From Stigmatella ashevillena (GTDB lineage Bacteria > Myxococcota > Myxococcia > Myxococcales > Myxococcaceae): 64,000 bases of DNA. This document shows positions 1 to 64,000 of this stretch, in pieces. The notes under the pieces are model-generated. The model was not told the DNA's origin, did no database searches, and worked only from the letters and a program-made list of their open reading frames with translations. The position numbers and the translations under genes are program-made. Every line of letters starts with the position of its first letter. Positions within the stretch are counted from its first letter, which is position 1. Location: assembly GCF_028368975.1 (NCBI RefSeq), contig NZ_JAQNDM010000002.1, forward strand, positions 2,738,007 through 2,802,006, written 5' to 3'.

Positions 1-683
1 CTTTCCTGAGCAGGGTTACGGGGCTGCGCCGCGGCAGGAGGCTGCACGGCGGCCGGAGGCGTCACCGGAACTTCGGTGCGCACAGGGGGAGTCGGTGCCT
101 GGGCGGCAGGCTCCGTGGCAACCGGAGCAGCCGCCTTCGGCGCCTCGGTGGCAGGCTCCGTGGCAACCGGAGCAGCCGCCTTCGGCGCCTCGGTGGCAGG
201 CTCCGTGGCAACCGGAGCAGCCGCCTTCGGCGCCTCGGTGGCAGGCTCCGTGGCAACTGGAGCAGCCGCCCTCGGAACCTCGGCAACGGGCTCCGGCGCA
301 GAGGCCACCTCGGGGACATACTCCGGCGCGGGCGACTCGGTACCCTGCGCCTCATGAGCGGGCTCGGACGGCGGAGAGGACACATCCGAGGCAGCCTGCT
401 GCGGCTCCTGGGAAGCGTCATAGACGCCTGAACCCGTGGGTGGGCCGACCTTGCGGCGCACCACGAAGCCCTTGGCCGTGACGGGCGCGGCGGCCTGCTT
501 GGGCTTGCGCTTGTCCAGGATCTTCTGGACCGCAGCCGTCGCCTGATCGTCGTCGAGAGAGGACGAGTGGCTCTTGACGTCGTACCCCAGCCCCGCAAGC
601 TCGGTGACGACCTCTTTGTTGTCGAGCTCAATGCCGTGGCCCTTGAGCTCTTTCGCGATTTCGTGAACGCGCTTCTTCGACAT
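1..683 (-). CDS. infB: Translation initiation factor IF-2, N-terminal part (cut by window edge)
   Basis: IF-2 is the GTPase that brings initiator tRNA to the 30S ribosome and promotes subunit joining. Only the N-terminal 227 or so codons are here; the GTPase domains lie beyond position 1. The ATG at 683 opens with MSKKRVHEIAKELK, a typical IF2_N helical domain, followed by a second basic segment (about residues 50-75) and then a long Ala/Pro/Glu/Val linker of tandem 15-residue repeats. Extended repetitive linkers are known in myxobacterial IF-2. It is the fourth gene of the rimP-nusA-ylxR-infB order, which supports the identity. A leading gap of about 100 bp separates it from ylxR. The name is secure from the N-terminus plus operon context although the catalytic part is unseen. 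Confidence 0.9.
   Translation of the reverse strand, partial: MSKKRVHEIAKELKGHGIELDNKEVVTELAGLGYDVKSHSSSLDDDQATAAVQKILDKRKPKQAAAPVTAKGFVVRRKVGPPTGSGVYDASQEPQQAASDVSSPPSEPAHEAQGTESPAPEYVPEVASAPEPVAEVPRAAAPVATEPATEAPKAAAPVATEPATEAPKAAAPVATEPATEAPKAAAPVATEPAAQAPTPPVRTEVPVTPPAAVQPPAAAQPRNPAQE
105..284 (-). repeat. Four tandem 45-bp repeats in the infB linker
   Basis: Units run 105-149, 150-194, 195-239 and 240-284. The first three are essentially identical and the fourth has diverged. Each unit encodes 15 residues of the EAPKAAAPVATEPAT type, so copy number changes keep the reading frame. The near identity suggests recent expansion by slippage or unequal recombination. Confidence 0.93.
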
Positions 684-782
684 ACGTTGCTTGGCCTTCT
701 GCTCCGCCGACTCCGGGGCGCAGCACCCTAATCCAAAAATGTGTGCGAGTGGTCTTTAACACCCACTCCCCCACCCCACCCC

Positions 783-1094
783 TCAAGGCCCCGGAACAGA
801 CTCCCACGCCTGCCCGAGCTTCGACGGGTCAACCTTGCCCGCCTTTCCACGAAAAGCACGCCCGAAGGCCTTTCGCTTGAGCGCCGCCGTTAGACATCCG
901 GCACCGCAGAGGTAGGAGCCCCGGCCGGGCAACCGCCTCTCCTTGTCCACCACCACCTCGCCCGCTGGGTCCAAGGCAACCCGGGTCAATTCGACCTGCG
1001 CCTTGCGACTCCCACAGCCGATACAACTACGGATGGGCCCCTCTGAAAGCGAGCCCTGCGGAGGGCCGGAACGGGACTTCGAGCGCGTTCCCAT
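783..1094 (-). CDS. ylxR: YlxR/DUF448 family RNA-binding protein (RnpM-like)
   Basis: Small (103 aa) basic protein of the YlxR family, whose members bind structured RNA; the Bacillus homologue (RnpM) modulates RNase P. The core begins at RSCIGCGSRKAQVEL and contains the family motif LPGRGSYLC, with lysine/arginine-rich helices at the C-terminus. It sits between nusA and infB, the conserved position of the family. I chose the ATG at 1094, 16 bp after the nusA stop, rather than an ATG at 1175 that would overlap nusA by 65 bp. No strong Shine-Dalgarno is seen before 1094, so translational coupling to nusA is likely. Confidence 0.88.
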   Translation of the reverse strand: MGTRSKSRSGPPQGSLSEGPIRSCIGCGSRKAQVELTRVALDPAGEVVVDKERRLPGRGSYLCGAGCLTAALKRKAFGRAFRGKAGKVDPSKLGQAWESVPGP

Positions 1095-1110
1095 GGTCCG
1101 GCCCAGGAGA

Positions 1111-2808
<1,698 letters not shown>

Positions 2809-2868
2809 GATTCTCTCCTAAATGTTCCACGGGCCCGCCGAAACGGGCGCGCCCTGTATGTGGGACGG

Positions 2869-3354
2869 CTAGAACTCGAACTCCAGGTTCGCTTTGGCGA
2901 TGTCCTTGAAGGGGATGCGGAAAGCGCCCGCCCCCTCTACCTCGACCGCGATCTCCTCGGCCGACACCTCGGTGAGCGTGCCAGAGAAGTTCTTGCGGGG
3001 CGGGTCGCCGATGGGACCGAAGGTCTTCACCTTGACCTTCTGCCCCTTCACCCGCTCGTAGTGCGACAGCTTCTTCAGCGGCCGGTTCACCCCGGGGCTG
3101 GAAACCTCCAGGTTGTACTCGTTGGGGACGAGGTCCTCGACGTCCAGGGCCGGATCCACCGCGCGGGAGACCTGGCTGCACTCATCCAGGCCCACCCGGC
3201 CCCCCGGCTTGTCGATGAACAGGCGAAGCACCCACCCCTCACGCTCACGGACGAACTCGAGATCCACCAGTTCGAGTCCCTCGCCCGCAACGATGGGCTC
3301 AAGCAGGTTCATCGCCCGCTCCTCCACCGTCTGCTTGAAGTTGCTTTCCGCCAT
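2869..3354 (-). CDS. rimP: Ribosome maturation factor RimP
   Basis: RimP assists late 30S subunit assembly. The 161-aa product fits the family length and shows the N-terminal domain (EPIVAGEGLELVDLEFVRE, GVGLDECSQVSRAVDP-like segment, VSSPGVNRPL) and the C-terminal SH3-like domain (from about residue 90). It is the first gene of the nusA operon, the usual place for rimP. The promoter should lie in 3355-3567, shared with the divergent hydrolase gene starting at 3568; that 213-bp region includes an A-rich stretch near 3375-3390 but no motif I can name with certainty. Confidence 0.95.
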   Translation of the reverse strand: MAESNFKQTVEERAMNLLEPIVAGEGLELVDLEFVREREGWVLRLFIDKPGGRVGLDECSQVSRAVDPALDVEDLVPNEYNLEVSSPGVNRPLKKLSHYERVKGQKVKVKTFGPIGDPPRKNFSGTLTEVSAEEIAVEVEGAGAFRIPFKDIAKANLEFEF

Positions 3355-3567
3355 ACGCGTTCAGCCACCTGGCTCCAAAAAAAGAAAAGCGGGCACGGCG
3401 GCCCACTCTTCGAAGTACGGACATCGAAAAATGTCGGGCGGGTCCCCTACCACACGGCCTGACGGAGTGTAAAGGATGACGCGCCCACGTCCCGAGTAGA
3501 ACAGAGCACTCAAGGACAATGATTCCCAAGGGTTCCATGCGTCCCGGACACCTTCTATAAGGCCCCC

Positions 3568-4374
3568 ATGCACCTCATCGCCGCCGCTCAAATGGTGTCG
3601 ACCGCCGACAAGGCCCACAACCTGGAGGCGGCCACCCGGCTTGTCCGCCAGGCCGCCAAGCTGGGGGCGCGTCTGGTCGGATTGCCCGAGAACTTCAGCT
3701 GGATGGGCTCCGAGACCGAGCGGGCCTCGGCGGCCGAGTCCCTGGAGGGGCCCACGCTGGCCCGCATGGCGGAGTTGGCACGTGAGTTGCGGTTGACGCT
3801 CCTGGCGGGCTCCATCCTGGAGAGCGGCGCCCCGGGAGGCCGCCTGTACAACACCAGCGTGCTCTTCGGCCCCCAAGGCGAGCGCCTTGCGGTCTACCGG
3901 AAGATGCACCTCTTCGACGTCGAGGTAGGAGATGGGGCCACCTACCATGAGTCCGCGGCGGTGGCGCCGGGGACCGAGGTGGTCGCTGCCCCCACCGAGG
4001 TGGGCCGGCTGGGCCTCTCGGTCTGCTACGACTTGCGCTTCCCGGAGCTTTACCGGCGCCTGTCCCGCGATGGGGCCACGCTGCTGGCGGTTCCCGCGGC
4101 CTTCACCCTGATGACCGGCAAGGACCACTGGGAGGTCCTCCTCCGGGCCCGGGCCATCGAAAACTTGTGCTACGTGCTCGCACCCGCCCAGGGTGGGCGC
4201 CACTCCGACAAGCGTGTCACCTATGGCCATGCCCTGGTGGTGGATCCGTGGGGGCTTGTCACGGCCCGCGCCTCGGAAGGCGAGGGGTTGGCGGTGGCTC
4301 CGGTGGACTCGGAGCTCCAGCAGCGCATCCGCCGGAACCTGCCCTGCCTTGAGCACCGCCGCCTGCTGGACTAG
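3568..4374 (+). CDS. Carbon-nitrogen hydrolase of the Nit1/Nit2 type
   Basis: Nitrilase-superfamily amidohydrolase of 268 aa. The catalytic triad is visible: Glu41 in LPENFSW, Lys112 in YRKMHLFDVEV and Cys153 in SVCYDLRFPELY. The HLFDV and CYDLRFPELYR motifs are typical of the branch containing Nit1 (deaminated glutathione amidase) and Nit2 (omega-amidase), so the likely role is hydrolysis of alpha-keto-amide metabolites in the cytosol. No signal peptide. It begins a plus-strand run continued by the FecR lipoprotein 68 bp downstream, although a functional link is not evident. Exact substrate is inferred, not shown. Confidence 0.88.
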   Translation: MHLIAAAQMVSTADKAHNLEAATRLVRQAAKLGARLVGLPENFSWMGSETERASAAESLEGPTLARMAELARELRLTLLAGSILESGAPGGRLYNTSVLFGPQGERLAVYRKMHLFDVEVGDGATYHESAAVAPGTEVVAAPTEVGRLGLSVCYDLRFPELYRRLSRDGATLLAVPAAFTLMTGKDHWEVLLRARAIENLCYVLAPAQGGRHSDKRVTYGHALVVDPWGLVTARASEGEGLAVAPVDSELQQRIRRNLPCLEHRRLLD

Positions 4375-4442
4375 CAGGGGGCTGCCCTGGCGCGTGCGAG
4401 CGGGGATGAACCCCGGCTAGACTCGGACCTCGGAAACCGCTC

Positions 4443-4913
4443 GTGAACGGACGCTGGACTTCCATGCTCATGGCCCTTGCGCTTTCGGCGCTCCCCGCCG
4501 GCTGTAGCCCCGACGGGAAGCCGCAGGCGTCTCCCCCTCCACCGCCCATCCGGCCGCCCACGCCTCACGCCCACCTCAAGGAGGTGAGCGGAGATGTGAA
4601 GCTCAAGCGCGCCTCAGGAGACGAGTGGCTCGCGGCTCGCGATGGGCTCCCCCTGTTCGAGAACGACAAGGTGAGCACCGCCGGCGGGGCCCACGTGCGC
4701 ATCGTCTTCGCCCACGGCGGCTCGGTGAACCTGGGAGAGGATGCGCTCATCGGCATCGCCGAAACGAGGCCCCGGCCCGGGCAGAAACGCACCGACGTCA
4801 CGGTGCTCAAAGGAAAGGTGGATGCCACCCTGGAGGCGCCGGCCACCCAGACGCTCTCCGTCTCCACCCCTTCCGCCACCATCCAAGCCGGCCGGGAGAT
4901 CGTCTTCCAATGA
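4443..4913 (+). CDS. FecR-domain lipoprotein
   Basis: A 156-aa envelope protein. The GTG start gives a signal peptide with a lipobox ending in LPAGCS at about residue 21, then a Pro-rich linker and a FecR-type beta domain (about 40-156) with the pattern EVSGDVKLKR, LFENDKVSTAGGAHVRI and LGEDALIGI. In classical systems FecR domains sense periplasmic signals; in myxobacteria, similar domains also occur in stand-alone lipoproteins. Its TGA overlaps the ATG of the next gene (ATGA), so the two are translationally coupled and probably work together. No sigma-factor gene is adjacent, so a classical FecIR role is unlikely. Confidence 0.82.
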   Translation: MNGRWTSMLMALALSALPAGCSPDGKPQASPPPPPIRPPTPHAHLKEVSGDVKLKRASGDEWLAARDGLPLFENDKVSTAGGAHVRIVFAHGGSVNLGEDALIGIAETRPRPGQKRTDVTVLKGKVDATLEAPATQTLSVSTPSATIQAGREIVFQ

Positions 4914-5815
4914 GAAACGCACTCCTCCTCGTGGCCTATCTCAGTGCCACCCCTTCAACGACCGAGGTCGTGGTGGGCGAGCGCGAGTCGCTGGCCCAGA
5001 TCGCGGAGCGTCTGCTGGGAGACCCCAAGGGGGCCAGCGAGCTGATGGCGCTCAATGGGCTGACCTCCGACGCCGTCCCACCGGGCACCGTGCTCAAGCT
5101 GCCGCCCGAAGCCGACCGCACCAAGGCCCTCGGAGCGCTGGCGGCGGCGCGTCAGGCCGTGGCCCAGACAAGCTCCGAGCCCACCCGGCGCGAAGAAGCG
5201 TCGGCGAAGCTCCAGGAGGCCGAGGCGCACTTCCAGGCCGCCCATTACCTCTCCGCGGCCCAGGCCGCCGATGGGGCCTCGCGGCTGCTGTCCCCCCAGC
5301 CCGTGGCCAGCCACTCCACCTTCCAGGTCTCGGTGGATGCGGAGGGCGCCACCACCGTCTCCGTCCACACGGGCCCCCCCGTGCGGGTGACCGCCGAGGA
5401 AGTCACCCGTCCGGTGAACCCAGGCGAGGTGGTGCGCGTGGAGAAGGGCCAGCCTCCGCCCGTGCCCCGGCGGCCCATGGCGGCCCCCGCGCTGCGCAAG
5501 CCCGAGGAGGGCGCCCGCATCAAGCTCGTGCCCGCGCGCGGCAAGCTTGGCCCGGTGACACTCTCGTGGACCGCCGTCCAGGGTGCCACCGGCTATGGGG
5601 TGGAGGTACTCTCTGCCCAGGGTGAGCCCGTGCATCAAAAGACGGTCGCCGCGCCACAGCAGCTCTTGGAGTTGCCCCCCCTGCCGGCCGGCCGTTACCG
5701 GTGGACCGTCAGGGCGCTGGGCGAAGGTCAGAAACCGGCCACCTCCTCCGAGCGCCTGTTCGAGCTGGTCGAAGATGCGGTGAAGCTCCGGGTGGGAAGT
5801 CCCGCCTGGAAGTAG
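4910..5815 (+). CDS. Secreted LysM-domain protein with FecR/FN3-like C-terminus
   Basis: A 301-aa protein starting at the ATG that overlaps the previous stop. A short hydrophobic N-terminus (MRNALLLVAYLSATPS) suggests export. Residues about 18-62 form a LysM peptidoglycan-binding module (VVGERESLAQIAERLLGD, then PPGTVLKLP). Next come an Ala/Glu-rich helical segment, a FecR-like segment (VHTGPPVRVTAEEVTRPVNPG) and a C-terminal Ig/FN3-like fold (ARGKLGPVTLSWTAVQGATGY). This fits an envelope protein anchored on the cell wall. It is followed after 20 bp by the HD-GYP sensor gene, implying one operon. Confidence 0.8.
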   Translation: MRNALLLVAYLSATPSTTEVVVGERESLAQIAERLLGDPKGASELMALNGLTSDAVPPGTVLKLPPEADRTKALGALAAARQAVAQTSSEPTRREEASAKLQEAEAHFQAAHYLSAAQAADGASRLLSPQPVASHSTFQVSVDAEGATTVSVHTGPPVRVTAEEVTRPVNPGEVVRVEKGQPPPVPRRPMAAPALRKPEEGARIKLVPARGKLGPVTLSWTAVQGATGYGVEVLSAQGEPVHQKTVAAPQQLLELPPLPAGRYRWTVRALGEGQKPATSSERLFELVEDAVKLRVGSPAWK

Positions 5816-5835
5816 TCCTGAGGGGTTGACACCAC

Positions 5836-7533
5836 GTGCGCCTGTTCAAAGCCATCCTCCTTTTGATGCTGGTGGCCAGCATCATCCCCACGGTGATGGT
5901 GGGCTGGCTGTCCGTGTCCCACACCCGAGAGCTGCTCGTGCGCGATGCGCAGGAACTGGCCCAGGAGCGGGTCAAGCAGCTGCGGCTGAAGCTGGAGGAC
6001 GTCCTGTCCGGCCCGACGCAGGCTGTCGTGGACCTGACAAACACCTCCTTCTTCACCAAGTCCCAAGCCGAGCAGCAGGCCCTCATCGCCTCCGTGCTCA
6101 CCCAGCGCCGCGATGTGCTGGCCATCACCGCCTTCTCCGCTCAGAAGGAGCGGCTGCCCGGGCTCCAGGCCTTCGCCGTTCACGAGATGGCGCCCGGCGC
6201 CGTCAGCGCACACGAAGCGCGGGCACTCGCCCTGTTGGAGGGGCTCAGCGGCCTGCGCTACGGCGAGGTGGCGCCCCAAGGCCAGGCAGCCCCCGTGCTG
6301 ACGCTGGCCCTCTCCGTGGGCGAGCCCGTGAGGGGCTACATCGCCGCGGACGTGTCGCTCAGCGGGCTCCAGGAGATGCTCCAGCAGGAGCGCGTAGGCT
6401 CCAATGGCTTCTTCTATGTCGCGGACCGCCACGGCCGCGTCGTCGCGGGAGGCGCGGGGCTCAGCCCCGGCACGGATGTGTCCCAGCGAGGCCCGGTGAG
6501 CCACCTGCTGGAGCAGGTCGCCCATTCTCCGGACACGGAGCACTTCCACGTCGGCAACTTCGGCCACGGCACGGACGCCCTGGTCTCCGCCTACACCCTG
6601 GTGCCGGACCTGGGCTGGACCATCTTCTCCGAGCAGCCCGTGGTGCAGGCCTACCGGCAAGTCAAGGTGATGGAGGATCGCATCCTGTTGGGGCTCGGCG
6701 GCGCCATCCTGGTCGCCGTGGTGCTGGCGTCCATCTTCTCGCGCAACCTCACCCGGCCGCTGAAGAACTTCACCACCAAGGCGCTGGAGCTGGCCAGCGG
6801 CAACTTCGGCGCCGAGGTGAACCTGCCCCAGAAGAACGAGCTGGGCGAGCTGGCGCAGACCTTCAACTACATGAGCAAGCAGCTCATGGCCTATGACATG
6901 GAGAACCGCCGCCTCTACGAGAGCCTGGAGCAGGGCTATCTGGAGACCATCGTCGCGCTGGCCAACTCCATCGACTCCAAGGACGCGTACACCCGCGGCC
7001 ACAGCCAGCGCGTGGGAGATGTGGCGGTGGAGATCGGCAAGGAGCTGAGCCTGCCCGAGCGCCAGCTCAAGCAGCTCCAGTATGGCGGCATCCTCCACGA
7101 CATCGGGAAGATCGGCATCGCGGAGTCCATCCTCTGCAAGCAATCGCGGCTGACGGACGCGGAGATGGACATCATGCGCGAGCACCCTGGCATCGGAGAC
7201 TCCATCATCGGCGCGGTGAGCTTCCTGACCGGGGTGCGCGCCTGCGTGCGCAACCACCACGAGCGCTGGGACGGCACCGGCTATCCGGACAAGCTCAAGG
7301 GTCAGGACATCCCCATGCTGGCGCGCATCGTCGCGTGCGCGGACACCTTCGATGCCTGCACCTCCACCCGGCCCTACCAGAAGGCCATGCCGCTGGAGCA
7401 AGCGGTGCAGATCCTCGACAAGCTCAGCGGTGCCCAGTTGGATCCCGACGTGGTGGCCGCCCTGCGCCGGGTCCTGCAGAAGAAGGGGGTCCGCCTGGAG
7501 GGACACCGCCAGCCGGTGAAGCTCGCTTCCTGA
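5836..7533 (+). CDS. Transmembrane Cache-HAMP-HD-GYP cyclic di-GMP phosphodiesterase
   Basis: A 565-aa membrane sensor with a GTG start. An N-terminal helix (about 5-27) and a second helix (about 278-300) flank a periplasmic dCache-like sensor domain. A HAMP domain follows (RPLKNFTTKALELASGNF, about 302-350), then a cytoplasmic HD-GYP domain (about 370-555). Its signature residues are intact: RGHSQRV, HDIGKIG (His421), and HHERWDGTGYP. HD-GYP proteins hydrolyse cyclic di-GMP, the second messenger for motility and matrix. Co-transcription with the FecR and LysM genes suggests that an envelope signal sensed outside is turned into a change of cyclic di-GMP inside; that link is inference. Confidence 0.92.
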   Translation: MRLFKAILLLMLVASIIPTVMVGWLSVSHTRELLVRDAQELAQERVKQLRLKLEDVLSGPTQAVVDLTNTSFFTKSQAEQQALIASVLTQRRDVLAITAFSAQKERLPGLQAFAVHEMAPGAVSAHEARALALLEGLSGLRYGEVAPQGQAAPVLTLALSVGEPVRGYIAADVSLSGLQEMLQQERVGSNGFFYVADRHGRVVAGGAGLSPGTDVSQRGPVSHLLEQVAHSPDTEHFHVGNFGHGTDALVSAYTLVPDLGWTIFSEQPVVQAYRQVKVMEDRILLGLGGAILVAVVLASIFSRNLTRPLKNFTTKALELASGNFGAEVNLPQKNELGELAQTFNYMSKQLMAYDMENRRLYESLEQGYLETIVALANSIDSKDAYTRGHSQRVGDVAVEIGKELSLPERQLKQLQYGGILHDIGKIGIAESILCKQSRLTDAEMDIMREHPGIGDSIIGAVSFLTGVRACVRNHHERWDGTGYPDKLKGQDIPMLARIVACADTFDACTSTRPYQKAMPLEQAVQILDKLSGAQLDPDVVAALRRVLQKKGVRLEGHRQPVKLAS

Positions 7534-7613
7534 GGCGGTGTGCACGTTCCCCCCTCGTGCCCGGGGGATGGTAAGCACGAGGCAACGCCATTCTGGCTTT
7601 GAAAGGTGAACCG

Positions 7614-7952
7614 TTGAGCTTCTGGGATCGCATCAAACCCGCCCCCAAGCCCCTCTCGGCCACGGATGTCCGGCTCTCGCCGGACGGCGCGCGGCTGACC
7701 CTGGTCTGGGAGGATGGAACGAGCACTTCCGCCACCGCGCAGGTGCTGCGCCAGCAGTGCCCCTGCGCCGGGTGCGTGGATGAGTGGACGAACAAACGCA
7801 CCCTGGATCCGGCCCGCGTCTCCGCGGAGCTGCGCATCCAGCAGGTGCAGCCCGTGGGCAACTATGCGCTCAGCCCCGTCTTCAGCGACGGACACGCCAC
7901 CGGCATCTACCCCTGGCCCTTGCTCCGGGACATCACCCAGCCCGTGAGCTGA
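7614..7952 (+). CDS. DUF971 (gamma-butyrobetaine hydroxylase N-terminal-like) protein
   Basis: A small DUF971 protein with the family pattern VRLSPDGARLTLVWEDG, LRQQCPCAGCVDEW and a C-terminal YPWPLLRDI. Stand-alone DUF971 proteins have no agreed function; the Cys-rich segment may bind metal. I place the start at TTG 7614 (MSFWDRIKP) because AAAGG lies 7 bases upstream; a TTG at 7599 would add five residues and put that site inside the gene. It converges on sspB with only 8 bp between the stops. Confidence 0.82.
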   Translation: MSFWDRIKPAPKPLSATDVRLSPDGARLTLVWEDGTSTSATAQVLRQQCPCAGCVDEWTNKRTLDPARVSAELRIQQVQPVGNYALSPVFSDGHATGIYPWPLLRDITQPVS

Positions 7953-7960
7953 GCACCGGC

Positions 7961-8503
7961 TCACTTCACCAGGCGCAGGTGGCCACGGCGTGGAGGCGGT
8001 GAGGGCGGCTCGTCCCGGGGCTCCTCGGCCTGGGGCTGCGCCTGGGCCGGTGGCTCCGCTGGCTCGGAGTCCGTCCGCTCTCCCGGCACCTCCCGGAGGA
8101 AGGTTCGCGCGCGCGGCTCCGCCGGAGGAGGCGGAGTGAGCGCCTCGGGCAGGGGGGCCTTGGACGTCACCATGGTCTGCTGGAGGAACTCCACCGGGAT
8201 GTCATCCGGATAGAGCCAGAACTCCTTCGTCACGTGGCTGGTGATGGCGAACAGCGCGGACCAGGGCACGGCGACCGTGAAGCGGCTCCCGGAGAAACTG
8301 AGCGTGGAGCGCACGCCCCACTCGCCCACCGCGAGATCCGGCGGATCAAAGCGGTAGGAAATGTTGAGACGGAGGTGGGCCTCGTTGCGCAGATGCGGTG
8401 GCACGAGCACCCCGGGACGGCGAGCGTCCAGGTGGACCATCACCAGCCCTTGCTCAAGGGCCGCCAGCAGCCGCTCTTTCTTGTCGGGAACCGTCTTGTC
8501 CAT
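7961..8503 (-). CDS. sspB: SspB-type ClpXP adaptor
   Basis: SspB tethers ssrA-tagged proteins to ClpXP protease. The 180-aa product has the family N-terminus (LLAALEQGLVMVHLDA, VLVPPHLRNEAHLRLNISY), a beta-rich substrate-binding fold up to about residue 105 containing TLSFSGSRFTVAVPWSALFAI, a long Pro/Glu-rich flexible tail, and a C-terminal basic peptide (RRGHLRLVK) of the kind by which SspB binds the ClpX N-domain. I chose ATG 8503 over a longer upstream reading. It follows smpB by 35 bp on the same strand, so the tagging factor and the degradation adaptor are probably co-expressed. Confidence 0.88.
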   Translation of the reverse strand: MDKTVPDKKERLLAALEQGLVMVHLDARRPGVLVPPHLRNEAHLRLNISYRFDPPDLAVGEWGVRSTLSFSGSRFTVAVPWSALFAITSHVTKEFWLYPDDIPVEFLQQTMVTSKAPLPEALTPPPPAEPRARTFLREVPGERTDSEPAEPPAQAQPQAEEPRDEPPSPPPRRGHLRLVK

Positions 8504-8538
8504 ACTGCTGTCCGCGGGGGGGGGGAAGGCAGGGTGCC

Positions 8539-9024
8539 TCAACGACGGCGCACTGCGCGATCCATTTCCCGCTTTGTCTCCCGTTCCTTGATGTCCTGGC
8601 GCCGATCCTCGTGCGTCTTGCCCCGGCACAGCCCCAACTCCACCTTGGCCCGCCCGTTCTTGAAGTACAGCACAAGCGGGATGATGGAATAACCCCGCTC
8701 GCGAACCTTCGCTGCCCAGCGGTCGATTTCCTCCCGGTGCAGCAACAGCTTGCGCCCTCGGGTGGGCTCATGCGTGAACACATTGGCGGGCTTGTAGGTG
8801 CCAATGTGGGCATTGAGCAGATACAGCTCATTGCCCTTAGGGAGGGCATAGGCGTCCGACAGGTTGGCCGTGCCATCCCGCAGAGACTTCACCTCACTGC
8901 CGAGCAATTCCAAGCCCGCCTCAAGCTTCTCATCCACGGAGTAGGTCGCGCGCGCCTTGCGATTCTCGGAGATGACCCTGACCCCGGACGCGCCCCCTGC
9001 CCCTTTCGCCTGACCACCCGCCAT
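8539..9024 (-). CDS. smpB: SsrA-binding protein SmpB
   Basis: SmpB binds tmRNA and, with it, rescues stalled ribosomes while tagging the nascent peptide. The 161-aa product has RVISENRKARATYSVDE, the conserved GLELLGSEVKSLRDG, NAHIGTYKPANVFTHEP, and the basic tail CRGKTHEDRRQDIKERE that reaches into the mRNA channel. ATG 9024 gives the usual length. It starts 14 bp after panC and precedes sspB. The tmRNA gene itself was not found in the window. Confidence 0.96.
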   Translation of the reverse strand: MAGGQAKGAGGASGVRVISENRKARATYSVDEKLEAGLELLGSEVKSLRDGTANLSDAYALPKGNELYLLNAHIGTYKPANVFTHEPTRGRKLLLHREEIDRWAAKVRERGYSIIPLVLYFKNGRAKVELGLCRGKTHEDRRQDIKERETKREMDRAVRRR

Positions 9025-9038
9025 AAGTCTACGTTCCC

Positions 9039-9893
9039 CTAACCGCCCAGAGGCTGGTTGTCGATGAGCCGTGTCGCCCCACAGAAAGCGGCCACCAACA
9101 GACGCGCGGGCTGGCCAGACCGGACAGTGGCCAGGGGGGTCAGCCGTTCCGCGTCGACCAGCTCCACGTAATCCTCTCGGAGATCCGCAGCCCGCAGCTC
9201 TTGACGGACCGCGTCCAAGAGCACCCCTGCCTCCCCAGTGCCCGCCCGGAACAGGGCTTGGGCCTTGCCCAACCCCCGCGAGAGGGCGAGCGCACGCTTG
9301 CGCTCGTCCGGGGAGAGGTAGGCATTGCGGGAGCTCATCGCCAGGCCGTCCGGCTCGCGCACGGTGGGCATGCCGACAACGTCCACGCCCAGGTGCAGGT
9401 CCCGGCTCAAGGCCCGGATGACCTGGAGTTGCTGGTAATCCTTCTCCCCGAACAAGGCCACCTCGGGGCGGAAGAGGCACAGCAACTGGGTGACGATGGT
9501 GGCCACGCCCCGGAAATGGCCGGGGCGCCGCTCACCGCACAGCCCCTGGCTGACCTCCGTCACCTCCACATAGGTCTGATACCCCTGCGGGTACATGACG
9601 CTCGGCTCGGGGGCGAAAACGGCGTCGACCCCCGCGCCGGCGCACCGGGCCAGATCGCCCTCCCAATCGCGCGGATAACGGCCCAGGTCTTCCTTGGGAC
9701 CGAACTGGGTGGGGTTGACGAAGATGGAGGTGGCCACCACGTCCGCACGCCGGCGGCCCTCCCGCATGAGCGAGAGGTGCCCTTCGTGCAGGAACCCCAT
9801 GGTAGGAACCAGCGCGAGTCGGCGCCCCTCCTTCCGGAGAGCCGCCTCCCACGCCTTCACCTCGGCCACGGTGCGAAGAACCTGGGGAGCCAT
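9039..9893 (-). CDS. panC: Pantoate--beta-alanine ligase
   Basis: PanC condenses pantoate with beta-alanine using ATP to make pantothenate, the coenzyme A precursor. The 284-aa product carries the nucleotide-binding motifs VPTMGFLHEGHLSL and VATSIFVNPTQFGPKEDL, then GEKDYQQLQVIR and the KMSKS-like MSSRNAYL. The ATG at 9893 lies 4 bp after the panB stop, so the pair is tightly coupled. The gene continues into smpB after 14 bp. Confidence 0.97.
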   Translation of the reverse strand: MAPQVLRTVAEVKAWEAALRKEGRRLALVPTMGFLHEGHLSLMREGRRRADVVATSIFVNPTQFGPKEDLGRYPRDWEGDLARCAGAGVDAVFAPEPSVMYPQGYQTYVEVTEVSQGLCGERRPGHFRGVATIVTQLLCLFRPEVALFGEKDYQQLQVIRALSRDLHLGVDVVGMPTVREPDGLAMSSRNAYLSPDERKRALALSRGLGKAQALFRAGTGEAGVLLDAVRQELRAADLREDYVELVDAERLTPLATVRSGQPARLLVAAFCGATRLIDNQPLGG

Positions 9894-9897
9894 GGCG

Positions 9898-10797
9898 CTA
9901 GACGGGGACCCCGTAGATGGGGCCGACTTTTTCCCCCGTCTCGGGCAGCTCCAGCTCACGATGGACCTGGGAGGCCACCAGCCGCAGCGTCTTCGAGTGG
10001 AAGGAGTGGTCCTCGTCCGGGAAAGCACCCGCCCGGATCTCGGAGAAGAACGCACTGGCCGCACCCGTGATGGTGCCGTGCATGTCCGCGTAGCGCTTGA
10101 CGAACTTGGGCTTGAAGTCGGGATTCATCCCCAGCAGGTCGTAACAGACGAGCACCTGGCCATCGCAGTGCACGCCCGCGCCAATGCCGATGACGGGGAT
10201 GCTCAGGCGCTGGGTCACCTGCTGGGCCAGCTCCGAGGGAACCCCCTCCAGCACCAACGCGTAGGCCCCTGCCCGCTCGAGCGCGAGCGCATCCTGGAGG
10301 ATCTTGACCGCCGCCTGCTCATCCTTGCCCTGCACCACATAGCCGCCCATCTTGTGGACCGACTGAGGGGTCAGCCCCAGGTGCCCCATGACGGGAATGC
10401 TGGCACGGGTGATGGCGGCCACCGCGTCGGCGAACTCCGCGCCTCCCTCCAGCTTCACGCTGCCCACGCCCCCCTCGGCCACGAGCCGACCCGCGTTGCG
10501 GACCGCCGCCTCCACCGAGGTCTGATAGCTCATGAAGGGCAAGTCGCCCACGATGTGGGAGCGCCGGGCGCCGCGGCTCACGGCCGCGCAGTGATAGACC
10601 ATCTGGTCCATCGTCACCGGGAGCGTGGAGTCATGCCCCTGGAAGACCATGCCCAGGGAGTCACCGACGAGCAGCACGTCCGCTCCTGCTTGATCCAGGA
10701 TGTGGGCGAAAGTGGCGTCGTAGGCGGTGACCATACAGATCTTCTGGCCGCCCTGCTTCAAGCGCTTCAGCGTGTGGATGGTGACCTTGTCCTTCAC
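9898..10797 (-). CDS. panB: 3-methyl-2-oxobutanoate hydroxymethyltransferase
   Basis: PanB transfers a hydroxymethyl group from methylene-tetrahydrofolate to ketoisovalerate, the first committed step to pantothenate. The 299-aa product has [30 protein letters not shown] (metal ligand Asp), [18 protein letters not shown] and [19 protein letters not shown]. The start at 10797 has AGGAGGTGAACC upstream, a strong ribosome-binding site. It heads the panB-panC-smpB-sspB run. The C-terminal tail is somewhat longer than in many PanB proteins. Confidence 0.97.
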
Positions 10798-10958
10798 GGT
10801 TCACCTCCTGTGGGGTGAGGGGTTTCGGGTGCAGCAGTGTCGGCCCTGACCGTCCCAGGGGGATCGGCGGAGGCTTTCACCCCACACTCTAACGCCCTTT
10901 GCGCCCTTCGGGGGGTTCTCTCGTCGAGAAGCCCCCTCGGCCTGCCTCACACCCGGCG

Positions 10959-11606
10959 CTACGCCCGCCTGCCCGGCACCACCTCGTGGTGATGAATGCC
11001 GGGCTGACGCGCGTTGTCGATGGACTGGATGAGCGCCTCCTGGTCTGCCTCGCTGTTCACGAAATCGATGTCCGAGGTATTCACGACCAGCAGCGGCGTC
11101 TCGGTGTAGTGCGAGAAGAACTCGTTGTAGGCGTGCACCAGTTCTTCCAGGTACCCGACGTCGAACTTGCGCTCGAACTCCCGGCCCCGCTTCTTGATCC
11201 GGTGCAGCAGGACATCCAGGCGGGCTTGCAGGTAGATGACCAGGTCCGGCTTGGTCACCCGGGGCCCGAGGGCCTCGAAGACCCGGTCGTAGAGCGCCAG
11301 TTCGTGGGGATCCAACGTGAGACAGGCGAAGATGCGGTCCTTGGCGAACAGGTAGTCGCTGACCGTCACCGAGCTGAAGAGATCCTGCTGGAAGAGCTCC
11401 TGCTGCTGCCGGAAGCGCGACAGCAGGAAGAAGGTCTGCGTCTGGAAGGCGTACTTCTGCCGGTCCAGGTAGAAGCTGGACAGGAAGGGATTCTCCTCCA
11501 CCACCTCCAGCACCCGGCGCGCGTTGAATCGCTCGGCCAGGAGGTTGGAGAGGCTCGTCTTGCCCACGCCGATGGGCCCTTCGACCACGATGTAGCGGTA
11601 GTCCAT
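10959..11606 (-). CDS. Deoxynucleoside kinase (dAK/dGK/dCK family)
   Basis: A 215-aa enzyme that phosphorylates deoxynucleosides for nucleotide salvage. It has the P-loop VEGPIGVGKTSLSNLL at the N-terminus, the EENPFLSSFY segment, the DR(I/F) motif region KDRIFACLTLD, and a LID-like KKRGREFERKF. The start at ATG 11606 places the P-loop at residue 9 as in the family; upstream in-frame extension lacks homology. The sequence cannot decide between adenosine, guanosine and cytidine preference. Confidence 0.87.
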   Translation of the reverse strand: MDYRYIVVEGPIGVGKTSLSNLLAERFNARRVLEVVEENPFLSSFYLDRQKYAFQTQTFFLLSRFRQQQELFQQDLFSSVTVSDYLFAKDRIFACLTLDPHELALYDRVFEALGPRVTKPDLVIYLQARLDVLLHRIKKRGREFERKFDVGYLEELVHAYNEFFSHYTETPLLVVNTSDIDFVNSEADQEALIQSIDNARQPGIHHHEVVPGRRA

Positions 11607-11751
11607 CCGCGACACCACAAAGCACGGGCCGTCTTTTCCAGCAACTTTCCTGGGTTCTTCGGCCGTGGCCGGGCCCGGCTTGACGCTCCCGGGGGCGGTT
11701 CCGTAGGGTCCGCGCTCCGTTTCAACACACGGGTGCGGGGTTCCTCGGGAG

Positions 11752-12033
11752 ATGCGCGGCAAGCAGCGGGCGAAGACGGTGGTGAAACTGGAAGAGCCGC
11801 GCAAGCCGGTCTCTGCCCAGAAGGCTCCGCCCAAGCCGCCCGGGGATGCCGACCCCCTCTATGGCGTGGTGCTGCTCAAGGTGGCGCTCGAGCTCAAGCG
11901 CAGCAAGGAAGGCCGCGTGGAGGACATCCTCCGCAGCGTGCTGGCGCGCATGCGCATCCCGGAGCACGAGTTCCAGGCCTTCCTGAAACAACAAGGCGGA
12001 CGGCTGAAGGACCTCGGGCTGTCCGAGCGGTGA
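11752..12033 (+). CDS. Small basic protein, not recognised
   Basis: A 93-aa protein with a disordered, Lys/Pro-rich N-terminus (about 1-35) and a helical C-terminal part (about 38-90) that includes LYGVVLLKVALELKRSK, VEDILRSVLARM and FQAFLKQQG. The codon bias matches real genes here, it begins right after the divergent kinase promoter region (11607-11751), and its stop is 7 bp from the convergent rsmA stop. I do not recognise a family. It has no Cys and no signal peptide, so a cytoplasmic role is likely. Confidence 0.65.
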   Translation: MRGKQRAKTVVKLEEPRKPVSAQKAPPKPPGDADPLYGVVLLKVALELKRSKEGRVEDILRSVLARMRIPEHEFQAFLKQQGGRLKDLGLSER

Positions 12034-12040
12034 CGGCGGC

Positions 12041-12877
12041 TCAGGCCCCTTCCGCCAGGGGGCCCAGCCCTCGCTCCAGGGCCGCGAATTCCTGAGGTGA
12101 CAGCGTCTCCGCGCGGCGCATGGGGTCGATGCCCGCCGTCTCCAGGGCTTTCACGTACACCTCGGGCGTGCCCAACGTCCGGTCCGACTTGAGCGAGTTG
12201 AGCAGTGTCTTGCGGCGATGGGCAAAGGAGGCCTTCACCACGCGGGTGAAGCGCTCCTCATCCACCACCGGGGCGAGCGGCGAAGCCCGCCGCGTGAGCC
12301 GCACCACCGCCGAGTCCACCTTGGGAGGGGGGTGGAACAGGCGGGACCCCAGCGTGAAGAGGTGCTCGATGCTGAAGTGGAGCCCCAGCAGCACGGAGAG
12401 CAAGCCGTAGTCCCGGGTCCCAGGCTCCGCGGCGAGCCGCTCCACCACCTCTTTCTGGAGGGTGAAGACGGCCCGGGACACCTGCGCGCGCTGGTCCAGC
12501 ACCTGGAAGAGGATGGAGCTCGTCAGGTGGTACGGCAGGTTGCCCACCACGGCCACTTGCGGCACACCGGCCGCTTGCGCGAAGTCCACCGTGGCGGCAT
12601 TGCCCGCCACCACGCGCACGCCGGGAATGGCTTCCTTCTCCAGCACGGAGATCATGTCCCGGTCACGCTCCACGGCGGTGACTTGGGCCCCCGTGGCCGC
12701 CAGGAACCGGGTGAGGTGCCCCAACCCAGGGCCCAGCTCCACCACGGGCTCGCCCTCGCGAAGGGCCAGCGCATCGGCAATGCCTTGGAGCGCCCGCTCA
12801 TCGCCGAGGAAGTTCTGCCCCCAGCTGTACTTGGCGTGCAGCCCATGCCGCTTGAGGATGTCTCGCGGAGATTCCAC
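12041..12877 (-). CDS. rsmA: 16S rRNA (adenine1518-N6/adenine1519-N6)-dimethyltransferase
   Basis: RsmA (KsgA) dimethylates two adenines at the 3-prime end of 16S rRNA, a checkpoint in 30S assembly. The protein (278 aa) has KYSWGQNFL, the SAM-binding VVELGPGLGHLTRFL, the catalytic VVGNLPYHLTSSILF and FHPPPKVDSAVVRL. I chose GTG 12877, preceded by GAAAGGGA, over a longer ATG that would begin inside tsaD. It follows tsaD by 11 bp on the same strand. Confidence 0.95.
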   Translation of the reverse strand: MESPRDILKRHGLHAKYSWGQNFLGDERALQGIADALALREGEPVVELGPGLGHLTRFLAATGAQVTAVERDRDMISVLEKEAIPGVRVVAGNAATVDFAQAAGVPQVAVVGNLPYHLTSSILFQVLDQRAQVSRAVFTLQKEVVERLAAEPGTRDYGLLSVLLGLHFSIEHLFTLGSRLFHPPPKVDSAVVRLTRRASPLAPVVDEERFTRVVKASFAHRRKTLLNSLKSDRTLGTPEVYVKALETAGIDPMRRAETLSPQEFAALERGLGPLAEGA

Positions 12878-12888
12878 GTGTCCCTTTC

Positions 12889-13887
12889 TTACATCCGCCA
12901 CGCCGGATCGGCGGCGAGCCGGACATCGCCGCGAAGACCGCGGCGCCACGCCTCATACCCCGCCACGGCGATCATCGCGCCATTGTCCGTGCACAACCGC
13001 ACCGGCGGCAGGTAGAGCTGAAGCCCCCGCTCCTGGGCCCGCTCCAGGCACAGCGACCGCAACCTCGAATTGGCCGCTACGCCGCCACAGACGACCAGGC
13101 GCTGGAGCCCGAGGCGGCGCGCCGCGGCGATGAACTTCTTCGACAAAGCATCGGCCACCGCCTCCTGGAAGGAGGCGCACAGGTCCGCGAGCGCCTGCCC
13201 CTGGGGCACGCCATGCTTGCGCACATGGTTCAGCACGGACGTCTTCAACCCCGAGAAGGACACATCCAGGGTGTCCGGCTGGGGCAAGGCCCGGGGAAAG
13301 CGAATGGCTTCCGGATTGCCCGTCTGCGCCAACTGGTCGATGGGAAGGCCCCCTGGGTACGGAAGCCCGAGGATGCGCGCCGTCTTGTCATAGGCCTCGC
13401 CGGCCGCGTCGTCGCGCGTGCTCCCCACCAGGCGATAGCGCCCATAGTCCTGGACCTCGTAGAAGCTGGTGTGCCCTCCGGAAACGACCAGCCCGAGGAA
13501 GGGGGGCTCGGGGGCGTCCTCCAGCAGCCGGATGGCCAGGAGGTGCCCTTCCAGGTGGTTGGCGCCCACAAAGGGCTTGCCCGTGGCGAGGCTCAGCGAC
13601 TTGGCCACCTGCACCCCCACCAGCAGGGCCCCGATGAGCCCCGGCCCCGAGGTGACGGAGATGAGGTCCACATCGTCGAGCGTCTTGCCTGCCCGCGTGA
13701 GCGCCTCGTGCAGCACCGGCATCACCTGAACGATGTGGTTGCGGCTGGCGAGCTCCGGCACCACCCCACCCCACCGCCGATGGATGTCCACCTGGGTGGA
13801 GACGACATCCGAGAGCACACGGCGGCCGTCTTCCACGAGGGCGGCGGCGGTCTCATCACAACTGGTTTCCAGTCCGAGTACGAGCAA
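12889..13887 (-). CDS. tsaD: tRNA threonylcarbamoyladenosine transferase subunit TsaD
   Basis: TsaD completes the t6A37 modification of ANN-decoding tRNAs. The 332-aa protein has the ASKHA fold with LGLETSCDETAAALVEDG, VVPELASRNH (metal ligands in the HxxxH segment further on), GPGLIGALLVGVQVAKSL, NHLEGHLLA, VVSGGHTSF and GGVAANSRLR. The TTG start at 13887 gives the normal N-terminus MLVLGLETS. It lies between a response regulator gene and rsmA on the same strand. Confidence 0.97.
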   Translation of the reverse strand: MLVLGLETSCDETAAALVEDGRRVLSDVVSTQVDIHRRWGGVVPELASRNHIVQVMPVLHEALTRAGKTLDDVDLISVTSGPGLIGALLVGVQVAKSLSLATGKPFVGANHLEGHLLAIRLLEDAPEPPFLGLVVSGGHTSFYEVQDYGRYRLVGSTRDDAAGEAYDKTARILGLPYPGGLPIDQLAQTGNPEAIRFPRALPQPDTLDVSFSGLKTSVLNHVRKHGVPQGQALADLCASFQEAVADALSKKFIAAARRLGLQRLVVCGGVAANSRLRSLCLERAQERGLQLYLPPVRLCTDNGAMIAVAGYEAWRRGLRGDVRLAADPAWRM

Positions 13888-13931
13888 AGCGGCGATCTCC
13901 CAGGCCTTCCAGGGCCCGAGCCCTCCGCCGC

Positions 13932-16712
13932 CTAGTTGCTCCCCAACTGCTTGAGGGCGAGGCGGACATCCGAGGCGAACTTCCCGGAGGGCTCCAGGGC
14001 AAGGTACTTCTTATACGCCTTCACCGCCTGTGCATTCTGGCTGGTGACCTGGAGCGCCATGCCCAGGGCGAACCAGGCCCGGGCATTCGTGTCCTTCTCC
14101 TTCACCACATCCTGCAGCAGCCAGACCGCCTCGCGGTAGGCCGAGTCGCTGGTACTGCCCATCACCAGCGAGAAGCCCAGCCCTTCCCGGGCCTCGTCCG
14201 AGGAGGGCTTGAGCTTCAGGGCCTTGCGGAAGCTGCTCGAGGCCGCCTTGTAGCGTCCCCCCACGATGGCGGACCTCGCCTGCCGGATGAAGTCCGCGTA
14301 ATCGCGCTCGGGATCCGCTGGCTTCGAGGGATCCGCGGGCACCGGCTCGGCCGATTCAGCGTCCTCCCCCATCGGCGGCTCGGTGGCCTGCTCCGCGGGA
14401 GTGGGAGTCTCCGTGGGCACCGGGGGCGTCGGGAGAGGAGAAGCGGGAGGGCCTGCCGGGGGCTTGACCGCGATGGGCGTGTCCTGCGGGGGCGACTCGG
14501 CCCGCTCCACGGGCGGCGAGGACCCCGCCGCGGGCTTCGTCTGCGTGGAGCCCTGCTCGGGCGGGGGCGCAGGAGGCGTCTCCTTGGAGTCGCCGCTGAG
14601 TCCGACCACCGCCGCCGCAATGGCGAGCGCCACCACGCCCACGCCAATGTAGAGCCCCGTGCGCTTGGGCTTGACGGCCTGGGAGAGCGCCTGCTCGTCC
14701 ATCCCACTGTCCTTCTTGGGAGACAGGCGAGGCACTTCCTTGGGCGGAGTGTCCTTCTTGGCGGGCGGCGGACGCGACTCGGGACCCGGCTTGAGATCCA
14801 GCGTTGGCAGCGAGGCCGTGTCCTCTTTGGCCGGAGACTTGGAGGAGGCCTTGGTCTCGGACGCCTTGGCCTCAGGAGCCTTGGTCTCGGACGCCTTGGC
14901 GGCGGCCGTGGACTCCGGAGCGCCGTGCCCCGGGTAGGGAGGCAGCGCCAATTGCGGCGAGACCTCATCCACGCTGATCGGCTCGGCCACGGACTCTGAC
15001 TCCGGGGCACTCACCAGCGTCACTTCGGAAGAGGGCGGCGCGGGAGTCGGAGGCGGCACCGGAGGGACCGCACTCGGCCCGATGGCGGCTCCCCCAAAAA
15101 TGGGAGGACGCGACGCGGCGGCATCCGCATCCCCCACCCCGGCCGGAGGAGCCACGGAAGGCGGCTCCGGCGGAGGCGGCGACGAGGGCGCAGCCTGCGC
15201 GGCCGCGTGCGCCGGTGGGGACCCGCGGCCTGAGGGAGACCAGGAGGGGATGGGCGCCCAGGTGCTTGCCGAGCCCAGGCCATCGGTGTCCACGCGGCTC
15301 CAGTCGAGCAGCAAGCTGCGCCGCGCATGCTCCTGAGCGCGGTGCTCCGGCGGAGGCTCCACCAGGAAATCAGACGACTCCCCCTTGGACGAGGCTGGGC
15401 TGGCCACGGGCTCAGGCTCGGCGGGCATGCCGGGCCGCTTGGACTTGGGCTGAAAGACGACGACGTTCGCGGGCTGAGCCGCCGCGGCGGGAGGCACCGC
15501 AGGGGGCACGGCGGGAGGCGCGGCCGCAGCAGCCGGTGGGGCCACCGCGGGAATGCTGGGCGGTACGGGCGCCTCGGCGACCACGGGCGGCACGGGCGCA
15601 GACGCGGCGGGAGGCACCGGAGGAGGAGCCACCGCGGGCACGGACGCCACGGCCTGAGACGGGGCCACGGGTTCCAGCGCGGCGGGGGGCGACGGCGGCA
15701 CCGGAGGCGCGACCGCGTGCAGCCACGCCTCGATGCCCGGCTTGCCACTCTGAACGGGCTCCTGCGAGATGTTGCCCAACTCGCGGATGAGGCCCTCGAA
15801 GTAGAGCTTGCTGATGATGCCCAGGGCGGCCAGGTCCTCGAAGTCCGAGTCCTCCACCACGCGGCTCAAGGTGCGCTTGCCGTCGAAGAGCCGCAGCAGA
15901 CCATTCACCTCGTCGGGGATCTCCGACAGGCGCTCGGCAAGCTGGTGGTAGTCGATCTCGAACACCGTCTCGAGCGGCGGCAGCTGCTCGAGCATGCGGC
16001 CCCACTCGTCCAACCGGCGCATGCCCTCCATGAGCAAGCCCTGGGTGGAGACCTCGATGCGCTCGGGCCTGTCCAGCGGGGTGAACTGCACCTCGAACTG
16101 GCCCTCGAAGGTGTTCAACATCCGGTAGAACGCGTTCTCACCCTTGAGGCGCCCCAGCTCTGCGTCGATGACGCGGCCCTCCTTGAAATAGATGGCGCCA
16201 ATGCGCTCGCCCTGAATGGCGATGGTGCCCGTCTTGCGGCCGATCTCGAACGTCTGGACCAGGTCCACCACGCCCATGTCGGCCAGGCTGCCGCTGAAGC
16301 CGCCCTTGGTCGTCTCCCGCTTTTCGATCCGCTCCTTCTCCGCCTTCTGGAGGATCATCCGGACGCGGGTGACGATCTCTTTGATGTAGATCGGCTTCGT
16401 CAGGTAGTCGTCGCCCCCCAGCTCCAGGCCTCGGACCTTGAACTCGACCGACTTCTGGTTGGTGAGGAAGACGAAGGGAATGAGCTTGAAGCGCTCGTCG
16501 GACTTGAGCGCCTTGCAGAGCTCGAAGCCGTCCATCTCGGGCATCTTCGTATCGGCAAGTACGAGATCCGGCGGGCTGATCTGAACCTTCTCCAGCGCGT
16601 CCTTGCCATGGATGGCGGTCGTGACGGAGAAGCCGGCCTTCTTCAGGCTGACCTCCATCACACGAAGGCTCTTCGCGTCACCATCGACCAGGAGCAGGTG
16701 CTGCTTGGCCAC
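13932..16712 (-). CDS. Response regulator with DUF4388 (PATAN) domain, Pro-rich linker, membrane helix and TPRs
   Basis: A 926-aa protein. Residues 1-120 are a CheY-like receiver with the acidic DGD cluster, phospho-acceptor Asp in [15 protein letters not shown] (about residue 53) and Lys in DYLTKPI. Residues about 138-260 form a DUF4388/PATAN domain ([23 protein letters not shown]-like start, [16 protein letters not shown]). A long Pro/Ala-rich region (about 330-680) follows, with a hydrophobic helix near 690-710 ([17 protein letters not shown]), another Pro-rich stretch and C-terminal TPRs (about 805-926). The helix far from the N-terminus suggests the receiver is cytoplasmic and the TPR end is across the membrane. 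Partner kinase not visible. Shares DUF4388 plus TPR design with the next gene. Confidence 0.87.
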
Positions 16713-16864
16713 GTTCGGTTGCCTTTCGCTGCCAAAGCCCCATGTGAGCCTGGCGCCGAGGAGTGGCGCGATGATCGTGCCCGATCTCCAGGCATGTCAA
16801 TGGTTTGAGCCCCTCCTGCTCCCGGTCGCTCTGCCCGGCGAACAGGCGGCCGGGCGGCGAATGT

Positions 16865-19800
16865 TCAGCGGAAGAGCCCCTTCTTGGGCGGCGGGGTATT
16901 CTTCTTCCGCATTTCAATCAAACGAAGCTCCTGGTTGGCCTCCAGGTGCTTGGGGTTGGTGCGCACCGCCTCGCGGAAGTGGCGCTCGGCCCGGTCCGTG
17001 TCCCCTTCGACCCGGGCGATGACGCCCAACTGGTAGTGGGCCCGGTCACATTGGGGATCGGCATTGACGGCATCCGCCATCATCTGCTTGGCCTTGGCCA
17101 CCTCGGCCTTGCGCTGGGGGTCCATGTAGAGGGCCCAGGCCCGCGCGGCCAGGTAGAGGGCCTTCGGGTCCAACGCGTAGGCCCGCTCGTAGTGCTCGGC
17201 CGCCGCCGGGAAGTCCCTCTTGCGAAAGTAGACCTCTCCCATCTTGAACAGGTCGTCCGGATTGTCGCTGGCGCCGGAGCGGACCGCGGGAGCCGACCCC
17301 GTCCCCGTGAACTTGGGCGCCGCGGCCCTCGCCTTGAGCCCCTCCAAGTACGCGGCCCGCTTGGCGTCGTCATGCAGCACGTCGTACGCCTCGCGGATGG
17401 CCTCGAAGACGGCGGTCATTTTCGGCGCCAGGTGCGCCAGCGAGGCGGGCAGCCGGTCCGGGTGGAAGACCTTCGCCATGCTGAGGAAGGTGGCCTTCAC
17501 CTGATCCCGCGGGGTGTCCTGGGGGATGCCGAGGACGGTGAAGTGGTCGCGCCGGTTCTGCAACTCGGCGTAGCGCTGTTCGATCTGCTGCGCCAGACCC
17601 AACTCCTCGGCGCTCGAGGGGGGGGCGACGGGCTCGCTGGGAACGGGAGACGGGCTCTCGGCCACAGCACCGGACGGACTGTCGGGCCGGGCGCCCAGCG
17701 CGCCCATGTTCTCCATGGCCCGGCGCAGCAGACGCTGGCGCCTCAGCCTGGCCTCGTCGTCCGGATTGGAGGGGTCTCCCGCCACGTCGTCCTCGTTGAA
17801 GTCCCAATCGTCCAGACCGCTCAGGTCGTCCTCGAAGTCCTGAGCAGATCCAGCGGGGGTGCCTGGCGCAGTCTGTCCAGTTGCCGTTGCCTTGTCACCA
17901 GGAGGCAACAGGAAACCTCCCGGCTCGGGCTCGGCTGCCGCCTCGATGAGGGCCTCCACCGGGAGTTCGAGCCCCTGCGCCCCCGCCTCGACCAGGGTCT
18001 CCAGATGGGAGTCCACCTGCTTCAGCGCGGCCTCGAAGGAGGAGGAGAAGTCCTCGGGGCCCTCGCCTTGCTCGAAGGTGACGATGCGCCAGAGGTCATC
18101 CTCTCCTGCCCGGGGGAGCACCCCTCCCGGCTTCGAGGGAGGAGGAGCAGAGGCCAGCCCTCCCGCGGCGCCCGCTGGCACGGGCACGGAGGCTCCTGAC
18201 GGGATGGGCTGGGCAGCCAAAACGGGAGCCGCCTCCTCGCCTGAAGGCACCAAGTCGCTCCACACATCCTGTTCCAGGTTGACTTCCCCGGAAGCCACCG
18301 CCGCGGGCGGTCTCCCACTCGAAACCGGCGAAGGGCCCCTCTTGACATCAGCGCGAAGTCCAGGCTCCGCGACGAGCCAGTCTTCGGCGGGGGATGCCAC
18401 CAACCGGCGCTGCACTTCTTCCATGTCGTGGAGCAGTTCGTTTTCGGCCCACTGCCGCGCAAGGCGCAGTGCAGCCTTGTCTTCCGGAGGCAGCACATCT
18501 TGCGGCTGCTCCGAGGCAGGAATGGCATCGGACCAGGAGAACTCGGAGATGGGCTGCGCCTCGAGCAGCGCGGGGGCTCTCTCGCTCCCGGTCCGAGGCG
18601 CTTCCTCGACCAGCAGGAACTCCTCATCGAGCGAAAGCGCCTCGGATCTCCCCTGCCCAGCCTGCGGCAACCGGGCCCCATCGGTCTGATGGGCCTCTTC
18701 CATCAAGAGGCTGGCATCTTCGAGAGCAACCTCCTCGATGAAGCGCCCTTCCTGCTGCTGGGCCTCTTCCGCCAACCGGGCCGCCTCAGAGGCCAGACGG
18801 GCTTTTTCCGCCAACCGGGCCTCCTTGGCCCGGCGCCGCTCCTCAAGGCGGGCTTCCTCTTGCAGGTGCGCGGCCTCGGCGTGGGGCACTTCCGCCGAGG
18901 GAGCGGTGGCCTCGGCGAGTTGGCGAGCCTCTGCCGCCAGACGCAGCTCTTCGGCCACGCGCTGCTCCTCGGCCAGCCGCGCCTCCTGCGCAAGACGCGC
19001 CTCCTGCGCAAGACGCGCCTCTTCCACGAGGCGCGCCTCGTCCGCCTGCCGCTGTGCTTCGGCGAGCGGTGCCTCTTCGGCCCTCGGAACCTCCTGCACC
19101 GGGAGAACCGTTTCCGCCTCGAGCGCCTTCTCGGTGCCCTCGAGCTGCGCCATCGCAGCGACCCGGCGAGCCTTCTCCGCAAGCCGAGCTTCCTTGGCCT
19201 TGCGCCGTTCTTCTTCGAGACGTGATTCTTCGTCCAGCCCTGTCCCGGCGGGTGCCGCCCAGGCGCTCTCGGACTGATGCGCGGCCTCCGCTGCCTGGCG
19301 AGCCTCCGCTGCCAGACGCAGTTCCTCGGCCAACCGATCTTCCTCGGCACGCCGCGCCTCTGCCGCCAGCCGCGCATCCTCCGCCAAGCGCGCTTCTTCC
19401 TCCTGTCGCACCTCCTCGGCCCGGCGAACCGAATCGGCCAACTGGGATTCCTGCGCCAGGCGCTCCTCTTCGGCACGCCGCGCCTCTTCCTGAGCGGCGG
19501 CTTCAATGCGACGGGCTTTCTCCGCCAGCCGAGCCGCCTTGGCATTGCGCCGCTCCTCTTCAAGACGTGCTTCCTCGGCCTGACGCGCCTCGTCCGCCAA
19601 GCGCGCCTCTTCAGCGCGACGAGCGGTTTCGAGCGAGTGGCGAGCCTCAGCAGCCAGACGCAACTCCTCCGCTTGCCGGACCTCTTCGTCCCGGCGAGCT
19701 TCTTCTGCGAGGCGAGCCTCTTCGGCCAGCCGTGCCTCTTCGGCCAAGCGCGCCTCTTCGATGAGGCGAGACTCTTCTGCGAGACGGGCTTCTTCTGCCA

Positions 19801-22387
19801 AGCGCGCCTCTTCGGCCAGCCGCTGAGCTTCCTCGGCCAGTCGTGCCTCTTCCGCGAGACGGGCCTCCTCTGCCAGCCGCGCCTCTTCCGCTAGCCGCGC
19901 CTCTTCGGCCAGCCGTGCATTCTCCGCCAACCGTTCGGCTTCCTCGGCCCGTCGCGCCTCCTCCGCCAAGCGCGCTTCTTCGGCCAGCCGCACCTCTTCG
20001 GCCAACCGCGCCTCTTCCGCGAGGCGGGCCTCCTCCACCAACCGTTGAGCTTCCTCGGCCCGTCGCGCCTCTTCCGCCAAGCGCGCTTCTTCGGCCAGCC
20101 GCACCTCTTCCGCGAGGCGGGCCTCCTCCGCTAACCTCGCCTCTTCCGCGAGGCGGATCTCCTCCGCTAGCCGCGCCTCTTCTGCGAGGCGGATCTCCTC
20201 CGCCAGCCGCGCCTCTTCGGCCAGCCGCGCCTCCTCTGCCAGCCGGTGCGCTTCCTCGACCAGTCGCGCCTCTTCGGCCAGTCGCGCCTCTTCCGCCAGT
20301 CGCGCCTCTTCCGCCAGCCGCGCCTCTTCCGCCAGCCGCGCCTCTTCCGCCAGCCGCGCCTCTTCCGCCAGCCGCGCCTCTTCCGCCAGCCGCGCCTCTT
20401 CCACGAGGCGGATCTCCTCGGCCAATCGCGCCTCTTCGGCCAGCCGCGCCTCTTCCGCCAGCCGGTGCGCTTCCTCGGCCAGTCGCGCCTCTTCCGCGAG
20501 GCGGATCTCCTCGGCCAGTCGCGCCTCTTCGGCCAGTCGCGCCTCCTCCGCCAGCCGGTGCGCTTCCTCGGCCAGTCGCGCCTCTTCCGCCAAGCGTGCT
20601 TCTTCGGCCAGCCGCGCCTCTTCCGCGAGGCGGGCCTCTTCCGCGAGGCGGGCCTCCTCCGCGAGGCGGGCCTCCTCCGCCAACCGTTGAGCTTCCTCGG
20701 CCCGTCGCGCCTCTTCCGCCAAGCGCGCTTCTTCGGCCAGCCGCACCTCTTCGGCCAGCCGCACCTCTTCCGCGAGGCGGGCCTCCTCCGCCAACCTCGC
20801 CTCTTCCGCGAGGCGGATCTCCTCCGCTAGCCGCGCCTCTTCTGCGAGGCGGATCTCCTCCGCCAGCCGCGCCTCTTCGGCCAGCCGCGCCTCTTCGGCC
20901 AGCCGCGCCTCTTCCGCCAGCCGCGCCTCTTCCGCCAGCCGCGCCTCTTCCGCGAGGCGGATCTCCTCGGCCAATCGCGCCTCTTCGGCCAGTCGCGCCT
21001 CCTCCGCCAGCCGGTGCGCTTCCTCGGCCAGTCGCGCCTCTTCCGCGAGGCGGATCTCCTCGGCCAGTCGCGCCTCTTCGGCCAGCCGCGCCTCTTCCGC
21101 CAAGCGCGCCTCTTCGGCCAGCCGCGCCTCCTCTGCCAGCCGGTGCGCTTCCTCGGCCAGTCGCGCCTCTTCGGCCAGTCGCGCCTCTTCGGCCAGCCGC
21201 GCCTCCTCCGCCAACCTCACCTCTTCCGCGAGGCGGATCTCCTCTGCTAGCCGCGCCTCTTCGGCCAGCCGCGCCTCTTCCGCGAGGCGGGCCTCCTCCG
21301 CCAACCTCGCCTCTTCCGCGAGGCGGATCTCCTCCGCCAGCCGCGCCTCTTCCGCGAGGCGGATCTCCTCCGCCAGCCGCGCCTCTTCGGCCAGCCGCGC
21401 CTCTTCCGCCAGCCGCGCCTCCTCTGCCAGCCGGTGCGCTTCCTCGACCAGTCGCGCCTCTTCGACCAGTCGCGCCTCTTCGGCCAGCCGCGCCTCTTCC
21501 GCCAGCCGCGCCTCTTCCGCGAGGCGGATCTCCTCGGCCAATCGCGCCTCTTCGGCCAGTCGCGCCTCCTCCGCCAGCCGGTGCGCTTCCTCGGCCAGTC
21601 GCGCCTCTTCCGCGAGGCGGGCCTCCTCTGCTAGCCGTGCCTCTTCGGCCAGTCGCGCCTCTTCTGCGACGCGCGCCTCTTCCGCTAACCGCCGGAGTTC
21701 CTCCGCAAGCCGTGCCTCTTCAGCCAGCCGCGCCTCCTCCAACCGGGCGTGTTCACGGGCTTCCCATTCCTCCACGCGCAGCGATTCAACAAGCCCCTCG
21801 CGCTCCAGCAGGTGGAGCAGCGTCTCCTGGCCCAAAGCCGACGGCTCCAGTTGCCGGAACTCCGAGAACGACTCCAGAAACGTCCGCTCCTCCGGCCGGG
21901 TCAGCCACGGCGCACACGCCGCCACATCGAGGCACCGGTACACGCGAGCGGGCCCCTCCCCACCCTGCACCGACTCCAAAGCGGCCCGGACCACGCGAGT
22001 CCCCGCGATGGGCCGAAACATCTCCTCCACCAGACCCGGCTCGAAAGCGGAGCGCTCGGCGAGCTGGCTCAGCCGGCGGACGTGCGCGAGGACCTGGTAC
22101 TCGGTCACCGTGTCAGTGCCCACCCCCAGGGCCTCCAGAAGATCTTCGTCCGGAGTTCCCGCGCCCCCCCGGGCCCAGAGCGCATCCAGGGCATCCGCCC
22201 CCATCCTCCCCCCCTGCAGCAGCGCCTGCGCCGGGCTCTGGAAGCCGAATCCGAGGCGCGTGCCGACCAGGTTCCCCTCCTGCAAGAACAGCCGCGACTC
22301 CCGCCCTCCCGCATGGAGCGTGAGCTGGCCGGTGGCCCGCGACTTATGAGCGGAGTACAGCGCTTCGGCGACGAACGAGGGAGACAT
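16865..22387 (-). CDS. Giant DUF4388 - RLAEEA-repeat helix - J domain - TPR protein
   Basis: A 1840-aa protein. Residues 1-85 look like a DUF4388 domain (ATGQLTLHAGGRESRLFLQEG) followed by a helical region to about 205. Residues about 213-900 are nearly perfect RLAEEA hexads; more divergent charged helix continues to about 1210. An acidic, Pro-rich stretch leads to a J domain (about 1605-1682) with the intact HPD motif in MAKVFHPDRLP, then TPRs (about 1702-1830). J domains stimulate Hsp70 ATPase, so the protein may recruit DnaK to a cargo bound by the TPRs or the DUF4388 domain. No signal peptide or membrane helix is seen. The function is unknown; the architecture suggests a long intracellular scaffold. 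It follows trmL by 33 bp on the same strand. Confidence 0.9.
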   Translation of the reverse strand: MSPSFVAEALYSAHKSRATGQLTLHAGGRESRLFLQEGNLVGTRLGFGFQSPAQALLQGGRMGADALDALWARGGAGTPDEDLLEALGVGTDTVTEYQVLAHVRRLSQLAERSAFEPGLVEEMFRPIAGTRVVRAALESVQGGEGPARVYRCLDVAACAPWLTRPEERTFLESFSEFRQLEPSALGQETLLHLLEREGLVESLRVEEWEAREHARLEEARLAEEARLAEELRRLAEEARVAEEARLAEEARLAEEARLAEEARLAEEAHRLAEEARLAEEARLAEEIRLAEEARLAEEARLAEEARLVEEARLVEEAHRLAEEARLAEEARLAEEARLAEEIRLAEEARLAEEIRLAEEARLAEEARLAEEARLAEEARLAEEIRLAEEVRLAEEARLAEEARLAEEARLAEEAHRLAEEARLAEEARLAEEARLAEEARLAEEIRLAEEARLAEEAHRLAEEARLAEEARLAEEIRLAEEARLAEEARLAEEARLAEEARLAEEARLAEEIRLAEEARLAEEIRLAEEARLAEEARLAEEVRLAEEVRLAEEARLAEEARRAEEAQRLAEEARLAEEARLAEEARLAEEARLAEEARLAEEARLAEEAHRLAEEARLAEEARLAEEIRLAEEARLAEEAHRLAEEARLAEEARLAEEIRLVEEARLAEEARLAEEARLAEEARLAEEARLAEEARLAEEARLAEEARLVEEAHRLAEEARLAEEARLAEEIRLAEEARLAEEIRLAEEARLAEEARLAEEVRLAEEARLAEEARRAEEAQRLVEEARLAEEARLAEEVRLAEEARLAEEARRAEEAERLAENARLAEEARLAEEARLAEEARLAEEARLAEEAQRLAEEARLAEEARLAEESRLIEEARLAEEARLAEEARLAEEARRDEEVRQAEELRLAAEARHSLETARRAEEARLADEARQAEEARLEEERRNAKAARLAEKARRIEAAAQEEARRAEEERLAQESQLADSVRRAEEVRQEEEARLAEDARLAAEARRAEEDRLAEELRLAAEARQAAEAAHQSESAWAAPAGTGLDEESRLEEERRKAKEARLAEKARRVAAMAQLEGTEKALEAETVLPVQEVPRAEEAPLAEAQRQADEARLVEEARLAQEARLAQEARLAEEQRVAEELRLAAEARQLAEATAPSAEVPHAEAAHLQEEARLEERRRAKEARLAEKARLASEAARLAEEAQQQEGRFIEEVALEDASLLMEEAHQTDGARLPQAGQGRSEALSLDEEFLLVEEAPRTGSERAPALLEAQPISEFSWSDAIPASEQPQDVLPPEDKAALRLARQWAENELLHDMEEVQRRLVASPAEDWLVAEPGLRADVKRGPSPVSSGRPPAAVASGEVNLEQDVWSDLVPSGEEAAPVLAAQPIPSGASVPVPAGAAGGLASAPPPSKPGGVLPRAGEDDLWRIVTFEQGEGPEDFSSSFEAALKQVDSHLETLVEAGAQGLELPVEALIEAAAEPEPGGFLLPPGDKATATGQTAPGTPAGSAQDFEDDLSGLDDWDFNEDDVAGDPSNPDDEARLRRQRLLRRAMENMGALGARPDSPSGAVAESPSPVPSEPVAPPSSAEELGLAQQIEQRYAELQNRRDHFTVLGIPQDTPRDQVKATFLSMAKVFHPDRLPASLAHLAPKMTAVFEAIREAYDVLHDDAKRAAYLEGLKARAAAPKFTGTGSAPAVRSGASDNPDDLFKMGEVYFRKRDFPAAAEHYERAYALDPKALYLAARAWALYMDPQRKAEVAKAKQMMADAVNADPQCDRAHYQLGVIARVEGDTDRAERHFREAVRTNPKHLEANQELRLIEMRKKNTPPPKKGLFR
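19690..21751 (-). repeat. About 2 kb of 18-bp coding repeats (RLAEEA hexads)
   Basis: The plus-strand unit is close to CGCGCCTCTTCGGCCAGC, read on the minus strand as six codons for R-L-A-E-E-A. Variants substitute I, V, H or Q at fixed places (EEIRLAEE, EEAHRLAEE, EEAQRLAEE), creating higher-order units that are themselves repeated across the tract. Unit changes are always multiples of 3 bp and no stop interrupts the gene. Long plus-strand Pro/Ala-rich ORFs here are an artefact of the repeat. Confidence 0.96.
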
Positions 22388-22420
22388 GCGCGCCGGAGTC
22401 TATTCCCTCCGCCCTGCCCC

Positions 22421-22924
22421 TCAACTTGTGGGGAACGCTTGTCCGGCTGCCCTCCCCAGTTGGACCTGCCGAAGCGCCTCATAGGTGGCAATCCCCACCG
22501 ACGTGGAGAGGTTGAGGCTCCGCCGTTCCTCCAGCATGGGAATGGTCACCGACTGCCCGGAGCCGCCGTCCATCACCTCGGGGGCCAAACCCGTCACCTC
22601 CGAGCCGAAAACCAGGTGGTCCCCCGCTTCGAACCGGGCCGCATAGAGGGAGGTGGTGGCCCGGGCAGAGAACAGCCACCGCCGGGCGGCCGGAAAATCC
22701 TCCAGGTAGGCTGGATAAGTGGGGTACAGCTTGAGAAAAACCTTGTCCCAGTAGTCCAGCCCGGCCCGCTTGAGGTCCCGGTCCGCGATGGAGAAGCCCA
22801 GCGGCTCGACGAGGATGAGCCGACTGCCCGTCACCGCGCACAGGCGGGCGACGTTGCCCGTGTTGGGAGGAATCTGCGGGGACACCAGAACCAGGTGCAG
22901 CGGCCGCGCCAGGGGCTCAAGCAT
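22421..22924 (-). CDS. trmL: tRNA (cytidine(34)-2'-O)-methyltransferase
   Basis: TrmL is a SPOUT-class enzyme that 2-prime-O-methylates the wobble base of leucine tRNAs. The 167-aa protein fits the family: LHLVLVSPQIPPNTGNVARLCA at the N-terminus, the LVFGSEVTGL segment, and the C-terminal knot IPMLEERRSLNLSTSVGI with trailing YEALRQ. It is transcribed divergently from the DUF192 gene with only 17 bp between start codons, so the promoters must overlap each gene or sit inside the neighbour. Confidence 0.93.
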   Translation of the reverse strand: MLEPLARPLHLVLVSPQIPPNTGNVARLCAVTGSRLILVEPLGFSIADRDLKRAGLDYWDKVFLKLYPTYPAYLEDFPAARRWLFSARATTSLYAARFEAGDHLVFGSEVTGLAPEVMDGGSGQSVTIPMLEERRSLNLSTSVGIATYEALRQVQLGRAAGQAFPTS

Positions 22925-22941
22925 GGGGTAGAACCCCTCCC

Positions 22942-23298
22942 ATGCGATGGAAGGTGACCAACCTCACCCGGGGCAAACTCCTGGCGGACCGCGCCGAGCG
23001 GGCTGCCTCGTTCGTGGACCGCTTCATCGGGCTGATGGGACGCCGCTCGCTCGGCTTCGGCGAGGGCATGCACATCGTTCCTTGCAACTCCATCCATACC
23101 TTCTTCATGCGCATCCCCATCGACGTGGCCTTCCTGGATCCAGATGGGACGGTCGTCAAGCAGCTTCTGGCGATGCCGCCCTGGCGGGTGAGCACCATCT
23201 GCTTCAAGGCCCAATCCGTGCTGGAGCTGCCCGCGGGCACGCTGGCGGCCAGCGAAACACGCGAAGGCGATCGCCTCTCCTTCGAAGAGGTGGGCTAG
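22942..23298 (+). CDS. DUF192 family protein
   Basis: A 118-aa DUF192 protein with the family hallmarks RFIGLMGRRSL, GMHIVPCNSIHTFFMRIPIDVAFLD and AQSVLELPAGTL. The family is widespread in bacteria and archaea with no firm function. This copy lacks a signal peptide, although many DUF192 proteins are exported. Its start is 17 bp from that of trmL, and it is followed by the phosphatase gene after about 120 bp. Confidence 0.88.
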   Translation: MRWKVTNLTRGKLLADRAERAASFVDRFIGLMGRRSLGFGEGMHIVPCNSIHTFFMRIPIDVAFLDPDGTVVKQLLAMPPWRVSTICFKAQSVLELPAGTLAASETREGDRLSFEEVG

Positions 23299-23419
23299 AA
23301 CCCCCCCGGAAAGAGTCCGGGCCTCACTTCATGGGTTTTGCCCCCACCCGAGCGCTTTGTTAACCTGCGCGGCGTTTTCCACGCGTCCACCTTCACGCGT
23401 TGACTGCGAGTTCCCGAGC

Positions 23420-24184
23420 ATGCGTATCGAAGTAGCCGGCATCACCCACGTCGGGATGAAGCGCAACCACAACGAGGACAACTACCTCCTTTTGCCGGAG
23501 GAGAACCTCTGCTGCGTCGCCGACGGGATGGGCGGGCACTCCTCCGGGGAGATCGCCTCCAAGATCGCAGTGGACGAGCTGGGCGAGTTCTTCCGGATGA
23601 CGTCCCGGGACGCGGAGGCGACCTGGCCGTTCAAGATGGACAAGACGCGCAACTACGACGAGAACCGGTTGGCCACCGGCATCAAGCTCGCCAACGCGAA
23701 GATCTTCGAGCGGGCCAGCGGCGACACGAAGTACAAGGGCATGGGCACCACCATCGTGACCGTGTACTTCGCCAACGCCACGGCCTACGTGGGGCACGTC
23801 GGGGACAGCCGCGTCTACTTCTTCCGTGAGGGCGTTCTGCGGCAGATCACCGAGGACCACTCGCTGCTCAACGACTACCTCAAGGCCAAGAAGCTCTCCC
23901 CCGAGGAGATCGAAAACTTCCCGCACAAGAACGTCATCGTCCGGGCGCTGGGAATGAAGGAATCGGTCCTCGTGGACGTGGCGCGGCTCGAGCCGAAGGA
24001 TGACGACATCTTCCTGCTCTGCTCGGATGGCCTGTCCGGCATGGTGACGGATCCGCAGATCCAGGAAGTGCTCGGGCGCACCTCGGAGCTGGAGAAGGCT
24101 TGCTCCCAGCTCATCGACCTGGCGAACGCCGCGGGCGGCAACGACAACGTCACCTGCGTTCTGGCACGCTACCACGGCGCCTGA
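23420..24184 (+). CDS. PP2C-type Ser/Thr protein phosphatase
   Basis: A 254-aa stand-alone PPM/PP2C phosphatase. Metal-binding motifs are complete: GMKRNHNEDNYLLL, CVADGMGGHSSGE, GDSRVYFFREG, LCSDGLSGMV and GGNDNVTCVLAR. Such enzymes reverse Hanks-type kinase phosphorylation, important in myxobacterial development; a transmembrane kinase lies about 8 kb away at 32029 but a link is not shown. I used ATG 23420 rather than an upstream in-frame start. The 23299-23419 gap should hold the promoter. Confidence 0.95.
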   Translation: MRIEVAGITHVGMKRNHNEDNYLLLPEENLCCVADGMGGHSSGEIASKIAVDELGEFFRMTSRDAEATWPFKMDKTRNYDENRLATGIKLANAKIFERASGDTKYKGMGTTIVTVYFANATAYVGHVGDSRVYFFREGVLRQITEDHSLLNDYLKAKKLSPEEIENFPHKNVIVRALGMKESVLVDVARLEPKDDDIFLLCSDGLSGMVTDPQIQEVLGRTSELEKACSQLIDLANAAGGNDNVTCVLARYHGA

Positions 24185-24293
24185 GCCTGACGTCCCCAGC
24201 GCTGGCCTCGTGAAGCGTCCGGCGCCGGAACGTACCGGTGCAGGAAATCCAGCCCCCCTGGCGGAGCCCGCATCCACTCACCATAGATGCGGC

Positions 24294-25451
24294 ATGCGCC
24301 CGCTCCTCGTCCTCGCCGCTGCCTGCCTCCTCTTCACCGCTTGTGCCGGTTGCCGCTCGGGCAAGGCTCACCTGAGCGCTCCTGACTGTCTGCTCATCGA
24401 AGACGGCTTCGGCCCCCCCGGCAACGTGCCCATCACCGTCGATGTCGTCGCCGAGGGGCTCGAGGTGCCCTGGGGCATCGCCTGGCTGCCGGGAGGAGAC
24501 GCGCTGGTCACCGAGCGGCCCGGCCGCATCCGGCTCCTGCGGAACTTCGCGCTCCACCCCACACCTGTCGCCACCGTGCAGATCGGCGACAGCGCCGAGG
24601 GCGGGCTGCTGGGCATCGCCGTCCACCCCGCCTTCGAGCGCAACCGGCAATTCTACGTCTATGTCACCCACGAGGCCGGCCAGGAGACGGAAAACCGCGT
24701 CGAGCGCTGGATTCTCTCCGAGGACCACCAGAGCGCCACCTTCGAGCGCGTCCTCTTCGGAGGCATTGACGCCAGCCAATACCACAACGGTGGGCGGCTG
24801 CGCTTCGGCCCGGACGGAATGCTCTACGTAGGCACGGGCGACGCGCGCGAGCCGGACAACGCCCAGAACCCAGATGTTCCCGAAGGCAAACTCCTGCGCC
24901 TCACACCCGAGGGCGACATCCCCTCGGACAATCCCATTCCTGGCAAGCCTGCCTTCCTTCTGGGGGTGCGCAACACCCAGGGCTTCGACTGGAAGGACCC
25001 CGGCACGCTCTACCTCACCGACCACGGGCCCAGCGGCGAGCGGATGCTCCGGGGCCATGACGAGGTGAGCGTGGTGAGAAAGGGAGACAACCTCGGCTGG
25101 CCTACCGTTTACCGCTGCGAATCCGGCGCGGGGCTCCTCACCCCCTCGCTCACCTGGAGCAATGCGGCGCCCCCCGGAGGCGCCGCCCTGTACACAGGCA
25201 ACGCCATTCCCGAATGGAAGGATTCACTGCTCATCGGCACGCTTAAATCCAAGCATCTGCACCGCGTGGTGTTTTCCCGTGAGAACCCCACCCAGGTGGC
25301 CCACCACGAAGTGTACCTGGACAATACACATGGCCGCTTGCGCGAGACGATCATGGGCCCAGACGGCCACCTGTATGTCACGACCAGCAACTGCGATGGC
25401 CGAGGCGACTGCGGTCCGCGCAAGGATTTGCTCCTCCGCGTGCGCCGTTGA
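24294..25451 (+). CDS. PQQ-dependent sugar dehydrogenase (GSDH family) lipoprotein
   Basis: A 385-aa secreted protein. The ATG at 24294 gives a signal peptide ending in a lipobox (LLFTACAGC), then a six-bladed beta-propeller of the glucose/sorbosone dehydrogenase family: GLEVPWGIAWLPGGDALVTER, EGGLLGIAVHPAFE, YHNGGRLRFGPDGMLYVGTGD, NTQGFDWKD and LTDHGPSGE. Family members oxidise aldoses in the periplasm with PQQ. No PQQ synthesis genes are nearby. The His in GLLGIAVHP-like and HNGGR segments match the usual catalytic region. Confidence 0.88.
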   Translation: MRPLLVLAAACLLFTACAGCRSGKAHLSAPDCLLIEDGFGPPGNVPITVDVVAEGLEVPWGIAWLPGGDALVTERPGRIRLLRNFALHPTPVATVQIGDSAEGGLLGIAVHPAFERNRQFYVYVTHEAGQETENRVERWILSEDHQSATFERVLFGGIDASQYHNGGRLRFGPDGMLYVGTGDAREPDNAQNPDVPEGKLLRLTPEGDIPSDNPIPGKPAFLLGVRNTQGFDWKDPGTLYLTDHGPSGERMLRGHDEVSVVRKGDNLGWPTVYRCESGAGLLTPSLTWSNAAPPGGAALYTGNAIPEWKDSLLIGTLKSKHLHRVVFSRENPTQVAHHEVYLDNTHGRLRETIMGPDGHLYVTTSNCDGRGDCGPRKDLLLRVRR

Positions 25452-25792
25452 CCGGGACCGCCCCGCTCCGACTGCACCCGCGTTCCCCAGGTGAATGTAA
25501 CGCGCCGCACCAATCCATGACGCATCGTGCCAATTCATGGCGCATCGTGCCAGACTCAAATGCAAACGTTGTCACCAGGTGCAAACGTTGTAACTACATG
25601 TCTTGAAACTGTGACGTGAGCACTCGCAGCCTCGCGGCGCCCTCGGGTCCAGGGGATGACCCGTCCGTTGCAAGTTCGACATCCCCCCTGTCTGTTTTGC
25701 TCAGCTTGATGTTCTTTCGGTGATATCCTCGTTCTTTCCGATGGCAGAAGTTCCCCTGCTACCGGTCTGAAAGCGCTTCCGGAGAGAACCCC
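25452..25792. other. 341-bp intergenic region before the first di-heme oxidoreductase
   Basis: No credible gene. It is less GC-rich than its surroundings and holds two sets of tandem repeats (annotated separately) plus a third pair, GTTCTTTC(G/C)G at 25711-25720 and 25731-25740, 20 bp apart and about 55-80 bp before the start at 25793. I take it as an unusually complex promoter region. Confidence 0.7.
25511..25591. promoter_or_regulatory. Tandem direct repeats, probable operator array
   Basis: CAATCCATGACGCATCGTGC at 25511-25530 is followed directly by a copy with 18 of 20 bases the same (25531-25550). TGCAAACGTTGT then occurs at 25561-25572 and again at 25580-25591, 19 bp apart. Spacings close to two helical turns suggest cooperative binding of a regulator on one DNA face upstream of the gene at 25793. 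The regulator is unknown. Confidence 0.6.
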
Positions 25793-28078
25793 ATGACATT
25801 CAAATCCCCTGGAGCGGCCATCTTCATTTTGGCCGCTGTCCTATTGGCAAATGACTCCTGGGCCGCCACCTATGGCGTCCAACCCTCGGGCTCATCTGCC
25901 ATCTTCTATGTCGACACCACCTCGTGGGCAGACCTCCACTACAAGGTGAACAACGGGGGACAACTCAACGTCCGGATGGCCGTCACCCAAGGCCGGAACC
26001 AATACACAGTGACGGGCCTGAGCAGCGGCAACACCGTCGACTACTCCTTCACCTACTGGGATACGGCTTGCAACTGCGCCCAGGACACGGCCTGGGCTCA
26101 GTACAAGCATGGCAGCGCCGTTGACGCGGGCACCCCCGACGCAGGCACGGACGCGGGCACCCCCGACGCAGGCACGGACGCGGGCACCCCCGACGCGGGC
26201 ACGGACGCGGGTACTCCCGACGCGGGCCCCCCCCCGGGCAACATCGTTCCCCTGTTCAACAGCAGCACCGCGCTGGAGCCGGCCCTGGTGGAGAACACCT
26301 CCACGGCGTTGATCACCAAGGTGGGCGGCCGGGTGCGCGACCGCCACGCGCGTGAGAACCAGTTCCAGGCGTATGACCATTACCTGCCGCTGTATTTCGA
26401 GAAGCGGACCTTCTACATCGAGATCGTGGACGAGGTGGCCAAGGGCGGAAGCCAGATCAAGGTCAACCTCTTCACGACCGCGCCCCACAGCGGCACGAAC
26501 TTCCGCGCGTTCTTCCGCGGCATCAACACCGAGGCCGAGTACTTCCACAACGGCACCTTCACCCAGACTGGCACGAACCAGTACACCGCCAGCGTCAACT
26601 ACAACGCCAAGGAGAGCCGGGCCATCCGGGTTGGCGACCGCATGGAGATTGAAGTCGGCGTCTTCCTGACCCAGCCGCTGGAAGGCCGCTTCAACTATTA
26701 CTCCCGCGCATGGCTCTACATGGTCGGCCAGGGCGGCATTGTCCCGTTCGAGGCTGCGGGCTCGCTGCGGGACTCCTTCCCCATGGCGGAGGCGGGCTGG
26801 AGCGGTGGCCGGACCACGCTGAACGCGCCCTACTCGGACGAGCCCGATAACCGCTTCATCCAGATGGCGCTGAACATGGCCCCCCTCAATGCCCAGACGT
26901 TCGTCGAGGGCCGGCGCATCCACCACACGGACTTCGGAGACGGCAGCCACTCTGAGCCGGGCAACCCCGCGCTCACCGAGCACCAGAACAAGCTCGGGCC
27001 CGACTATGTCGCGCGCTCGTGTGTCGCCTGCCACGTGCAGAACGGCCGCGGCCTGCCTCCCGCCAACACCAACACCACGCTGACCAACTACGTGGTCAAG
27101 GTGGGCACGGCCAACGGCGGCGCGGATGCGAAGATCGGCTCCAAGCTGCAGTCTCGCCGGACCAGCGGCACCCCCGAGTCGGACGTCCGCATCTCGAGCT
27201 GGACGGCCTCTTCCGGCACGTTCAAGGACGGCACGGGCTACTCGCTGCGCAAGCCCGTCTTCGGCTTCCTCAACTACACCCCCACGAACTACTCGGCGCG
27301 CATCACCCCGCAGCTGGTCGGCATGGGCCTGCTGGAGGCCGTGCCCGAGACCGCCATCTCCCAGTTGGCCGATCCGAATGACAGCAACGGTGACGGCATC
27401 TCGGGCAAGGTGCAGACCGTGGTGGATCCGGAGACGCGCGTGGCGCGGCTGGGCCGCTTCGGCTGGAAGGCCGGCTCGGCGCGCGTGAAGTTCCAGGTCG
27501 CCGAGGCCTTCAACAGCGACATGGGCGTCACGTCGACGGTCTATCCCACCCTGGACTGTGGCTCACAGCAGACGGGCTGCTCCGGCTCCAGCAACGAGCT
27601 GAACGCTCAGTCCCTGGACAAGATCACCCGCTACGTCGCGCTGCTGGGCGTCCCGGCGCGCCGCGACCTGACCAACGCTCAGGCGCTGCAGGGCGAGACC
27701 TTGTTCAAGAGCGCCGGGTGCGACAAGTGCCACACCCCGACGCTGACCACCAGCGCCTACCACCCGCACACGGAGCTGCGCAGCCAGACGATCCATCCGT
27801 ACACGGACCTGCTGCTGCACGACATGGGCACGGGGCTGGCCGACAACCTCCCCGAAGGCCAGGCCTCGGGCGCCGAGTGGCGCACGCCGCCCCTCTGGGG
27901 CATCGGCCTGACGGCGGGTGTCAGCGGCGGTGAGGCCTACCTGCACGACGGTCGCGCGCGCTCGCTGTCCGAGGCCATCCTCTGGCACGGCGGTGAGGGC
28001 GAGGCCGCCAAGCAGAAGTTCGTCAACATGACCGCCGCCGAGCGGAATGCGCTGCTGGCGTTCTTGAAGTCCCTCTGA
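25793..28078 (+). CDS. Secreted di-heme oxidoreductase (DUF1111) with N-terminal glucan-binding-like module
   Basis: A 761-aa protein with a signal peptide (cleavage near DSWAA). Residues about 25-105 resemble a CBM56-type beta-glucan-binding module (ATYGVQPSGSSAIFYVDTTS, VTGLSSGNTVDYSFTYWD). A DAGTPDAGT linker (about 111-145) joins it to a DUF1111 di-heme cytochrome c/peroxidase-like domain. Two haem motifs are visible, CVACH followed by QNGRG (about residue 412) and CDKCH (about 643), plus the C-terminal YLHDGRA and GGEGE features. Such proteins act in the periplasm or outside the cell on redox chemistry that is not defined. A paralogue without the binding module lies at 40399. Substrate inference from the module is tentative. 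Confidence 0.87.
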   Translation: MTFKSPGAAIFILAAVLLANDSWAATYGVQPSGSSAIFYVDTTSWADLHYKVNNGGQLNVRMAVTQGRNQYTVTGLSSGNTVDYSFTYWDTACNCAQDTAWAQYKHGSAVDAGTPDAGTDAGTPDAGTDAGTPDAGTDAGTPDAGPPPGNIVPLFNSSTALEPALVENTSTALITKVGGRVRDRHARENQFQAYDHYLPLYFEKRTFYIEIVDEVAKGGSQIKVNLFTTAPHSGTNFRAFFRGINTEAEYFHNGTFTQTGTNQYTASVNYNAKESRAIRVGDRMEIEVGVFLTQPLEGRFNYYSRAWLYMVGQGGIVPFEAAGSLRDSFPMAEAGWSGGRTTLNAPYSDEPDNRFIQMALNMAPLNAQTFVEGRRIHHTDFGDGSHSEPGNPALTEHQNKLGPDYVARSCVACHVQNGRGLPPANTNTTLTNYVVKVGTANGGADAKIGSKLQSRRTSGTPESDVRISSWTASSGTFKDGTGYSLRKPVFGFLNYTPTNYSARITPQLVGMGLLEAVPETAISQLADPNDSNGDGISGKVQTVVDPETRVARLGRFGWKAGSARVKFQVAEAFNSDMGVTSTVYPTLDCGSQQTGCSGSSNELNAQSLDKITRYVALLGVPARRDLTNAQALQGETLFKSAGCDKCHTPTLTTSAYHPHTELRSQTIHPYTDLLLHDMGTGLADNLPEGQASGAEWRTPPLWGIGLTAGVSGGEAYLHDGRARSLSEAILWHGGEGEAAKQKFVNMTAAERNALLAFLKSL
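26123..26227 (+). repeat. 27-bp coding repeats for a DAGTPDAGT linker
   Basis: Nearly four copies of a 27-bp unit encoding D-A-G-T-P-D-A-G-T sit between the binding module and the haem domain. Asp/Ala/Gly/Thr/Pro linkers of this type recur in myxobacterial exported proteins and probably act as flexible spacers. Confidence 0.9.
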
Positions 28079-28089
28079 TGTCCCTGACT

Positions 28090-28113
28090 GGGCAGGGCGC
28101 TCGCGCCCTGCCC
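28090..28113 (+). terminator. Hairpin terminator after the di-heme gene
   Basis: GGGCAGGGCG and CGCCCTGCCC form a perfect 10-bp stem with a 4-base loop, 11 bp after the stop of the di-heme gene, followed by a T-containing stretch. It also separates that gene from the convergent nucleotidyltransferase. Confidence 0.75.
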
Positions 28114-28177
28114 GGTGTTGTTCTCGCTCCCCTCCAGCCCGACTGGGGGGGAGCCCCAGCGGCCTTGGGCCGCCGCC

Positions 28178-29206
28178 TCACGCCCCCATCGGAGCGGGGA
28201 TGCGGTGAGGTCCCCAGGCCAGCACCTCTTCCAGCGTCTCGCCCGGGGCCACCTGGGTGTCCTCGAAGAGCGCCACGCGGTGAAGCCGCGCCCCCTCCCC
28301 CACCCGCGCCCGCGCGCCGACCGCCACGGCGGAGCCCACCTGCGCGCCCTTCTCCAAGATGCAGCCAGCCCCGAAGTACGCCGGGCCCTCCACCTGGGCT
28401 GTCCCCAGGCGCGCTTCGGGATGAACCCACCCGTTGACAGGCCCCTGGGCCATCCCAGCGAAGGGAGAAGCGTCTCCCAGTGTCTCCACCGGAACCCGGC
28501 CCAGGAGCACGTCGCACACCGTGGCCAGGTAGCGCGAGGGCGTGCCCAGATCAGACCAGTACGCCCGCACCTCCTCGCCACGCACCACCATCCCGGCCTC
28601 CATCCCCCGCACGTAGACATCGCGGTTGATGTCCTCGGGGCCCTCGGGCGACATGACCTCGAAGATGCGCGGGGACATGACGTGAACCCCGGTGAAGTGC
28701 CACGGGCTCAGCGCGGAGCCTCCCGGGCCACGGCCCGCAATCCGGCGCACCTGCCCTGTGGCGTCCATCTCCACCGCGGCGTACGTCTCCTCCGGAGGCA
28801 TGGGCATCAGCACCATCGTGGCGGCGGCCCCCGATTTCCGGTGCGCCGCGACCACCGGCCGCAGGTCCACCGGAAAGAGGATGTCCCCGTTGAAGACGAG
28901 GAAGTCATCTCCGGCCAGGAAGCCCTTCAGGCCCCGGATGCCGCCGCCCGTGCCCTGAATGACAGGCTCATGCACCACGTGGAGCGGCAGCCCCACGCGC
29001 TCACACTCCGCGCGCGCGGTGGCCTCCATCACCTCGGGCAGGTGGTGGGTGTTGATGCCCACCGCAGTGACGCCCGCGGCCTTCAGCACCGCCAGGTGGT
29101 AGCGCAGCAACGGCTGCCCCAGGAACGGAAGCGCGGGCTTGGGCCAGCGCTCGGTGAGCGGGCGCAGGCGCGTGCCCAGCCCCGCGCAGAGGATCATCGC
29201 CTTCAT
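28178..29206 (-). CDS. NDP-sugar pyrophosphorylase, MurU-like with a C-terminal left-handed helix extension
   Basis: A 342-aa nucleotidyltransferase with the signature MILCAGLGTRLRPLTERWPKP, the GTGGGI uridine-binding loop and LVFNGDILF metal site. Pseudomonas MurU makes UDP-MurNAc from MurNAc-1-phosphate and pairs with AmgK; here an AmgK-like kinase precedes this gene by 10 bp on the same strand. Unlike Pseudomonas MurU (about 220 aa) this protein has an extra C-terminal hexapeptide-repeat region (about 255-330, VHPEARLGTAQVEGPAYFGAG), as in GlmU and GDP-mannose pyrophosphorylases. A role with another sugar phosphate therefore remains possible. Confidence 0.8.
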   Translation of the reverse strand: MKAMILCAGLGTRLRPLTERWPKPALPFLGQPLLRYHLAVLKAAGVTAVGINTHHLPEVMEATARAECERVGLPLHVVHEPVIQGTGGGIRGLKGFLAGDDFLVFNGDILFPVDLRPVVAAHRKSGAAATMVLMPMPPEETYAAVEMDATGQVRRIAGRGPGGSALSPWHFTGVHVMSPRIFEVMSPEGPEDINRDVYVRGMEAGMVVRGEEVRAYWSDLGTPSRYLATVCDVLLGRVPVETLGDASPFAGMAQGPVNGWVHPEARLGTAQVEGPAYFGAGCILEKGAQVGSAVAVGARARVGEGARLHRVALFEDTQVAPGETLEEVLAWGPHRIPAPMGA

Positions 29207-29216
29207 GCAGACCCCT

Positions 29217-30257
29217 TCAGGCGGCGAGCTCGGGAACGTACCGGGCGATCAAATCCTGCAAGGGGCGCAGCTCCGGGCGCCGCACGAACGCCGCCTTCAC
29301 ATAGCGCAACGAGGCCGGGATGGAGACCAGGAAGCCTGGATTGCCCTTCACCCGGTTGATGAACTCGAAGCGCCCCGCGTCCTTGAGCTTGCGCTGGATG
29401 GTGAGCAGATCGAAGAAGTCCTTGAATGGGCCCGGCTCGATGCGCTCGCCCCCCGCCTCCTGGAACGCCTGGATGTAGCGGTCCAGCATCCGGTCCACGA
29501 AGTCTCGATTCAGCTCCACGTAGCTGTCGCGCAGCAGCGCCACCAAGTCATACTGCCGAGGGCCTTGCAGGGCGTCCTGGAAGTCGATGACCACCAGCTC
29601 GCCCTCCTTCACCATGATGTTGCGGCTCTGGTAGTCCCGGTGCGTGAAACCGCGCGGGGCCGCCGCGAGGGTCCGGGCGATCTCCCGGAAGGTCCGGTCC
29701 AGCTCGGCGCGCTCGGCATCCGAGGGCTTCTTCCCACTCCAGGCCTCCAGGCCCCACTCGCGGAAGTGGTGCAGCTCCCAGTCGTACAGGTCCTCGTCGA
29801 AGGCCCGGGTGAAGGCCAGGCACTCTGGGTCCACCTTCCGCTCGGCCTCCACCCGCAGGCGCGCCAGCAGCTCCACCGCACGCCCATAGAGGGCCTCCTG
29901 GTGCTTGCCGCCTTCCAGGGCCGCCTCGAAGGTGAGGTCGCTCAGGTCCTCCAGCACCATCATGCCCGCGGGCTCGTCGTAGCGCAGGATGCGCGGCACG
30001 CGGACCCCGAGCTTCTCCAGGTAGCGGTGCACGTTGACGAAGGGCAGCTCTTTCGGGGGCTCCCCCTTGGTCGCCTCCTCACTCTTCTTCGTCGCACCGA
30101 CGGGCATCTCCATCACCACCCAGCTCTCGGGGGGTTCGCCGACGCGGTAATAGGAGCGATTACTCGCATCCCCCTTCAGCTTCTTGATGGGGGCATGGGA
30201 AAAGGGACGGCCAATGGCCTGACCCACCTGGTCGCGCAGGGCGGCCTCAAGTTCCAT
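29217..30257 (-). CDS. AmgK-like anomeric N-acetylmuramate/N-acetylglucosamine kinase
   Basis: A 346-aa aminoglycoside-phosphotransferase-fold kinase. The ATP-site and catalytic motifs are GDASNRSYYRV, MMVLEDLSDLTF, FTHRDYQSRNIMV and VIDFQDALQGPRQYDLVALLRD. The last two closely match the AmgK pattern; AmgK phosphorylates MurNAc at C1, letting cells recycle wall sugars directly to UDP-MurNAc. Pairing with the nucleotidyltransferase downstream supports this. The start at ATG 30257 has GGAG about 10 bases upstream. It is divergent from the cystathionine synthase gene over 289 bp (30258-30546). Function inferred from family and pairing. Confidence 0.8.
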   Translation of the reverse strand: MELEAALRDQVGQAIGRPFSHAPIKKLKGDASNRSYYRVGEPPESWVVMEMPVGATKKSEEATKGEPPKELPFVNVHRYLEKLGVRVPRILRYDEPAGMMVLEDLSDLTFEAALEGGKHQEALYGRAVELLARLRVEAERKVDPECLAFTRAFDEDLYDWELHHFREWGLEAWSGKKPSDAERAELDRTFREIARTLAAAPRGFTHRDYQSRNIMVKEGELVVIDFQDALQGPRQYDLVALLRDSYVELNRDFVDRMLDRYIQAFQEAGGERIEPGPFKDFFDLLTIQRKLKDAGRFEFINRVKGNPGFLVSIPASLRYVKAAFVRRPELRPLQDLIARYVPELAA

Positions 30258-30546
30258 CGAAAACGTACTCCGGAGGGGTTGGAAACCGCCCCACACTATC
30301 GAAGTCCCCCCTTCCTGGGTCAAAAGAGACGATGGCGGCCCGGCGGGTAGGCATCCGGACGGACGCTTACGCGACGAGTCATTCCCCCGTGGGTTGGAGC
30401 CAGGGGTGCGACGGCGGACAGAAGGAAGGCGCCCCGGGGTCCGTGTGTTCCTTGAGGACGGCCCCGCCGGTGGCTGGTATCGACCCGCTCCGGGCCGACA
30501 GCGTATAAGGCTCGGCCTTGCAGCAGAATCCTCTCAGGAAGCCACG

Positions 30547-31914
30547 ATGGACATTCACGAGAACATCCTCTCCGCAATTGGTCACACGCCGCTGGTCAAG
30601 CTCAACAAGCTTGTCGGGCCGAACGACGCAACGGTGCTCGTCAAGTGTGAGTTCATGAATCCAGGCGCGTCCATCAAGGACCGGATGGCGCTCTACATCA
30701 TCGAAAAGGCCGAGCGGGAGGGGAAGCTCAAGCCCGGCGGCACCATCGTGGAGAACACCTCCGGCAACACGGGCATGGGCGTGGCCCTGGCCGCGGCGGT
30801 GAAGGGCTACAAGTGCATCTTCACCATGCCGGACAAGATGTCCCTGGAGAAGATCAACCGGCTCAAGGCCCTGGGCGCCCAGGTGGTGGTGACACCGACG
30901 AACGTGCCGGCCGAGGACCCCCGCAGCTACTACGAGACGGCCAAGCGCATCCACCGCGAGACGCCCGGCGCGTTCATGCTCAACCAGTACCACAACCCCG
31001 ACAACATCGAGGCCCACTACAAGATCACCGGGCCGGAGATCTTCGAGCAGACCGAGGGCAAGGTCGACTACTTCGTCTCGGGTCTGGGCACGGGCGGCAC
31101 GATGAGCGGGGCGGGCAAGTACCTCAAGGAGAAGGTGCCTGGCCTGAAGAACGTGGGCGTGGACCCGGTGGGCTCGGTGTACGAGGGCTACTTCAAGACG
31201 GGCAAGCTCACCACGCCCCACGTCTACAAGGTGGAGGGCATCGGCGAGGACATGCTGTGCGGCGCCATGGACTTCAAGGTGGTGGACGACGTGCGGCAGG
31301 TGGATGACAAGCAGTGCTTCATCGCGGCGCGGCGGCTGGCGCGCGAGGAAGGCATCTTCGCCGGCGGCTCGGCGGGCGCGGCGGTGCACGTCGCGGTGCA
31401 GCTCGCCAAGGAAGTGGGCAAGGGCAAGACGATCGTCGTCGTGCTGCCGGACTCCGGCATGGTCTACATCAGCAAGTTCCACTCGGACGAGTGGATGCGC
31501 GACAACGGCTTCCTCGAGGAGAAGGGCGCGGGCACCGTGCGCGACATCCTCGGGGACAAGCGGGGCGAGGTGCGCACCGCGCGCAAGGGCGACCGGGTGG
31601 ACCGGGTCGTCGAGCAGATGCGCCAGCACGGCATCAGCCAGATGCCCGTCCTCACCGCCGAGGGCCAGGCCGTGGGGATGATCCACGAGTACGATCTGCT
31701 CAACTCCCTGGTGGCGAACAAAGCCCGGTTTGGCGACAGCATCGACGCCATCGTCGCGCCGCTGCAGGGCGTGGTCTCCCCGGACACGAGTCTCAACCGG
31801 CTGCGCGAAATCTTCGCCCAAGACAACGTGGCGGTGGTGAAGGAGGGCGAGAAGATCATCGGCATCCTCACGAAGATCGATCTCATCGACCACCTGCACC
31901 GCAGCGCGGCCTGA
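30547..31914 (+). CDS. cbs: Cystathionine beta-synthase with C-terminal CBS pair
   Basis: A 455-aa PLP enzyme condensing serine with homocysteine to make cystathionine (reverse transsulfuration). The PLP lysine is in NPGASIKDRMALYI, the phosphate-binding loop is ENTSGNTGMGVALA, and GGTMSGAGKYLKEK is present. Two CBS domains (about residues 335-455, KGDRVDRVVEQMRQHGISQM and VVSPDTSLNRLREIFAQDN) likely bind an adenosyl regulator. ATG 30547 lies after a short AG-rich leader. The 30258-30546 spacer is a plausible bidirectional promoter. Cysteine-synthase activity cannot be excluded. Confidence 0.92.
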   Translation: MDIHENILSAIGHTPLVKLNKLVGPNDATVLVKCEFMNPGASIKDRMALYIIEKAEREGKLKPGGTIVENTSGNTGMGVALAAAVKGYKCIFTMPDKMSLEKINRLKALGAQVVVTPTNVPAEDPRSYYETAKRIHRETPGAFMLNQYHNPDNIEAHYKITGPEIFEQTEGKVDYFVSGLGTGGTMSGAGKYLKEKVPGLKNVGVDPVGSVYEGYFKTGKLTTPHVYKVEGIGEDMLCGAMDFKVVDDVRQVDDKQCFIAARRLAREEGIFAGGSAGAAVHVAVQLAKEVGKGKTIVVVLPDSGMVYISKFHSDEWMRDNGFLEEKGAGTVRDILGDKRGEVRTARKGDRVDRVVEQMRQHGISQMPVLTAEGQAVGMIHEYDLLNSLVANKARFGDSIDAIVAPLQGVVSPDTSLNRLREIFAQDNVAVVKEGEKIIGILTKIDLIDHLHRSAA

Positions 31915-32028
31915 GCCAACACCTCCAGGGCACGGCGAACCGCTGCTGCCCAGGAGGGATTGTTCCAGCATACCTCTGAGGTAGGGTACGGTGCGGGGGA
32001 CGAGTTCCCCTTCACCGCGAGGATGCCC

Positions 32029-33465
32029 ATGAAGAAGGCCGAGCTGGAGCTGAACCCCGCTTCGCTCCCGGCCGGAACACGCGTGGGGCCTTGGCAAGCC
32101 ATCGACTGGGGCGGCCAAGGCGCCTACGGCACCGTCTACCGCGCGGTGAGGACGGGCAGCAGCCCAAGTGGGCCCGTGGCCCTCAAGCTGGCCCACTACC
32201 CCGAAGATGGCCGCTTCGCGCGCGAAGCGGCGTTGCTCGCGCGCATTCGCCACCCCAACGTGCCCAACCTGCTGGACGCAGGCCACTGGAACCACCCTTC
32301 TGGCGCGGCCTACCCCTATCTCGCCATGGAGTGGGTGGATGGGCTCTCGCTGTACACCTGGGCCCGGACGCACCTGCCCTCCTCCCGCCAGGTGTTCCGG
32401 GTACTGGCCCAGGTGGCACGGGCGCTGGAGGCCACCCATGCGGTGGGAGGTGTGCATCGCGACGTCAAAGGCGGCAACGTGCGGATTCGCTCGACCGATG
32501 GCCGGGCCGTGCTTCTGGACTTCGGCTCCGGGAACTACACAGACGCGGAGCCGTTGACGCGGGAATCCCTTCCTCCTGGAACCCGTCCCTACCGCAGCCC
32601 CGAAGCCTGGGCTTTCGGTCTGCGCCACGCACAACATCCCGCAGCCCACTATGCGGCTCAGCCCTCGGATGATGTGTTCGCCCTGGGCGTGAGCGCTTAC
32701 CGGTTGGTCACGGGTCAGTACCCACCGTCCGCCATTCCAGGCGACAAAGGGGCCAGCGTCTGGGAGCCAGCGGGAGCAGGCCCACCGCCTCCTCTCACGC
32801 TCAATCCCCGGGTGGAAACACAGCTCAACGTCCTCATTCTTCGCATGCTCTCGGTGGATCCCCAGGCGCGCGGCGGCGCGGGTGAGTTGGCGGTGCTGTT
32901 GGAGCGAGCAGCAAAATCAACAGGCTCCGGCATGGATGAACCACTGTTTCCCGGCGAAGCACCGCTGCGCCCGGCCCCTGTGTCTGCCAAGGCGCTCTCT
33001 CGCCGCCATTCCGCGCGCCAAAACATCCGAAAGAAAGCGCTCCTCTGGAAATGGCTTTGCTGGCTTGCCTCGCCCGCGCTGGGATTGTTCCTGTCCATCC
33101 AAGGCGCCCCGGAGCCGCCTCATTCCGTGAATGAGGTGCCCGTGCTGGTACAAAGCGAAACGCCTGATGCAGGGCTAGAGGATGGAGGCACGGCAGCACT
33201 CGCCCACACAGCCCTGACGGATGAACCTGCATGGAGAACCCTGCCATCCCCTCCTCGGCGGGGACTTGGATTAGACATACCCAAGACACCCTTTCCGGGC
33301 CAACAGCGGCCTCCGTGCACAGCGAGTTACGAAGTCGAAATTCGAGGTGGATGCTGGACTCAGCTCGCCCAAATGGCCCCCTGCAAAGACTCCTACGAAT
33401 GGAAGGGGCGCTGCTATATCCCCAGTGCTCCCGCCCCCCGCGAGCCCACTTCAGACAAGCCATGA
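32029..33465 (+). CDS. Transmembrane Hanks-type Ser/Thr protein kinase
   Basis: A 478-aa kinase. The second of two close ATGs (32029) is preferred because GAGG lies 6 bases upstream. Kinase motifs: glycine loop GGQGAYGTVYRA, Lys53 in VALKLA, Asp145 in HRDVKGGN, Asp164 in DFGSGN and SPEAW. These residues suggest an active enzyme. The domain ends near residue 295. A single membrane helix (about 342-364, LWKWLCWLASPALGLFLSI) follows, then a Pro-rich extracytoplasmic stretch and a short Cys-containing module at the end (PPCTASYEVEIRGGCW, APCKDSYEWKGRCYI). The last module may sense a ligand. Converges on the membrane protein gene with 19 bp between them. Confidence 0.9.
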   Translation: MKKAELELNPASLPAGTRVGPWQAIDWGGQGAYGTVYRAVRTGSSPSGPVALKLAHYPEDGRFAREAALLARIRHPNVPNLLDAGHWNHPSGAAYPYLAMEWVDGLSLYTWARTHLPSSRQVFRVLAQVARALEATHAVGGVHRDVKGGNVRIRSTDGRAVLLDFGSGNYTDAEPLTRESLPPGTRPYRSPEAWAFGLRHAQHPAAHYAAQPSDDVFALGVSAYRLVTGQYPPSAIPGDKGASVWEPAGAGPPPPLTLNPRVETQLNVLILRMLSVDPQARGGAGELAVLLERAAKSTGSGMDEPLFPGEAPLRPAPVSAKALSRRHSARQNIRKKALLWKWLCWLASPALGLFLSIQGAPEPPHSVNEVPVLVQSETPDAGLEDGGTAALAHTALTDEPAWRTLPSPPRRGLGLDIPKTPFPGQQRPPCTASYEVEIRGGCWTQLAQMAPCKDSYEWKGRCYIPSAPAPREPTSDKP

Positions 33466-33484
33466 TCTTGCACGTCTGAAAAGG

Positions 33485-35017
33485 CTACTTCGCCCGGCGG
33501 GGCGGAAGACAGAGCCGTGCCATGAGCAGGGCGGCCAGCGCATTGCCCGCGTACCAGAACAGCGTATAGGCCGGAGGAATCAGCGGCAGGTGGGTACCGG
33601 CAAACGCTTTCACGGCGAGGTAGGCGCTAAACCCCACTCCGAGCCCCGCCGCGAACCGCCGCAACACCCGGATAGGGGCTGAGAGAAGGGCGAAGACCAT
33701 GGGCACCGTGGCGCTCAGCGCCAGGGGCTGAGCCACGGGGAGGGAAACAAAGCGGTGCCACTCGGGCATTGGCAGGGCGAGCACGTCAAATGCGCCGCCC
33801 GCATGGCCCGTCCACCGGAACACGAACACGCCCAGGGTCGTGACGAGGAACGGCAGCAGAAACAACGGGTGGAGCAGAACGTTGAACATGCCCGGGCGTG
33901 TCTGGGCGCCCATCGTCACCAACGCGAACACCAGCAAGATCAGCCCCAGCACGGGTGGCTTCCAGTCCAAGAGGACAGGCGCCGCGACGGCGGTCACCGC
34001 TGGAGACGCGGAAGGGCGGGGGTCAGCGGACGGCTGCCCGGAGGGGGCAGGCTCCTCGTTCTTGAAGGTCTGGCCCCATGTCTGGAATGCCTGCGGAAGG
34101 GAAGCCCGGGAGAGGTTCGCGGAGGCCTGGTCCGCCAACATGTAGGGAAGGCGAAGGGTGCCGCGCACGCGTCCCTGCGCATCCGTCTCCAGCGTGGCCG
34201 CTTCCAGGGACGTGCGCAGCGTGCGAGCCTGGGGACTCGAGTCCAGCCCCGCTCCCGCCACCAGGGCCTTGCGCATCACCTCCAGCGCCACGCGCAACAC
34301 CTCTCCCTGGAACCTGCCCCCCGCGCCGGCGATACCGCGCACGTCGATCCCCTCCGCGACCGTGTCGAGCGCCGCCAACAGGAACTCTGCGCTCAGGCCC
34401 ACATTGTCCTGAAAGGACGCCAGCGGCGAGCCCGACAGCACGCCCCCCACCAGGGCATGCGTCCAGCCGATATCGTCCAGCGCCTTCACGAGGGGACTGC
34501 CGTTCCCGAGGCCCTGGCCCTGCCGCTTGCGCGAGAGGGCCTGCTCCAGCTCGCCTTGAGGGCCGATCAGCAGGTAGCGCCCATCCAGCGCCACGTCCGC
34601 GGCCTGGGGCTTCACCGCCGCGGGCACTCCGCCCAGCTCGGTGAGCACATAGCCTTCGGATTGGAGGAAGGCCGAGAGCCGACTCCACTCGAAGTGCCCC
34701 CGGACCACGCCCAGCCCGAGCGCCACGGCGAGCGCATCCACATCCTTGCGCGCGTCGATCCCCGTCTTCGCGTGGAAGTCCTTTGCCTCCTGGACGAGCT
34801 TGTCCTGGGACTCCCGCGCGAGGCGGAAGTCCAGCTCGGTCGCCTGCACGAGCAACAGCTCGCGGGTGTCAGGCGCGAAGTAGGAGAGCAGCGCTGGATC
34901 CTTGGGGATGAACCGTACCCGGAGCCCCCCCAGCCCCAGACGCTCCAGATAGCCGAAGTGGTACGCGGCCCCGGCGCCAACGGCCAGCAGCACGACGAAC
35001 ACCAGCAGCTTCTTCAT
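33485..35017 (-). CDS. Large membrane protein, not recognised
   Basis: A 510-aa protein. An N-terminal helix (about 3-20) is followed by a large extracytoplasmic domain (about 30-320) with the features DTRELLLVQATELDFRLAR and LDGRYLLIGPQGELEQALSR, then a Pro-rich joint and about five more membrane helices (about 350-505). I do not recognise the family. The domain order resembles a sensor or scaffold rather than a transporter. The codon pattern is that of a genuine gene. Its start is 83 bp from the end of the next gene upstream. Confidence 0.7.
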   Translation of the reverse strand: MKKLLVFVVLLAVGAGAAYHFGYLERLGLGGLRVRFIPKDPALLSYFAPDTRELLLVQATELDFRLARESQDKLVQEAKDFHAKTGIDARKDVDALAVALGLGVVRGHFEWSRLSAFLQSEGYVLTELGGVPAAVKPQAADVALDGRYLLIGPQGELEQALSRKRQGQGLGNGSPLVKALDDIGWTHALVGGVLSGSPLASFQDNVGLSAEFLLAALDTVAEGIDVRGIAGAGGRFQGEVLRVALEVMRKALVAGAGLDSSPQARTLRTSLEAATLETDAQGRVRGTLRLPYMLADQASANLSRASLPQAFQTWGQTFKNEEPAPSGQPSADPRPSASPAVTAVAAPVLLDWKPPVLGLILLVFALVTMGAQTRPGMFNVLLHPLFLLPFLVTTLGVFVFRWTGHAGGAFDVLALPMPEWHRFVSLPVAQPLALSATVPMVFALLSAPIRVLRRFAAGLGVGFSAYLAVKAFAGTHLPLIPPAYTLFWYAGNALAALLMARLCLPPRRAK

Positions 35018-35070
35018 GGTCTACGGCTCCCGGGACGGTGATGTTTCAGCGCTTCCCGGAGCCTACGCGA

Positions 35071-35095
35071 AAAAGGCGGGGCAATTGCACGCCCC
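35071..35095 (-). terminator. Hairpin terminator after the Cys-rich secreted protein gene
   Basis: On the minus strand GGGGC and GCCCC pair around an 8-base loop, followed by GCC and five T residues. It begins 6 bp after the stop at 35101. The stem is short but the T run fits an intrinsic terminator. Confidence 0.55.
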
Positions 35096-35100
35096 AAGGA

Positions 35101-35472
35101 CTACAGCGTGTTCCACGAGGAGCCATTCACGAGCGGACGGGTGAGCGCCGCGACCTCCTGGGGGAAACAGGCCTGCTGCGCCTCGGTCTCGACTTCCGAA
35201 GTCTGGGCCGCGCTGCTGCTGTCCCCTTCGCCGCAGCTTCCGGTGGTGCCCGTGCTCTGAAAACGGGCTTCGACCGGCTTCTGGAGCGTGTTGCTCTCAC
35301 CCCACGGGCAGCCACAAAAATCCACCCAGAGAATCGTGCAACACGGCGCGGGCCCGCAGCCCCCACAACTCTGCTGCTCACTCGCGAACGCCGGTCCAGC
35401 GCTCAGGGTCATCAGGGTGCCTGCCACAAAAGCACATGCCTTCAACGCATTCGCTGCAAACAGTTTCCGCAT
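35101..35472 (-). CDS. Small secreted Cys-rich protein, not recognised
   Basis: A 123-aa protein with a clear signal peptide (cleavage near AFAS, residue 30) followed by a dense cysteine cluster (QQSCGGCGPAPCCTILWV and DFCGCPWG) and a longer polar tail. The cysteines may form disulfides or bind metal in the envelope. AGGAGG stands 6 bases before the ATG at 35472, a strong ribosome-binding site, which decides against a longer reading. Divergent from the FG-GAP lipoprotein gene over a 107-bp shared promoter region. No family is recognised. Confidence 0.7.
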   Translation of the reverse strand: MRKLFAANALKACAFVAGTLMTLSAGPAFASEQQSCGGCGPAPCCTILWVDFCGCPWGESNTLQKPVEARFQSTGTTGSCGEGDSSSAAQTSEVETEAQQACFPQEVAALTRPLVNGSSWNTL

Positions 35473-35579
35473 GGCGCTCCTCCTGGATAGGAATAGCCAA
35501 GATGCCAGGGTGCACAGACATTTCCCACCTTGTACTTTGAAAGATATGCCATGTTGGTCCCCAATCTCGGGGAGCACAC

Positions 35580-37994
35580 ATGAATGTGACGAAAGGTGTG
35601 GGAGCATTTTTGCTCCTCAGTGGATTTTTGCTGGGCGCCGCAGGCTGCTCGAACAAGAGCAGCGAATGTGAGCAAGCCAGTCAATGCCCAGGCCAGGACA
35701 CAGAATGCCAGACGCGGACTTGCGAGAGCGGAACCTGCGGCCTCTCGTTCTCGGCCAAAGGCACTCCGGTGGCGGCCCAGTCTCCGGGCGATTGCCAGAG
35801 GAACCAGTGCGATGGAGCTGGTACCCCTGAGTCTGTTCCCGACGATGCCGACCCGAACGACGATGGCAATGCCTGTACCGTCGATTCCTGCCTTGCCGGG
35901 GGGACGGTCCACACACCCGTCACCAGTGCCAGGTACGGATTCCCAGGAGAACGGCCTGCGGCCGTGGGAAACGCTCCCGTCGCGATGGTGACGGCGGATC
36001 TGAACGGGGATGGCCAAACCGACCTCGTGGCCGCCAACAGTGGCAGCAACAATGTGAGCGTGCTGCTCAACCAGGGCGGCACCTTCTCCCCTGCCACCCA
36101 CTACAACGCCGGAACGGGCCCCGCTTCGCTGGCGGTGGCGGATTTGAACGGGGACGACAAGCCCGACCTTGCCGTCTCAAACACCAGCAGCGCCAACGTG
36201 AGCGTGCTGCTCAACCAAGGCAATGGCTCCTTCGCCCCAGCGATCCACTCCAGCGTGGGAGCGAAGCTTGGCTCGTTGGCGGCGGCGGACTTGAACGGGG
36301 ACGGCAAGCCCGACCTCGCCGTTGTCAAGAGCGACAGCAATCGCGTGAGCGTGCTGCTCAACCGAGGCTCCGGCACCTTTGCCCCGGCAGCCGACTACAC
36401 CGTGGAAGAAAACGTCTCCTGGGTGGCGGTGGCGGACTTGAACGGGGACAGCAAGCCCGACCTCGCCATTGCCAATAACGACAGCAATCACGTGAGCGTA
36501 TTGCACAACCAGGGCAACGGCACCTTCTCCTCCGGGGGCCGCGTCGACACGGGCGCTTACCCCACTTCCGTGACGGCGGCGGACCTCAATGGCGACGGCA
36601 AACCCGACCTCGCTGTCTCCAATAGCAACGGATACAACGTGAGCGTGTTGCTCAACCAAGGCGATGGCACTTTCGCGAAGGCGGACTACATCGCGGGAGG
36701 CAGTCCCTCGTCGGTGGTGGCGGCTGATCTGAACAACGACGGCAAACCCGACCTTGCCGTCTCGAACTCCAGCAGCGGCAACGTGAGCGTCCTACTCAAC
36801 CGGGGCAACGGCACCTTCGAGGACGCGGTCCACTACGGCGGGGGGAAGAGCCTCCGTGCGATGGCGGCCTTGGACCTGAACAACGATGGCAAGCTCGACC
36901 TTGCCGTCTTGAGTTCCGCCGACCAGAGCGTGAACACGTTGCTCAACCAGGGCCGAGGCACCTTCGCCGCGGCGGTCCACTACAGCGTCAGGGCGAACCC
37001 CTCCTCGCTGGCGGCAGCCGACCTGAACGCAGACGGCCATCTCGACCTCGTCACCTCGAACGACCATACCTCCCAGGTGAGCGTGTTGCTGAATCAAGGC
37101 CCAGGCGCCTTCGCCCCAGCGGTCCATTCTGGCGTGGGGACGAACTTCACCTCGCTGACGGCAGTGGACCTGGACGGTGACGGAAAGCCAGACGTCGCTA
37201 CCACGAACGGGCCTCTCGGTACCGTGGACGTCCTGTTCAACCGGGGCCAGGGCACCTTCGCCGCAGCGGTCCACTACACCGTGGGGCAGATCCCATCATC
37301 CGTGACGGCGGCAGACCTGAATGGTGATGGAAAGCCCGATCTCGCTGTCGCCAATGCCCAGAGCAACACGGTGAGTGTGCTCCTCAACCAGGGGACAGGC
37401 TCCCTGACGGCGGAGATCTCCTACGGCGTGGGGACGTCCCCCCGGGCCATCACGGCAGCGGACCTGAACGGCGATGGAAAAACCGACCTTGCCACCGCGA
37501 ATAACTCCAGCGCCGACGTGAGCGTGCTGCTCAATCAGGGGGACGGGACCTTCGTCGCAACAGAAGTCAACTTTAGTGTGGGAACTCGCCCTGTTTCGGT
37601 GACGGCCGCGGATCTGAACGGAGACGGCAAGGTGGATCTCACCCTTGCAAACAGTGGCAGCCATCAAGTGAGCGTGTTGCTCAACCAGGGCAGCGGGGCC
37701 TTCGCGCCAGCGGTCCATTACCATGCCGGCACAAGTCCCGACGCAGTGGCGGCAGCGGACTTGAACGGGGATGGCAAACCCGACCTCGCCGTCTCGAGTT
37801 GGACCAGTGGGGAAGTGAGCCTGCTGATGAACCAGGGCGACGGGACCTTTGCTGCCGCAGCCGAATACAGCGTGGGAGTGGACGCCAAAGCAGTGGTAGC
37901 AACGGATCTGAACGGAGACGGCCATCCCGATCTTGCCGTTGCACACCTCTACAGTTCCACCGTGAGCGTGCTGCTCAGCACCTGCTTGCCCTGA
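35580..37994 (+). CDS. FG-GAP/VCBS-repeat lipoprotein
   Basis: An 804-aa surface protein. A lipobox (LGAAGCS, about residue 23) follows the signal peptide; then a Cys-rich segment (about 28-110) with paired cysteines of the myxobacterial surface-lipoprotein kind. The rest is 14 repeats of about 48 residues with the calcium-loop motif DLNGDGKPDLAV and the strand VSVLLNQG. Fourteen such blades could make two seven-bladed propellers. Such propellers often bind ligands or matrix in Ca-dependent fashion. ATG 35580 has GGGAG upstream. Confidence 0.87.
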   Translation: MNVTKGVGAFLLLSGFLLGAAGCSNKSSECEQASQCPGQDTECQTRTCESGTCGLSFSAKGTPVAAQSPGDCQRNQCDGAGTPESVPDDADPNDDGNACTVDSCLAGGTVHTPVTSARYGFPGERPAAVGNAPVAMVTADLNGDGQTDLVAANSGSNNVSVLLNQGGTFSPATHYNAGTGPASLAVADLNGDDKPDLAVSNTSSANVSVLLNQGNGSFAPAIHSSVGAKLGSLAAADLNGDGKPDLAVVKSDSNRVSVLLNRGSGTFAPAADYTVEENVSWVAVADLNGDSKPDLAIANNDSNHVSVLHNQGNGTFSSGGRVDTGAYPTSVTAADLNGDGKPDLAVSNSNGYNVSVLLNQGDGTFAKADYIAGGSPSSVVAADLNNDGKPDLAVSNSSSGNVSVLLNRGNGTFEDAVHYGGGKSLRAMAALDLNNDGKLDLAVLSSADQSVNTLLNQGRGTFAAAVHYSVRANPSSLAAADLNADGHLDLVTSNDHTSQVSVLLNQGPGAFAPAVHSGVGTNFTSLTAVDLDGDGKPDVATTNGPLGTVDVLFNRGQGTFAAAVHYTVGQIPSSVTAADLNGDGKPDLAVANAQSNTVSVLLNQGTGSLTAEISYGVGTSPRAITAADLNGDGKTDLATANNSSADVSVLLNQGDGTFVATEVNFSVGTRPVSVTAADLNGDGKVDLTLANSGSHQVSVLLNQGSGAFAPAVHYHAGTSPDAVAAADLNGDGKPDLAVSSWTSGEVSLLMNQGDGTFAAAAEYSVGVDAKAVVATDLNGDGHPDLAVAHLYSSTVSVLLSTCLP
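35988..37977 (+). repeat. Fourteen ~144-bp coding repeats (FG-GAP blades)
   Basis: Repeats of about 48 codons each, centred on D-L-N-G-D-G-K-P-D and V-S-V-L-L-N-Q-G. Sequence identity between blades is high at these two motifs and lower elsewhere. The opposite strand shows matching open frames that are only shadows. Confidence 0.88.
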
Positions 37995-38021
37995 GCACGG
38001 GCAAGCTGAATGATCAGCGCT

Positions 38022-40052
38022 TCAGCGGTAGAGCCTCAGGACGGTGCCATCCTCGCCGGCGAGGACGAGGGTCCGGGGTCCACCATCGAGGGCTCGCAAG
38101 CGCTTGCGCGTGCCCGTGTCGATGCGGCGCCAAGCCTCATGCGCCACGTCGTAGCGGAGCAGCAGGCCGCCATCGCCCGCGATGAACAGCTCGTCGCGTG
38201 AATCCGCGAACAGCGCGTGCAGTTCGAGCTTCTCCAGGCCCGAGGGCAGGGCCATGGGCGCCCACTTCATGCCGTCCCAGCGCCAGAGGCTGTTGGGTCC
38301 CAACGCCCAGGCGAGATCGCGCCCCAGCGCGTGGACCGCGCGGAAGGATGGCAACCACGCGCCATGCGTCTCCGTCCAGGCGGTCCCATCCCAGTGCGCA
38401 ATGACGGAATCCCCCAGGGCCCACACATCGTCGGGCGAAGTCCCATGGATGGCGCGCAGCGCCCCCGTGGCGAGCGGATAATGGGTCCACGAGGTGTAGC
38501 CATCCAACTGGATGATCACTCCCTCTCCGGTCAGCGTGTCGGCCCCCGCCGCCCACACCCACATGTCGCGGAGAGGGTACACGCCGTGGAAGTTGAAGTT
38601 CCGGGGCAAGTAGAAGTGATTCGTTCCGCTGGAAGTCGAACTCCAGGTGTGGAGATCCAACCGGCCCGCATTGCCAACAACCCACACGCGTCCTGGCACA
38701 TCCTCCGTGAGCGAATTACCAGCCCCCACCTGTGCGGACTCAGCGGGAGGCAGGCCCGAGCGGACACTGCTCCCATCGGCGAACCACCACCGGCCCTCTT
38801 CCGGGGCCGACAGCGAGACGAAGTTCGAGCGGACTCCCTGGTCGAGAGAAAGCCACGCACTCCCCTCGGCAGAGCGCAGCACGCGCCCGCTGATTCCCAC
38901 CGCCAACCGGCCGTCCACCGCGTGCCACGCCCCCAGAAGGCGGGAAGATGCGTTTCCTGGAAGCGTGGTCCACCTGCTGCCGTCGTACTGCGCGACGCCC
39001 TCCTCTCCGACGGCGAGAATGTCCGTGGAGGAGCTCCCGGAGAGGCCATAGAGGGCCGAGAAGGGCAGTTGGACCGAGGACCAGGCGTGGCCATCCCAGT
39101 GGAACAGCACGGCGCCGCTCCTGGCTCCGGTCACCCACACATCCTTGGGTCCCGTGCCCCAAACAGAGGTAAAGGTGACATCCCGCGCGGGCGCCTCGAT
39201 TTCTCGCCAGCCCTTCGCATCTCGCACGCGAAGGGTGGCTCCGGTGCCCACGACCCACACCTCTTCGCCATGGGCCCACACGCCATACAGGTCGGCGGAA
39301 GTGCCGGTGCTCTGACGCTCCCAACGGGTCCCCTCCCACGCGTAGGCGACGCCTCCCTCCCCCACCGCCCACACATTGCCCGCGCCCGTTCCGTAGACGT
39401 CGAGCAGGAAGCGCTCGGGACGCAAGGCGGTGCTCCATCGGCGCCCATCGAAGTGCAGGATCTCCGAGCCCACCGCCCAGACATCCTCGCCCGCGCTGCC
39501 CCAGATGCCGGACAGCTCCGCATCGCTCGGCAGTACCGTCAGCCCACTCGGCCCTCCATGGACAATGAAGCCCGCGTTGCCCACGGCCCAGAAGTCCTCG
39601 ATCGAACGGCCCCAGACGTCCTTGAAGTCATGAGACACCGGCCTGGGATTCAAGAAGCACACGCCGTCTCGCGAGCATGCGGTGTCCACCCCATAGTCGG
39701 GGGTTCCACAGACGTGCTCCCCCCCTCCCCCACCACACGTCGTCCCCCCGCTACAGGTGCCGCACTGAAGCGTGCCGCCACAACCATCGGAGAGGCTGCC
39801 GCACTGGGCCCCCCGGTCCTCGCAGCTCACCGGCGTGCACGTCTCCGGGCGGGGAGGAGGCAGGGAGCCCTCGATTTCCTCCGCGGGGGCGCCGACATCG
39901 GGCGCCTGCACGTCCTGAGGCGGCCCACAGGCGGCCAACATCAGGAGCACACAAACCCGCCATCCCCACCGCCCTGAACGGCCTGCCTCCCCTCCGCCCT
40001 CCGCCACCACCGCCCCCCCCTCCACCCGCCGAAAACCCCCTGCCCCACCCAT
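38022..40052 (-). CDS. WAVG-repeat lipoprotein, predicted beta-propeller
   Basis: A 676-aa protein with a lipobox (LLMLAACG) preceded by an unusually long basic N-region if the ATG at 40052 (GGGAGG upstream) is used; GTG codons at 40010 or 40007 would give a more ordinary signal peptide. A Cys-rich spacer (about 65-115) leads to repeated blades with motifs such as VWGRSIEDFWAVGN, IWGSAGEDVWAVG and VYGTGAGNVWAVGEGG. This W-G-x-G-x-x-D-V-W-A-V-G pattern is common in myxobacterial surface lipoproteins and predicts a beta-propeller. No enzymatic motif seen. It converges on the FG-GAP lipoprotein gene. Confidence 0.82.
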   Translation of the reverse strand: MGGAGGFRRVEGGAVVAEGGGEAGRSGRWGWRVCVLLMLAACGPPQDVQAPDVGAPAEEIEGSLPPPRPETCTPVSCEDRGAQCGSLSDGCGGTLQCGTCSGGTTCGGGGGEHVCGTPDYGVDTACSRDGVCFLNPRPVSHDFKDVWGRSIEDFWAVGNAGFIVHGGPSGLTVLPSDAELSGIWGSAGEDVWAVGSEILHFDGRRWSTALRPERFLLDVYGTGAGNVWAVGEGGVAYAWEGTRWERQSTGTSADLYGVWAHGEEVWVVGTGATLRVRDAKGWREIEAPARDVTFTSVWGTGPKDVWVTGARSGAVLFHWDGHAWSSVQLPFSALYGLSGSSSTDILAVGEEGVAQYDGSRWTTLPGNASSRLLGAWHAVDGRLAVGISGRVLRSAEGSAWLSLDQGVRSNFVSLSAPEEGRWWFADGSSVRSGLPPAESAQVGAGNSLTEDVPGRVWVVGNAGRLDLHTWSSTSSGTNHFYLPRNFNFHGVYPLRDMWVWAAGADTLTGEGVIIQLDGYTSWTHYPLATGALRAIHGTSPDDVWALGDSVIAHWDGTAWTETHGAWLPSFRAVHALGRDLAWALGPNSLWRWDGMKWAPMALPSGLEKLELHALFADSRDELFIAGDGGLLLRYDVAHEAWRRIDTGTRKRLRALDGGPRTLVLAGEDGTVLRLYR

Positions 40053-40398
40053 GACGCCTCCCGCTGATGCTCGCAGGAGAGAAATGAATCCAGGGGCCCT
40101 CTTGGACGAACCCACCGGTTCAAATTTTCTCCGCATGCCCAGGCGTCCAGGACCTGACACTGGCAAACGCGAAATACTACACCACCACTATAAACTTGAA
40201 AAAGCAGCGTCTCCGGAAATGTACGTCTGACGAAGTCAGACACATTCAAGACACTTTTTTCCAGTAGCGCGATTGAGCCTGAGCGCATTCACAGCCCTTG
40301 AGAATGGGTGTGGTTTTCAAACCCCATCGCCTCAATCCACAGCGTTAGGGTAGAGAGATTGGCGCCGTCCAAAACACACCCACGTCAAGGATGTGGCC
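40053..40398. other. 346-bp region between divergent lipoprotein and di-heme genes
   Basis: No credible gene. It includes an AT-richer stretch with a T run (40253-40260), a palindrome GGTTTTCAAACC (40312-40323), and GATTGAG at 40271-40277 repeated inverted as CTCAATC at 40331-40337. I saw none of the tandem repeats found upstream of the other di-heme gene. Confidence 0.6.
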
Positions 40399-42576
40399 AT
40401 GAAAACCAAGACATCGACAGCACCCTCCCCCGAGCCATCTGGTTGTCCATCCGCTTCGACCCTGGCGGCCGTGGTGGCCGCAGCGGTCTCGTTGACGGCC
40501 TGCGGGGCGGGCGGAGAAGGGGAAAGCGGAGACTCGGCCCCCCTGCCCACGACTCCAGGCAGTGGGTTGGAGGCCGCCTACACTCCGCTGTATGCGGAGG
40601 GCACCGGCATCATCGAGCCAATCCAATACACGGAGCCCGACGGCACCCTGGTCACCTTCATGGGAGCACGGCCCACCGAGCGGCATGCCCGTGAGCGCGG
40701 CGAGGCCTGGGATGCTCCGGATCAGGGGCCCGGCCGGTACTTCACCTTCCCCACCTTCTACTTTCAGAACAGGACTTTCGGCCTGGAGATCCGCGACCAC
40801 GTGCCCGCCGGACGCCAACGCATCGAGGTGTACCTGCACGTCAATGACGGCACGTTCCGGGGCACCACCTTCAGCCTGTTCCGCAACATCAACAACCCCA
40901 ACGTGCGCGACTTCGGCTGGTCCCTCAACTACGGCTTCAACAACCCCACCGAAGGCAATCAGCCCATCTGCCACGCGGGCGATAGCAATTGCATGATGTC
41001 CTTCACCTCCAACTGGCGAACCTCTCCGCACAGCCCGTTGAAGATTGGCGACAAGATCGAACTGGCGCCAGCGCCACGCCTCATCACCCCCGTCATTGAT
41101 GGGGGCGGCGAGCGCTATTACTCGTTCGAACAACTCTACGTGGTGGGCCGGGGCATGCGCCCCTGGTATGGCATCGTCCCCAACCTGGACTCCGAACCCC
41201 TGCCCGACGAGACGCTGCTGGGAGGGCAGGCCAGCGTGTCCTACAACTACTCGGAAGAGCCGCACCGGGTGTTCCAGCAGATGGCCAACAACATCGGCAT
41301 CACCAACACCAAGCGGTTCGTGCAGGGGCGCCGTCTGTTCCACACCTCGTTCGCCGACGGCACGCACTCCGAGCACCCCACCACCAACCCGGTGTTCACC
41401 GAGCACAAGGCCCAACTGGGTCCACGCTACAACCAGGCGCGTTGCATCGACTGCCACACGGCCAACGGCCGAGGCGCGGCGCCGGCCGCGGGCGCACGGC
41501 TCGCCACCTTGTCGGTGCTCACCGGTGCTTCCGGCAGCAACGGCACGGTGCGTCCCGACCCCACCTATGGGTGGAACGTGCAGCAGCAGGCAACCTCCTC
41601 GTCCGCGGCCAACTACGGGGTCAGCGTGGCCTCCTACTCCCGGACGGTGCGCACGCTGGCCGGTGGCGAGACGGTGGAGCTGCTCAAGCCGGTGTACGCC
41701 TTCAACGGACCGGTGCCCTCGCTCTTCTCCGTGCGGCAGGCCCCGCAGGTGATCGGCCTGGGCCTGCTGGAGGCCGTGGCCGAGCCCACCATCCTGGCGC
41801 TGGCCGATCCCGATGACCAGAACGGCGACGGCGTGCGCGGGGTACCGCACTGGGTGAACAACCCCGAGACGGGCCAGGTGCACCTCGGCCGCTTCGGCTG
41901 GAAGGCCACCAAGGTGAGCCTGCGCCACCAAGCGGGGGATGCACTCGTCAAGGACATGAGCATCACCTCACCGGTGTTCCCGTCGCGCAGCTGCCAGCAG
42001 GGCGCGCCCGACTGCCACACCGCGCCTGGCGCCACGGCGGTGTCGGAAGTGGAGTTGCAACGCCTCTCGGATTACCTGTCGCTCATCGGCGTGCCGGCCC
42101 AGCGCAGCCTGCGCAGCGGTTATCCCGAGGGCATCCGCGTGTCCCCGGAGCATGATGTGAACCCCCAGCAGATCGCCCGTGGCAGCACCCTGTTTGCCCA
42201 GGCTCAGTGCACCTCCTGCCACACCCCGCAGATGGTCACGGGCAACACCCACCCGTTCGCCGAGCTGCGCAACCAGACCATCCGCCCCTATACCGACCTG
42301 TTGCTGCATGACATGGGCGCGGAGCTGGCCGATACGCTGACCGAGGGCCAGGCCAGCCCGCGCCTGTGGCGCACGTCGCCGCTGTGGGGCATCGGGTCCC
42401 TGAAGTTCGTGCAGGGCGGGGCACAGAACGTGCGCTACCTGCATGATGGCCGCGCCCGCACCCTGACCGAGGCCATCGGGTGGCACGGCGGCGAGGCGAG
42501 CGCCAGCCGCACCCGGTTCGAGGCGCTCTCGAAGGCAGATCGGGACGCCCTGCTCACCTTCCTCGAATCGCTGTGA
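40399..42576 (+). CDS. Di-heme oxidoreductase (DUF1111) lipoprotein
   Basis: A 725-aa paralogue of the protein at 25793. The ATG at 40399 (AAGG 8 bases upstream) starts a signal sequence with lipobox SLTACG. The DUF1111 region follows with the haem motifs CIDCH plus TANGRG (about residue 351) and CTSCH (about 604), and a C-terminal YLHDGRA and GGEAS. It lacks the N-terminal binding module and Asp-rich linker of its paralogue. As a lipoprotein it would be held on the outer membrane, in contrast to the soluble paralogue. The reaction is unknown; related di-haem proteins include MauG-like peroxidases. Confidence 0.87.
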   Translation: MKTKTSTAPSPEPSGCPSASTLAAVVAAAVSLTACGAGGEGESGDSAPLPTTPGSGLEAAYTPLYAEGTGIIEPIQYTEPDGTLVTFMGARPTERHARERGEAWDAPDQGPGRYFTFPTFYFQNRTFGLEIRDHVPAGRQRIEVYLHVNDGTFRGTTFSLFRNINNPNVRDFGWSLNYGFNNPTEGNQPICHAGDSNCMMSFTSNWRTSPHSPLKIGDKIELAPAPRLITPVIDGGGERYYSFEQLYVVGRGMRPWYGIVPNLDSEPLPDETLLGGQASVSYNYSEEPHRVFQQMANNIGITNTKRFVQGRRLFHTSFADGTHSEHPTTNPVFTEHKAQLGPRYNQARCIDCHTANGRGAAPAAGARLATLSVLTGASGSNGTVRPDPTYGWNVQQQATSSSAANYGVSVASYSRTVRTLAGGETVELLKPVYAFNGPVPSLFSVRQAPQVIGLGLLEAVAEPTILALADPDDQNGDGVRGVPHWVNNPETGQVHLGRFGWKATKVSLRHQAGDALVKDMSITSPVFPSRSCQQGAPDCHTAPGATAVSEVELQRLSDYLSLIGVPAQRSLRSGYPEGIRVSPEHDVNPQQIARGSTLFAQAQCTSCHTPQMVTGNTHPFAELRNQTIRPYTDLLLHDMGAELADTLTEGQASPRLWRTSPLWGIGSLKFVQGGAQNVRYLHDGRARTLTEAIGWHGGEASASRTRFEALSKADRDALLTFLESL

Positions 42577-42584
42577 GTGGACGG

Positions 42585-42618
42585 GGCGGCCCCGCCCTTC
42601 AGGCGGGCAGGGGCCGCC
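42585..42618 (+). terminator. Strong hairpin after the second di-heme gene
   Basis: GGCGGCCCC at 42585-42593 pairs with GGGGCCGCC at 42610-42618, with an inner GCCC/GGGC stem. It starts 9 bp after the stop. No clear T run follows, as is common in high-GC genomes. Confidence 0.65.
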
Positions 42619-42714
42619 TTCTGTCGTCGGGACGTGTCGCACTCCGTGCTTGTCCAGCGGGGAAGAGTCGGGAATGAGGGGGGGCCGGTATCCCAGGAAG
42701 AGGTGCGCACGGGC

Positions 42715-43698
42715 ATGACCACTCCGCAGGAGCAGCACCCACCGCAGAGTCCGGGCGGGATGTTCGAGAACCGGCTCCGCAAGAATGCCCGGCACTTCCG
42801 CAAGTGGGCCCAGGCGCGGGGCCTCACCTGTTTTCGCATCTACGACCGAGACATTCCCGAGTACCCCTACGCGGTGGACTTGTACGGGGACCGGGTCCTC
42901 CTCGTGGAGTACCCCCGCCGACGGGCCATCAAGACAGGCTCCGTGGAGCAGCAGCGCGAGGAGGTGCTCGCCTCGGTGGCGCGGGTGCTCGAGACCGCGC
43001 CGGAGCATGTCCACGTCAAGACGCATACCCCCCAGCCCTGGGGCCGCCAGCAATACGAGCGGATGGGCCAGGGCAGCGAGCGTTTCGTGGTGGAGGAGCA
43101 AGGGCTGAAGTTCTGGGTGAACCTTGGCGACTACCTCGACACAGGCCTCTTCATGGACCACCGGCTCACGCGCGCACGCGTCCGTGAGGAGGCTCGCGGC
43201 AAGCGCTTTCTCAACCTCTTCGCATACACGGGGGCTTTCACCGTCTACGCCGCCGATGGGGGCGCCGCGCGCACCGTCACCGTGGACCTGTCCAACACGT
43301 ACCTCGACTGGGCCGAGGAGAACCTCGCCCTCAATGGCCTGGCGCACGCGCAACACGCCCTCATCCGCGCGGATGTCCCCTCCTGGCTCGAAGCCCAGCG
43401 CGCCGAACCGGAGCGCTACGAGCTCATCGTCTGCGACCCACCGTCCTTCTCCACCTCCAAGCGCATGAGCGGCTCCTTCAACGTCCAACGGGACCAGTCC
43501 CGGCTGCTGGAGTCCCTCCAGGCCGTGCTCGCGCCCGGCGGCGTTCTCTACTTCTCCACCAATTTCCAGGGGTTCACCCTGAATGCGTCCGCCGTGCGGG
43601 ACCTGGAGATCGAGGAGTTGACCCCCGCCTCCATTCCCGAGGACTTCCAGCGCAAGGAGATTCACCGCTGCTGGCGCATGGTGGCCCCTCGCCGCTGA
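42715..43698 (+). CDS. SAM-dependent methyltransferase, RlmI/RlmK-like
   Basis: A 327-aa protein. The N-terminal part (about 15-120) has the RNA-binding-like segment MFENRLRKNARHFRKWA and CFRIYDRDIPEYPYAVDLY of the PF10672 type. The methyltransferase core has DTGLFMDHRLTRARV, LNLFAYTGAFTVYA (SAM loop) and the catalytic IVCDPPSFSTSKR. Such enzymes usually act on rRNA cytosine or guanine; the RlmK half of RlmKL is the closest comparison. A second member of this superfamily is at 44862. ATG 42715 fits the family; a longer in-frame start at 42577 lacks homology. Confidence 0.83.
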   Translation: MTTPQEQHPPQSPGGMFENRLRKNARHFRKWAQARGLTCFRIYDRDIPEYPYAVDLYGDRVLLVEYPRRRAIKTGSVEQQREEVLASVARVLETAPEHVHVKTHTPQPWGRQQYERMGQGSERFVVEEQGLKFWVNLGDYLDTGLFMDHRLTRARVREEARGKRFLNLFAYTGAFTVYAADGGAARTVTVDLSNTYLDWAEENLALNGLAHAQHALIRADVPSWLEAQRAEPERYELIVCDPPSFSTSKRMSGSFNVQRDQSRLLESLQAVLAPGGVLYFSTNFQGFTLNASAVRDLEIEELTPASIPEDFQRKEIHRCWRMVAPRR

Positions 43699-43728
43699 GC
43701 CCAGGAGCCTGCGCTGCCGACGCGGACA

Positions 43729-44253
43729 TCAGCCCCGGGGCTTCTCCTCCGTGAATTCGGCGTCCACCTCTCCGGGCAGGCGGGACACAGGGGAGGCTTC
43801 GCGAGGGGCGCTGCGGGGGACTGGCTCCGCGGGGGCTCCTGGCCCGCGAAACCCACCCCATCCAACGGAAGTGACCCGGACCGAACCGTTCCGCATCCCC
43901 CGCTCAAGCGAGCGGCGAAGCCGGGCGGCAATCCCTCGCCGCACCGCGGGAATCAACAGGATGAGCCCCGCCACATCCGAGATGACCCCTGGCAGGACGA
44001 GCAGCAACCCGCCCAACAGCACGAGGGCCCCGCTCAGAATGCCTTCCTCCGGAGGCCGCCCCTGCGCCATGGCCTCCTGCCAGCGCCTCACGACCCGGAG
44101 CCCTTCACGCCGGGCCAGGGACGCGCCCACGAGCCCCATCCCCACGACCAGCGCGAGGGTGGGCAGCAACCCCAGGTGCCGGCCGATCCCGACAAGGAGG
44201 TACAGGTCCAGGAACGGCACGACGACAAAGGCGAGGAAGAGGTATTTGGCCAC
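43729..44253 (-). CDS. fxsA: FxsA family membrane protein
   Basis: A 174-aa inner-membrane protein with the family pattern FVVVPFLDLYLLVGIG, LVVGMGLVGASLARREGL and a glycine/leucine-rich second membrane region LVLLGGLLLVLPGVISDVAGLILLIP. FxsA in E. coli relieves phage T7 exclusion by F plasmids, but its cellular role is unclear. The polar C-tail (about 125-174) is longer than in E. coli. It ends 31 bp from the stop of the convergent methyltransferase gene. Confidence 0.87.
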   Translation of the reverse strand: MAKYLFLAFVVVPFLDLYLLVGIGRHLGLLPTLALVVGMGLVGASLARREGLRVVRRWQEAMAQGRPPEEGILSGALVLLGGLLLVLPGVISDVAGLILLIPAVRRGIAARLRRSLERGMRNGSVRVTSVGWGGFRGPGAPAEPVPRSAPREASPVSRLPGEVDAEFTEEKPRG

Positions 44254-44314
44254 CTCCTCACCCTAATGACTCGACGCGAGATTTTCCGCTCCCTCCGTCA
44301 CCCTCCCGACACGC

Positions 44315-44830
44315 TTATCCCCGGAGTCCGTCGAGCAGGAAGGACACCAGGAAATACAGCAAGAAGAGCGCCGCGATGAGCACGAGGAGCACCTTGGTCC
44401 CCGCCTGCATGCCTTCCGGAGGGGCCTCGTAGCGGGCCGCCACCGCCTCCGGCAACCCGAGCATCTCCCCCGCATACCGGGCCGTGCGGAGGAACTGATC
44501 CGCCACCGCCCCGTCTTCTTGAATGGTCACCGAGCGGCCAAGCTGGGGATCGACGAGGCGGACCTCGGCCAGCGCGGCCAGCATGAGCGCCTCGCCCATG
44601 GCTTCACGGATGAGCTCGGTCTTCTCGGAGAGGGGCACGCGGAGTTCCGTGGCGACCCGCAGGCCGTTCTCTCTCAGCTCCCCCAGCTCCACGTCCCCCG
44701 CCTTCAGGCGCCAGACACGCGTTCCATCGGGACGCGCCGTGACGCCCCGCTCCACCAGCAGCGCATCTACCCGGGACCCGTCATACGGCGTCCCAGGAAC
44801 CATTGTCTGAAGGAGCAACTCGTATCTCAC
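44315..44830 (-). CDS. C-tail-anchored protein, not recognised
   Basis: A protein of 171 aa in this reading. The body is soluble (about 1-145) with segments YELLLQTMVPGTPYDGSR and LRVPLSEKTELIREAMGEAL; a single helix at the very end (about 148-168, VLLVLIAALFLLYFLVSFLL) would anchor it to the membrane with the body in the cytosol. No family is recognised. Start is uncertain: GTG 44830 leaves 31 bp before the divergent gene at 44862; upstream ATG or GTG codons up to 44884 would overlap it. Confidence 0.65.
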   Translation of the reverse strand: MRYELLLQTMVPGTPYDGSRVDALLVERGVTARPDGTRVWRLKAGDVELGELRENGLRVATELRVPLSEKTELIREAMGEALMLAALAEVRLVDPQLGRSVTIQEDGAVADQFLRTARYAGEMLGLPEAVAARYEAPPEGMQAGTKVLLVLIAALFLLYFLVSFLLDGLRG

Positions 44831-44861
44831 GCGGGTTGGCAGTATACGCCGCGCCACGACC

Positions 44862-46145
44862 ATGCCCATGAAGCCCGGAGACAAGAGGCCGCGGCCCGCC
44901 CGCCCACCCCACGGCAGGGGAAAACCCCACCGCCCGGAGAAACCGGCGCCCGACCGCGACGTGCCAGAGCGGGGCCCCGATGGGCTGCCCCAGGTCTCGC
45001 TCCTGCGCCGTGGCGTCGAGCGCTGGCAGGCGGGCCCTCCGTGGATCTACCGCGCGGACCTCAACGGCGCCCCCGGGCTGACCCAGGGCGAAGTGGTGCG
45101 CGTCACCGATGGCCGGGGTTGGTTCCTGGGCAAGGCCTTTTACTCGCCCCACTCCAAGATCGCCCTGCGCTGGCTCAGCTACGAAGACATCCCGGTGGAC
45201 GCGGACTTCTTCCGGCAACGGCTCGCCGCGGCGGATGCCCTGCGCCGCCGTGCCCTGCCGGGAGAGAGCACCTACCGGGTGGTCCACGGCGAGGCGGACC
45301 TGATTCCCGGGCTCGTGGTGGACCGGTACGGCGATTACCTCAGTGTGCAGTTCCTCGTTCCGGCCATGGAAGCCCGCAAGGAGCTCATCGCGGATCTGCT
45401 CACCGAGCTGTTCAAGCCCCGGGGCATCGTCAACCGGTCGGATGTCGGGGTGCGCGTGCTGGAGGGGCTGACCCCCGAGAAGGGTCTGCTGCGCGGCGAA
45501 CTGCCCGGGCCTGTCTCCTTCGACGAAGGCCTGGTGCGCATGCGCGCAGATCTGCTGGAGGGCCAGAAGACGGGCGCCTTCCTGGATCAGCGCGAGAACC
45601 ATGTCCTGGCGGCCCAGTACGCCTCGGGCGAGGCGCTCGACTGCTTCTCCTACGTGGGAGGCTTCGCGCTCCAGCTTGCCACGCGGGCCCAGCGCGTCAC
45701 CGCCGTGGAGATCTCCGAAACCGCCGCCGCCCAGCTCCGGGCCAATGCCGCCGCCAACCGCCTGACCAATCTGGACGTCGTGGTCGCCAACGCCTTCGAC
45801 TTCCTGCGCGATGCGGTGGACGAGGGGCGGCGCTTCGACACCATCGTCCTGGATCCACCTTCGTTCGCGAAGAACAAGGACGCGGTGGCCGCCGCGTTGC
45901 GCGGGTACAAGGAGATCAACCTGCGCGCCATGCAGTTGCTCCAGCCCGGCGGCTTCCTCATCTCCGCCAGCTGCACCTACCACGTGGACGAGCAGGCATT
46001 CGAGGACATGCTCGCTTCCGCCGCCGCCGACGCCCGGCGCCGCGTGCAGATCATCGAGCGGCGGGGAGCCAGCAAGGACCACCCGGTAATCCTGAATTTA
46101 CGGGAAACACGGTATTTGAAGTGCTTCGTCCTGCGGGTGCTGTGA
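44862..46145 (+). CDS. rlmI: Class I rRNA methyltransferase, RlmI type (PUA plus Rossmann)
   Basis: A 427-aa enzyme. After a basic Pro-rich tail (1-40), a PUA domain spans about 42-125 (RRGVERWQAGPPWIYRADL, GWFLGKAFYSPHSKIALR). An RNase H-like middle domain leads to the methyltransferase core: GAFLDQRENHV, ALDCFSYVGGFALQLA, and the catalytic VLDPPSFAKNK and ISASCTYHVDE. E. coli RlmI makes m5C1962 in 23S rRNA, so the same product is expected. The basic N-tail is unusual. The start at 44862 is close to the divergent gene, leaving little room for promoters. Confidence 0.88.
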   Translation: MPMKPGDKRPRPARPPHGRGKPHRPEKPAPDRDVPERGPDGLPQVSLLRRGVERWQAGPPWIYRADLNGAPGLTQGEVVRVTDGRGWFLGKAFYSPHSKIALRWLSYEDIPVDADFFRQRLAAADALRRRALPGESTYRVVHGEADLIPGLVVDRYGDYLSVQFLVPAMEARKELIADLLTELFKPRGIVNRSDVGVRVLEGLTPEKGLLRGELPGPVSFDEGLVRMRADLLEGQKTGAFLDQRENHVLAAQYASGEALDCFSYVGGFALQLATRAQRVTAVEISETAAAQLRANAAANRLTNLDVVVANAFDFLRDAVDEGRRFDTIVLDPPSFAKNKDAVAAALRGYKEINLRAMQLLQPGGFLISASCTYHVDEQAFEDMLASAAADARRRVQIIERRGASKDHPVILNLRETRYLKCFVLRVL

Positions 46146-46194
46146 ATCAGTAGGGTTCGACCGCGCCTCCATGTTGTGAGAAAAGAAGAAATGG

Positions 46195-46695
46195 ATGTCA
46201 CCGCGGGATTGGGACGACGAAGACGAGGCCCCTCGGGCCCCTGAAGAACTCTTGGAAGCGCGCGCGCTCCAGGAGTTGCGCGTCCTCTACCGACAGGCAG
46301 ACAGCGCCTATGCGCCCTTCTCGTGTCCGGCCAGCGGTGAGTGCTGCCAACTGGCCCGGACACAACGTCAGCCCTGGCTGTGGTATCCTGAGTGGCGGCT
46401 GTTGACGCACCAGCGTCCGCTGCCGTCTCCCCGGCCAGATGGAGGATGCCCTTATCTGGATGCCACCGGAACACGGTGCACCGCGTATCCGGATCGTCCT
46501 TTCGGCTGCCGGACATTCTTTTGCGAGCGCATCCGCGGCCCCGCTCGCCAACCTGCCGAGGCCGTCGGCACGCTCTTGCGCCGTCTCGAGCGCATCTCCC
46601 TGGCAGTGAGGCCTGCGCAAACCGGTCCTCGTCCCCTGCTGGAATGGCATGCCGACGCCTTCTTGGCCTCTCAACAGGAGAGAACCGAACCGTGA
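46195..46695 (+). CDS. YkgJ-type cysteine-cluster protein
   Basis: A 166-aa protein with the cysteine pattern of the YkgJ (UPF0153/CxxCxxCC) group: FSCPASGECC near the N-terminus, later GGCPYLD, RCTAYPDRPFGCRTFFC. The cluster probably binds zinc or iron-sulfur; function is unassigned. Its TGA overlaps the GTG of the glycerate kinase (GTGA), so the two are coupled. AGAAGAA lies upstream of the ATG. Confidence 0.8.
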   Translation: MSPRDWDDEDEAPRAPEELLEARALQELRVLYRQADSAYAPFSCPASGECCQLARTQRQPWLWYPEWRLLTHQRPLPSPRPDGGCPYLDATGTRCTAYPDRPFGCRTFFCERIRGPARQPAEAVGTLLRRLERISLAVRPAQTGPRPLLEWHADAFLASQQERTEP

Positions 46696-47864
46696 TCCCC
46701 CGCTGGCTGGTCGCTCCGCAGGAATTCAAAGGGACCCTCACCGCCGCCGAGGCCGCCCAGGCCATGAAAGCGGGCATCCGCGAGGCAGCCCCCGAGGTGC
46801 TGTTGGATCTGGCCCCCCTGGCGGACGGAGGACCCGGGACGGTGGACGCCCTGTTGACCGGAACGCCCGGAGAGCGGCGCGTGCTGACCGTGCAGGGGCC
46901 TCTCGGCGAACCCGTGGAAGCCGCCTATGCGCTGTTGGAATCCGGACAGACCGCGGTCATCGAAATGGCCACGGCATCGGGACTGTCCCTGATGGATCCG
47001 GCGAACCTGGATATCCGGCAGGCCTCCACCTATGGCACGGGCGAGCTGATGCGGGCCGCGCTGGACGCGGGCTGCACGCGAATCATCGTGGGGCTGGGCG
47101 GCAGCGCGACCAACGACGCGGGCACCGGAGCGCTCACCGCCCTGGGGTACCGGTTCCTGGATGCGAAGGGCCGCCCGTTACCCCCGGGGGGCGCGGCGTT
47201 GCGGCACCTGGCCCGCGTGGACGTCAGCCACCAGCACCCCCAGCTTGCCGAGGTGGAGTTGCTGGCCGCCACGGACGTCACCGCCCCCCTGCTGGGCCCC
47301 AATGGGGCCTCCCGGCTCTTTGGTCCCCAGAAGGGCGCGGATCCAGACACCGTGGAGGAGTTGGAGGAGGCGCTCCAGCACTTCTCCAAGAACGTCGGGC
47401 AGGAGTTCGTCCGGATCCCCGGCGTCGGCGCCGCGGGCGGACTGGGGTACGGACTCGCGGTGCTTGCCAGCGCCAACATCGTGTCGGGCTACGAGTTGGT
47501 GGCCCAGGCGCTCCACCTCGAGCGGCGCATGGCGGTGGCGGACATGGTGCTCACCGGCGAGGGCCGCTATGACCGGCAGACCGCCTTCGGAAAGGGGCCC
47601 GCGGCCCTGGCCTACTCGGGCCGTGCGCTGGGCAGGCCCGTGGTGCTCTTCGCCGGCTCCGTGCTGCGCGAGAAGGGGCTGGACATGTCGCTGTTCAGCA
47701 CGATCGTCGAGGCCGGTACCCGCTCTCTGAACAAGGCCGCCGCGACCCAGGCCCTCCAGGCGGCCGCGGCCCAGTGGGCCGCCACCGCCCGGCACATCAA
47801 GCCCTACGACGCACGCGAAACGATCCACGCGGACGAGGACTCGGCCAGTTCCTGGACGTCCTAG
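46692..47864 (+). CDS. glxK: Glycerate 2-kinase (GK-I type)
   Basis: A 390-aa glycerate kinase of the GlxK/GarK fold, phosphorylating glycerate with ATP. Motifs: APQEFKGTLTAAEAAQAM, LADGGPGTVDALL, GLGGSATNDAGTGAL, and LTGEGRYDRQTAFGKGP. The start overlaps the YkgJ stop (GTG 46692); a longer reading would run through that gene. C-terminal acidic tail is an addition. It converges on the cysteine hydrolase gene with 26 bp between. Confidence 0.92.
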   Translation: MIPRWLVAPQEFKGTLTAAEAAQAMKAGIREAAPEVLLDLAPLADGGPGTVDALLTGTPGERRVLTVQGPLGEPVEAAYALLESGQTAVIEMATASGLSLMDPANLDIRQASTYGTGELMRAALDAGCTRIIVGLGGSATNDAGTGALTALGYRFLDAKGRPLPPGGAALRHLARVDVSHQHPQLAEVELLAATDVTAPLLGPNGASRLFGPQKGADPDTVEELEEALQHFSKNVGQEFVRIPGVGAAGGLGYGLAVLASANIVSGYELVAQALHLERRMAVADMVLTGEGRYDRQTAFGKGPAALAYSGRALGRPVVLFAGSVLREKGLDMSLFSTIVEAGTRSLNKAAATQALQAAAAQWAATARHIKPYDARETIHADEDSASSWTS

Positions 47865-47890
47865 GCGGGCCGGGCACCCTCCTTCCCGGC

Positions 47891-48862
47891 TCAGGGTTCG
47901 AGAACATCCTGTGTCCGCACCACCCGCATCCCCGCCTCGCGCAGGGTGCGAAGGGCCGCGTCCGCCACGCGCGGGAAGTCGAGCGCGGGGGGCAGGGGTT
48001 CCAGCGGGGGCGCGGGCACGGGGCTCATCGCATCCTCCAGGATGAAGATGCGCCCCATTTTCGAGCGGTCCGTGCGCTCGATGTGCTGGCGCAGGTCCAT
48101 CAGCGTGGACAGCACGCAGTGGGATTTGGCCTGCCCGAACACGTACACACGATCGAAGGACATGAGGTGCTCGAACAGGCGCGTGTTGAACTCGCCCACC
48201 TTCTGTCCCCGCACCTCGGTCACCTCGGGCGCCAGCACGGAGTAGTTCTCCGTCAGGGGGTGCTCCCCCTTCAGCTCGAACCAGGTGGGCGTATCCCGAG
48301 CAATGGCGTGGAAGAGACTGGCCTCGTACACCGCAGGAACGAGCGCATGGCTCAAGCCGCCGAGCAGCGCGTGGTAGGGCCAGACAGTGAGCACATACCG
48401 GCCGCTGGCCTCCAGCCGCTCGCAGTAGGCCAGGCTCTCCTCCGGGGAGCGCGTGGGGCGCCAGCGGCCCGCGCGCACATCCCCGGCGGTGATGACCGAC
48501 AGGGGCGCGGGCGGCCGGCCCTCGGCGTCCTGCCACCAGGAGGGGTGGAAGATCTGGAAGGCCCGGTGGGTGTCGAGCGAGAAAACGAGCTCCGTCAGCC
48601 GGTCCAACCCGCCATAGAGCCAGCGCAACGCCCGCTGGGTGTCCTCCACGGCGCCTGGGACGAAGAGGCTCGCTCCCGGGGTGCAGAAGGCCACCTGCAC
48701 ATCGATGCCAAAGGCGGCGATGCGCACGGAGTCCTCGCGCGCGGGGCGGATGCGGTGCTCGGCGGCATAGCGCCGGGCTTCCTCGGCGACCGTGGCCCCG
48801 CGCTCCAGGTAGAGCTGGCCCGCGAGGGAATCCTCGTGAAAGCGAGGCAGGGGCAGTGGCAT
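47891..48862 (-). CDS. Isochorismatase-family cysteine hydrolase (nicotinamidase-like)
   Basis: A 323-aa protein with the isochorismatase/nicotinamidase fold. The Asp of the catalytic triad lies in FGIDVQVAFC and the nucleophilic Cys in VFGQAKSHCVLST; the Lys may be in the middle, near FELKGEHPL. It is much longer than a typical nicotinamidase (about 200 aa), with extra N-terminal (about 1-45) and internal segments. Directly upstream (14 bp) is nicotinate phosphoribosyltransferase on the same strand, so conversion of nicotinamide to nicotinate is the most likely role in NAD salvage. Related family hydrolases acting on other amides remain possible. Confidence 0.8.
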   Translation of the reverse strand: MPLPLPRFHEDSLAGQLYLERGATVAEEARRYAAEHRIRPAREDSVRIAAFGIDVQVAFCTPGASLFVPGAVEDTQRALRWLYGGLDRLTELVFSLDTHRAFQIFHPSWWQDAEGRPPAPLSVITAGDVRAGRWRPTRSPEESLAYCERLEASGRYVLTVWPYHALLGGLSHALVPAVYEASLFHAIARDTPTWFELKGEHPLTENYSVLAPEVTEVRGQKVGEFNTRLFEHLMSFDRVYVFGQAKSHCVLSTLMDLRQHIERTDRSKMGRIFILEDAMSPVPAPPLEPLPPALDFPRVADAALRTLREAGMRVVRTQDVLEP

Positions 48863-48876
48863 GGCGTTCTCCGCGT

Positions 48877-50322
48877 CTACCGGGCCTGGGGAAAGTACCG
48901 GCGGCGCAGCCCATCGATGAGGGCCTGCGTGGCGGGGGTGCAACCCACCCGGGCATCCTTGGCCGAGGCGGCCTCCGAGGCCACGAGCGAGGGGGCCTCG
49001 GGAGCGCTGTCGGTGAGGAGAAAGTACCCCTCGGGCACCGGCTCGCCCTCCTGTCCGATGAGCCCGACGGGGCCCGAGCCGTGCCGACGGCGGAAGAGCA
49101 CCGGCATCCCCGGAATGCTCTGCTTGCCCTCGGCCAGCTCGTTGCCGAACTTCATCGTCGGCTGAGGGCCCGTCTGCGACAGCTTGAAGATGGCCGCCAC
49201 CCGGTCCCGCGAGAAGGCACTGCCCATGGTGCGCGAGACGATGTGGCCGCCGAAACCATAGAACTGCTCCGAGGGCTCCCAACCCACTTGGCGCCGCAGC
49301 TCCTCGAACTCACGCGTCGCCTGAGCGTCCAGGCCGTCCTCGATGATGAGCACCGGATGGATGCCCAGATCCCGCGCCTGCGTCACCGCGTAGAGGTACT
49401 GGAGCTTCTTGTTGCCCGAGTCGAAGCGGATGGAGTCCTTCGCGCTTTGATCCTCTCGGATGAGGCGGAAGGCGGCGGGCAGGCCGGAGATCAGCGTGTC
49501 ATAGGTGTCCAGCAGGTAGCTGGAACGCTGCGGCCTGCGCTCGCGAATGGCCCGGAAGGCGGCCTCGTCCGCGCCGTAGCGCTGGACGTGCTCGTGCCCC
49601 ATCGTCCCCACGGGGATCAACCCCAACTTGCGGGCCCCTTCCACGTTGCTGGTGCGCATCACGCCCGCGTCCTTGCAGGCGCGCAGGGCCAGCTCGTGCT
49701 GCTCCAGACAGGTGGCGGCGCGCAGGCCCACCTCGAAGATGCGGCTGGGGTCCTCGACGACGTCCACCAGCTCTCGCACCTGGGCCAGCACGCGCTGGTA
49801 ATACCCCTCGGCATCCACGCGGATGGGCACGCCCTTGACGCCCACCGCGTCCAGCGTTTCCAAAGCGATGCGCCGCTGCTCCTCGCAGGTGACGACCGCC
49901 AGCTCTCTTGCCAGCACCTCCCGGTCCATGAGGGCCTGCGTGGCCACCTGGATGCGGAAGTTGAGCTGAATGAGCAACGGCTCCACCCAGGAGACCAGGG
50001 CCGAGCTGCCCGTGAGCGAGAGCACCGGCTCCTTCGCGTAGAAGAGCGCCCCGCGCGGGATGGCATGGACGACGAGCCGCTCCTTGCGCTGGATGGCCGC
50101 CTTGAAGCCGACGCCCATCTCGTAATCGTTGCGCGACAGGAAGTCGTAGTCCTCGGGCTTCGGCTCGGGCAGGAAGCTCCGGACAAAGGCGGCCACATCC
50201 AGGGGCATCACCTGCAGCCCCCCCTTGCGATGCGTGTAGTAGAATGTCTCCTGGCGCAAGGGCCAACCGGCCTCCGCCATGCTGAACTTGTAGCCGTCCG
50301 TCGCGAGCAGCGAGGTCGCCAT
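48877..50322 (-). CDS. pncB: Nicotinate phosphoribosyltransferase
   Basis: A 481-aa enzyme joining nicotinate to PRPP to yield NaMN in the Preiss-Handler salvage route. Motifs: LLATDGYKFSMAEAGW, TGSSALVSWVEPLLIQLNF, GVMRTSNVEGARKLGLIPVGTMGHEH, and SYLLDTYDTL, RFDSGNKKLQ. ATG 50322 is preceded by AGGAGG (11 bases upstream). The nicotinamidase-like gene follows after 14 bp. The product is longer than E. coli PncB (about 400 aa) and matches the bacterial long form. Confidence 0.93.
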   Translation of the reverse strand: MATSLLATDGYKFSMAEAGWPLRQETFYYTHRKGGLQVMPLDVAAFVRSFLPEPKPEDYDFLSRNDYEMGVGFKAAIQRKERLVVHAIPRGALFYAKEPVLSLTGSSALVSWVEPLLIQLNFRIQVATQALMDREVLARELAVVTCEEQRRIALETLDAVGVKGVPIRVDAEGYYQRVLAQVRELVDVVEDPSRIFEVGLRAATCLEQHELALRACKDAGVMRTSNVEGARKLGLIPVGTMGHEHVQRYGADEAAFRAIRERRPQRSSYLLDTYDTLISGLPAAFRLIREDQSAKDSIRFDSGNKKLQYLYAVTQARDLGIHPVLIIEDGLDAQATREFEELRRQVGWEPSEQFYGFGGHIVSRTMGSAFSRDRVAAIFKLSQTGPQPTMKFGNELAEGKQSIPGMPVLFRRRHGSGPVGLIGQEGEPVPEGYFLLTDSAPEAPSLVASEAASAKDARVGCTPATQALIDGLRRRYFPQAR

Positions 50323-50404
50323 CGATGTGTCTGCCTCCTGACGATTCAGCGTATCAGGGGGCGACCCAATGAGTACGACATGACGCCCGGATTTCTGTGA
50401 AACA

Positions 50405-50426
50405 GCCGGGCGCTTCGCCCCCCGGC
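50405..50426 (-). terminator. Hairpin terminator after the chitinase gene
   Basis: On the minus strand GCCGGG pairs with CCCGGC around GGGCGAAGCG, followed by TGTTTC. It starts about 20 bp after the chitinase stop at 50448 and would also insulate pncB downstream. Confidence 0.6.
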
Positions 50427-50447
50427 CGCTTTGCATCGTCCAGGAGG

Positions 50448-52439
50448 CTACGGGTTCAGCGCCGTCTTCATCGCCGCGACCAGGGAGCCTTGGGCATCAT
50501 CGCTGCTCAAGTCCCAGAACATGGCGCCCCCCAACTGCTGGTCGCGGATGTACTGCCCCTTCACGCCGACCGAGACAGGATCGTCGTAGCTCACCCAGAG
50601 CCCCGTGGCGGAATTGTAGAGATAGGGCACCTGGGCCTCTGGATGGCGGCGCTTTACCCCCAAGGGCTCCAAGACATTCTTGATGTGGTAGTAGTCGAAC
50701 ATGCCCGAGTTGCCGGCGACGTCCCAGTTGCCCCGGGCGGGGCCTGAAGTGGATTGGTAGAGCCCATCGCCCAGGGGGCCTGCCTGGGTGCTCTGCCAAC
50801 CCCGGCCGTAGAGAGGAATTCCCAACACCAGCTTGCCCGGAGGGACACCCGCAGCCAGATGCCCCTGAAGGGCCTCGTGGGTGCTGTCGCGCCGGGATTT
50901 CGCCGGGTTGGCCGTCTGATTGTAGAGCGCCGCGTGGAAATTCGTCGTGGGGTCCCACCCCCCGTGCATGTCGTACGTCATCACGGTGATGAAATCGAGA
51001 TACGTGGGAATGACGTTGAGCTGAATCTTCGAAAACACGTCCTCGGAGGATCCCGAGGCGATGGTCAACAACAGCCCGGGACGGACGGCATCGAGCTGAC
51101 GGCGGAACTCGGCCAGCATCTCGGTGAAGTTCACCGTGTCCTCGGGGCGCCCCTGCTGGCCGCCCCAGTTCACCGCGGGAAACTCCCAGTCCACGTCAAT
51201 GCCATCGAAGAGGCCCGCCGCCAGCCCGGCCCCCACGGGCAGGTTTCCCCGGATGTAGAGATCAATGCAGGACTGGACGAAGATCTGCCGCTTCGCGGCC
51301 GTGCTGACCGCGTCGGAGAAGCCCGTCGACCAGTCCGCCCCGCCCAAGGAAATCAACACCTTCAGGTGCGGATACTTCGCCTTGAGCTTCTTGAGCTGGT
51401 TGAAGTTCCCCCGAAGCGGCTGACCGGAATCGGCCACACCATCCACACTCATCGCCGCGGTGTGCGTCCACGTGTAATCCGCCTCGGGGTTCCCCGCGGA
51501 GATGTCACACCGGCCATTGGCCACCCGCCCAAAGGCATAATTGAGGTGGGTGAGCTTCGCGGCCGTTCCACTCGTGTCCAAGTTCTTCGCATAGAACTGC
51601 CTTTGATAGAGCCCCCAGCTGACGAAATAGCCCACCATGTGCTTGGGCGTCGCCAGCGGATCCGTGCTCACGGTGAGCGGAGCACTGGCGGTGGAGCGGT
51701 TGCCCACGGCGTCCCGCGCCTTCACGGTAAAGACATAGGCCGTGCCTGGCTGGAGCCCGCCCACACTCACCTGGGTGCCCGAGGGGGTGGCGGCGGCGGT
51801 GCTGGCGCCATTCTGAAACACCTCGTAGCCGGTGACGCCTACATTGTCGGAGGCGGCCTGCCACGTCAGCTCGACGCTCTGCGCCGTCTTGCTCACCACG
51901 CTCAAGCCCTGCACCACCGAGGGCGGCTGTATGTCGGAAGGAGGCTGGGGCGGTGGGGGGCTGCCCGAGCCCGGCGTGCCATTGAGCGTGTAATTGAACG
52001 GAGTACCGGCCGTGCCCGCGTGGTGGCCACAGAAGGAAAAGGAGGCCGTCCCCCCCACGGGCACCGGGCCATTCCACCCCTGGTCCTTGACCGTCTGGAC
52101 CTGTCCCTGGGCGGACCACTGCCCATTGTACAGGGACGTGATGCCCATTCCCGAGGGGAGCTGGAACGTCACCGTCCATTGGGAAAGCGCCGCCCCAGTG
52201 GTATTGGTAAAGCGAAGCTGCGCGCAGTAGCCCGTGGACCAGACCGAGGTCGTCTGGAACGTGAAAACACCACCGGTCAATTCCTGGGCGTGCATAGAAA
52301 AAGCCCCAGGGGTCTCCTCAAGGGAGACATCCTCCGAGCACGCAGGCCCTGAACCGAGCCCCAAAACCAATAGCAGCAATGGGAGAAAAGCAGCTCGAAA
52401 GAGCTGCCGCTCCGGCAAAGACAGGACCATGGAGGCCAT
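50448..52439 (-). CDS. Secreted GH18 chitinase with CBM2 and FN3 domains
   Basis: A 663-aa exported enzyme. A signal peptide (about 1-33; ends near GPACS, possibly a lipobox) precedes a cellulose/chitin-binding CBM2-type module (about 45-155, SVWSTGYCAQLRFTNTTG), a Pro-rich linker, an FN3 module (about 170-260, VELTWQAASDNVGVTGYE) and a GH18 catalytic domain (about 265-660). GH18 signatures are KVLISLGGADWS and DGIDVDWEFP with the catalytic Glu, plus MTYDMHGGWD. It would break chitin outside the cell, in keeping with a predatory or scavenging life. Start chosen at ATG 52439; ATG 52430 is also possible. Confidence 0.93.
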   Translation of the reverse strand: MASMVLSLPERQLFRAAFLPLLLLVLGLGSGPACSEDVSLEETPGAFSMHAQELTGGVFTFQTTSVWSTGYCAQLRFTNTTGAALSQWTVTFQLPSGMGITSLYNGQWSAQGQVQTVKDQGWNGPVPVGGTASFSFCGHHAGTAGTPFNYTLNGTPGSGSPPPPQPPSDIQPPSVVQGLSVVSKTAQSVELTWQAASDNVGVTGYEVFQNGASTAAATPSGTQVSVGGLQPGTAYVFTVKARDAVGNRSTASAPLTVSTDPLATPKHMVGYFVSWGLYQRQFYAKNLDTSGTAAKLTHLNYAFGRVANGRCDISAGNPEADYTWTHTAAMSVDGVADSGQPLRGNFNQLKKLKAKYPHLKVLISLGGADWSTGFSDAVSTAAKRQIFVQSCIDLYIRGNLPVGAGLAAGLFDGIDVDWEFPAVNWGGQQGRPEDTVNFTEMLAEFRRQLDAVRPGLLLTIASGSSEDVFSKIQLNVIPTYLDFITVMTYDMHGGWDPTTNFHAALYNQTANPAKSRRDSTHEALQGHLAAGVPPGKLVLGIPLYGRGWQSTQAGPLGDGLYQSTSGPARGNWDVAGNSGMFDYYHIKNVLEPLGVKRRHPEAQVPYLYNSATGLWVSYDDPVSVGVKGQYIRDQQLGGAMFWDLSSDDAQGSLVAAMKTALNP

Positions 52440-52760
52440 CCTTGAAAGGCCCTGCCCAGACAAGGGACAGAGCGCCTATTCCAGAATGGCCCAAAAGACA
52501 AAACCCTGCCACCCAGATTCGCCCGGAAAGTGACAATTCCCCTGTTTCACTACCTTGACGCCGGGAGTGTCTTCACTCCGAGTAAAGCCCACAGAGGGAA
52601 TGAACCCACCCGGGACGACAAGTCCGCCTTGACTTGGCTTGAATTCACAGCAAGGAGACAAGGGGCAGGTCCCTCCGATGCTGTATCAGGAAGCACAACG
52701 GCGGGTGAGCGAATTCTCCGCCCTACCCGCCGCGTCCCTTTCAAGCCCACCTGGGGCTGA
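52440..52760. other. 321-bp intergenic region between chitinase and the peptide operon
   Basis: No credible gene. It should hold the chitinase promoter and the end of the peptide operon transcript. A small inverted repeat AGCCC/GGGCT (52744-52758) just after the HTTM stop may be a weak terminator, but no T run follows. Confidence 0.55.
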
Positions 52761-53717
52761 CTACGCAATGACCGCGGGCTTGCTTCGCGCCAAGCCCTCG
52801 CGCCACGGGAGCGACGCCTGATACAGGGGCGCAAAGCCAAACACCGAGAAGGTCAGCACCGCCATGATGCCGCTGAACAACCAGAGCCCCATGAAGAGGC
52901 CAATTCCCAGATGCAGCCCCAGGGTCATCACCACCCAAAACAGGCGCGTCTGACGCGGCCAGATGAAGAGGGGATAACCGATCTCGATCACCAGGGTGCT
53001 CCACGTGGCGAACTTCGTCAGCCAGGGCGCGGAGGCCAGCCAGGCGAAATCGAACTGCCCATACAAGGGCTGCATGAGCGCCTTCCACAGCGCCTCGCCG
53101 CTCTGCCATTGCACGCCCATCGCCTTCTCGATGCCCGTCGAGAGGTAGACGATGCACAGGTGGAATTGCAGGACGCGCAGCGCCAGGGTCGCGGTGGCCG
53201 AGGGAGCATCCGAGGCCCGCCCGGCCCGCACATCGAGCGAGAAGGCGTTGCCCACCGGCAGGATGACGCAATAGGCGAGGCTGATGTGCGCGAAGATCTC
53301 CACCCCATAGGCAAACATGCCCCCGCTGTTGATCAGCGTGGTGTGCGTCAGCCAGGCGACGAAGGCGGACAGCCGCGTTCTCCAGCCGAGCAGCAGCCCC
53401 GTGAGGCTCAGCAGATACAGGAGGACAAGCCCATAGACACAATCGTCCGAGGAGATCCCCAGGCCTTGCAGGGCGTGCGCCAGCGTGCCGAGCCGGGGCA
53501 GCCAGGGCGCGGACATCGGCTCGGAGATGGCCCACTGAACGAGCCCCCGGTTCCCGAAGAGGGCGAGCACGCCATCCGACAGCATCCACGTCTGGGCCAG
53601 CAGGATCAGCGCAACGCCGATGCGGAAGGCGCCCAGCGGATGGGGCTGCGAGGGGGCCAGCACGAAATCGGTCAGCCGCTGCCTCAGGGCTTCGGAGAGC
53701 AAGCCTCGGAGAGTCAT
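52761..53717 (-). CDS. HTTM-domain membrane protein, SdpB-like
   Basis: A 318-aa polytopic protein with the HTTM (horizontally transferred transmembrane) fold also seen in vitamin-K-dependent carboxylase-like proteins. At least six to eight helices can be seen: about 28-48, 97-113, 125-148, 158-175, 196-212 and in the C-terminal third. Internal features include GLLLGWRTRLSAFVAWL, FHLCIVYLSTGIEKAMG and GVQWQSGEALW, typical of HTTM proteins. In Bacillus subtilis the HTTM protein SdpB (about 320 aa) works with SdpA to turn pro-SdpC into the toxic peptide SDP. Here the ATG overlaps the stop of an SdpA-like gene, and a small secreted-peptide gene lies upstream. Chemistry of SdpB is not settled. 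Confidence 0.82.
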   Translation of the reverse strand: MTLRGLLSEALRQRLTDFVLAPSQPHPLGAFRIGVALILLAQTWMLSDGVLALFGNRGLVQWAISEPMSAPWLPRLGTLAHALQGLGISSDDCVYGLVLLYLLSLTGLLLGWRTRLSAFVAWLTHTTLINSGGMFAYGVEIFAHISLAYCVILPVGNAFSLDVRAGRASDAPSATATLALRVLQFHLCIVYLSTGIEKAMGVQWQSGEALWKALMQPLYGQFDFAWLASAPWLTKFATWSTLVIEIGYPLFIWPRQTRLFWVVMTLGLHLGIGLFMGLWLFSGIMAVLTFSVFGFAPLYQASLPWREGLARSKPAVIA

Positions 53718-54256
53718 GGGAGCACCTGGGGAAGGGAAGCACTTCGGGAAGCCACACGGCGCTCGAGGACCGCCCGGTATTGTTCCTTCCATGCCGGGCG
53801 CTCTCCCGCGCGATACCCTTCCATCGAAGGAAGGTCGAACACGTTGACGATGACGGTGACCGCGCGGGCGTCCGGGTGGCGCCCGAACATGGCCGCGCCC
53901 CAGGAGCGGGCCAGGAGATCCTGGATGTCTTTCAGGCCAAAGCGGATCAACATGGAGTGAACCCGCAGGTTCATCTCTTCACTCTCAGAATTGAAATCAT
54001 CTTGGATGACTTCACCCGAGGCTTTCTGAACCTCGAATGACACTTTGAGTTCGGGGGAGACCCCCGGGGCGAAAAAACTGAAACGGCTGCTGGCGCCAGT
54101 CAATTGGGAATACGCCTGGACGAACCGTCCGGGAGTTCCCAATTCCTTGAAGGGTTGCAGGTGAGCAGCGCTACAGGCCGCCAGGAGCAAATGAACCCCG
54201 GCGAAGAGCACCGCGACTTTATGCTTGAGGGGTACCGGGCTGCAGGGGGAGCTCAT
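53714..54256 (-). CDS. DUF5819/SdpA-like envelope protein
   Basis: A 180-aa protein with one N-terminal hydrophobic helix (about 11-27, KVAVLFAGVHLLLAA) ending in a possible lipobox LLAAC28. The rest is soluble and extracytoplasmic, with the segment SRFSFFAPGVSPELKVSFEV (about 60-79) characteristic of proteins paired with HTTM partners (DUF5819/SdpA). SdpA is required with SdpB for SDP maturation. The stop overlaps the HTTM start (ATGA), and GGAG precedes the ATG at 54256. The SdpA assignment is from the partner, the segment and operon; sequence similarity to SdpA itself is weak by eye. Confidence 0.72.
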   Translation of the reverse strand: MSSPCSPVPLKHKVAVLFAGVHLLLAACSAAHLQPFKELGTPGRFVQAYSQLTGASSRFSFFAPGVSPELKVSFEVQKASGEVIQDDFNSESEEMNLRVHSMLIRFGLKDIQDLLARSWGAAMFGRHPDARAVTVIVNVFDLPSMEGYRAGERPAWKEQYRAVLERRVASRSASLPQVLP

Positions 54257-54277
54257 GGCTGCTCCATGTTCCACGTA

Positions 54278-54304
54278 CCGGCGGGCGGAGGTCTCACCCG
54301 CCGG
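54278..54304 (-). promoter_or_regulatory. Hairpin between peptide gene and processing genes
   Basis: CCGGCGGG (54278-54285) and CCCGCCGG (54297-54304) form a perfect 8-bp GC stem with an 11-base loop, about 70 bp after the peptide stop and about 20 bp before the SdpA-like start. With no T run it could be an attenuator or a 3-prime stabiliser that makes the peptide mRNA more abundant than the downstream genes, as in many peptide operons. Confidence 0.6.
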
Positions 54305-54376
54305 CACGCAGGAAATCAGTTCATTTTGAAGCGGAGGGACTGCCAGCGTTCAGCGACGGACGTCCTACGGCTTGTC

Positions 54377-54631
54377 TTAGCCGAGGAAGTTGCCGATGAT
54401 GGCGCCGAGGAAGTTGCCGATGATGTTGCAGCCGACAACGTTGCACTCGGGGAAGTCATCACCACTGTTGACGGGCTCGGTGCCCTCGGTGGTCTTCGAG
54501 ACGAGCACAACCTCCTCCACCGGCACCGCCTCGCTGGACGCTCCCGCCGGCCCGGCCATGACCGCCGTGGCACCGAACACCGCACAAGCCACCGCAACGG
54601 ACTTCCAGCTCTTCTTCGCGTTCGTCTTCAT
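54377..54631 (-). CDS. Small secreted hydrophobic peptide precursor, SdpC-like toxin candidate
   Basis: An 84-aa precursor. Signal peptide: basic N-terminus (MKTNAKKSWK), hydrophobic core (about 11-26), predicted cleavage at AGA|SS (after 31). An acidic spacer (about 33-60) follows. The end is hydrophobic with two cysteines, PECNVVGCNIIG, then two copies of IIGNFLG (residues 70-76 and 78-84). SDP from B. subtilis is also a hydrophobic secreted peptide with one disulfide between closely spaced Cys residues. The operon carries the SdpA/SdpB-like pair. Strong AAAGGAGG upstream. A toxin role is inference; a signalling or membrane-active self peptide is also possible. No SdpI-like immunity gene was seen nearby. 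Confidence 0.7.
   Translation of the reverse strand: MKTNAKKSWKSVAVACAVFGATAVMAGPAGASSEAVPVEEVVLVSKTTEGTEPVNSGDDFPECNVVGCNIIGNFLGAIIGNFLG
54380..54425 (-). repeat. 22-bp direct repeat in the peptide C-terminus
   Basis: The same 22 bases occur at 54380-54401 and 54404-54425, period 24 bp. They encode the duplicated IIGNFLG, so the C-terminus arose by an in-frame tandem duplication of eight codons. Confidence 0.9.
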
Positions 54632-54635
54632 TGCC

Positions 54636-54651
54636 TATCCTCCTTTGGATA
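54636..54651 (-). promoter_or_regulatory. Ribosome-binding site of the peptide gene, inside a small inverted repeat
   Basis: AAAGGAGG ends 7 bases before the ATG. The flanking TATCC (54636-54640) and GGATA (54647-54651) are inverted copies, overlapping the ribosome-binding site and able to form a small stem. This might tune translation, but the stem is short. Confidence 0.55.
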
Positions 54652-54682
54652 AGGGCAAAGCAATGATGGTAATCGCGGTAAT

Positions 54683-54708
54683 GCGCGACAATCGCCCTTT
54701 TGTCGCGC
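54683..54708. promoter_or_regulatory. Perfect 8-bp inverted repeat upstream of the peptide operon
   Basis: GCGCGACA (54683-54690) and TGTCGCGC (54701-54708) lie 52-77 bp before the peptide start and 63-88 bp after the end of the pyrophosphatase gene. It may be an operator for a dimeric regulator of the peptide operon, or a terminator hairpin for the gene upstream; there is no T run to favour the latter. Confidence 0.6.
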
Positions 54709-54770
54709 CGCTGTGTCTGCCCTGGACCGCGGCTTTCAGGGCATGAATCCGTTCAACACATGATTTTGTT

Positions 54771-55439
54771 TCAACGCTTGCGGGGGCGCGAGCGCGTCGT
54801 CCGGGGTGCCGTGCCGTAGAGACGCTGGTAGTCCTTCATGCTGCGGCGGATCACTTCCAGGGCCTCGGGCCGGTCGTACACCTCGGCGATCTCCACCCGG
54901 CGCTTGCCCTCGCCTGGAATCTGTTTGTACGTGAGGAAGTAGTGCTTGAGCCGGTCCACCATCGCGCGGGGGCACTGGGCCACGTGCTGCATTTCCCCGT
55001 AGACGAGATCCGACTCCAGCACGGCGAGGATCTTGTCGTCGGCTTCCTCGCCGTCGATCATCCGGAACCCGCCGATGGGCACCGCGCGCACCAGCAGGTT
55101 GCCGCTGGAGATGGACTTCTCGGTCAGCACGCAGATGTCCATCGGGTCCCCGTCCCCTTGGATCTCCTTGCGGCCGGTGCGATCGGCGGCGCGCTGGGCC
55201 ACCTGCTCGCCGCAGTACGTCTGCGGAATGAAGCCGTAGAGGGTGGGACACTGGCTGGAGAACTGCTGCGGCCGGTCCAACCGAAGGATGCCCGTTTCCT
55301 TGTCGAGTTCGTACTTCAGGGCGTCCGTGGGGACGATTTCGATATAGGCCGTGAGCACTTCCGGGGCCGCGTCACCCGGGCTGACCCCGTGCCACGGGTG
55401 GGCCTGGAATGCCTGGGGGGGGGACTTCTGCTTTTTCAT
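54771..55439 (-). CDS. ppa: Inorganic pyrophosphatase (family I)
   Basis: A 222-aa soluble pyrophosphatase that hydrolyses PPi to phosphate and pulls biosynthesis forward. Active-site residues are visible: GDGDPMDICVLTE, EADDKILAV and the KHYFLTYK segment. The sequence before residue 35 is a basic extension. ATG 55439 is preceded by GGAAGGAG, which decides against the longer reading. It comes 37 bp after epmA on the same strand. Contains several Cys residues and a basic C-tail (TTRSRPRKR), so it is longer than the E. coli enzyme (176 aa). Confidence 0.93.
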   Translation of the reverse strand: MKKQKSPPQAFQAHPWHGVSPGDAAPEVLTAYIEIVPTDALKYELDKETGILRLDRPQQFSSQCPTLYGFIPQTYCGEQVAQRAADRTGRKEIQGDGDPMDICVLTEKSISSGNLLVRAVPIGGFRMIDGEEADDKILAVLESDLVYGEMQHVAQCPRAMVDRLKHYFLTYKQIPGEGKRRVEIAEVYDRPEALEVIRRSMKDYQRLYGTAPRTTRSRPRKR

Positions 55440-55476
55440 GAGCTCCTTCCGACGTTTTGCATGTATCGCCATTTGC

Positions 55477-56484
55477 TCACACGAATTCGTGTGCAGGAAA
55501 CAGAAGCACCTCCGTGATACTGCTAGCGCCCATGAGCAGCATCAGGATGCGATCGAGCCCCACGGCGATCCCCGCCGCGGGCGGCATCCGGCCCACGGCC
55601 TCCAGGAAGCGCTCGTCCAGCGGATACACGGTGCGGCCCAACGCCTTGCGCAGGGCCTGCTCCTCCACGAACCGGGCCCGCTGCTCCGCGGCGTCCGTCA
55701 GCTCCGAGAAGCCGTTGGCCAGCTCCAGCCCCTTCGCGTACAGCTCCACGCGCTCGGCCACCGAGGGGTCCCCCGGCTTGAGCCGCGACAAGGAGGCCAT
55801 GGAGGCCGGATACTCCATGAGGAAGGTGGGCCGCTCGTGCCCCAGGCCTCGCTCCACCTTTTGCAGGAACAGGTGGAAGAAGACGTCGTCGAAGTCCGTC
55901 GCGTCCCCGGTCCGCACCCCCGCCGCCTCCGCCGCCCGCTTCAGCGAGGGGCCATCCGGACAGGCCCGGAGATCCACCCCCGTGGCGCGCAGGACGGCGT
56001 CCCGCACGGTCAGCCGCTCATAGGGCAGGCGGGTGAAGAAGGAGGGATCGGCTCCCGGCTCGCCCGGCGCCGCCGAGCGGCCTGCCTCCGCCAGCGCCTG
56101 CTCCAGGTCCGCCATGATGGCGTGGTAGTCCACGTGCGGCCGGTAGAACTCCAGCATCGTGAACTCCGGGTTGTGGGTGACGGACACCTCGCCGTTCCGG
56201 AAGACCTTGCAAATCTGGAAGAGGGGCCCGTGGGCGCCATCGGCCAGCATGCGTTTCATGGCGTATTCGGGGCTGGTGTGCAGGTAGAGCGGGCGGGCCT
56301 GCCCCACCTCCGTCTCCGGGACGAAGGGCGCCTCGAAAGCGGTGATGTGGGGCTCCATGCCCGGCGTGGGGATGAGCAAGGGGGTCTCCACCTCGAGGTA
56401 CCCCTGGCCCACGAAGAACCGCCGGAGGGCCGCATACAGCACTTGACGGCCAAAAGCCGCCCGCCATTGGACTGAATTGGGCAT
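55477..56484 (-). CDS. epmA: Elongation factor P (R)-beta-lysine ligase-like protein
   Basis: A 335-aa class II lysyl-tRNA synthetase-like protein without an anticodon-binding domain, the EpmA/GenX/PoxA type. Motif 2 is FQICKVFRNGEVSVTHNPEFTM-like (quoted part FRNGEVSVTHNPEF) and motif 3 GIAVGLDRILMLLMG. EpmA attaches beta-lysine to EF-P, which helps ribosomes through polyproline, and this window has many polyproline-rich proteins. The length fits (E. coli 325 aa). It is divergent from the peptidase lipoprotein with 30 bp between starts. EpmB and EF-P genes are not in the window. Confidence 0.9.
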   Translation of the reverse strand: MPNSVQWRAAFGRQVLYAALRRFFVGQGYLEVETPLLIPTPGMEPHITAFEAPFVPETEVGQARPLYLHTSPEYAMKRMLADGAHGPLFQICKVFRNGEVSVTHNPEFTMLEFYRPHVDYHAIMADLEQALAEAGRSAAPGEPGADPSFFTRLPYERLTVRDAVLRATGVDLRACPDGPSLKRAAEAAGVRTGDATDFDDVFFHLFLQKVERGLGHERPTFLMEYPASMASLSRLKPGDPSVAERVELYAKGLELANGFSELTDAAEQRARFVEEQALRKALGRTVYPLDERFLEAVGRMPPAAGIAVGLDRILMLLMGASSITEVLLFPAHEFV

Positions 56485-56514
56485 GAGCGCGGCGGAAGTT
56501 ACATTGCGCCCTCC

Positions 56515-58278
56515 ATGCTCCCAAGGGTTCCCTTCCTCCTGGCTGTCGCGCTGTGCCTCACCGCCTGTCCCAAAGCGCCTCCCGCCTCTCCGCAGACTCC
56601 CCCCACCGAGACGCAGCACCTGGCCACCAGCGTGAAGGAGTTGGCCGCCCAAGCCCGGGCGCTGCTGGAGACCCAGGACCGGCTCGTCTGGGAGCACTGG
56701 ACGGAAGGCAAGCCGGTGGACATCGCCGCGACCTACCGGGGCAAGGAAGGGCTCTTCACCGTCGAGAACATCCGGAAGATCGACCGGCTGCGCCAGCTCA
56801 CCCAGGACGCACGCGAGCTGCGCGCGCTCACCGCCCTGCAATCCCACTTCGCCGGCGAGTACCTCTCGCAGGCCCTGGCCGAGAACAACGAGGCCATCGC
56901 CAACCTGGAGGCCTCGCTCACCTTCACCGCGGGGGGCCGGGAGGTGCGCTACCGCGAGTTGGAGCGGCTTCTGGCCAACGAGAAGAGCGCGGTGAAGCGG
57001 CGCGCGCTCGCCGAGGGCGCCCTCCCCGCCCTGGAGCGGCTCAGCCAGTCCCTGCGCCGCCGCGAGGAGCGCACCGCGGAGCTGGTCAAGACGCTTGGCT
57101 ACTCCTCCTATGAGGCCTTTGGGGGGGAGCTGCGCCAGGCGGACCTGGCCCAGCTGAGCATCCTGGCGGAGGAGATCCTCCAGGCCACCCAGGAGCCCTA
57201 CAAGACGGTGATGGAGCGGCTGTCCCAGCGCGAGCTGGCCCTGCCGTTCTCCAGCCTCACCCGCGCCGACATCCCCCGGCTGTTCCGCGCCCGGGAAGTG
57301 GAGGACGCCTTCCCGAAGGAGGAGCAGCTCCTGCGGGTCCACACCTCACTCCAGGGGCTGGGCATCGATTTGAGCGCGATGCCCAACATCTACATCGATG
57401 CCCGGGAGCTGGCGCGAAAGAACGCCCGCTCGCTCACGCTCCCCATTGAAGTGCCGGCGGATGTGCGGCTGTCGCTGAAGCCGGGCTCTGGCGTCCTTCA
57501 GCAGGCGCGGCTGATGCACGAGGTGGGGCACGCGCTGCACTACGGTTTCACCCGCGAGCCCCGCTTCGAGCTGGCCAAGCTGGGCAACCCCGCCGTGGGC
57601 GAGGCCTATGCGGCGCTCTTCGAGGATCTGCTGGAGGATCCCGTCTGGCTGGAGGAGCACGCGGGCGTCCGGGGAGAGGCACGCGCCCAGTACCTGGCGG
57701 CCTCCAGCGCGCACAAGCTGTTCCTCATCCGCCGCGCGGCCGGGCGGCTGCTCTATCAACTCGAACTCCATCGCCGGACGGACATCGAGCCCCGCGAGCT
57801 GTACCGCGCCATCATGGAGCGCACGGACGCCATTCCCATGAGGCCCGAAGACGAGGCGCGCTACCTGGTGGACCAGGAGGACTTCTTCCAGTCCGCGGAC
57901 AGCTTCCGGGCGTGGTTCCTGGCCGGCCAGCTCCAGGGACAGCTCAAGGGCCGCTTCGGGCCCGCGTGGTGGCGCAGCACCGAGGCCGGTGAGTTCCTCA
58001 AGGCCCTCTGGGCCCACGGCAACGCGCTGTCCGTGCGCGAGGTGTCTCAGAGCCTCGGCGAGAAAGGCCTCTCGCCCGACGTGCTCCTCCTGCGCCTGGG
58101 AACCACCCTCCAAGTACCCATCACCCTGGACGTGAACCCCGCCACGCAGGCTCCTTCACCCACGGAAGCCCCTGCGCCCACGGAGGCTCCTGCGCCCACG
58201 GAGGCTCCTGCGCCCACGGGGGCACCGGCCCCCGCGCCTCCCCCGGAGACCAGCCCCTCGGCCGCCCCGGGGCCCTGA
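56515..58278 (+). CDS. Zinc metallopeptidase lipoprotein (gluzincin, M2/M3-like)
   Basis: A 587-aa exported protein. Signal peptide with a lipobox (ALCLTACPK, about residue 18). The peptidase body (about 35-540) is helical and contains HEVGHALHYG with His335 and His339 as zinc ligands and Glu336 as base. The third ligand is probably Glu in VGEAYAALFEDLLED, about 25 residues on. This is the arrangement of M2/M3 peptidases (ACE and thimet oligopeptidase families). The C-terminus is a Pro/Ala/Thr-rich tail of EAPAPT repeats. Likely degrades peptides at the cell envelope. ATG 56515 lies 30 bp from epmA. Confidence 0.86.
   Translation: MLPRVPFLLAVALCLTACPKAPPASPQTPPTETQHLATSVKELAAQARALLETQDRLVWEHWTEGKPVDIAATYRGKEGLFTVENIRKIDRLRQLTQDARELRALTALQSHFAGEYLSQALAENNEAIANLEASLTFTAGGREVRYRELERLLANEKSAVKRRALAEGALPALERLSQSLRRREERTAELVKTLGYSSYEAFGGELRQADLAQLSILAEEILQATQEPYKTVMERLSQRELALPFSSLTRADIPRLFRAREVEDAFPKEEQLLRVHTSLQGLGIDLSAMPNIYIDARELARKNARSLTLPIEVPADVRLSLKPGSGVLQQARLMHEVGHALHYGFTREPRFELAKLGNPAVGEAYAALFEDLLEDPVWLEEHAGVRGEARAQYLAASSAHKLFLIRRAAGRLLYQLELHRRTDIEPRELYRAIMERTDAIPMRPEDEARYLVDQEDFFQSADSFRAWFLAGQLQGQLKGRFGPAWWRSTEAGEFLKALWAHGNALSVREVSQSLGEKGLSPDVLLLRLGTTLQVPITLDVNPATQAPSPTEAPAPTEAPAPTEAPAPTGAPAPAPPPETSPSAAPGP
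58165..58218 (+). repeat. Three 18-bp coding repeats (EAPAPT tail)
   Basis: Three copies of GAGGCTCCTGCGCCCACG (first with two changes) encode E-A-P-A-P-T at the end of the peptidase gene. A flexible tail of this kind at the C-terminus of a lipoprotein may span the outer-membrane surface layer. Confidence 0.88.
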
Positions 58279-58290
58279 GGTCGCCTGCCC

Positions 58291-58857
58291 TCACGGCGCT
58301 TTCAGCGTGCGGAAGGTGATGGAGTACCGCTCCTGTTTCACAGCAGGAATGCTGTGCTGCCACGTGCTCCGGGATTCGCCTCCCAGGACGTAGGCCGAGC
58401 GAGGGGCGAGCTCCAGCGCATACGTGCGCCGCGCCTCGCCCTGGTCACGTTGGAAGCGCATCCGGCATGCGCCGCCCAGAGAGACCCCCACCACCTGCTG
58501 GCCGAACATGGGCGCGTCCCGGTGCCAGCCAATGGCCGCCCCGGGCGGGTATTCGTTCAGCAAGGCCTCGACGAGTTGCTCGGGCGGCTCGCCCATCAGC
58601 ACCGCGCACCGGCTCCTCAGTGGCAAGAGGAAGTCTGGCAGGGCGGGCCCAGGTTCCACCTGCCAGCTCTCGTAGCCGTAGAGCCAGCCAAAGTGCGCCG
58701 AGCGCCGCCTGGCCACCTGCCCCCGCATCCGGATCTCCGAGAAAGACACGCCTCGCAGGTGCGCCAAGAGCTGCGCCTCCTCGGCCGCCGTGAGAAAATC
58801 CGGGACATAGAGGAGCCCCTCTGGCCGCTCCTCTTCCTGTCCCGTCATGACAGCCAT
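58291..58857 (-). CDS. AlkB-like 2-oxoglutarate/Fe(II) dioxygenase
   Basis: AlkB enzymes reverse alkylation damage on DNA or RNA by oxidation with 2-oxoglutarate and iron. The 188-aa protein (ATG 58857; a TTG at 58884 would add nine residues) has the iron site His/Asp in GWHRDAPMFG and His in WQHSIPAV, and the 2-oxoglutarate-binding Arg in RYSITFR. NEYPPGAAIGWH is typical of the family. Length matches the short AlkB-like group (ALKBH2/3-like). No signal peptide. It converges on the peptidase gene with 12 bp between stops. Confidence 0.88.
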   Translation of the reverse strand: MAVMTGQEEERPEGLLYVPDFLTAAEEAQLLAHLRGVSFSEIRMRGQVARRRSAHFGWLYGYESWQVEPGPALPDFLLPLRSRCAVLMGEPPEQLVEALLNEYPPGAAIGWHRDAPMFGQQVVGVSLGGACRMRFQRDQGEARRTYALELAPRSAYVLGGESRSTWQHSIPAVKQERYSITFRTLKAP

Positions 58858-58936
58858 CCCTGGGAAACGCTCCTGAGCACTCAAGCCCTGGAAGCATAGG
58901 GATGGGCCCTGCCCATCGCACCCACGAAGGGGCTCG

Positions 58937-60148
58937 TCAGTAATTCGTGTAGAGCAGCCGATTGAACGAGCCTGCGGGCAACCCCGTCAACACCCCTTGC
59001 GTGGCGTTGTTGATGATGGCCGAGTTCACGATGGGGGCAGAGGCTGCGGGGTTGCCCTGAAGGTAGAGCGCCACCACGCCCGTCACGAAGGCGCTGGAGA
59101 CGCCGCCTCCGCTGAGCGTCTGGTACGCGGTATCGCTGGTGTACCAGGCCGCCGTCGCCGTGCCGGGCGCGTAGAGATCCACGCAGGAGCCGTAGTTCGA
59201 GAAGGACGCCACGCTGTCGGAGACGGTGCTCGAGCCCACGGTGATGGCCTGGGCCACGCGGGCCGGCGAGTAGTTGCACGCGTTCGCGTTGTTGCTGCCC
59301 GCCGGGACGACCACTGGAACACCTGAATTGATGAGGTTCACCACCGCATTGTCCAGCGCAGTGGACACGGCACCACCGAAGGGAAGGTGGGCCACTGCCG
59401 GACTGATGTGGTTGGCCGTGACCCAATTCAGCCCCGAGATGATCCGGGAGGTGGTCGAGGCGCCCTGGCAATCGAGGACCCGGACCGACCAGAGCTTGAC
59501 CCCCTTGGCCACGCCATGTTGCGCGCCGCCCACAATCCCCGCTGAGTGTGTCCCCACTCCCACGCAGTCGCTGGCATCTCCCCCGGGGGTGACCGCGTCG
59601 TAGCCTGTCACGACCTGGTTGGGTTGAAACTCGACGTGCGTCTTGCGGATGCCGGTGGCCACGATGTACGCGTTCACGCCCGCCCCCGTCAGGGAGTAGG
59701 TGAAAGTGCCATTCAACGGAAGGGTGTGCTGATCAATCCGGTCCAGCCCTGCGCTCGACGTCGGTTGGACCGTCTGGAGCGTGAAGCCCTCCTGCTCTTC
59801 CTGGAAGAGCCCATCCTCCTCGACGAACGCCACGCTGGGATGACGCGCCAGGGACTTCGCGGCGGCTTCGGACATACGGACGGCGAAGCCCCGCGCCGCG
59901 CTCGTGTACACCTCGAAAACCTCACCGCCATACCGGTGCGCGAGGTCCTTCGACAGGGCTTCCACCTCGCCCGTCCCCGCCTTGAGCATCACGATGTATT
60001 GCCCAGGAACGGCCCGATCGGACCTCAGGAAGTTCTCCACGGTGCCCACCGCGGAGGGGGCAACGTCCTCTCCGGCCGACATGTCCTGGCCGCAGGCCAC
60101 CAGCGATAACAGCGACAGGCTCATCAACCGCTTCTTCGAGATCCACAT
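58937..60148 (-). CDS. Secreted subtilisin-family protein lacking catalytic residues (pseudo-peptidase)
   Basis: A 403-aa protein with lipoprotein-type signal (LSLVACG), an I9-type prodomain (about 47-115, PGQYIVMLKAGTGE, PSVAFVEEDGL) and a complete S8 proteinase-K-like domain (about 130-400). Every catalytic position differs from the family rule: the Asp in the (V/I)DTGI motif is Ala164 (YIVATGIRKTH), the His of the GHGTH motif is Val198 (GVGTHSAG), the oxyanion Asn of AGN is Ser285 (PAGSNNANAC), and the Ser of GTSMA is Gly349 (LSGGGVSSAF). The fold residues around them remain. It may act as a binding protein or inhibitor-like partner. Otherwise no frameshift. Confidence 0.85.
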   Translation of the reverse strand: MWISKKRLMSLSLLSLVACGQDMSAGEDVAPSAVGTVENFLRSDRAVPGQYIVMLKAGTGEVEALSKDLAHRYGGEVFEVYTSAARGFAVRMSEAAAKSLARHPSVAFVEEDGLFQEEQEGFTLQTVQPTSSAGLDRIDQHTLPLNGTFTYSLTGAGVNAYIVATGIRKTHVEFQPNQVVTGYDAVTPGGDASDCVGVGTHSAGIVGGAQHGVAKGVKLWSVRVLDCQGASTTSRIISGLNWVTANHISPAVAHLPFGGAVSTALDNAVVNLINSGVPVVVPAGSNNANACNYSPARVAQAITVGSSTVSDSVASFSNYGSCVDLYAPGTATAAWYTSDTAYQTLSGGGVSSAFVTGVVALYLQGNPAASAPIVNSAIINNATQGVLTGLPAGSFNRLLYTNY

Positions 60149-60225
60149 GGGGCGACTCCCGGAGGCAAAGGGGGATTCGCCCATCTTGAGGGGGAGCCGT
60201 AAAAACCGACAAGATTGAAAATGCA

Positions 60226-60257
60226 GAGGCCCCCACCGTTTTCACGATGGAGGCCTC
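60226..60257. terminator. Hairpin between SPFH gene and pseudo-subtilase gene
   Basis: GAGGCC (60226-60231) and GGCCTC (60252-60257) form a stem extended by CCACCG/CGATGG with one mismatch, around TTTTCA. On the minus strand it lies about 27 bp after the SPFH stop and is followed by a short T run (CATTTTC), consistent with termination of the SPFH transcript. Confidence 0.6.
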
Positions 60258-60283
60258 GGACGCTCAGGCGCGCAGGTTCGCGG

Positions 60284-61339
60284 TTACAGGAGCTTCATCA
60301 GCTCCGCGCGCTTGGTGCTGTACTCGTCGTCGGAGAGGACGCCTGCCTTGTGCAGCTCGTGCAGTTCCTTCAGACGCTGCGCCGGGGTACGGGAATCCCC
60401 GCCGCCTGCGGCCTCGGGCGCCGGGCCCTGAGGCGCCTGGCGAGCCTGCTGCTGGTTGTTCGCGAACATCTGAGCCATGCCCATGCCCATGCCGAGGCCC
60501 ATGCCCTGGAGCGCGCCATCCGAGCCGCTGCCGTGGCCGCCGCCCTTCGCCATGCCCTCGGAGGCCCCCAGCATCGCCTGCCCCTGGGCGTAGTTCTGGA
60601 AACCGCCCGCCATGCGCGAGTAGGCCGCGTCCTTGGAGAACTTCTTGAGCGTGGCCTCGTCCTCTTCCTTGATGCTCACGTGGAAGTTGCCCATGCGCAC
60701 CACGGTGAGCCCGTAGCTGTCCACATGCGGCTTGAGACCGGCGATGACCTCGGTTTCGATCTCCTCGGTGTACGCGCCGCTCGTCACGTCCAGCAGCGGC
60801 CAGCGCTTCTTCACCAGCAGCTCGGCGATGCGGTCGCGCGTCACCTTGAGCACCTGGCTCTTGAACCACCCCACGAAGTCGTCGTTGCTGGAGCGGCCCA
60901 TGCCCACCAGGCCCACCACCAGCCGCTCCGGCTCGGTCACCCGGATGGAGAAGTCGCCGTACACCATCGTGCCGATGCCCAGGCCCGTCTCCGGATCGCG
61001 CACATCGCCAATGGGCCCGCCGAACTTCAGCCCGGTGTGCTCGCGCGTGGAGATGAAGAAGATCTCCGAGATGAAGAGGTCTCCCCCGGTGAACTTCTCC
61101 AGGAGCCGGGACAAGAACGGAATGTTCTTCGTGTCCAGCTGGTGCCGACCCGGCCCCAGCTTGCCCTCGACCTTGCCGTCCTTGACGAAGAGGGCGACCT
61201 CATCCGCGTCAACGGTGAGCTGCGTCAGCATCCGGACGTTCTTCTCCGGATACTTGAAGATGATCTCTCCCTTGGCCTCGTCCGCGCGGGCAATGAAATT
61301 GCGCTTCGTCTCGCCTTTGATCGTGTCGAAAAGACCCAT
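60284..61339 (-). CDS. SPFH-domain protein with C-terminal SHOCT-like segment
   Basis: A 351-aa cytoplasmic protein of the SPFH/Band-7 (YdjI/virion-core-like) group. The body (about 1-240) has GLFDTIKGETKRNFIARAD, VDADEVALFVKDGKVEGKLG and GPGRHQLDTKNIPFL. After a Gly/Met-rich linker (about 245-300) a short helical SHOCT-like end appears: AQRLKELHELHKAGVLSDDEYSTKRAELMKLL in part. SPFH proteins often form membrane-associated rings or scaffolds. No membrane helix is seen. AGGCGAAGCGAG precedes the ATG. Confidence 0.85.
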   Translation of the reverse strand: MGLFDTIKGETKRNFIARADEAKGEIIFKYPEKNVRMLTQLTVDADEVALFVKDGKVEGKLGPGRHQLDTKNIPFLSRLLEKFTGGDLFISEIFFISTREHTGLKFGGPIGDVRDPETGLGIGTMVYGDFSIRVTEPERLVVGLVGMGRSSNDDFVGWFKSQVLKVTRDRIAELLVKKRWPLLDVTSGAYTEEIETEVIAGLKPHVDSYGLTVVRMGNFHVSIKEEDEATLKKFSKDAAYSRMAGGFQNYAQGQAMLGASEGMAKGGGHGSGSDGALQGMGLGMGMGMAQMFANNQQQARQAPQGPAPEAAGGGDSRTPAQRLKELHELHKAGVLSDDEYSTKRAELMKLL

Positions 61340-61517
61340 CTTGCTCGCTTCGCCTCCGTCCGGACCGCGTCACCTGTAAGAACCCACGCCGCCGTATCTT
61401 CTATACGGATAGCGGCCAGGGGAATTGCATGCTCGCCCTTCGGGCGGGCCCCTGCCTACCCGCAAGATGCCAGTTTTACTCGGAATTGCCTAGCCGACCG
61501 AGAAAGCGCCCCCCCGC

Positions 61518-62318
61518 TCAGCCCCACCGGCTGATGAGCCGTTCACGATCCAGCAGTCGGACGCTGGCCACCAGGAGCACCCCATCCAGCAGGAGCACCA
61601 CGAAGCCCTGGAGGGCGTAGTAGCCCACCCCCGCGTTGAGCCACCCCGCGATCTGCCCTCCCACCAGCCCCACCAACGGCAGCACCACCAGGGCCGAGAG
61701 TTGCTGGGCCGTGCGCGCCTCGGACACGCGCGCGGAGAGCAGCACCGCCACGCCGTTGCCAAAAAAGGCGAACAGGGGCGCGAGCACGAAGATGCCAAAG
61801 GTCCACAGCGCATTGGGCATCAGCGGCGCTTGCACCAACGGCCACGCCACCACGTCCACCCCCACGCAGAACACGAAGAAGGCCACCCAGGAGATGCCCA
61901 CCGCGGGCACGAGCGAGGCCAGGCTCTTGCCCGCCACCAGTTCGGCGGCGGTCACCGGCGAGGAGAGCAGGGGCTCCAGCGTGCGCCGCTCCTTCTCCCC
62001 CGCCACGCTCTGCGAGGAGATGAGGATGGGGACGAAGACCGGCATGACCAGGAACATCCCGAACCAGTCGGTGAGCGTCTTGTCGATGAGGAACAGCGCC
62101 GCGTTCTCCCCGAGGAGCAAGTCCTGGTTGTAGTACTGGGCGATGACCCGCAGGTTGGGATCGTCCGGACGCGCCGCATACGCCCACACCACGCCAATGG
62201 GGACCAGGACGAACACCAGGGGCAACACCCCCATGGACAGCAGCAGCCCCACGTTCTTGCGCAGGTCCAGAAAGTCCTTCCAGAAAATGGCCAGGGCTCG
62301 CTTCGGCCGGAACGCCAT
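61518..62318 (-). CDS. ABC-2 type transporter permease (NatB-like)
   Basis: A 266-aa permease with six or so membrane helices: about 20-45, 85-105, 130-155, 165-190, 200-225 and 240-255. Motifs include LVMPVFVPILISSQSVAGEKERRTLEPLLSSPVTAAELVAGK as read in part (SVAGEKERRTLEPL), the conserved sequence of ABC-2 exporters. Begins at ATG 62318, 2 bp after the ATPase stop, so subunits are coupled. Substrate unknown; Na+ or lipid/drug export are possible. Confidence 0.9.
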   Translation of the reverse strand: MAFRPKRALAIFWKDFLDLRKNVGLLLSMGVLPLVFVLVPIGVVWAYAARPDDPNLRVIAQYYNQDLLLGENAALFLIDKTLTDWFGMFLVMPVFVPILISSQSVAGEKERRTLEPLLSSPVTAAELVAGKSLASLVPAVGISWVAFFVFCVGVDVVAWPLVQAPLMPNALWTFGIFVLAPLFAFFGNGVAVLLSARVSEARTAQQLSALVVLPLVGLVGGQIAGWLNAGVGYYALQGFVVLLLDGVLLVASVRLLDRERLISRWG

Positions 62319-62320
62319 GC

Positions 62321-63238
62321 TCACACCCTCCCCTGCCGGATGAGTTCCAAGTAGACCTCTTCCAGAGGCCGGTGCGCGGGAATGGCGCTGTGCACCCGCG
62401 CGCCCGCGTTCACCAGGCAGGCCAGCACGTCCGGCGCCTGGGACTCCTCGGTGAGCAGCACCCGCAGCTTGCCCCCCTCGCTCAGCACATGGGGCTTGAA
62501 CGGCAACGCGTCCAGCACCGTCACGAAGCGCTCCGCCTCCCCCTCCACCCGCACCTCCAGGGACAGCCCCGCGCGCCGCAGCTCGCCCAACGGGGCCAGC
62601 GCCAGCAGGCGGCCCTGGATGATGGCGACCCGCGAGCACAGCCGCTCCACCTCCGCCAGGTTGTGCGAACAGAGCACGATGGTGCGCCCCTCCGAGGCCA
62701 GCTCCGCCACCGCGTCCCTCACCACGCGCGCCGACTCCGGATCCAGACCGGAGGTGGGCTCGTCCAGGAAGATGACCTGAGGGCCGTGCACGAGCGTGCG
62801 CACGATGGCCAGTTTCTGGCGCATGCCCTTGGAGAACCCGCCACAGGCCTCGTCCTCCCGCCCCGCCAGCCCGAAGCGCTCCAGGTAAGAGCGAACGCGA
62901 GGCCACGTGGCCGCCTCGTCCAGTTCGTGCAGCTTCATGAAGAAGCGCAGGTTCTCCCGCGCCGTCAGCCGTTCATACAGCCCGGGCTGTTCCGTGAGCA
63001 GCCCCACCGCGCCCCGCAGCGCCTCGCCGTCGGTCCGGATGGAGTAGCCCCCCACCGTGGCCTCTCCCTCCGTGGGCTGGAGCAACCCGGTGAGCATGCG
63101 CACCGTGGTGGTCTTCCCCGCCCCATTGGGCCCCAACAGGCCGAACACCTCGCCGGGCAGGACATCGAACGTCAGCCCCTCCACCGCGGTGCGCGTTCCG
63201 AACCGCTTGGCGAGTCCCCGAACCTGAATGCCGCTCAA
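62321..63238 (-). CDS. ABC transporter ATP-binding protein
   Basis: A 305-aa ATPase: Walker A GLLGPNGAGKTTTVRML, Q-loop LLTEQPGLYERL, signature FSKGMRQKLAI (variant of LSGGQ), Walker B VIFLDEPTSGLDP and the H-loop VLCSHNLAEVERL. The C-terminal part (about 215-305) has the accessory domain seen in NatA-like exporters. TTG start at 63238 overlaps the stop of the preceding gene by 4 bp (TTGA). Partner permease follows by 2 bp. Confidence 0.93.
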   Translation of the reverse strand: MSGIQVRGLAKRFGTRTAVEGLTFDVLPGEVFGLLGPNGAGKTTTVRMLTGLLQPTEGEATVGGYSIRTDGEALRGAVGLLTEQPGLYERLTARENLRFFMKLHELDEAATWPRVRSYLERFGLAGREDEACGGFSKGMRQKLAIVRTLVHGPQVIFLDEPTSGLDPESARVVRDAVAELASEGRTIVLCSHNLAEVERLCSRVAIIQGRLLALAPLGELRRAGLSLEVRVEGEAERFVTVLDALPFKPHVLSEGGKLRVLLTEESQAPDVLACLVNAGARVHSAIPAHRPLEEVYLELIRQGRV

Positions 63239-64000
63239 TCGATGGTCACCAGGATGAACTTGTTGTTGATGTCGCGATCGATGACCTTGACGCTCTTGCC
63301 AGCACCCACGGCGTTGCTCAGCACGCTGAGCCGGTTGTGCTCCACCAGGGCCCACTCACGGCCCGGCTGGGCGGCATAGTTGCGCATGCGCGCCGAGGAA
63401 TCTCCCCCCCGGAACTGCTCCACCGTGTTGCGCGAGTAGAACGTCTCGCCCCGCCAGTTCATCATGAAGGCGGCGATGGGCTCTCCAGGCTGGCGCTGGC
63501 GGTAGTAGCGCCAGAACAGATCCCTCTGCGTCCAATGGTGGGACAGGCTCACCCAGTGGTACCAGTTGAACCAGACCGCGAAGAGCAGCGCGAACAGCCA
63601 GAAGCTTCCAAAGAGCACGCTTCGCGTCTGCCGGAGGGCCGCCACCACGCTGATCCCTCCGCCCACGGCGAAGGCGAATCCCAGCCCCTTCTTCACATTC
63701 ACCGGGTCCATGAGGACCCGCAGCAGCGCGTCCTCGCCGAGCGGCCCCCCAAAGCCCTTCCAGCAGAGCAGCCCTCCCGCGAGGACGTAGACCGCGGTCA
63801 GCAGCAACAGCCCCACACGGTCCTCGTTGCCCTTGCGCAGGGCATGCCAGACGGTGAAGGCCCCCACCACCAGCAGGCCTGCTCCGGACAGCCCCAGCGC
63901 GGACATGCTCCCGCGGAGCACCACCGCCGTCAGGGTGCTCGCCCCCGCCAGCACCAGCAGCAGCGCCAAGACCTGCCCGGCGTAGGACTTCTCCTTCTCG
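63235..64000 (-). CDS. Polytopic membrane protein, C-terminal part (cut by window edge)
   Basis: An open frame from the window end to the stop at 63235, 255 codons with no start within the window. It has several hydrophobic helices and a large terminal domain rich in aromatic residues: WTQRDLFWRYYRQRQPGEPIA, FMMNWRGETFYSRNTVEQFRG and the end VIDRDINNKFILVTID. Arrangement of helices plus a C-terminal extracytoplasmic domain resembles GT39/PMT-type glycosyltransferases, but this is only a guess. It overlaps the ABC ATPase start and likely forms an operon with the exporter. Confidence 0.5.
   Translation of the reverse strand, partial: EKEKSYAGQVLALLLVLAGASTLTAVVLRGSMSALGLSGAGLLVVGAFTVWHALRKGNEDRVGLLLLTAVYVLAGGLLCWKGFGGPLGEDALLRVLMDPVNVKKGLGFAFAVGGGISVVAALRQTRSVLFGSFWLFALLFAVWFNWYHWVSLSHHWTQRDLFWRYYRQRQPGEPIAAFMMNWRGETFYSRNTVEQFRGGDSSARMRNYAAQPGREWALVEHNRLSVLSNAVGAGKSVKVIDRDINNKFILVTID

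Follow-up and report, generated by a model that had tools for sequence, protein, structure and literature searches.

A predicted subtilisin-fold lipoprotein of Stigmatella ashevillena has lost its catalytic residues and remains under purifying selection

What can a subtilisin-like protein do once every residue of its catalytic machinery has been replaced? The question is raised by a gene in the window, the whole stretch of 64,000 nucleotides of Stigmatella ashevillena DNA analysed here. The gene lies on the minus strand at 58937..60148 and encodes 403 amino acids; its coordinates and frame are confirmed, and its start is the ATG at 60148, which is kept in an orthologue of 84% identity, whereas the alternative at 60184 is not. 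The protein consists of several parts: a predicted signal sequence (residues 1-19, 60092..60148, minus strand) ending in the lipobox LVAC with Cys19, an I9 prodomain (residues 46-116, 59801..60013, minus strand) supported by PF05922, the AlphaFold2 model and omega, and an S8 domain (residues 130-403, 58940..59761, minus strand) matched by PF00082 and by the structure 4dzt. Both Pfam matches exceed their cut-offs (Peptidase_S8, 78.4 bits; Inhibitor_I9, 29.1 bits), and among proteins of solved structure aqualysin I is closest in sequence (4dzt, E 3.7e-93), matches that bear out the S8A-type alignment of motifs made in an earlier sequence-only reading. By descent, as judged from these alignments, the protein belongs to the aqualysin/proteinase K group, with an S8 domain preceded by an I9 prodomain. 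Its S8 domain contains cysteines 195, 227, 291 and 322, which are kept in all eight pseudo-subtilases described below and which presumably form the two disulphides of the aqualysin-type group. By the lipobox criterion it is a likely bacterial lipoprotein with predicted lipidation at Cys19, as the earlier reading had proposed; the lipobox Cys occurs in 8/8 pseudo members, and a lipobox-like motif in 62 rows of a 77-row alignment.

At the former active site, Ala164 (59657..59659) takes the place of the catalytic Asp, Val198 (59555..59557) of the catalytic His, Ser285 (59294..59296) of the oxyanion-hole Asn and Gly349 (59102..59104) of the catalytic Ser, all on the minus strand, so that none of the four residues that mark a peptidase of the S8A group is present. 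The four replacements hold in a 96-row alignment comprising the window protein and 95 relatives that reach at least 130 bits in BLAST. The catalytic columns read D-H-N-S in 91 of these rows, D-H-D-S in one and are degenerate in four (the window protein, L031, L032 and L037). The D-H-D-S row, L047 (G058:C34:101576-102763), has an intact triad with Asp at the oxyanion Asn position. In the window genome, 29 PF00082 matches fall in 27 open frames, the pseudo-subtilase included, and D-H-N-S is found in 13/13 of the other S8 paralogues whose columns were read.

The replacements are accompanied by others elsewhere in the protein. A 77-row set was derived from the 96 rows by adding four new rows of a second clade, termed clade B, and leaving out 23: 14 distant or long-branched rows, the D-H-D-S row among them, and nine from genome G004 that are near copies of rows from genome G001. 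Column 198 is Val in 8/8 pseudo members and His in 69/69 actives, a count limited to the 77-row set because of the 23 rows left out. Column 164 reads A/A/S/S/S/S/S/S in the pseudo members, and M255L, R313V and P353A, like the His-to-Val change, occur in all eight. Eight residues that are rare among actives have become fixed in the pseudo-subtilases: A64, R102, V198, L255, V313, V350, A353 and P391. Among 76 positions at least 95% conserved in the 69 actives, 49 are unchanged in all eight pseudo members and 27 are changed; the latter include 164, 198, 254, 256, 257, 285, 348-351, 353 and 354, and thus catalytic, oxyanion, substrate-strand and Ser-loop sites.

A search of 96 genomes of the family at E <1e-115 yields three proteins of the window clade: the window protein itself and its orthologues in G005 (84% identity) and G001 (78%). 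The clade is confined to one genus, where it occurs in three of seven genomes. Its catalytic columns read A-V-S-G in the window protein, A-V-S-S in G005 and S-V-N-T in G001; Asp and His are gone from all three, while Ser survives in G005 and Asn in G001. The expectation that orthologues would carry the same four replacements is therefore not borne out. Orthologues with intact catalytic residues, which would have pointed to decay, were likewise sought: no intact close relative appears among the 96 family genomes at E 1e-115 with the window query or at E 1e-145 with a clade B query. In G004 and G002, which have no pseudo-subtilase gene, the matched portions of the SPFH and AlkB-like genes that flank it elsewhere are separated by ~93 and ~99 bases, with no such gene in the gap. 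Loss of the gene in G004 would be the simplest reading, favoured because the active paralogues pair G004 with G001. The gene tree of the pseudo-subtilases pairs the window copy with G001 (99/84) and not with G005, and the active paralogues show the other order.

The flanking genes are the same throughout the window clade. Directly upstream lies the gene of an SPFH (Band_7_1) protein with a C-terminal SHOCT domain (60284-61339, minus strand), and downstream that of an AlkB-like 2OG-Fe(II) oxygenase (58291-58884, minus strand), present in 5/7 genomes of the genus. The SPFH protein is 95-96% identical in three other genomes of the genus. Further on, a gene on the plus strand (56515-58278) encodes a probable lipoprotein of 587 residues with an HEVGH motif, which we take to be metallopeptidase-like; this protein has no Pfam, NCBIfam or PDB sequence match, and over a stretch of 406 residues it shows 97% identity in G005. 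A conserved operon or partner was considered and set aside: the clade B loci compared have other neighbours than the window clade, and no neighbour is common to both. A terminator-like hairpin follows the upstream SPFH gene (60226..60257, minus strand); with one site found and 0.9 expected in shuffles, the count gives no evidence for it. The same hairpin is visible in the intergenic sequences of G001, G002, G004 and G005, and since it is present with and without the pseudo-subtilase gene, that gene may have its own promoter. A scan for sigma-70-type promoters upstream of the pseudo-subtilase found 0 promoter-like sites.

The loss is not restricted to the window clade. In the 96-row alignment, a paralogue from G020 also lacks Asp and His. 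The DNA pattern GAYTGYNNNGGNDNNGGNWSNCAY, representing the His motif without its His and blind to members with other changes around this residue, was run on 195 genomes of the phylum and found 37 places. Four were already known (window, G005, G001 and G020); 18 of the other 33 were examined, giving four new pseudo members and 14 places with no query match at E 1e-3. A narrower His-less pattern run on the 96 genomes retrieved the window clade only, missing G020. The four new members, in G074, G077, G079 and G112, belong to two more genera and form clade B together with the G020 protein. Their columns read S-V-I-G, that of G020 S-V-S-S, and all five share a one-residue deletion in the Ser loop. 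In the G077 and G112 proteins, Pfam places a C-terminal PPC domain after I9 and S8. A motif-free search of the 96 family genomes with the G077 protein finds no proteins besides the five of clade B at E <1e-145. Pseudo-subtilases thus occur in 8/96 family genomes and 4/26 genera, with per-genus occupancies of 3/7, 1/1, 3/16 and 1/27. L169 (G112:C12:279623-281149), the sole clade B member found in the genus of 27 genomes, is 92% identical to a clade B member of another genus, and horizontal transfer is possible. Among relatives on viral contigs, 56 of 63 loci were read; 51 are distinct and free of stops, and the His motif retains its His in 50, the exception being L251, which has no match to the motif.

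Across two clades and four genera, then, Asp and His are lost in 8/8 members. As far as the aligned columns tell, their loss is the rule, and the loss of all four residues is not. The earlier view that complete loss is rare is tempered by the four clade B proteins that have likewise lost all four: the window protein is not unique.

Whether the two clades share one origin depends on the data set. In the 77-row tree, the window clade has support 100/100 and clade B 100/99; with the catalytic columns dropped from the 77 rows, the eight pseudo members form a single clade (support 59/96) found in 62% of bootstrap trees. Under a stricter mask with 34 rows, the two clades stand apart in the best tree and come together in 13% of bootstrap trees. 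In the 34-row test, a single clade is not rejected (p-AU 0.314), nor is a grouping of clade B with the active G020 protein L137 (p-AU 0.105); three of four alternative topologies are rejected at p-AU 4e-5 or less. The same loss, of Asp to a small residue and of His to Val, may have happened twice.

Selection was measured with a codon model written for this analysis and fitted to three-species stars. For the window clade, omega is 0.155 over 386 codons, with 0.172 for the leader and prodomain (108 codons) and 0.154 for the mature part (278 codons), so the frame and prodomain, described as intact from the outset, are both under purifying selection. Three clade B genes give 0.109, and the range is 0.068-0.120 for eight groups of active paralogues drawn from the three genomes that supplied the window clade. 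An omega of 1 fits far worse in all ten groups (2dlnL 197.7 for the window clade, 90.6 for clade B). The G005 branch reaches 0.273 in a free-ratio fit. Since the window-clade value exceeds those of all eight active groups, constraint is weaker than in the active paralogues. Simple decay or sequencing error is ruled out by open frames in three genomes, shared losses and an omega far below 1. With a predicted fold retained, catalytic residues lost in the orthologues and purifying selection acting on the gene, the protein is classed as a probable pseudoprotease of the subtilase fold.

The retention of the fold is predicted by AlphaFold2, which gives a confident pro-subtilisin fold with 58 sequences (mean pLDDT 88.1, pTM 0.86) and a mean pLDDT of 40.8 with eight sequences only. 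Confidence falls to pLDDT <50 in the leader (residues 1-36) and in a linker (residues 119-130). The mature part of the model matches aqualysin I (4dzt) with Z 48.8 over 271 residues at 1.0 Å, and at full length the model has matches in pro-subtilisin E that has not undergone autoprocessing (3whi; Z 43.3 over 333 residues) and in PCSK9 (5vlp; Z 42.9 over 326 residues). CspA and CspC are absent among the best 50 matches listed by either structure search. The predicted fold is not independent proof, because the model was built from active relatives, which would favour their own fold in any case. The claim of a non-enzymatic role is partly supported, by purifying selection, the predicted fold and the loss of Asp and His in all orthologues; the part of it that envisaged binding of peptides, prodomains or inhibitors in the cleft fares less well, as discussed below.

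The pseudo-subtilase is probably an uncleaved, lipid-anchored and non-catalytic protein that acts in binding or regulation through surfaces other than its old cleft. Subtilases release their prodomain by cutting themselves. The pseudo-subtilase would be exported and, given its lipobox, lipidated at Cys19. With Asp, His, Ser and the oxyanion Asn all replaced, established subtilase chemistry implies that it would cut neither itself nor substrates; in the absence of self-cleavage, the I9 prodomain would stay covalently attached, thereby leaving the whole single chain anchored at the envelope. In those active paralogues in which a lipobox-like motif precedes the prodomain, self-cleavage would instead release the protease and leave the prodomain at the membrane. 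Partners would be bound through the scaffold and prodomain surfaces rather than the old substrate cleft.

In the open-access papers searched, no literature on this myxobacterial pseudo-subtilase group was found. To our knowledge, few pseudo-subtilases have a proven role: CspA and CspC do so in spores, and mammals have a functional analogue in PCSK9, although its triad is retained. CspC of Clostridioides difficile is described as having a subtilase fold with an N-terminal prodomain, retaining Asp105 and carrying Thr170 and Gly485 in place of His and Ser (PMC6636752, PMC12880746). Its prodomain is reported not to be autoprocessed (PMC6636752), and CspC:CspA is presented as a case in which catalytically dead subtilases signal (PMC12880746). 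Csp proteases of clostridia are classed among the pyrolysins (PMC9549277), and CspA and CspC, which act in spores, are described with a jelly-roll insertion of ~130 aa. The window protein resembles CspC and CspA in its subtilase fold, prodomain and replaced catalytic residues, the role being non-catalytic in CspC and CspA; it differs in being aqualysin-like, in carrying a lipobox, in having lost the Asp as well and in having no jelly-roll insertion, which is excluded because residues 129-403 align over 271 positions with the 276-residue aqualysin.

In mammalian subtilases, the prodomain is described as released by self-cleavage. In PCSK9 it stays with the subtilase domain, and lowering of the LDL receptor needs no catalysis (PMC13276728). 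PCSK9 itself has the triad, cuts itself and carries a C-terminal domain (PMC13276728). The predicted fold of the window protein matches it (Z 42.9), but the triad is replaced and no C-terminal domain follows the S8 domain, whose last residue, 403, is also that of the chain. Proteases of the aqualysin I/ProteinT type of S8A are alike in sequence and predicted fold to the window protein with its I9 prodomain; aqualysin has Asp, His, Asn and Ser, all four of which are replaced here. By analogy, the window protein at most works like CspC or PCSK9 and is a member of neither group.

The protein might serve an active subtilase paralogue as an inactive subunit or assist its folding, much as CspA and CspC do with CspB; this would be a special case of the uncleaved, anchored binding protein, and a possible though doubtful one. 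It has the precedent described for C. difficile (PMC6636752, PMC12880746). Moreover, an active group (G000 L019, G005 L088 and G001 L097) accompanies the pseudo gene in all three genus genomes that carry it and is not among the matches listed from the four that do not, a post hoc observation on small numbers. This group is not adjacent to the pseudo gene, its members are long-branched and perhaps not orthologues, and G020, the sole clade B genome in the active-paralogue tree, has no member of it.

A protein that still holds peptides, paralogue prodomains or protease inhibitors in the substrate cleft, serving as a decoy or sponge, is unlikely. The predicted fold is kept, and the many S8 paralogues in the genome could need buffering, but the cleft itself has changed. 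In place of the NMSLGG found in the substrate strand of an active paralogue stand HLPFGG, HLPLGG, QLAIEG, LLGLSG or LLNLNT; the oxyanion and Ser loops differ among orthologues, with the Ser loop of clade B one residue shorter; and the cleft is presumably occupied by the tail of the prodomain, which would remain uncleaved. With cleft boundaries picked by the analyst, 23/51 cleft positions vary among the three window-clade orthologues, against 65/223 elsewhere in the mature domain (Fisher p 0.03) and 17/84 in the prodomain. In 6/8 active groups, the cleft is instead less variable than the rest of the mature domain, being slightly more variable in the L020 and L023 groups; the prodomain, the least variable part in the window clade, surpasses the non-cleft mature domain in variability in 7/8 active groups. 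Clade B lacks the cleft signal (4/50 against 20/222). Variation among the three orthologues of the window clade is highest in the old cleft, a signal that is suggestive only, because 18/273 circular shifts reach it (20/273 without the four catalytic columns). This variability argues modestly against cleft-based roles, including the earlier suggestion that peptides, prodomains or canonical inhibitors are bound there.

It is about as improbable that the gene is a relic on its way out, a relaxed paralogue that is still readable and has no function. Its presence is patchy, in 3/7 genus genomes and 8/96 family genomes, with a clean absence from G004, the sister of G001, and the gene is therefore dispensable. 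An omega above that of all eight active groups and a variable cleft would also suit a relic. Against this stand the omega of 0.155, which holds for prodomain and mature domain alike, the open frames in three lineages, the loss of Asp and His common to three genomes, and the same kind of loss in clade B at an omega of 0.109. That the protein is an enzyme, hydrolytic or otherwise, working through a rebuilt active site is very improbable: the cleft residues of the window clade are replaced rather than deleted, and V198, L255 and A353 are fixed in 8/8, but Arg102 is the only polar residue among those newly fixed and lies in the prodomain, and polar residues left near the old site, such as Thr165 and His201, also occur in active paralogues.

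Beyond the uncleaved, anchored binding protein favoured here, a broader reading is held tentatively and with considerable doubt: the myxobacteria may possess a family of envelope-tethered pseudo-subtilases, derived from an active protease with a lipobox and frozen as uncleaved pro-forms, that regulate or sense through prodomain and scaffold, for example by controlling the subtilases that the cell itself secretes. As a conserved myxobacterial group in a genome with 27 S8 frames, these proteins would offer a tractable system for a dead protease beside living ones, and they would show how a self-releasing protease turns into a tethered binding protein. If this is true and the loss happened twice, the path from released protease to membrane receptor would be a repeatable route.
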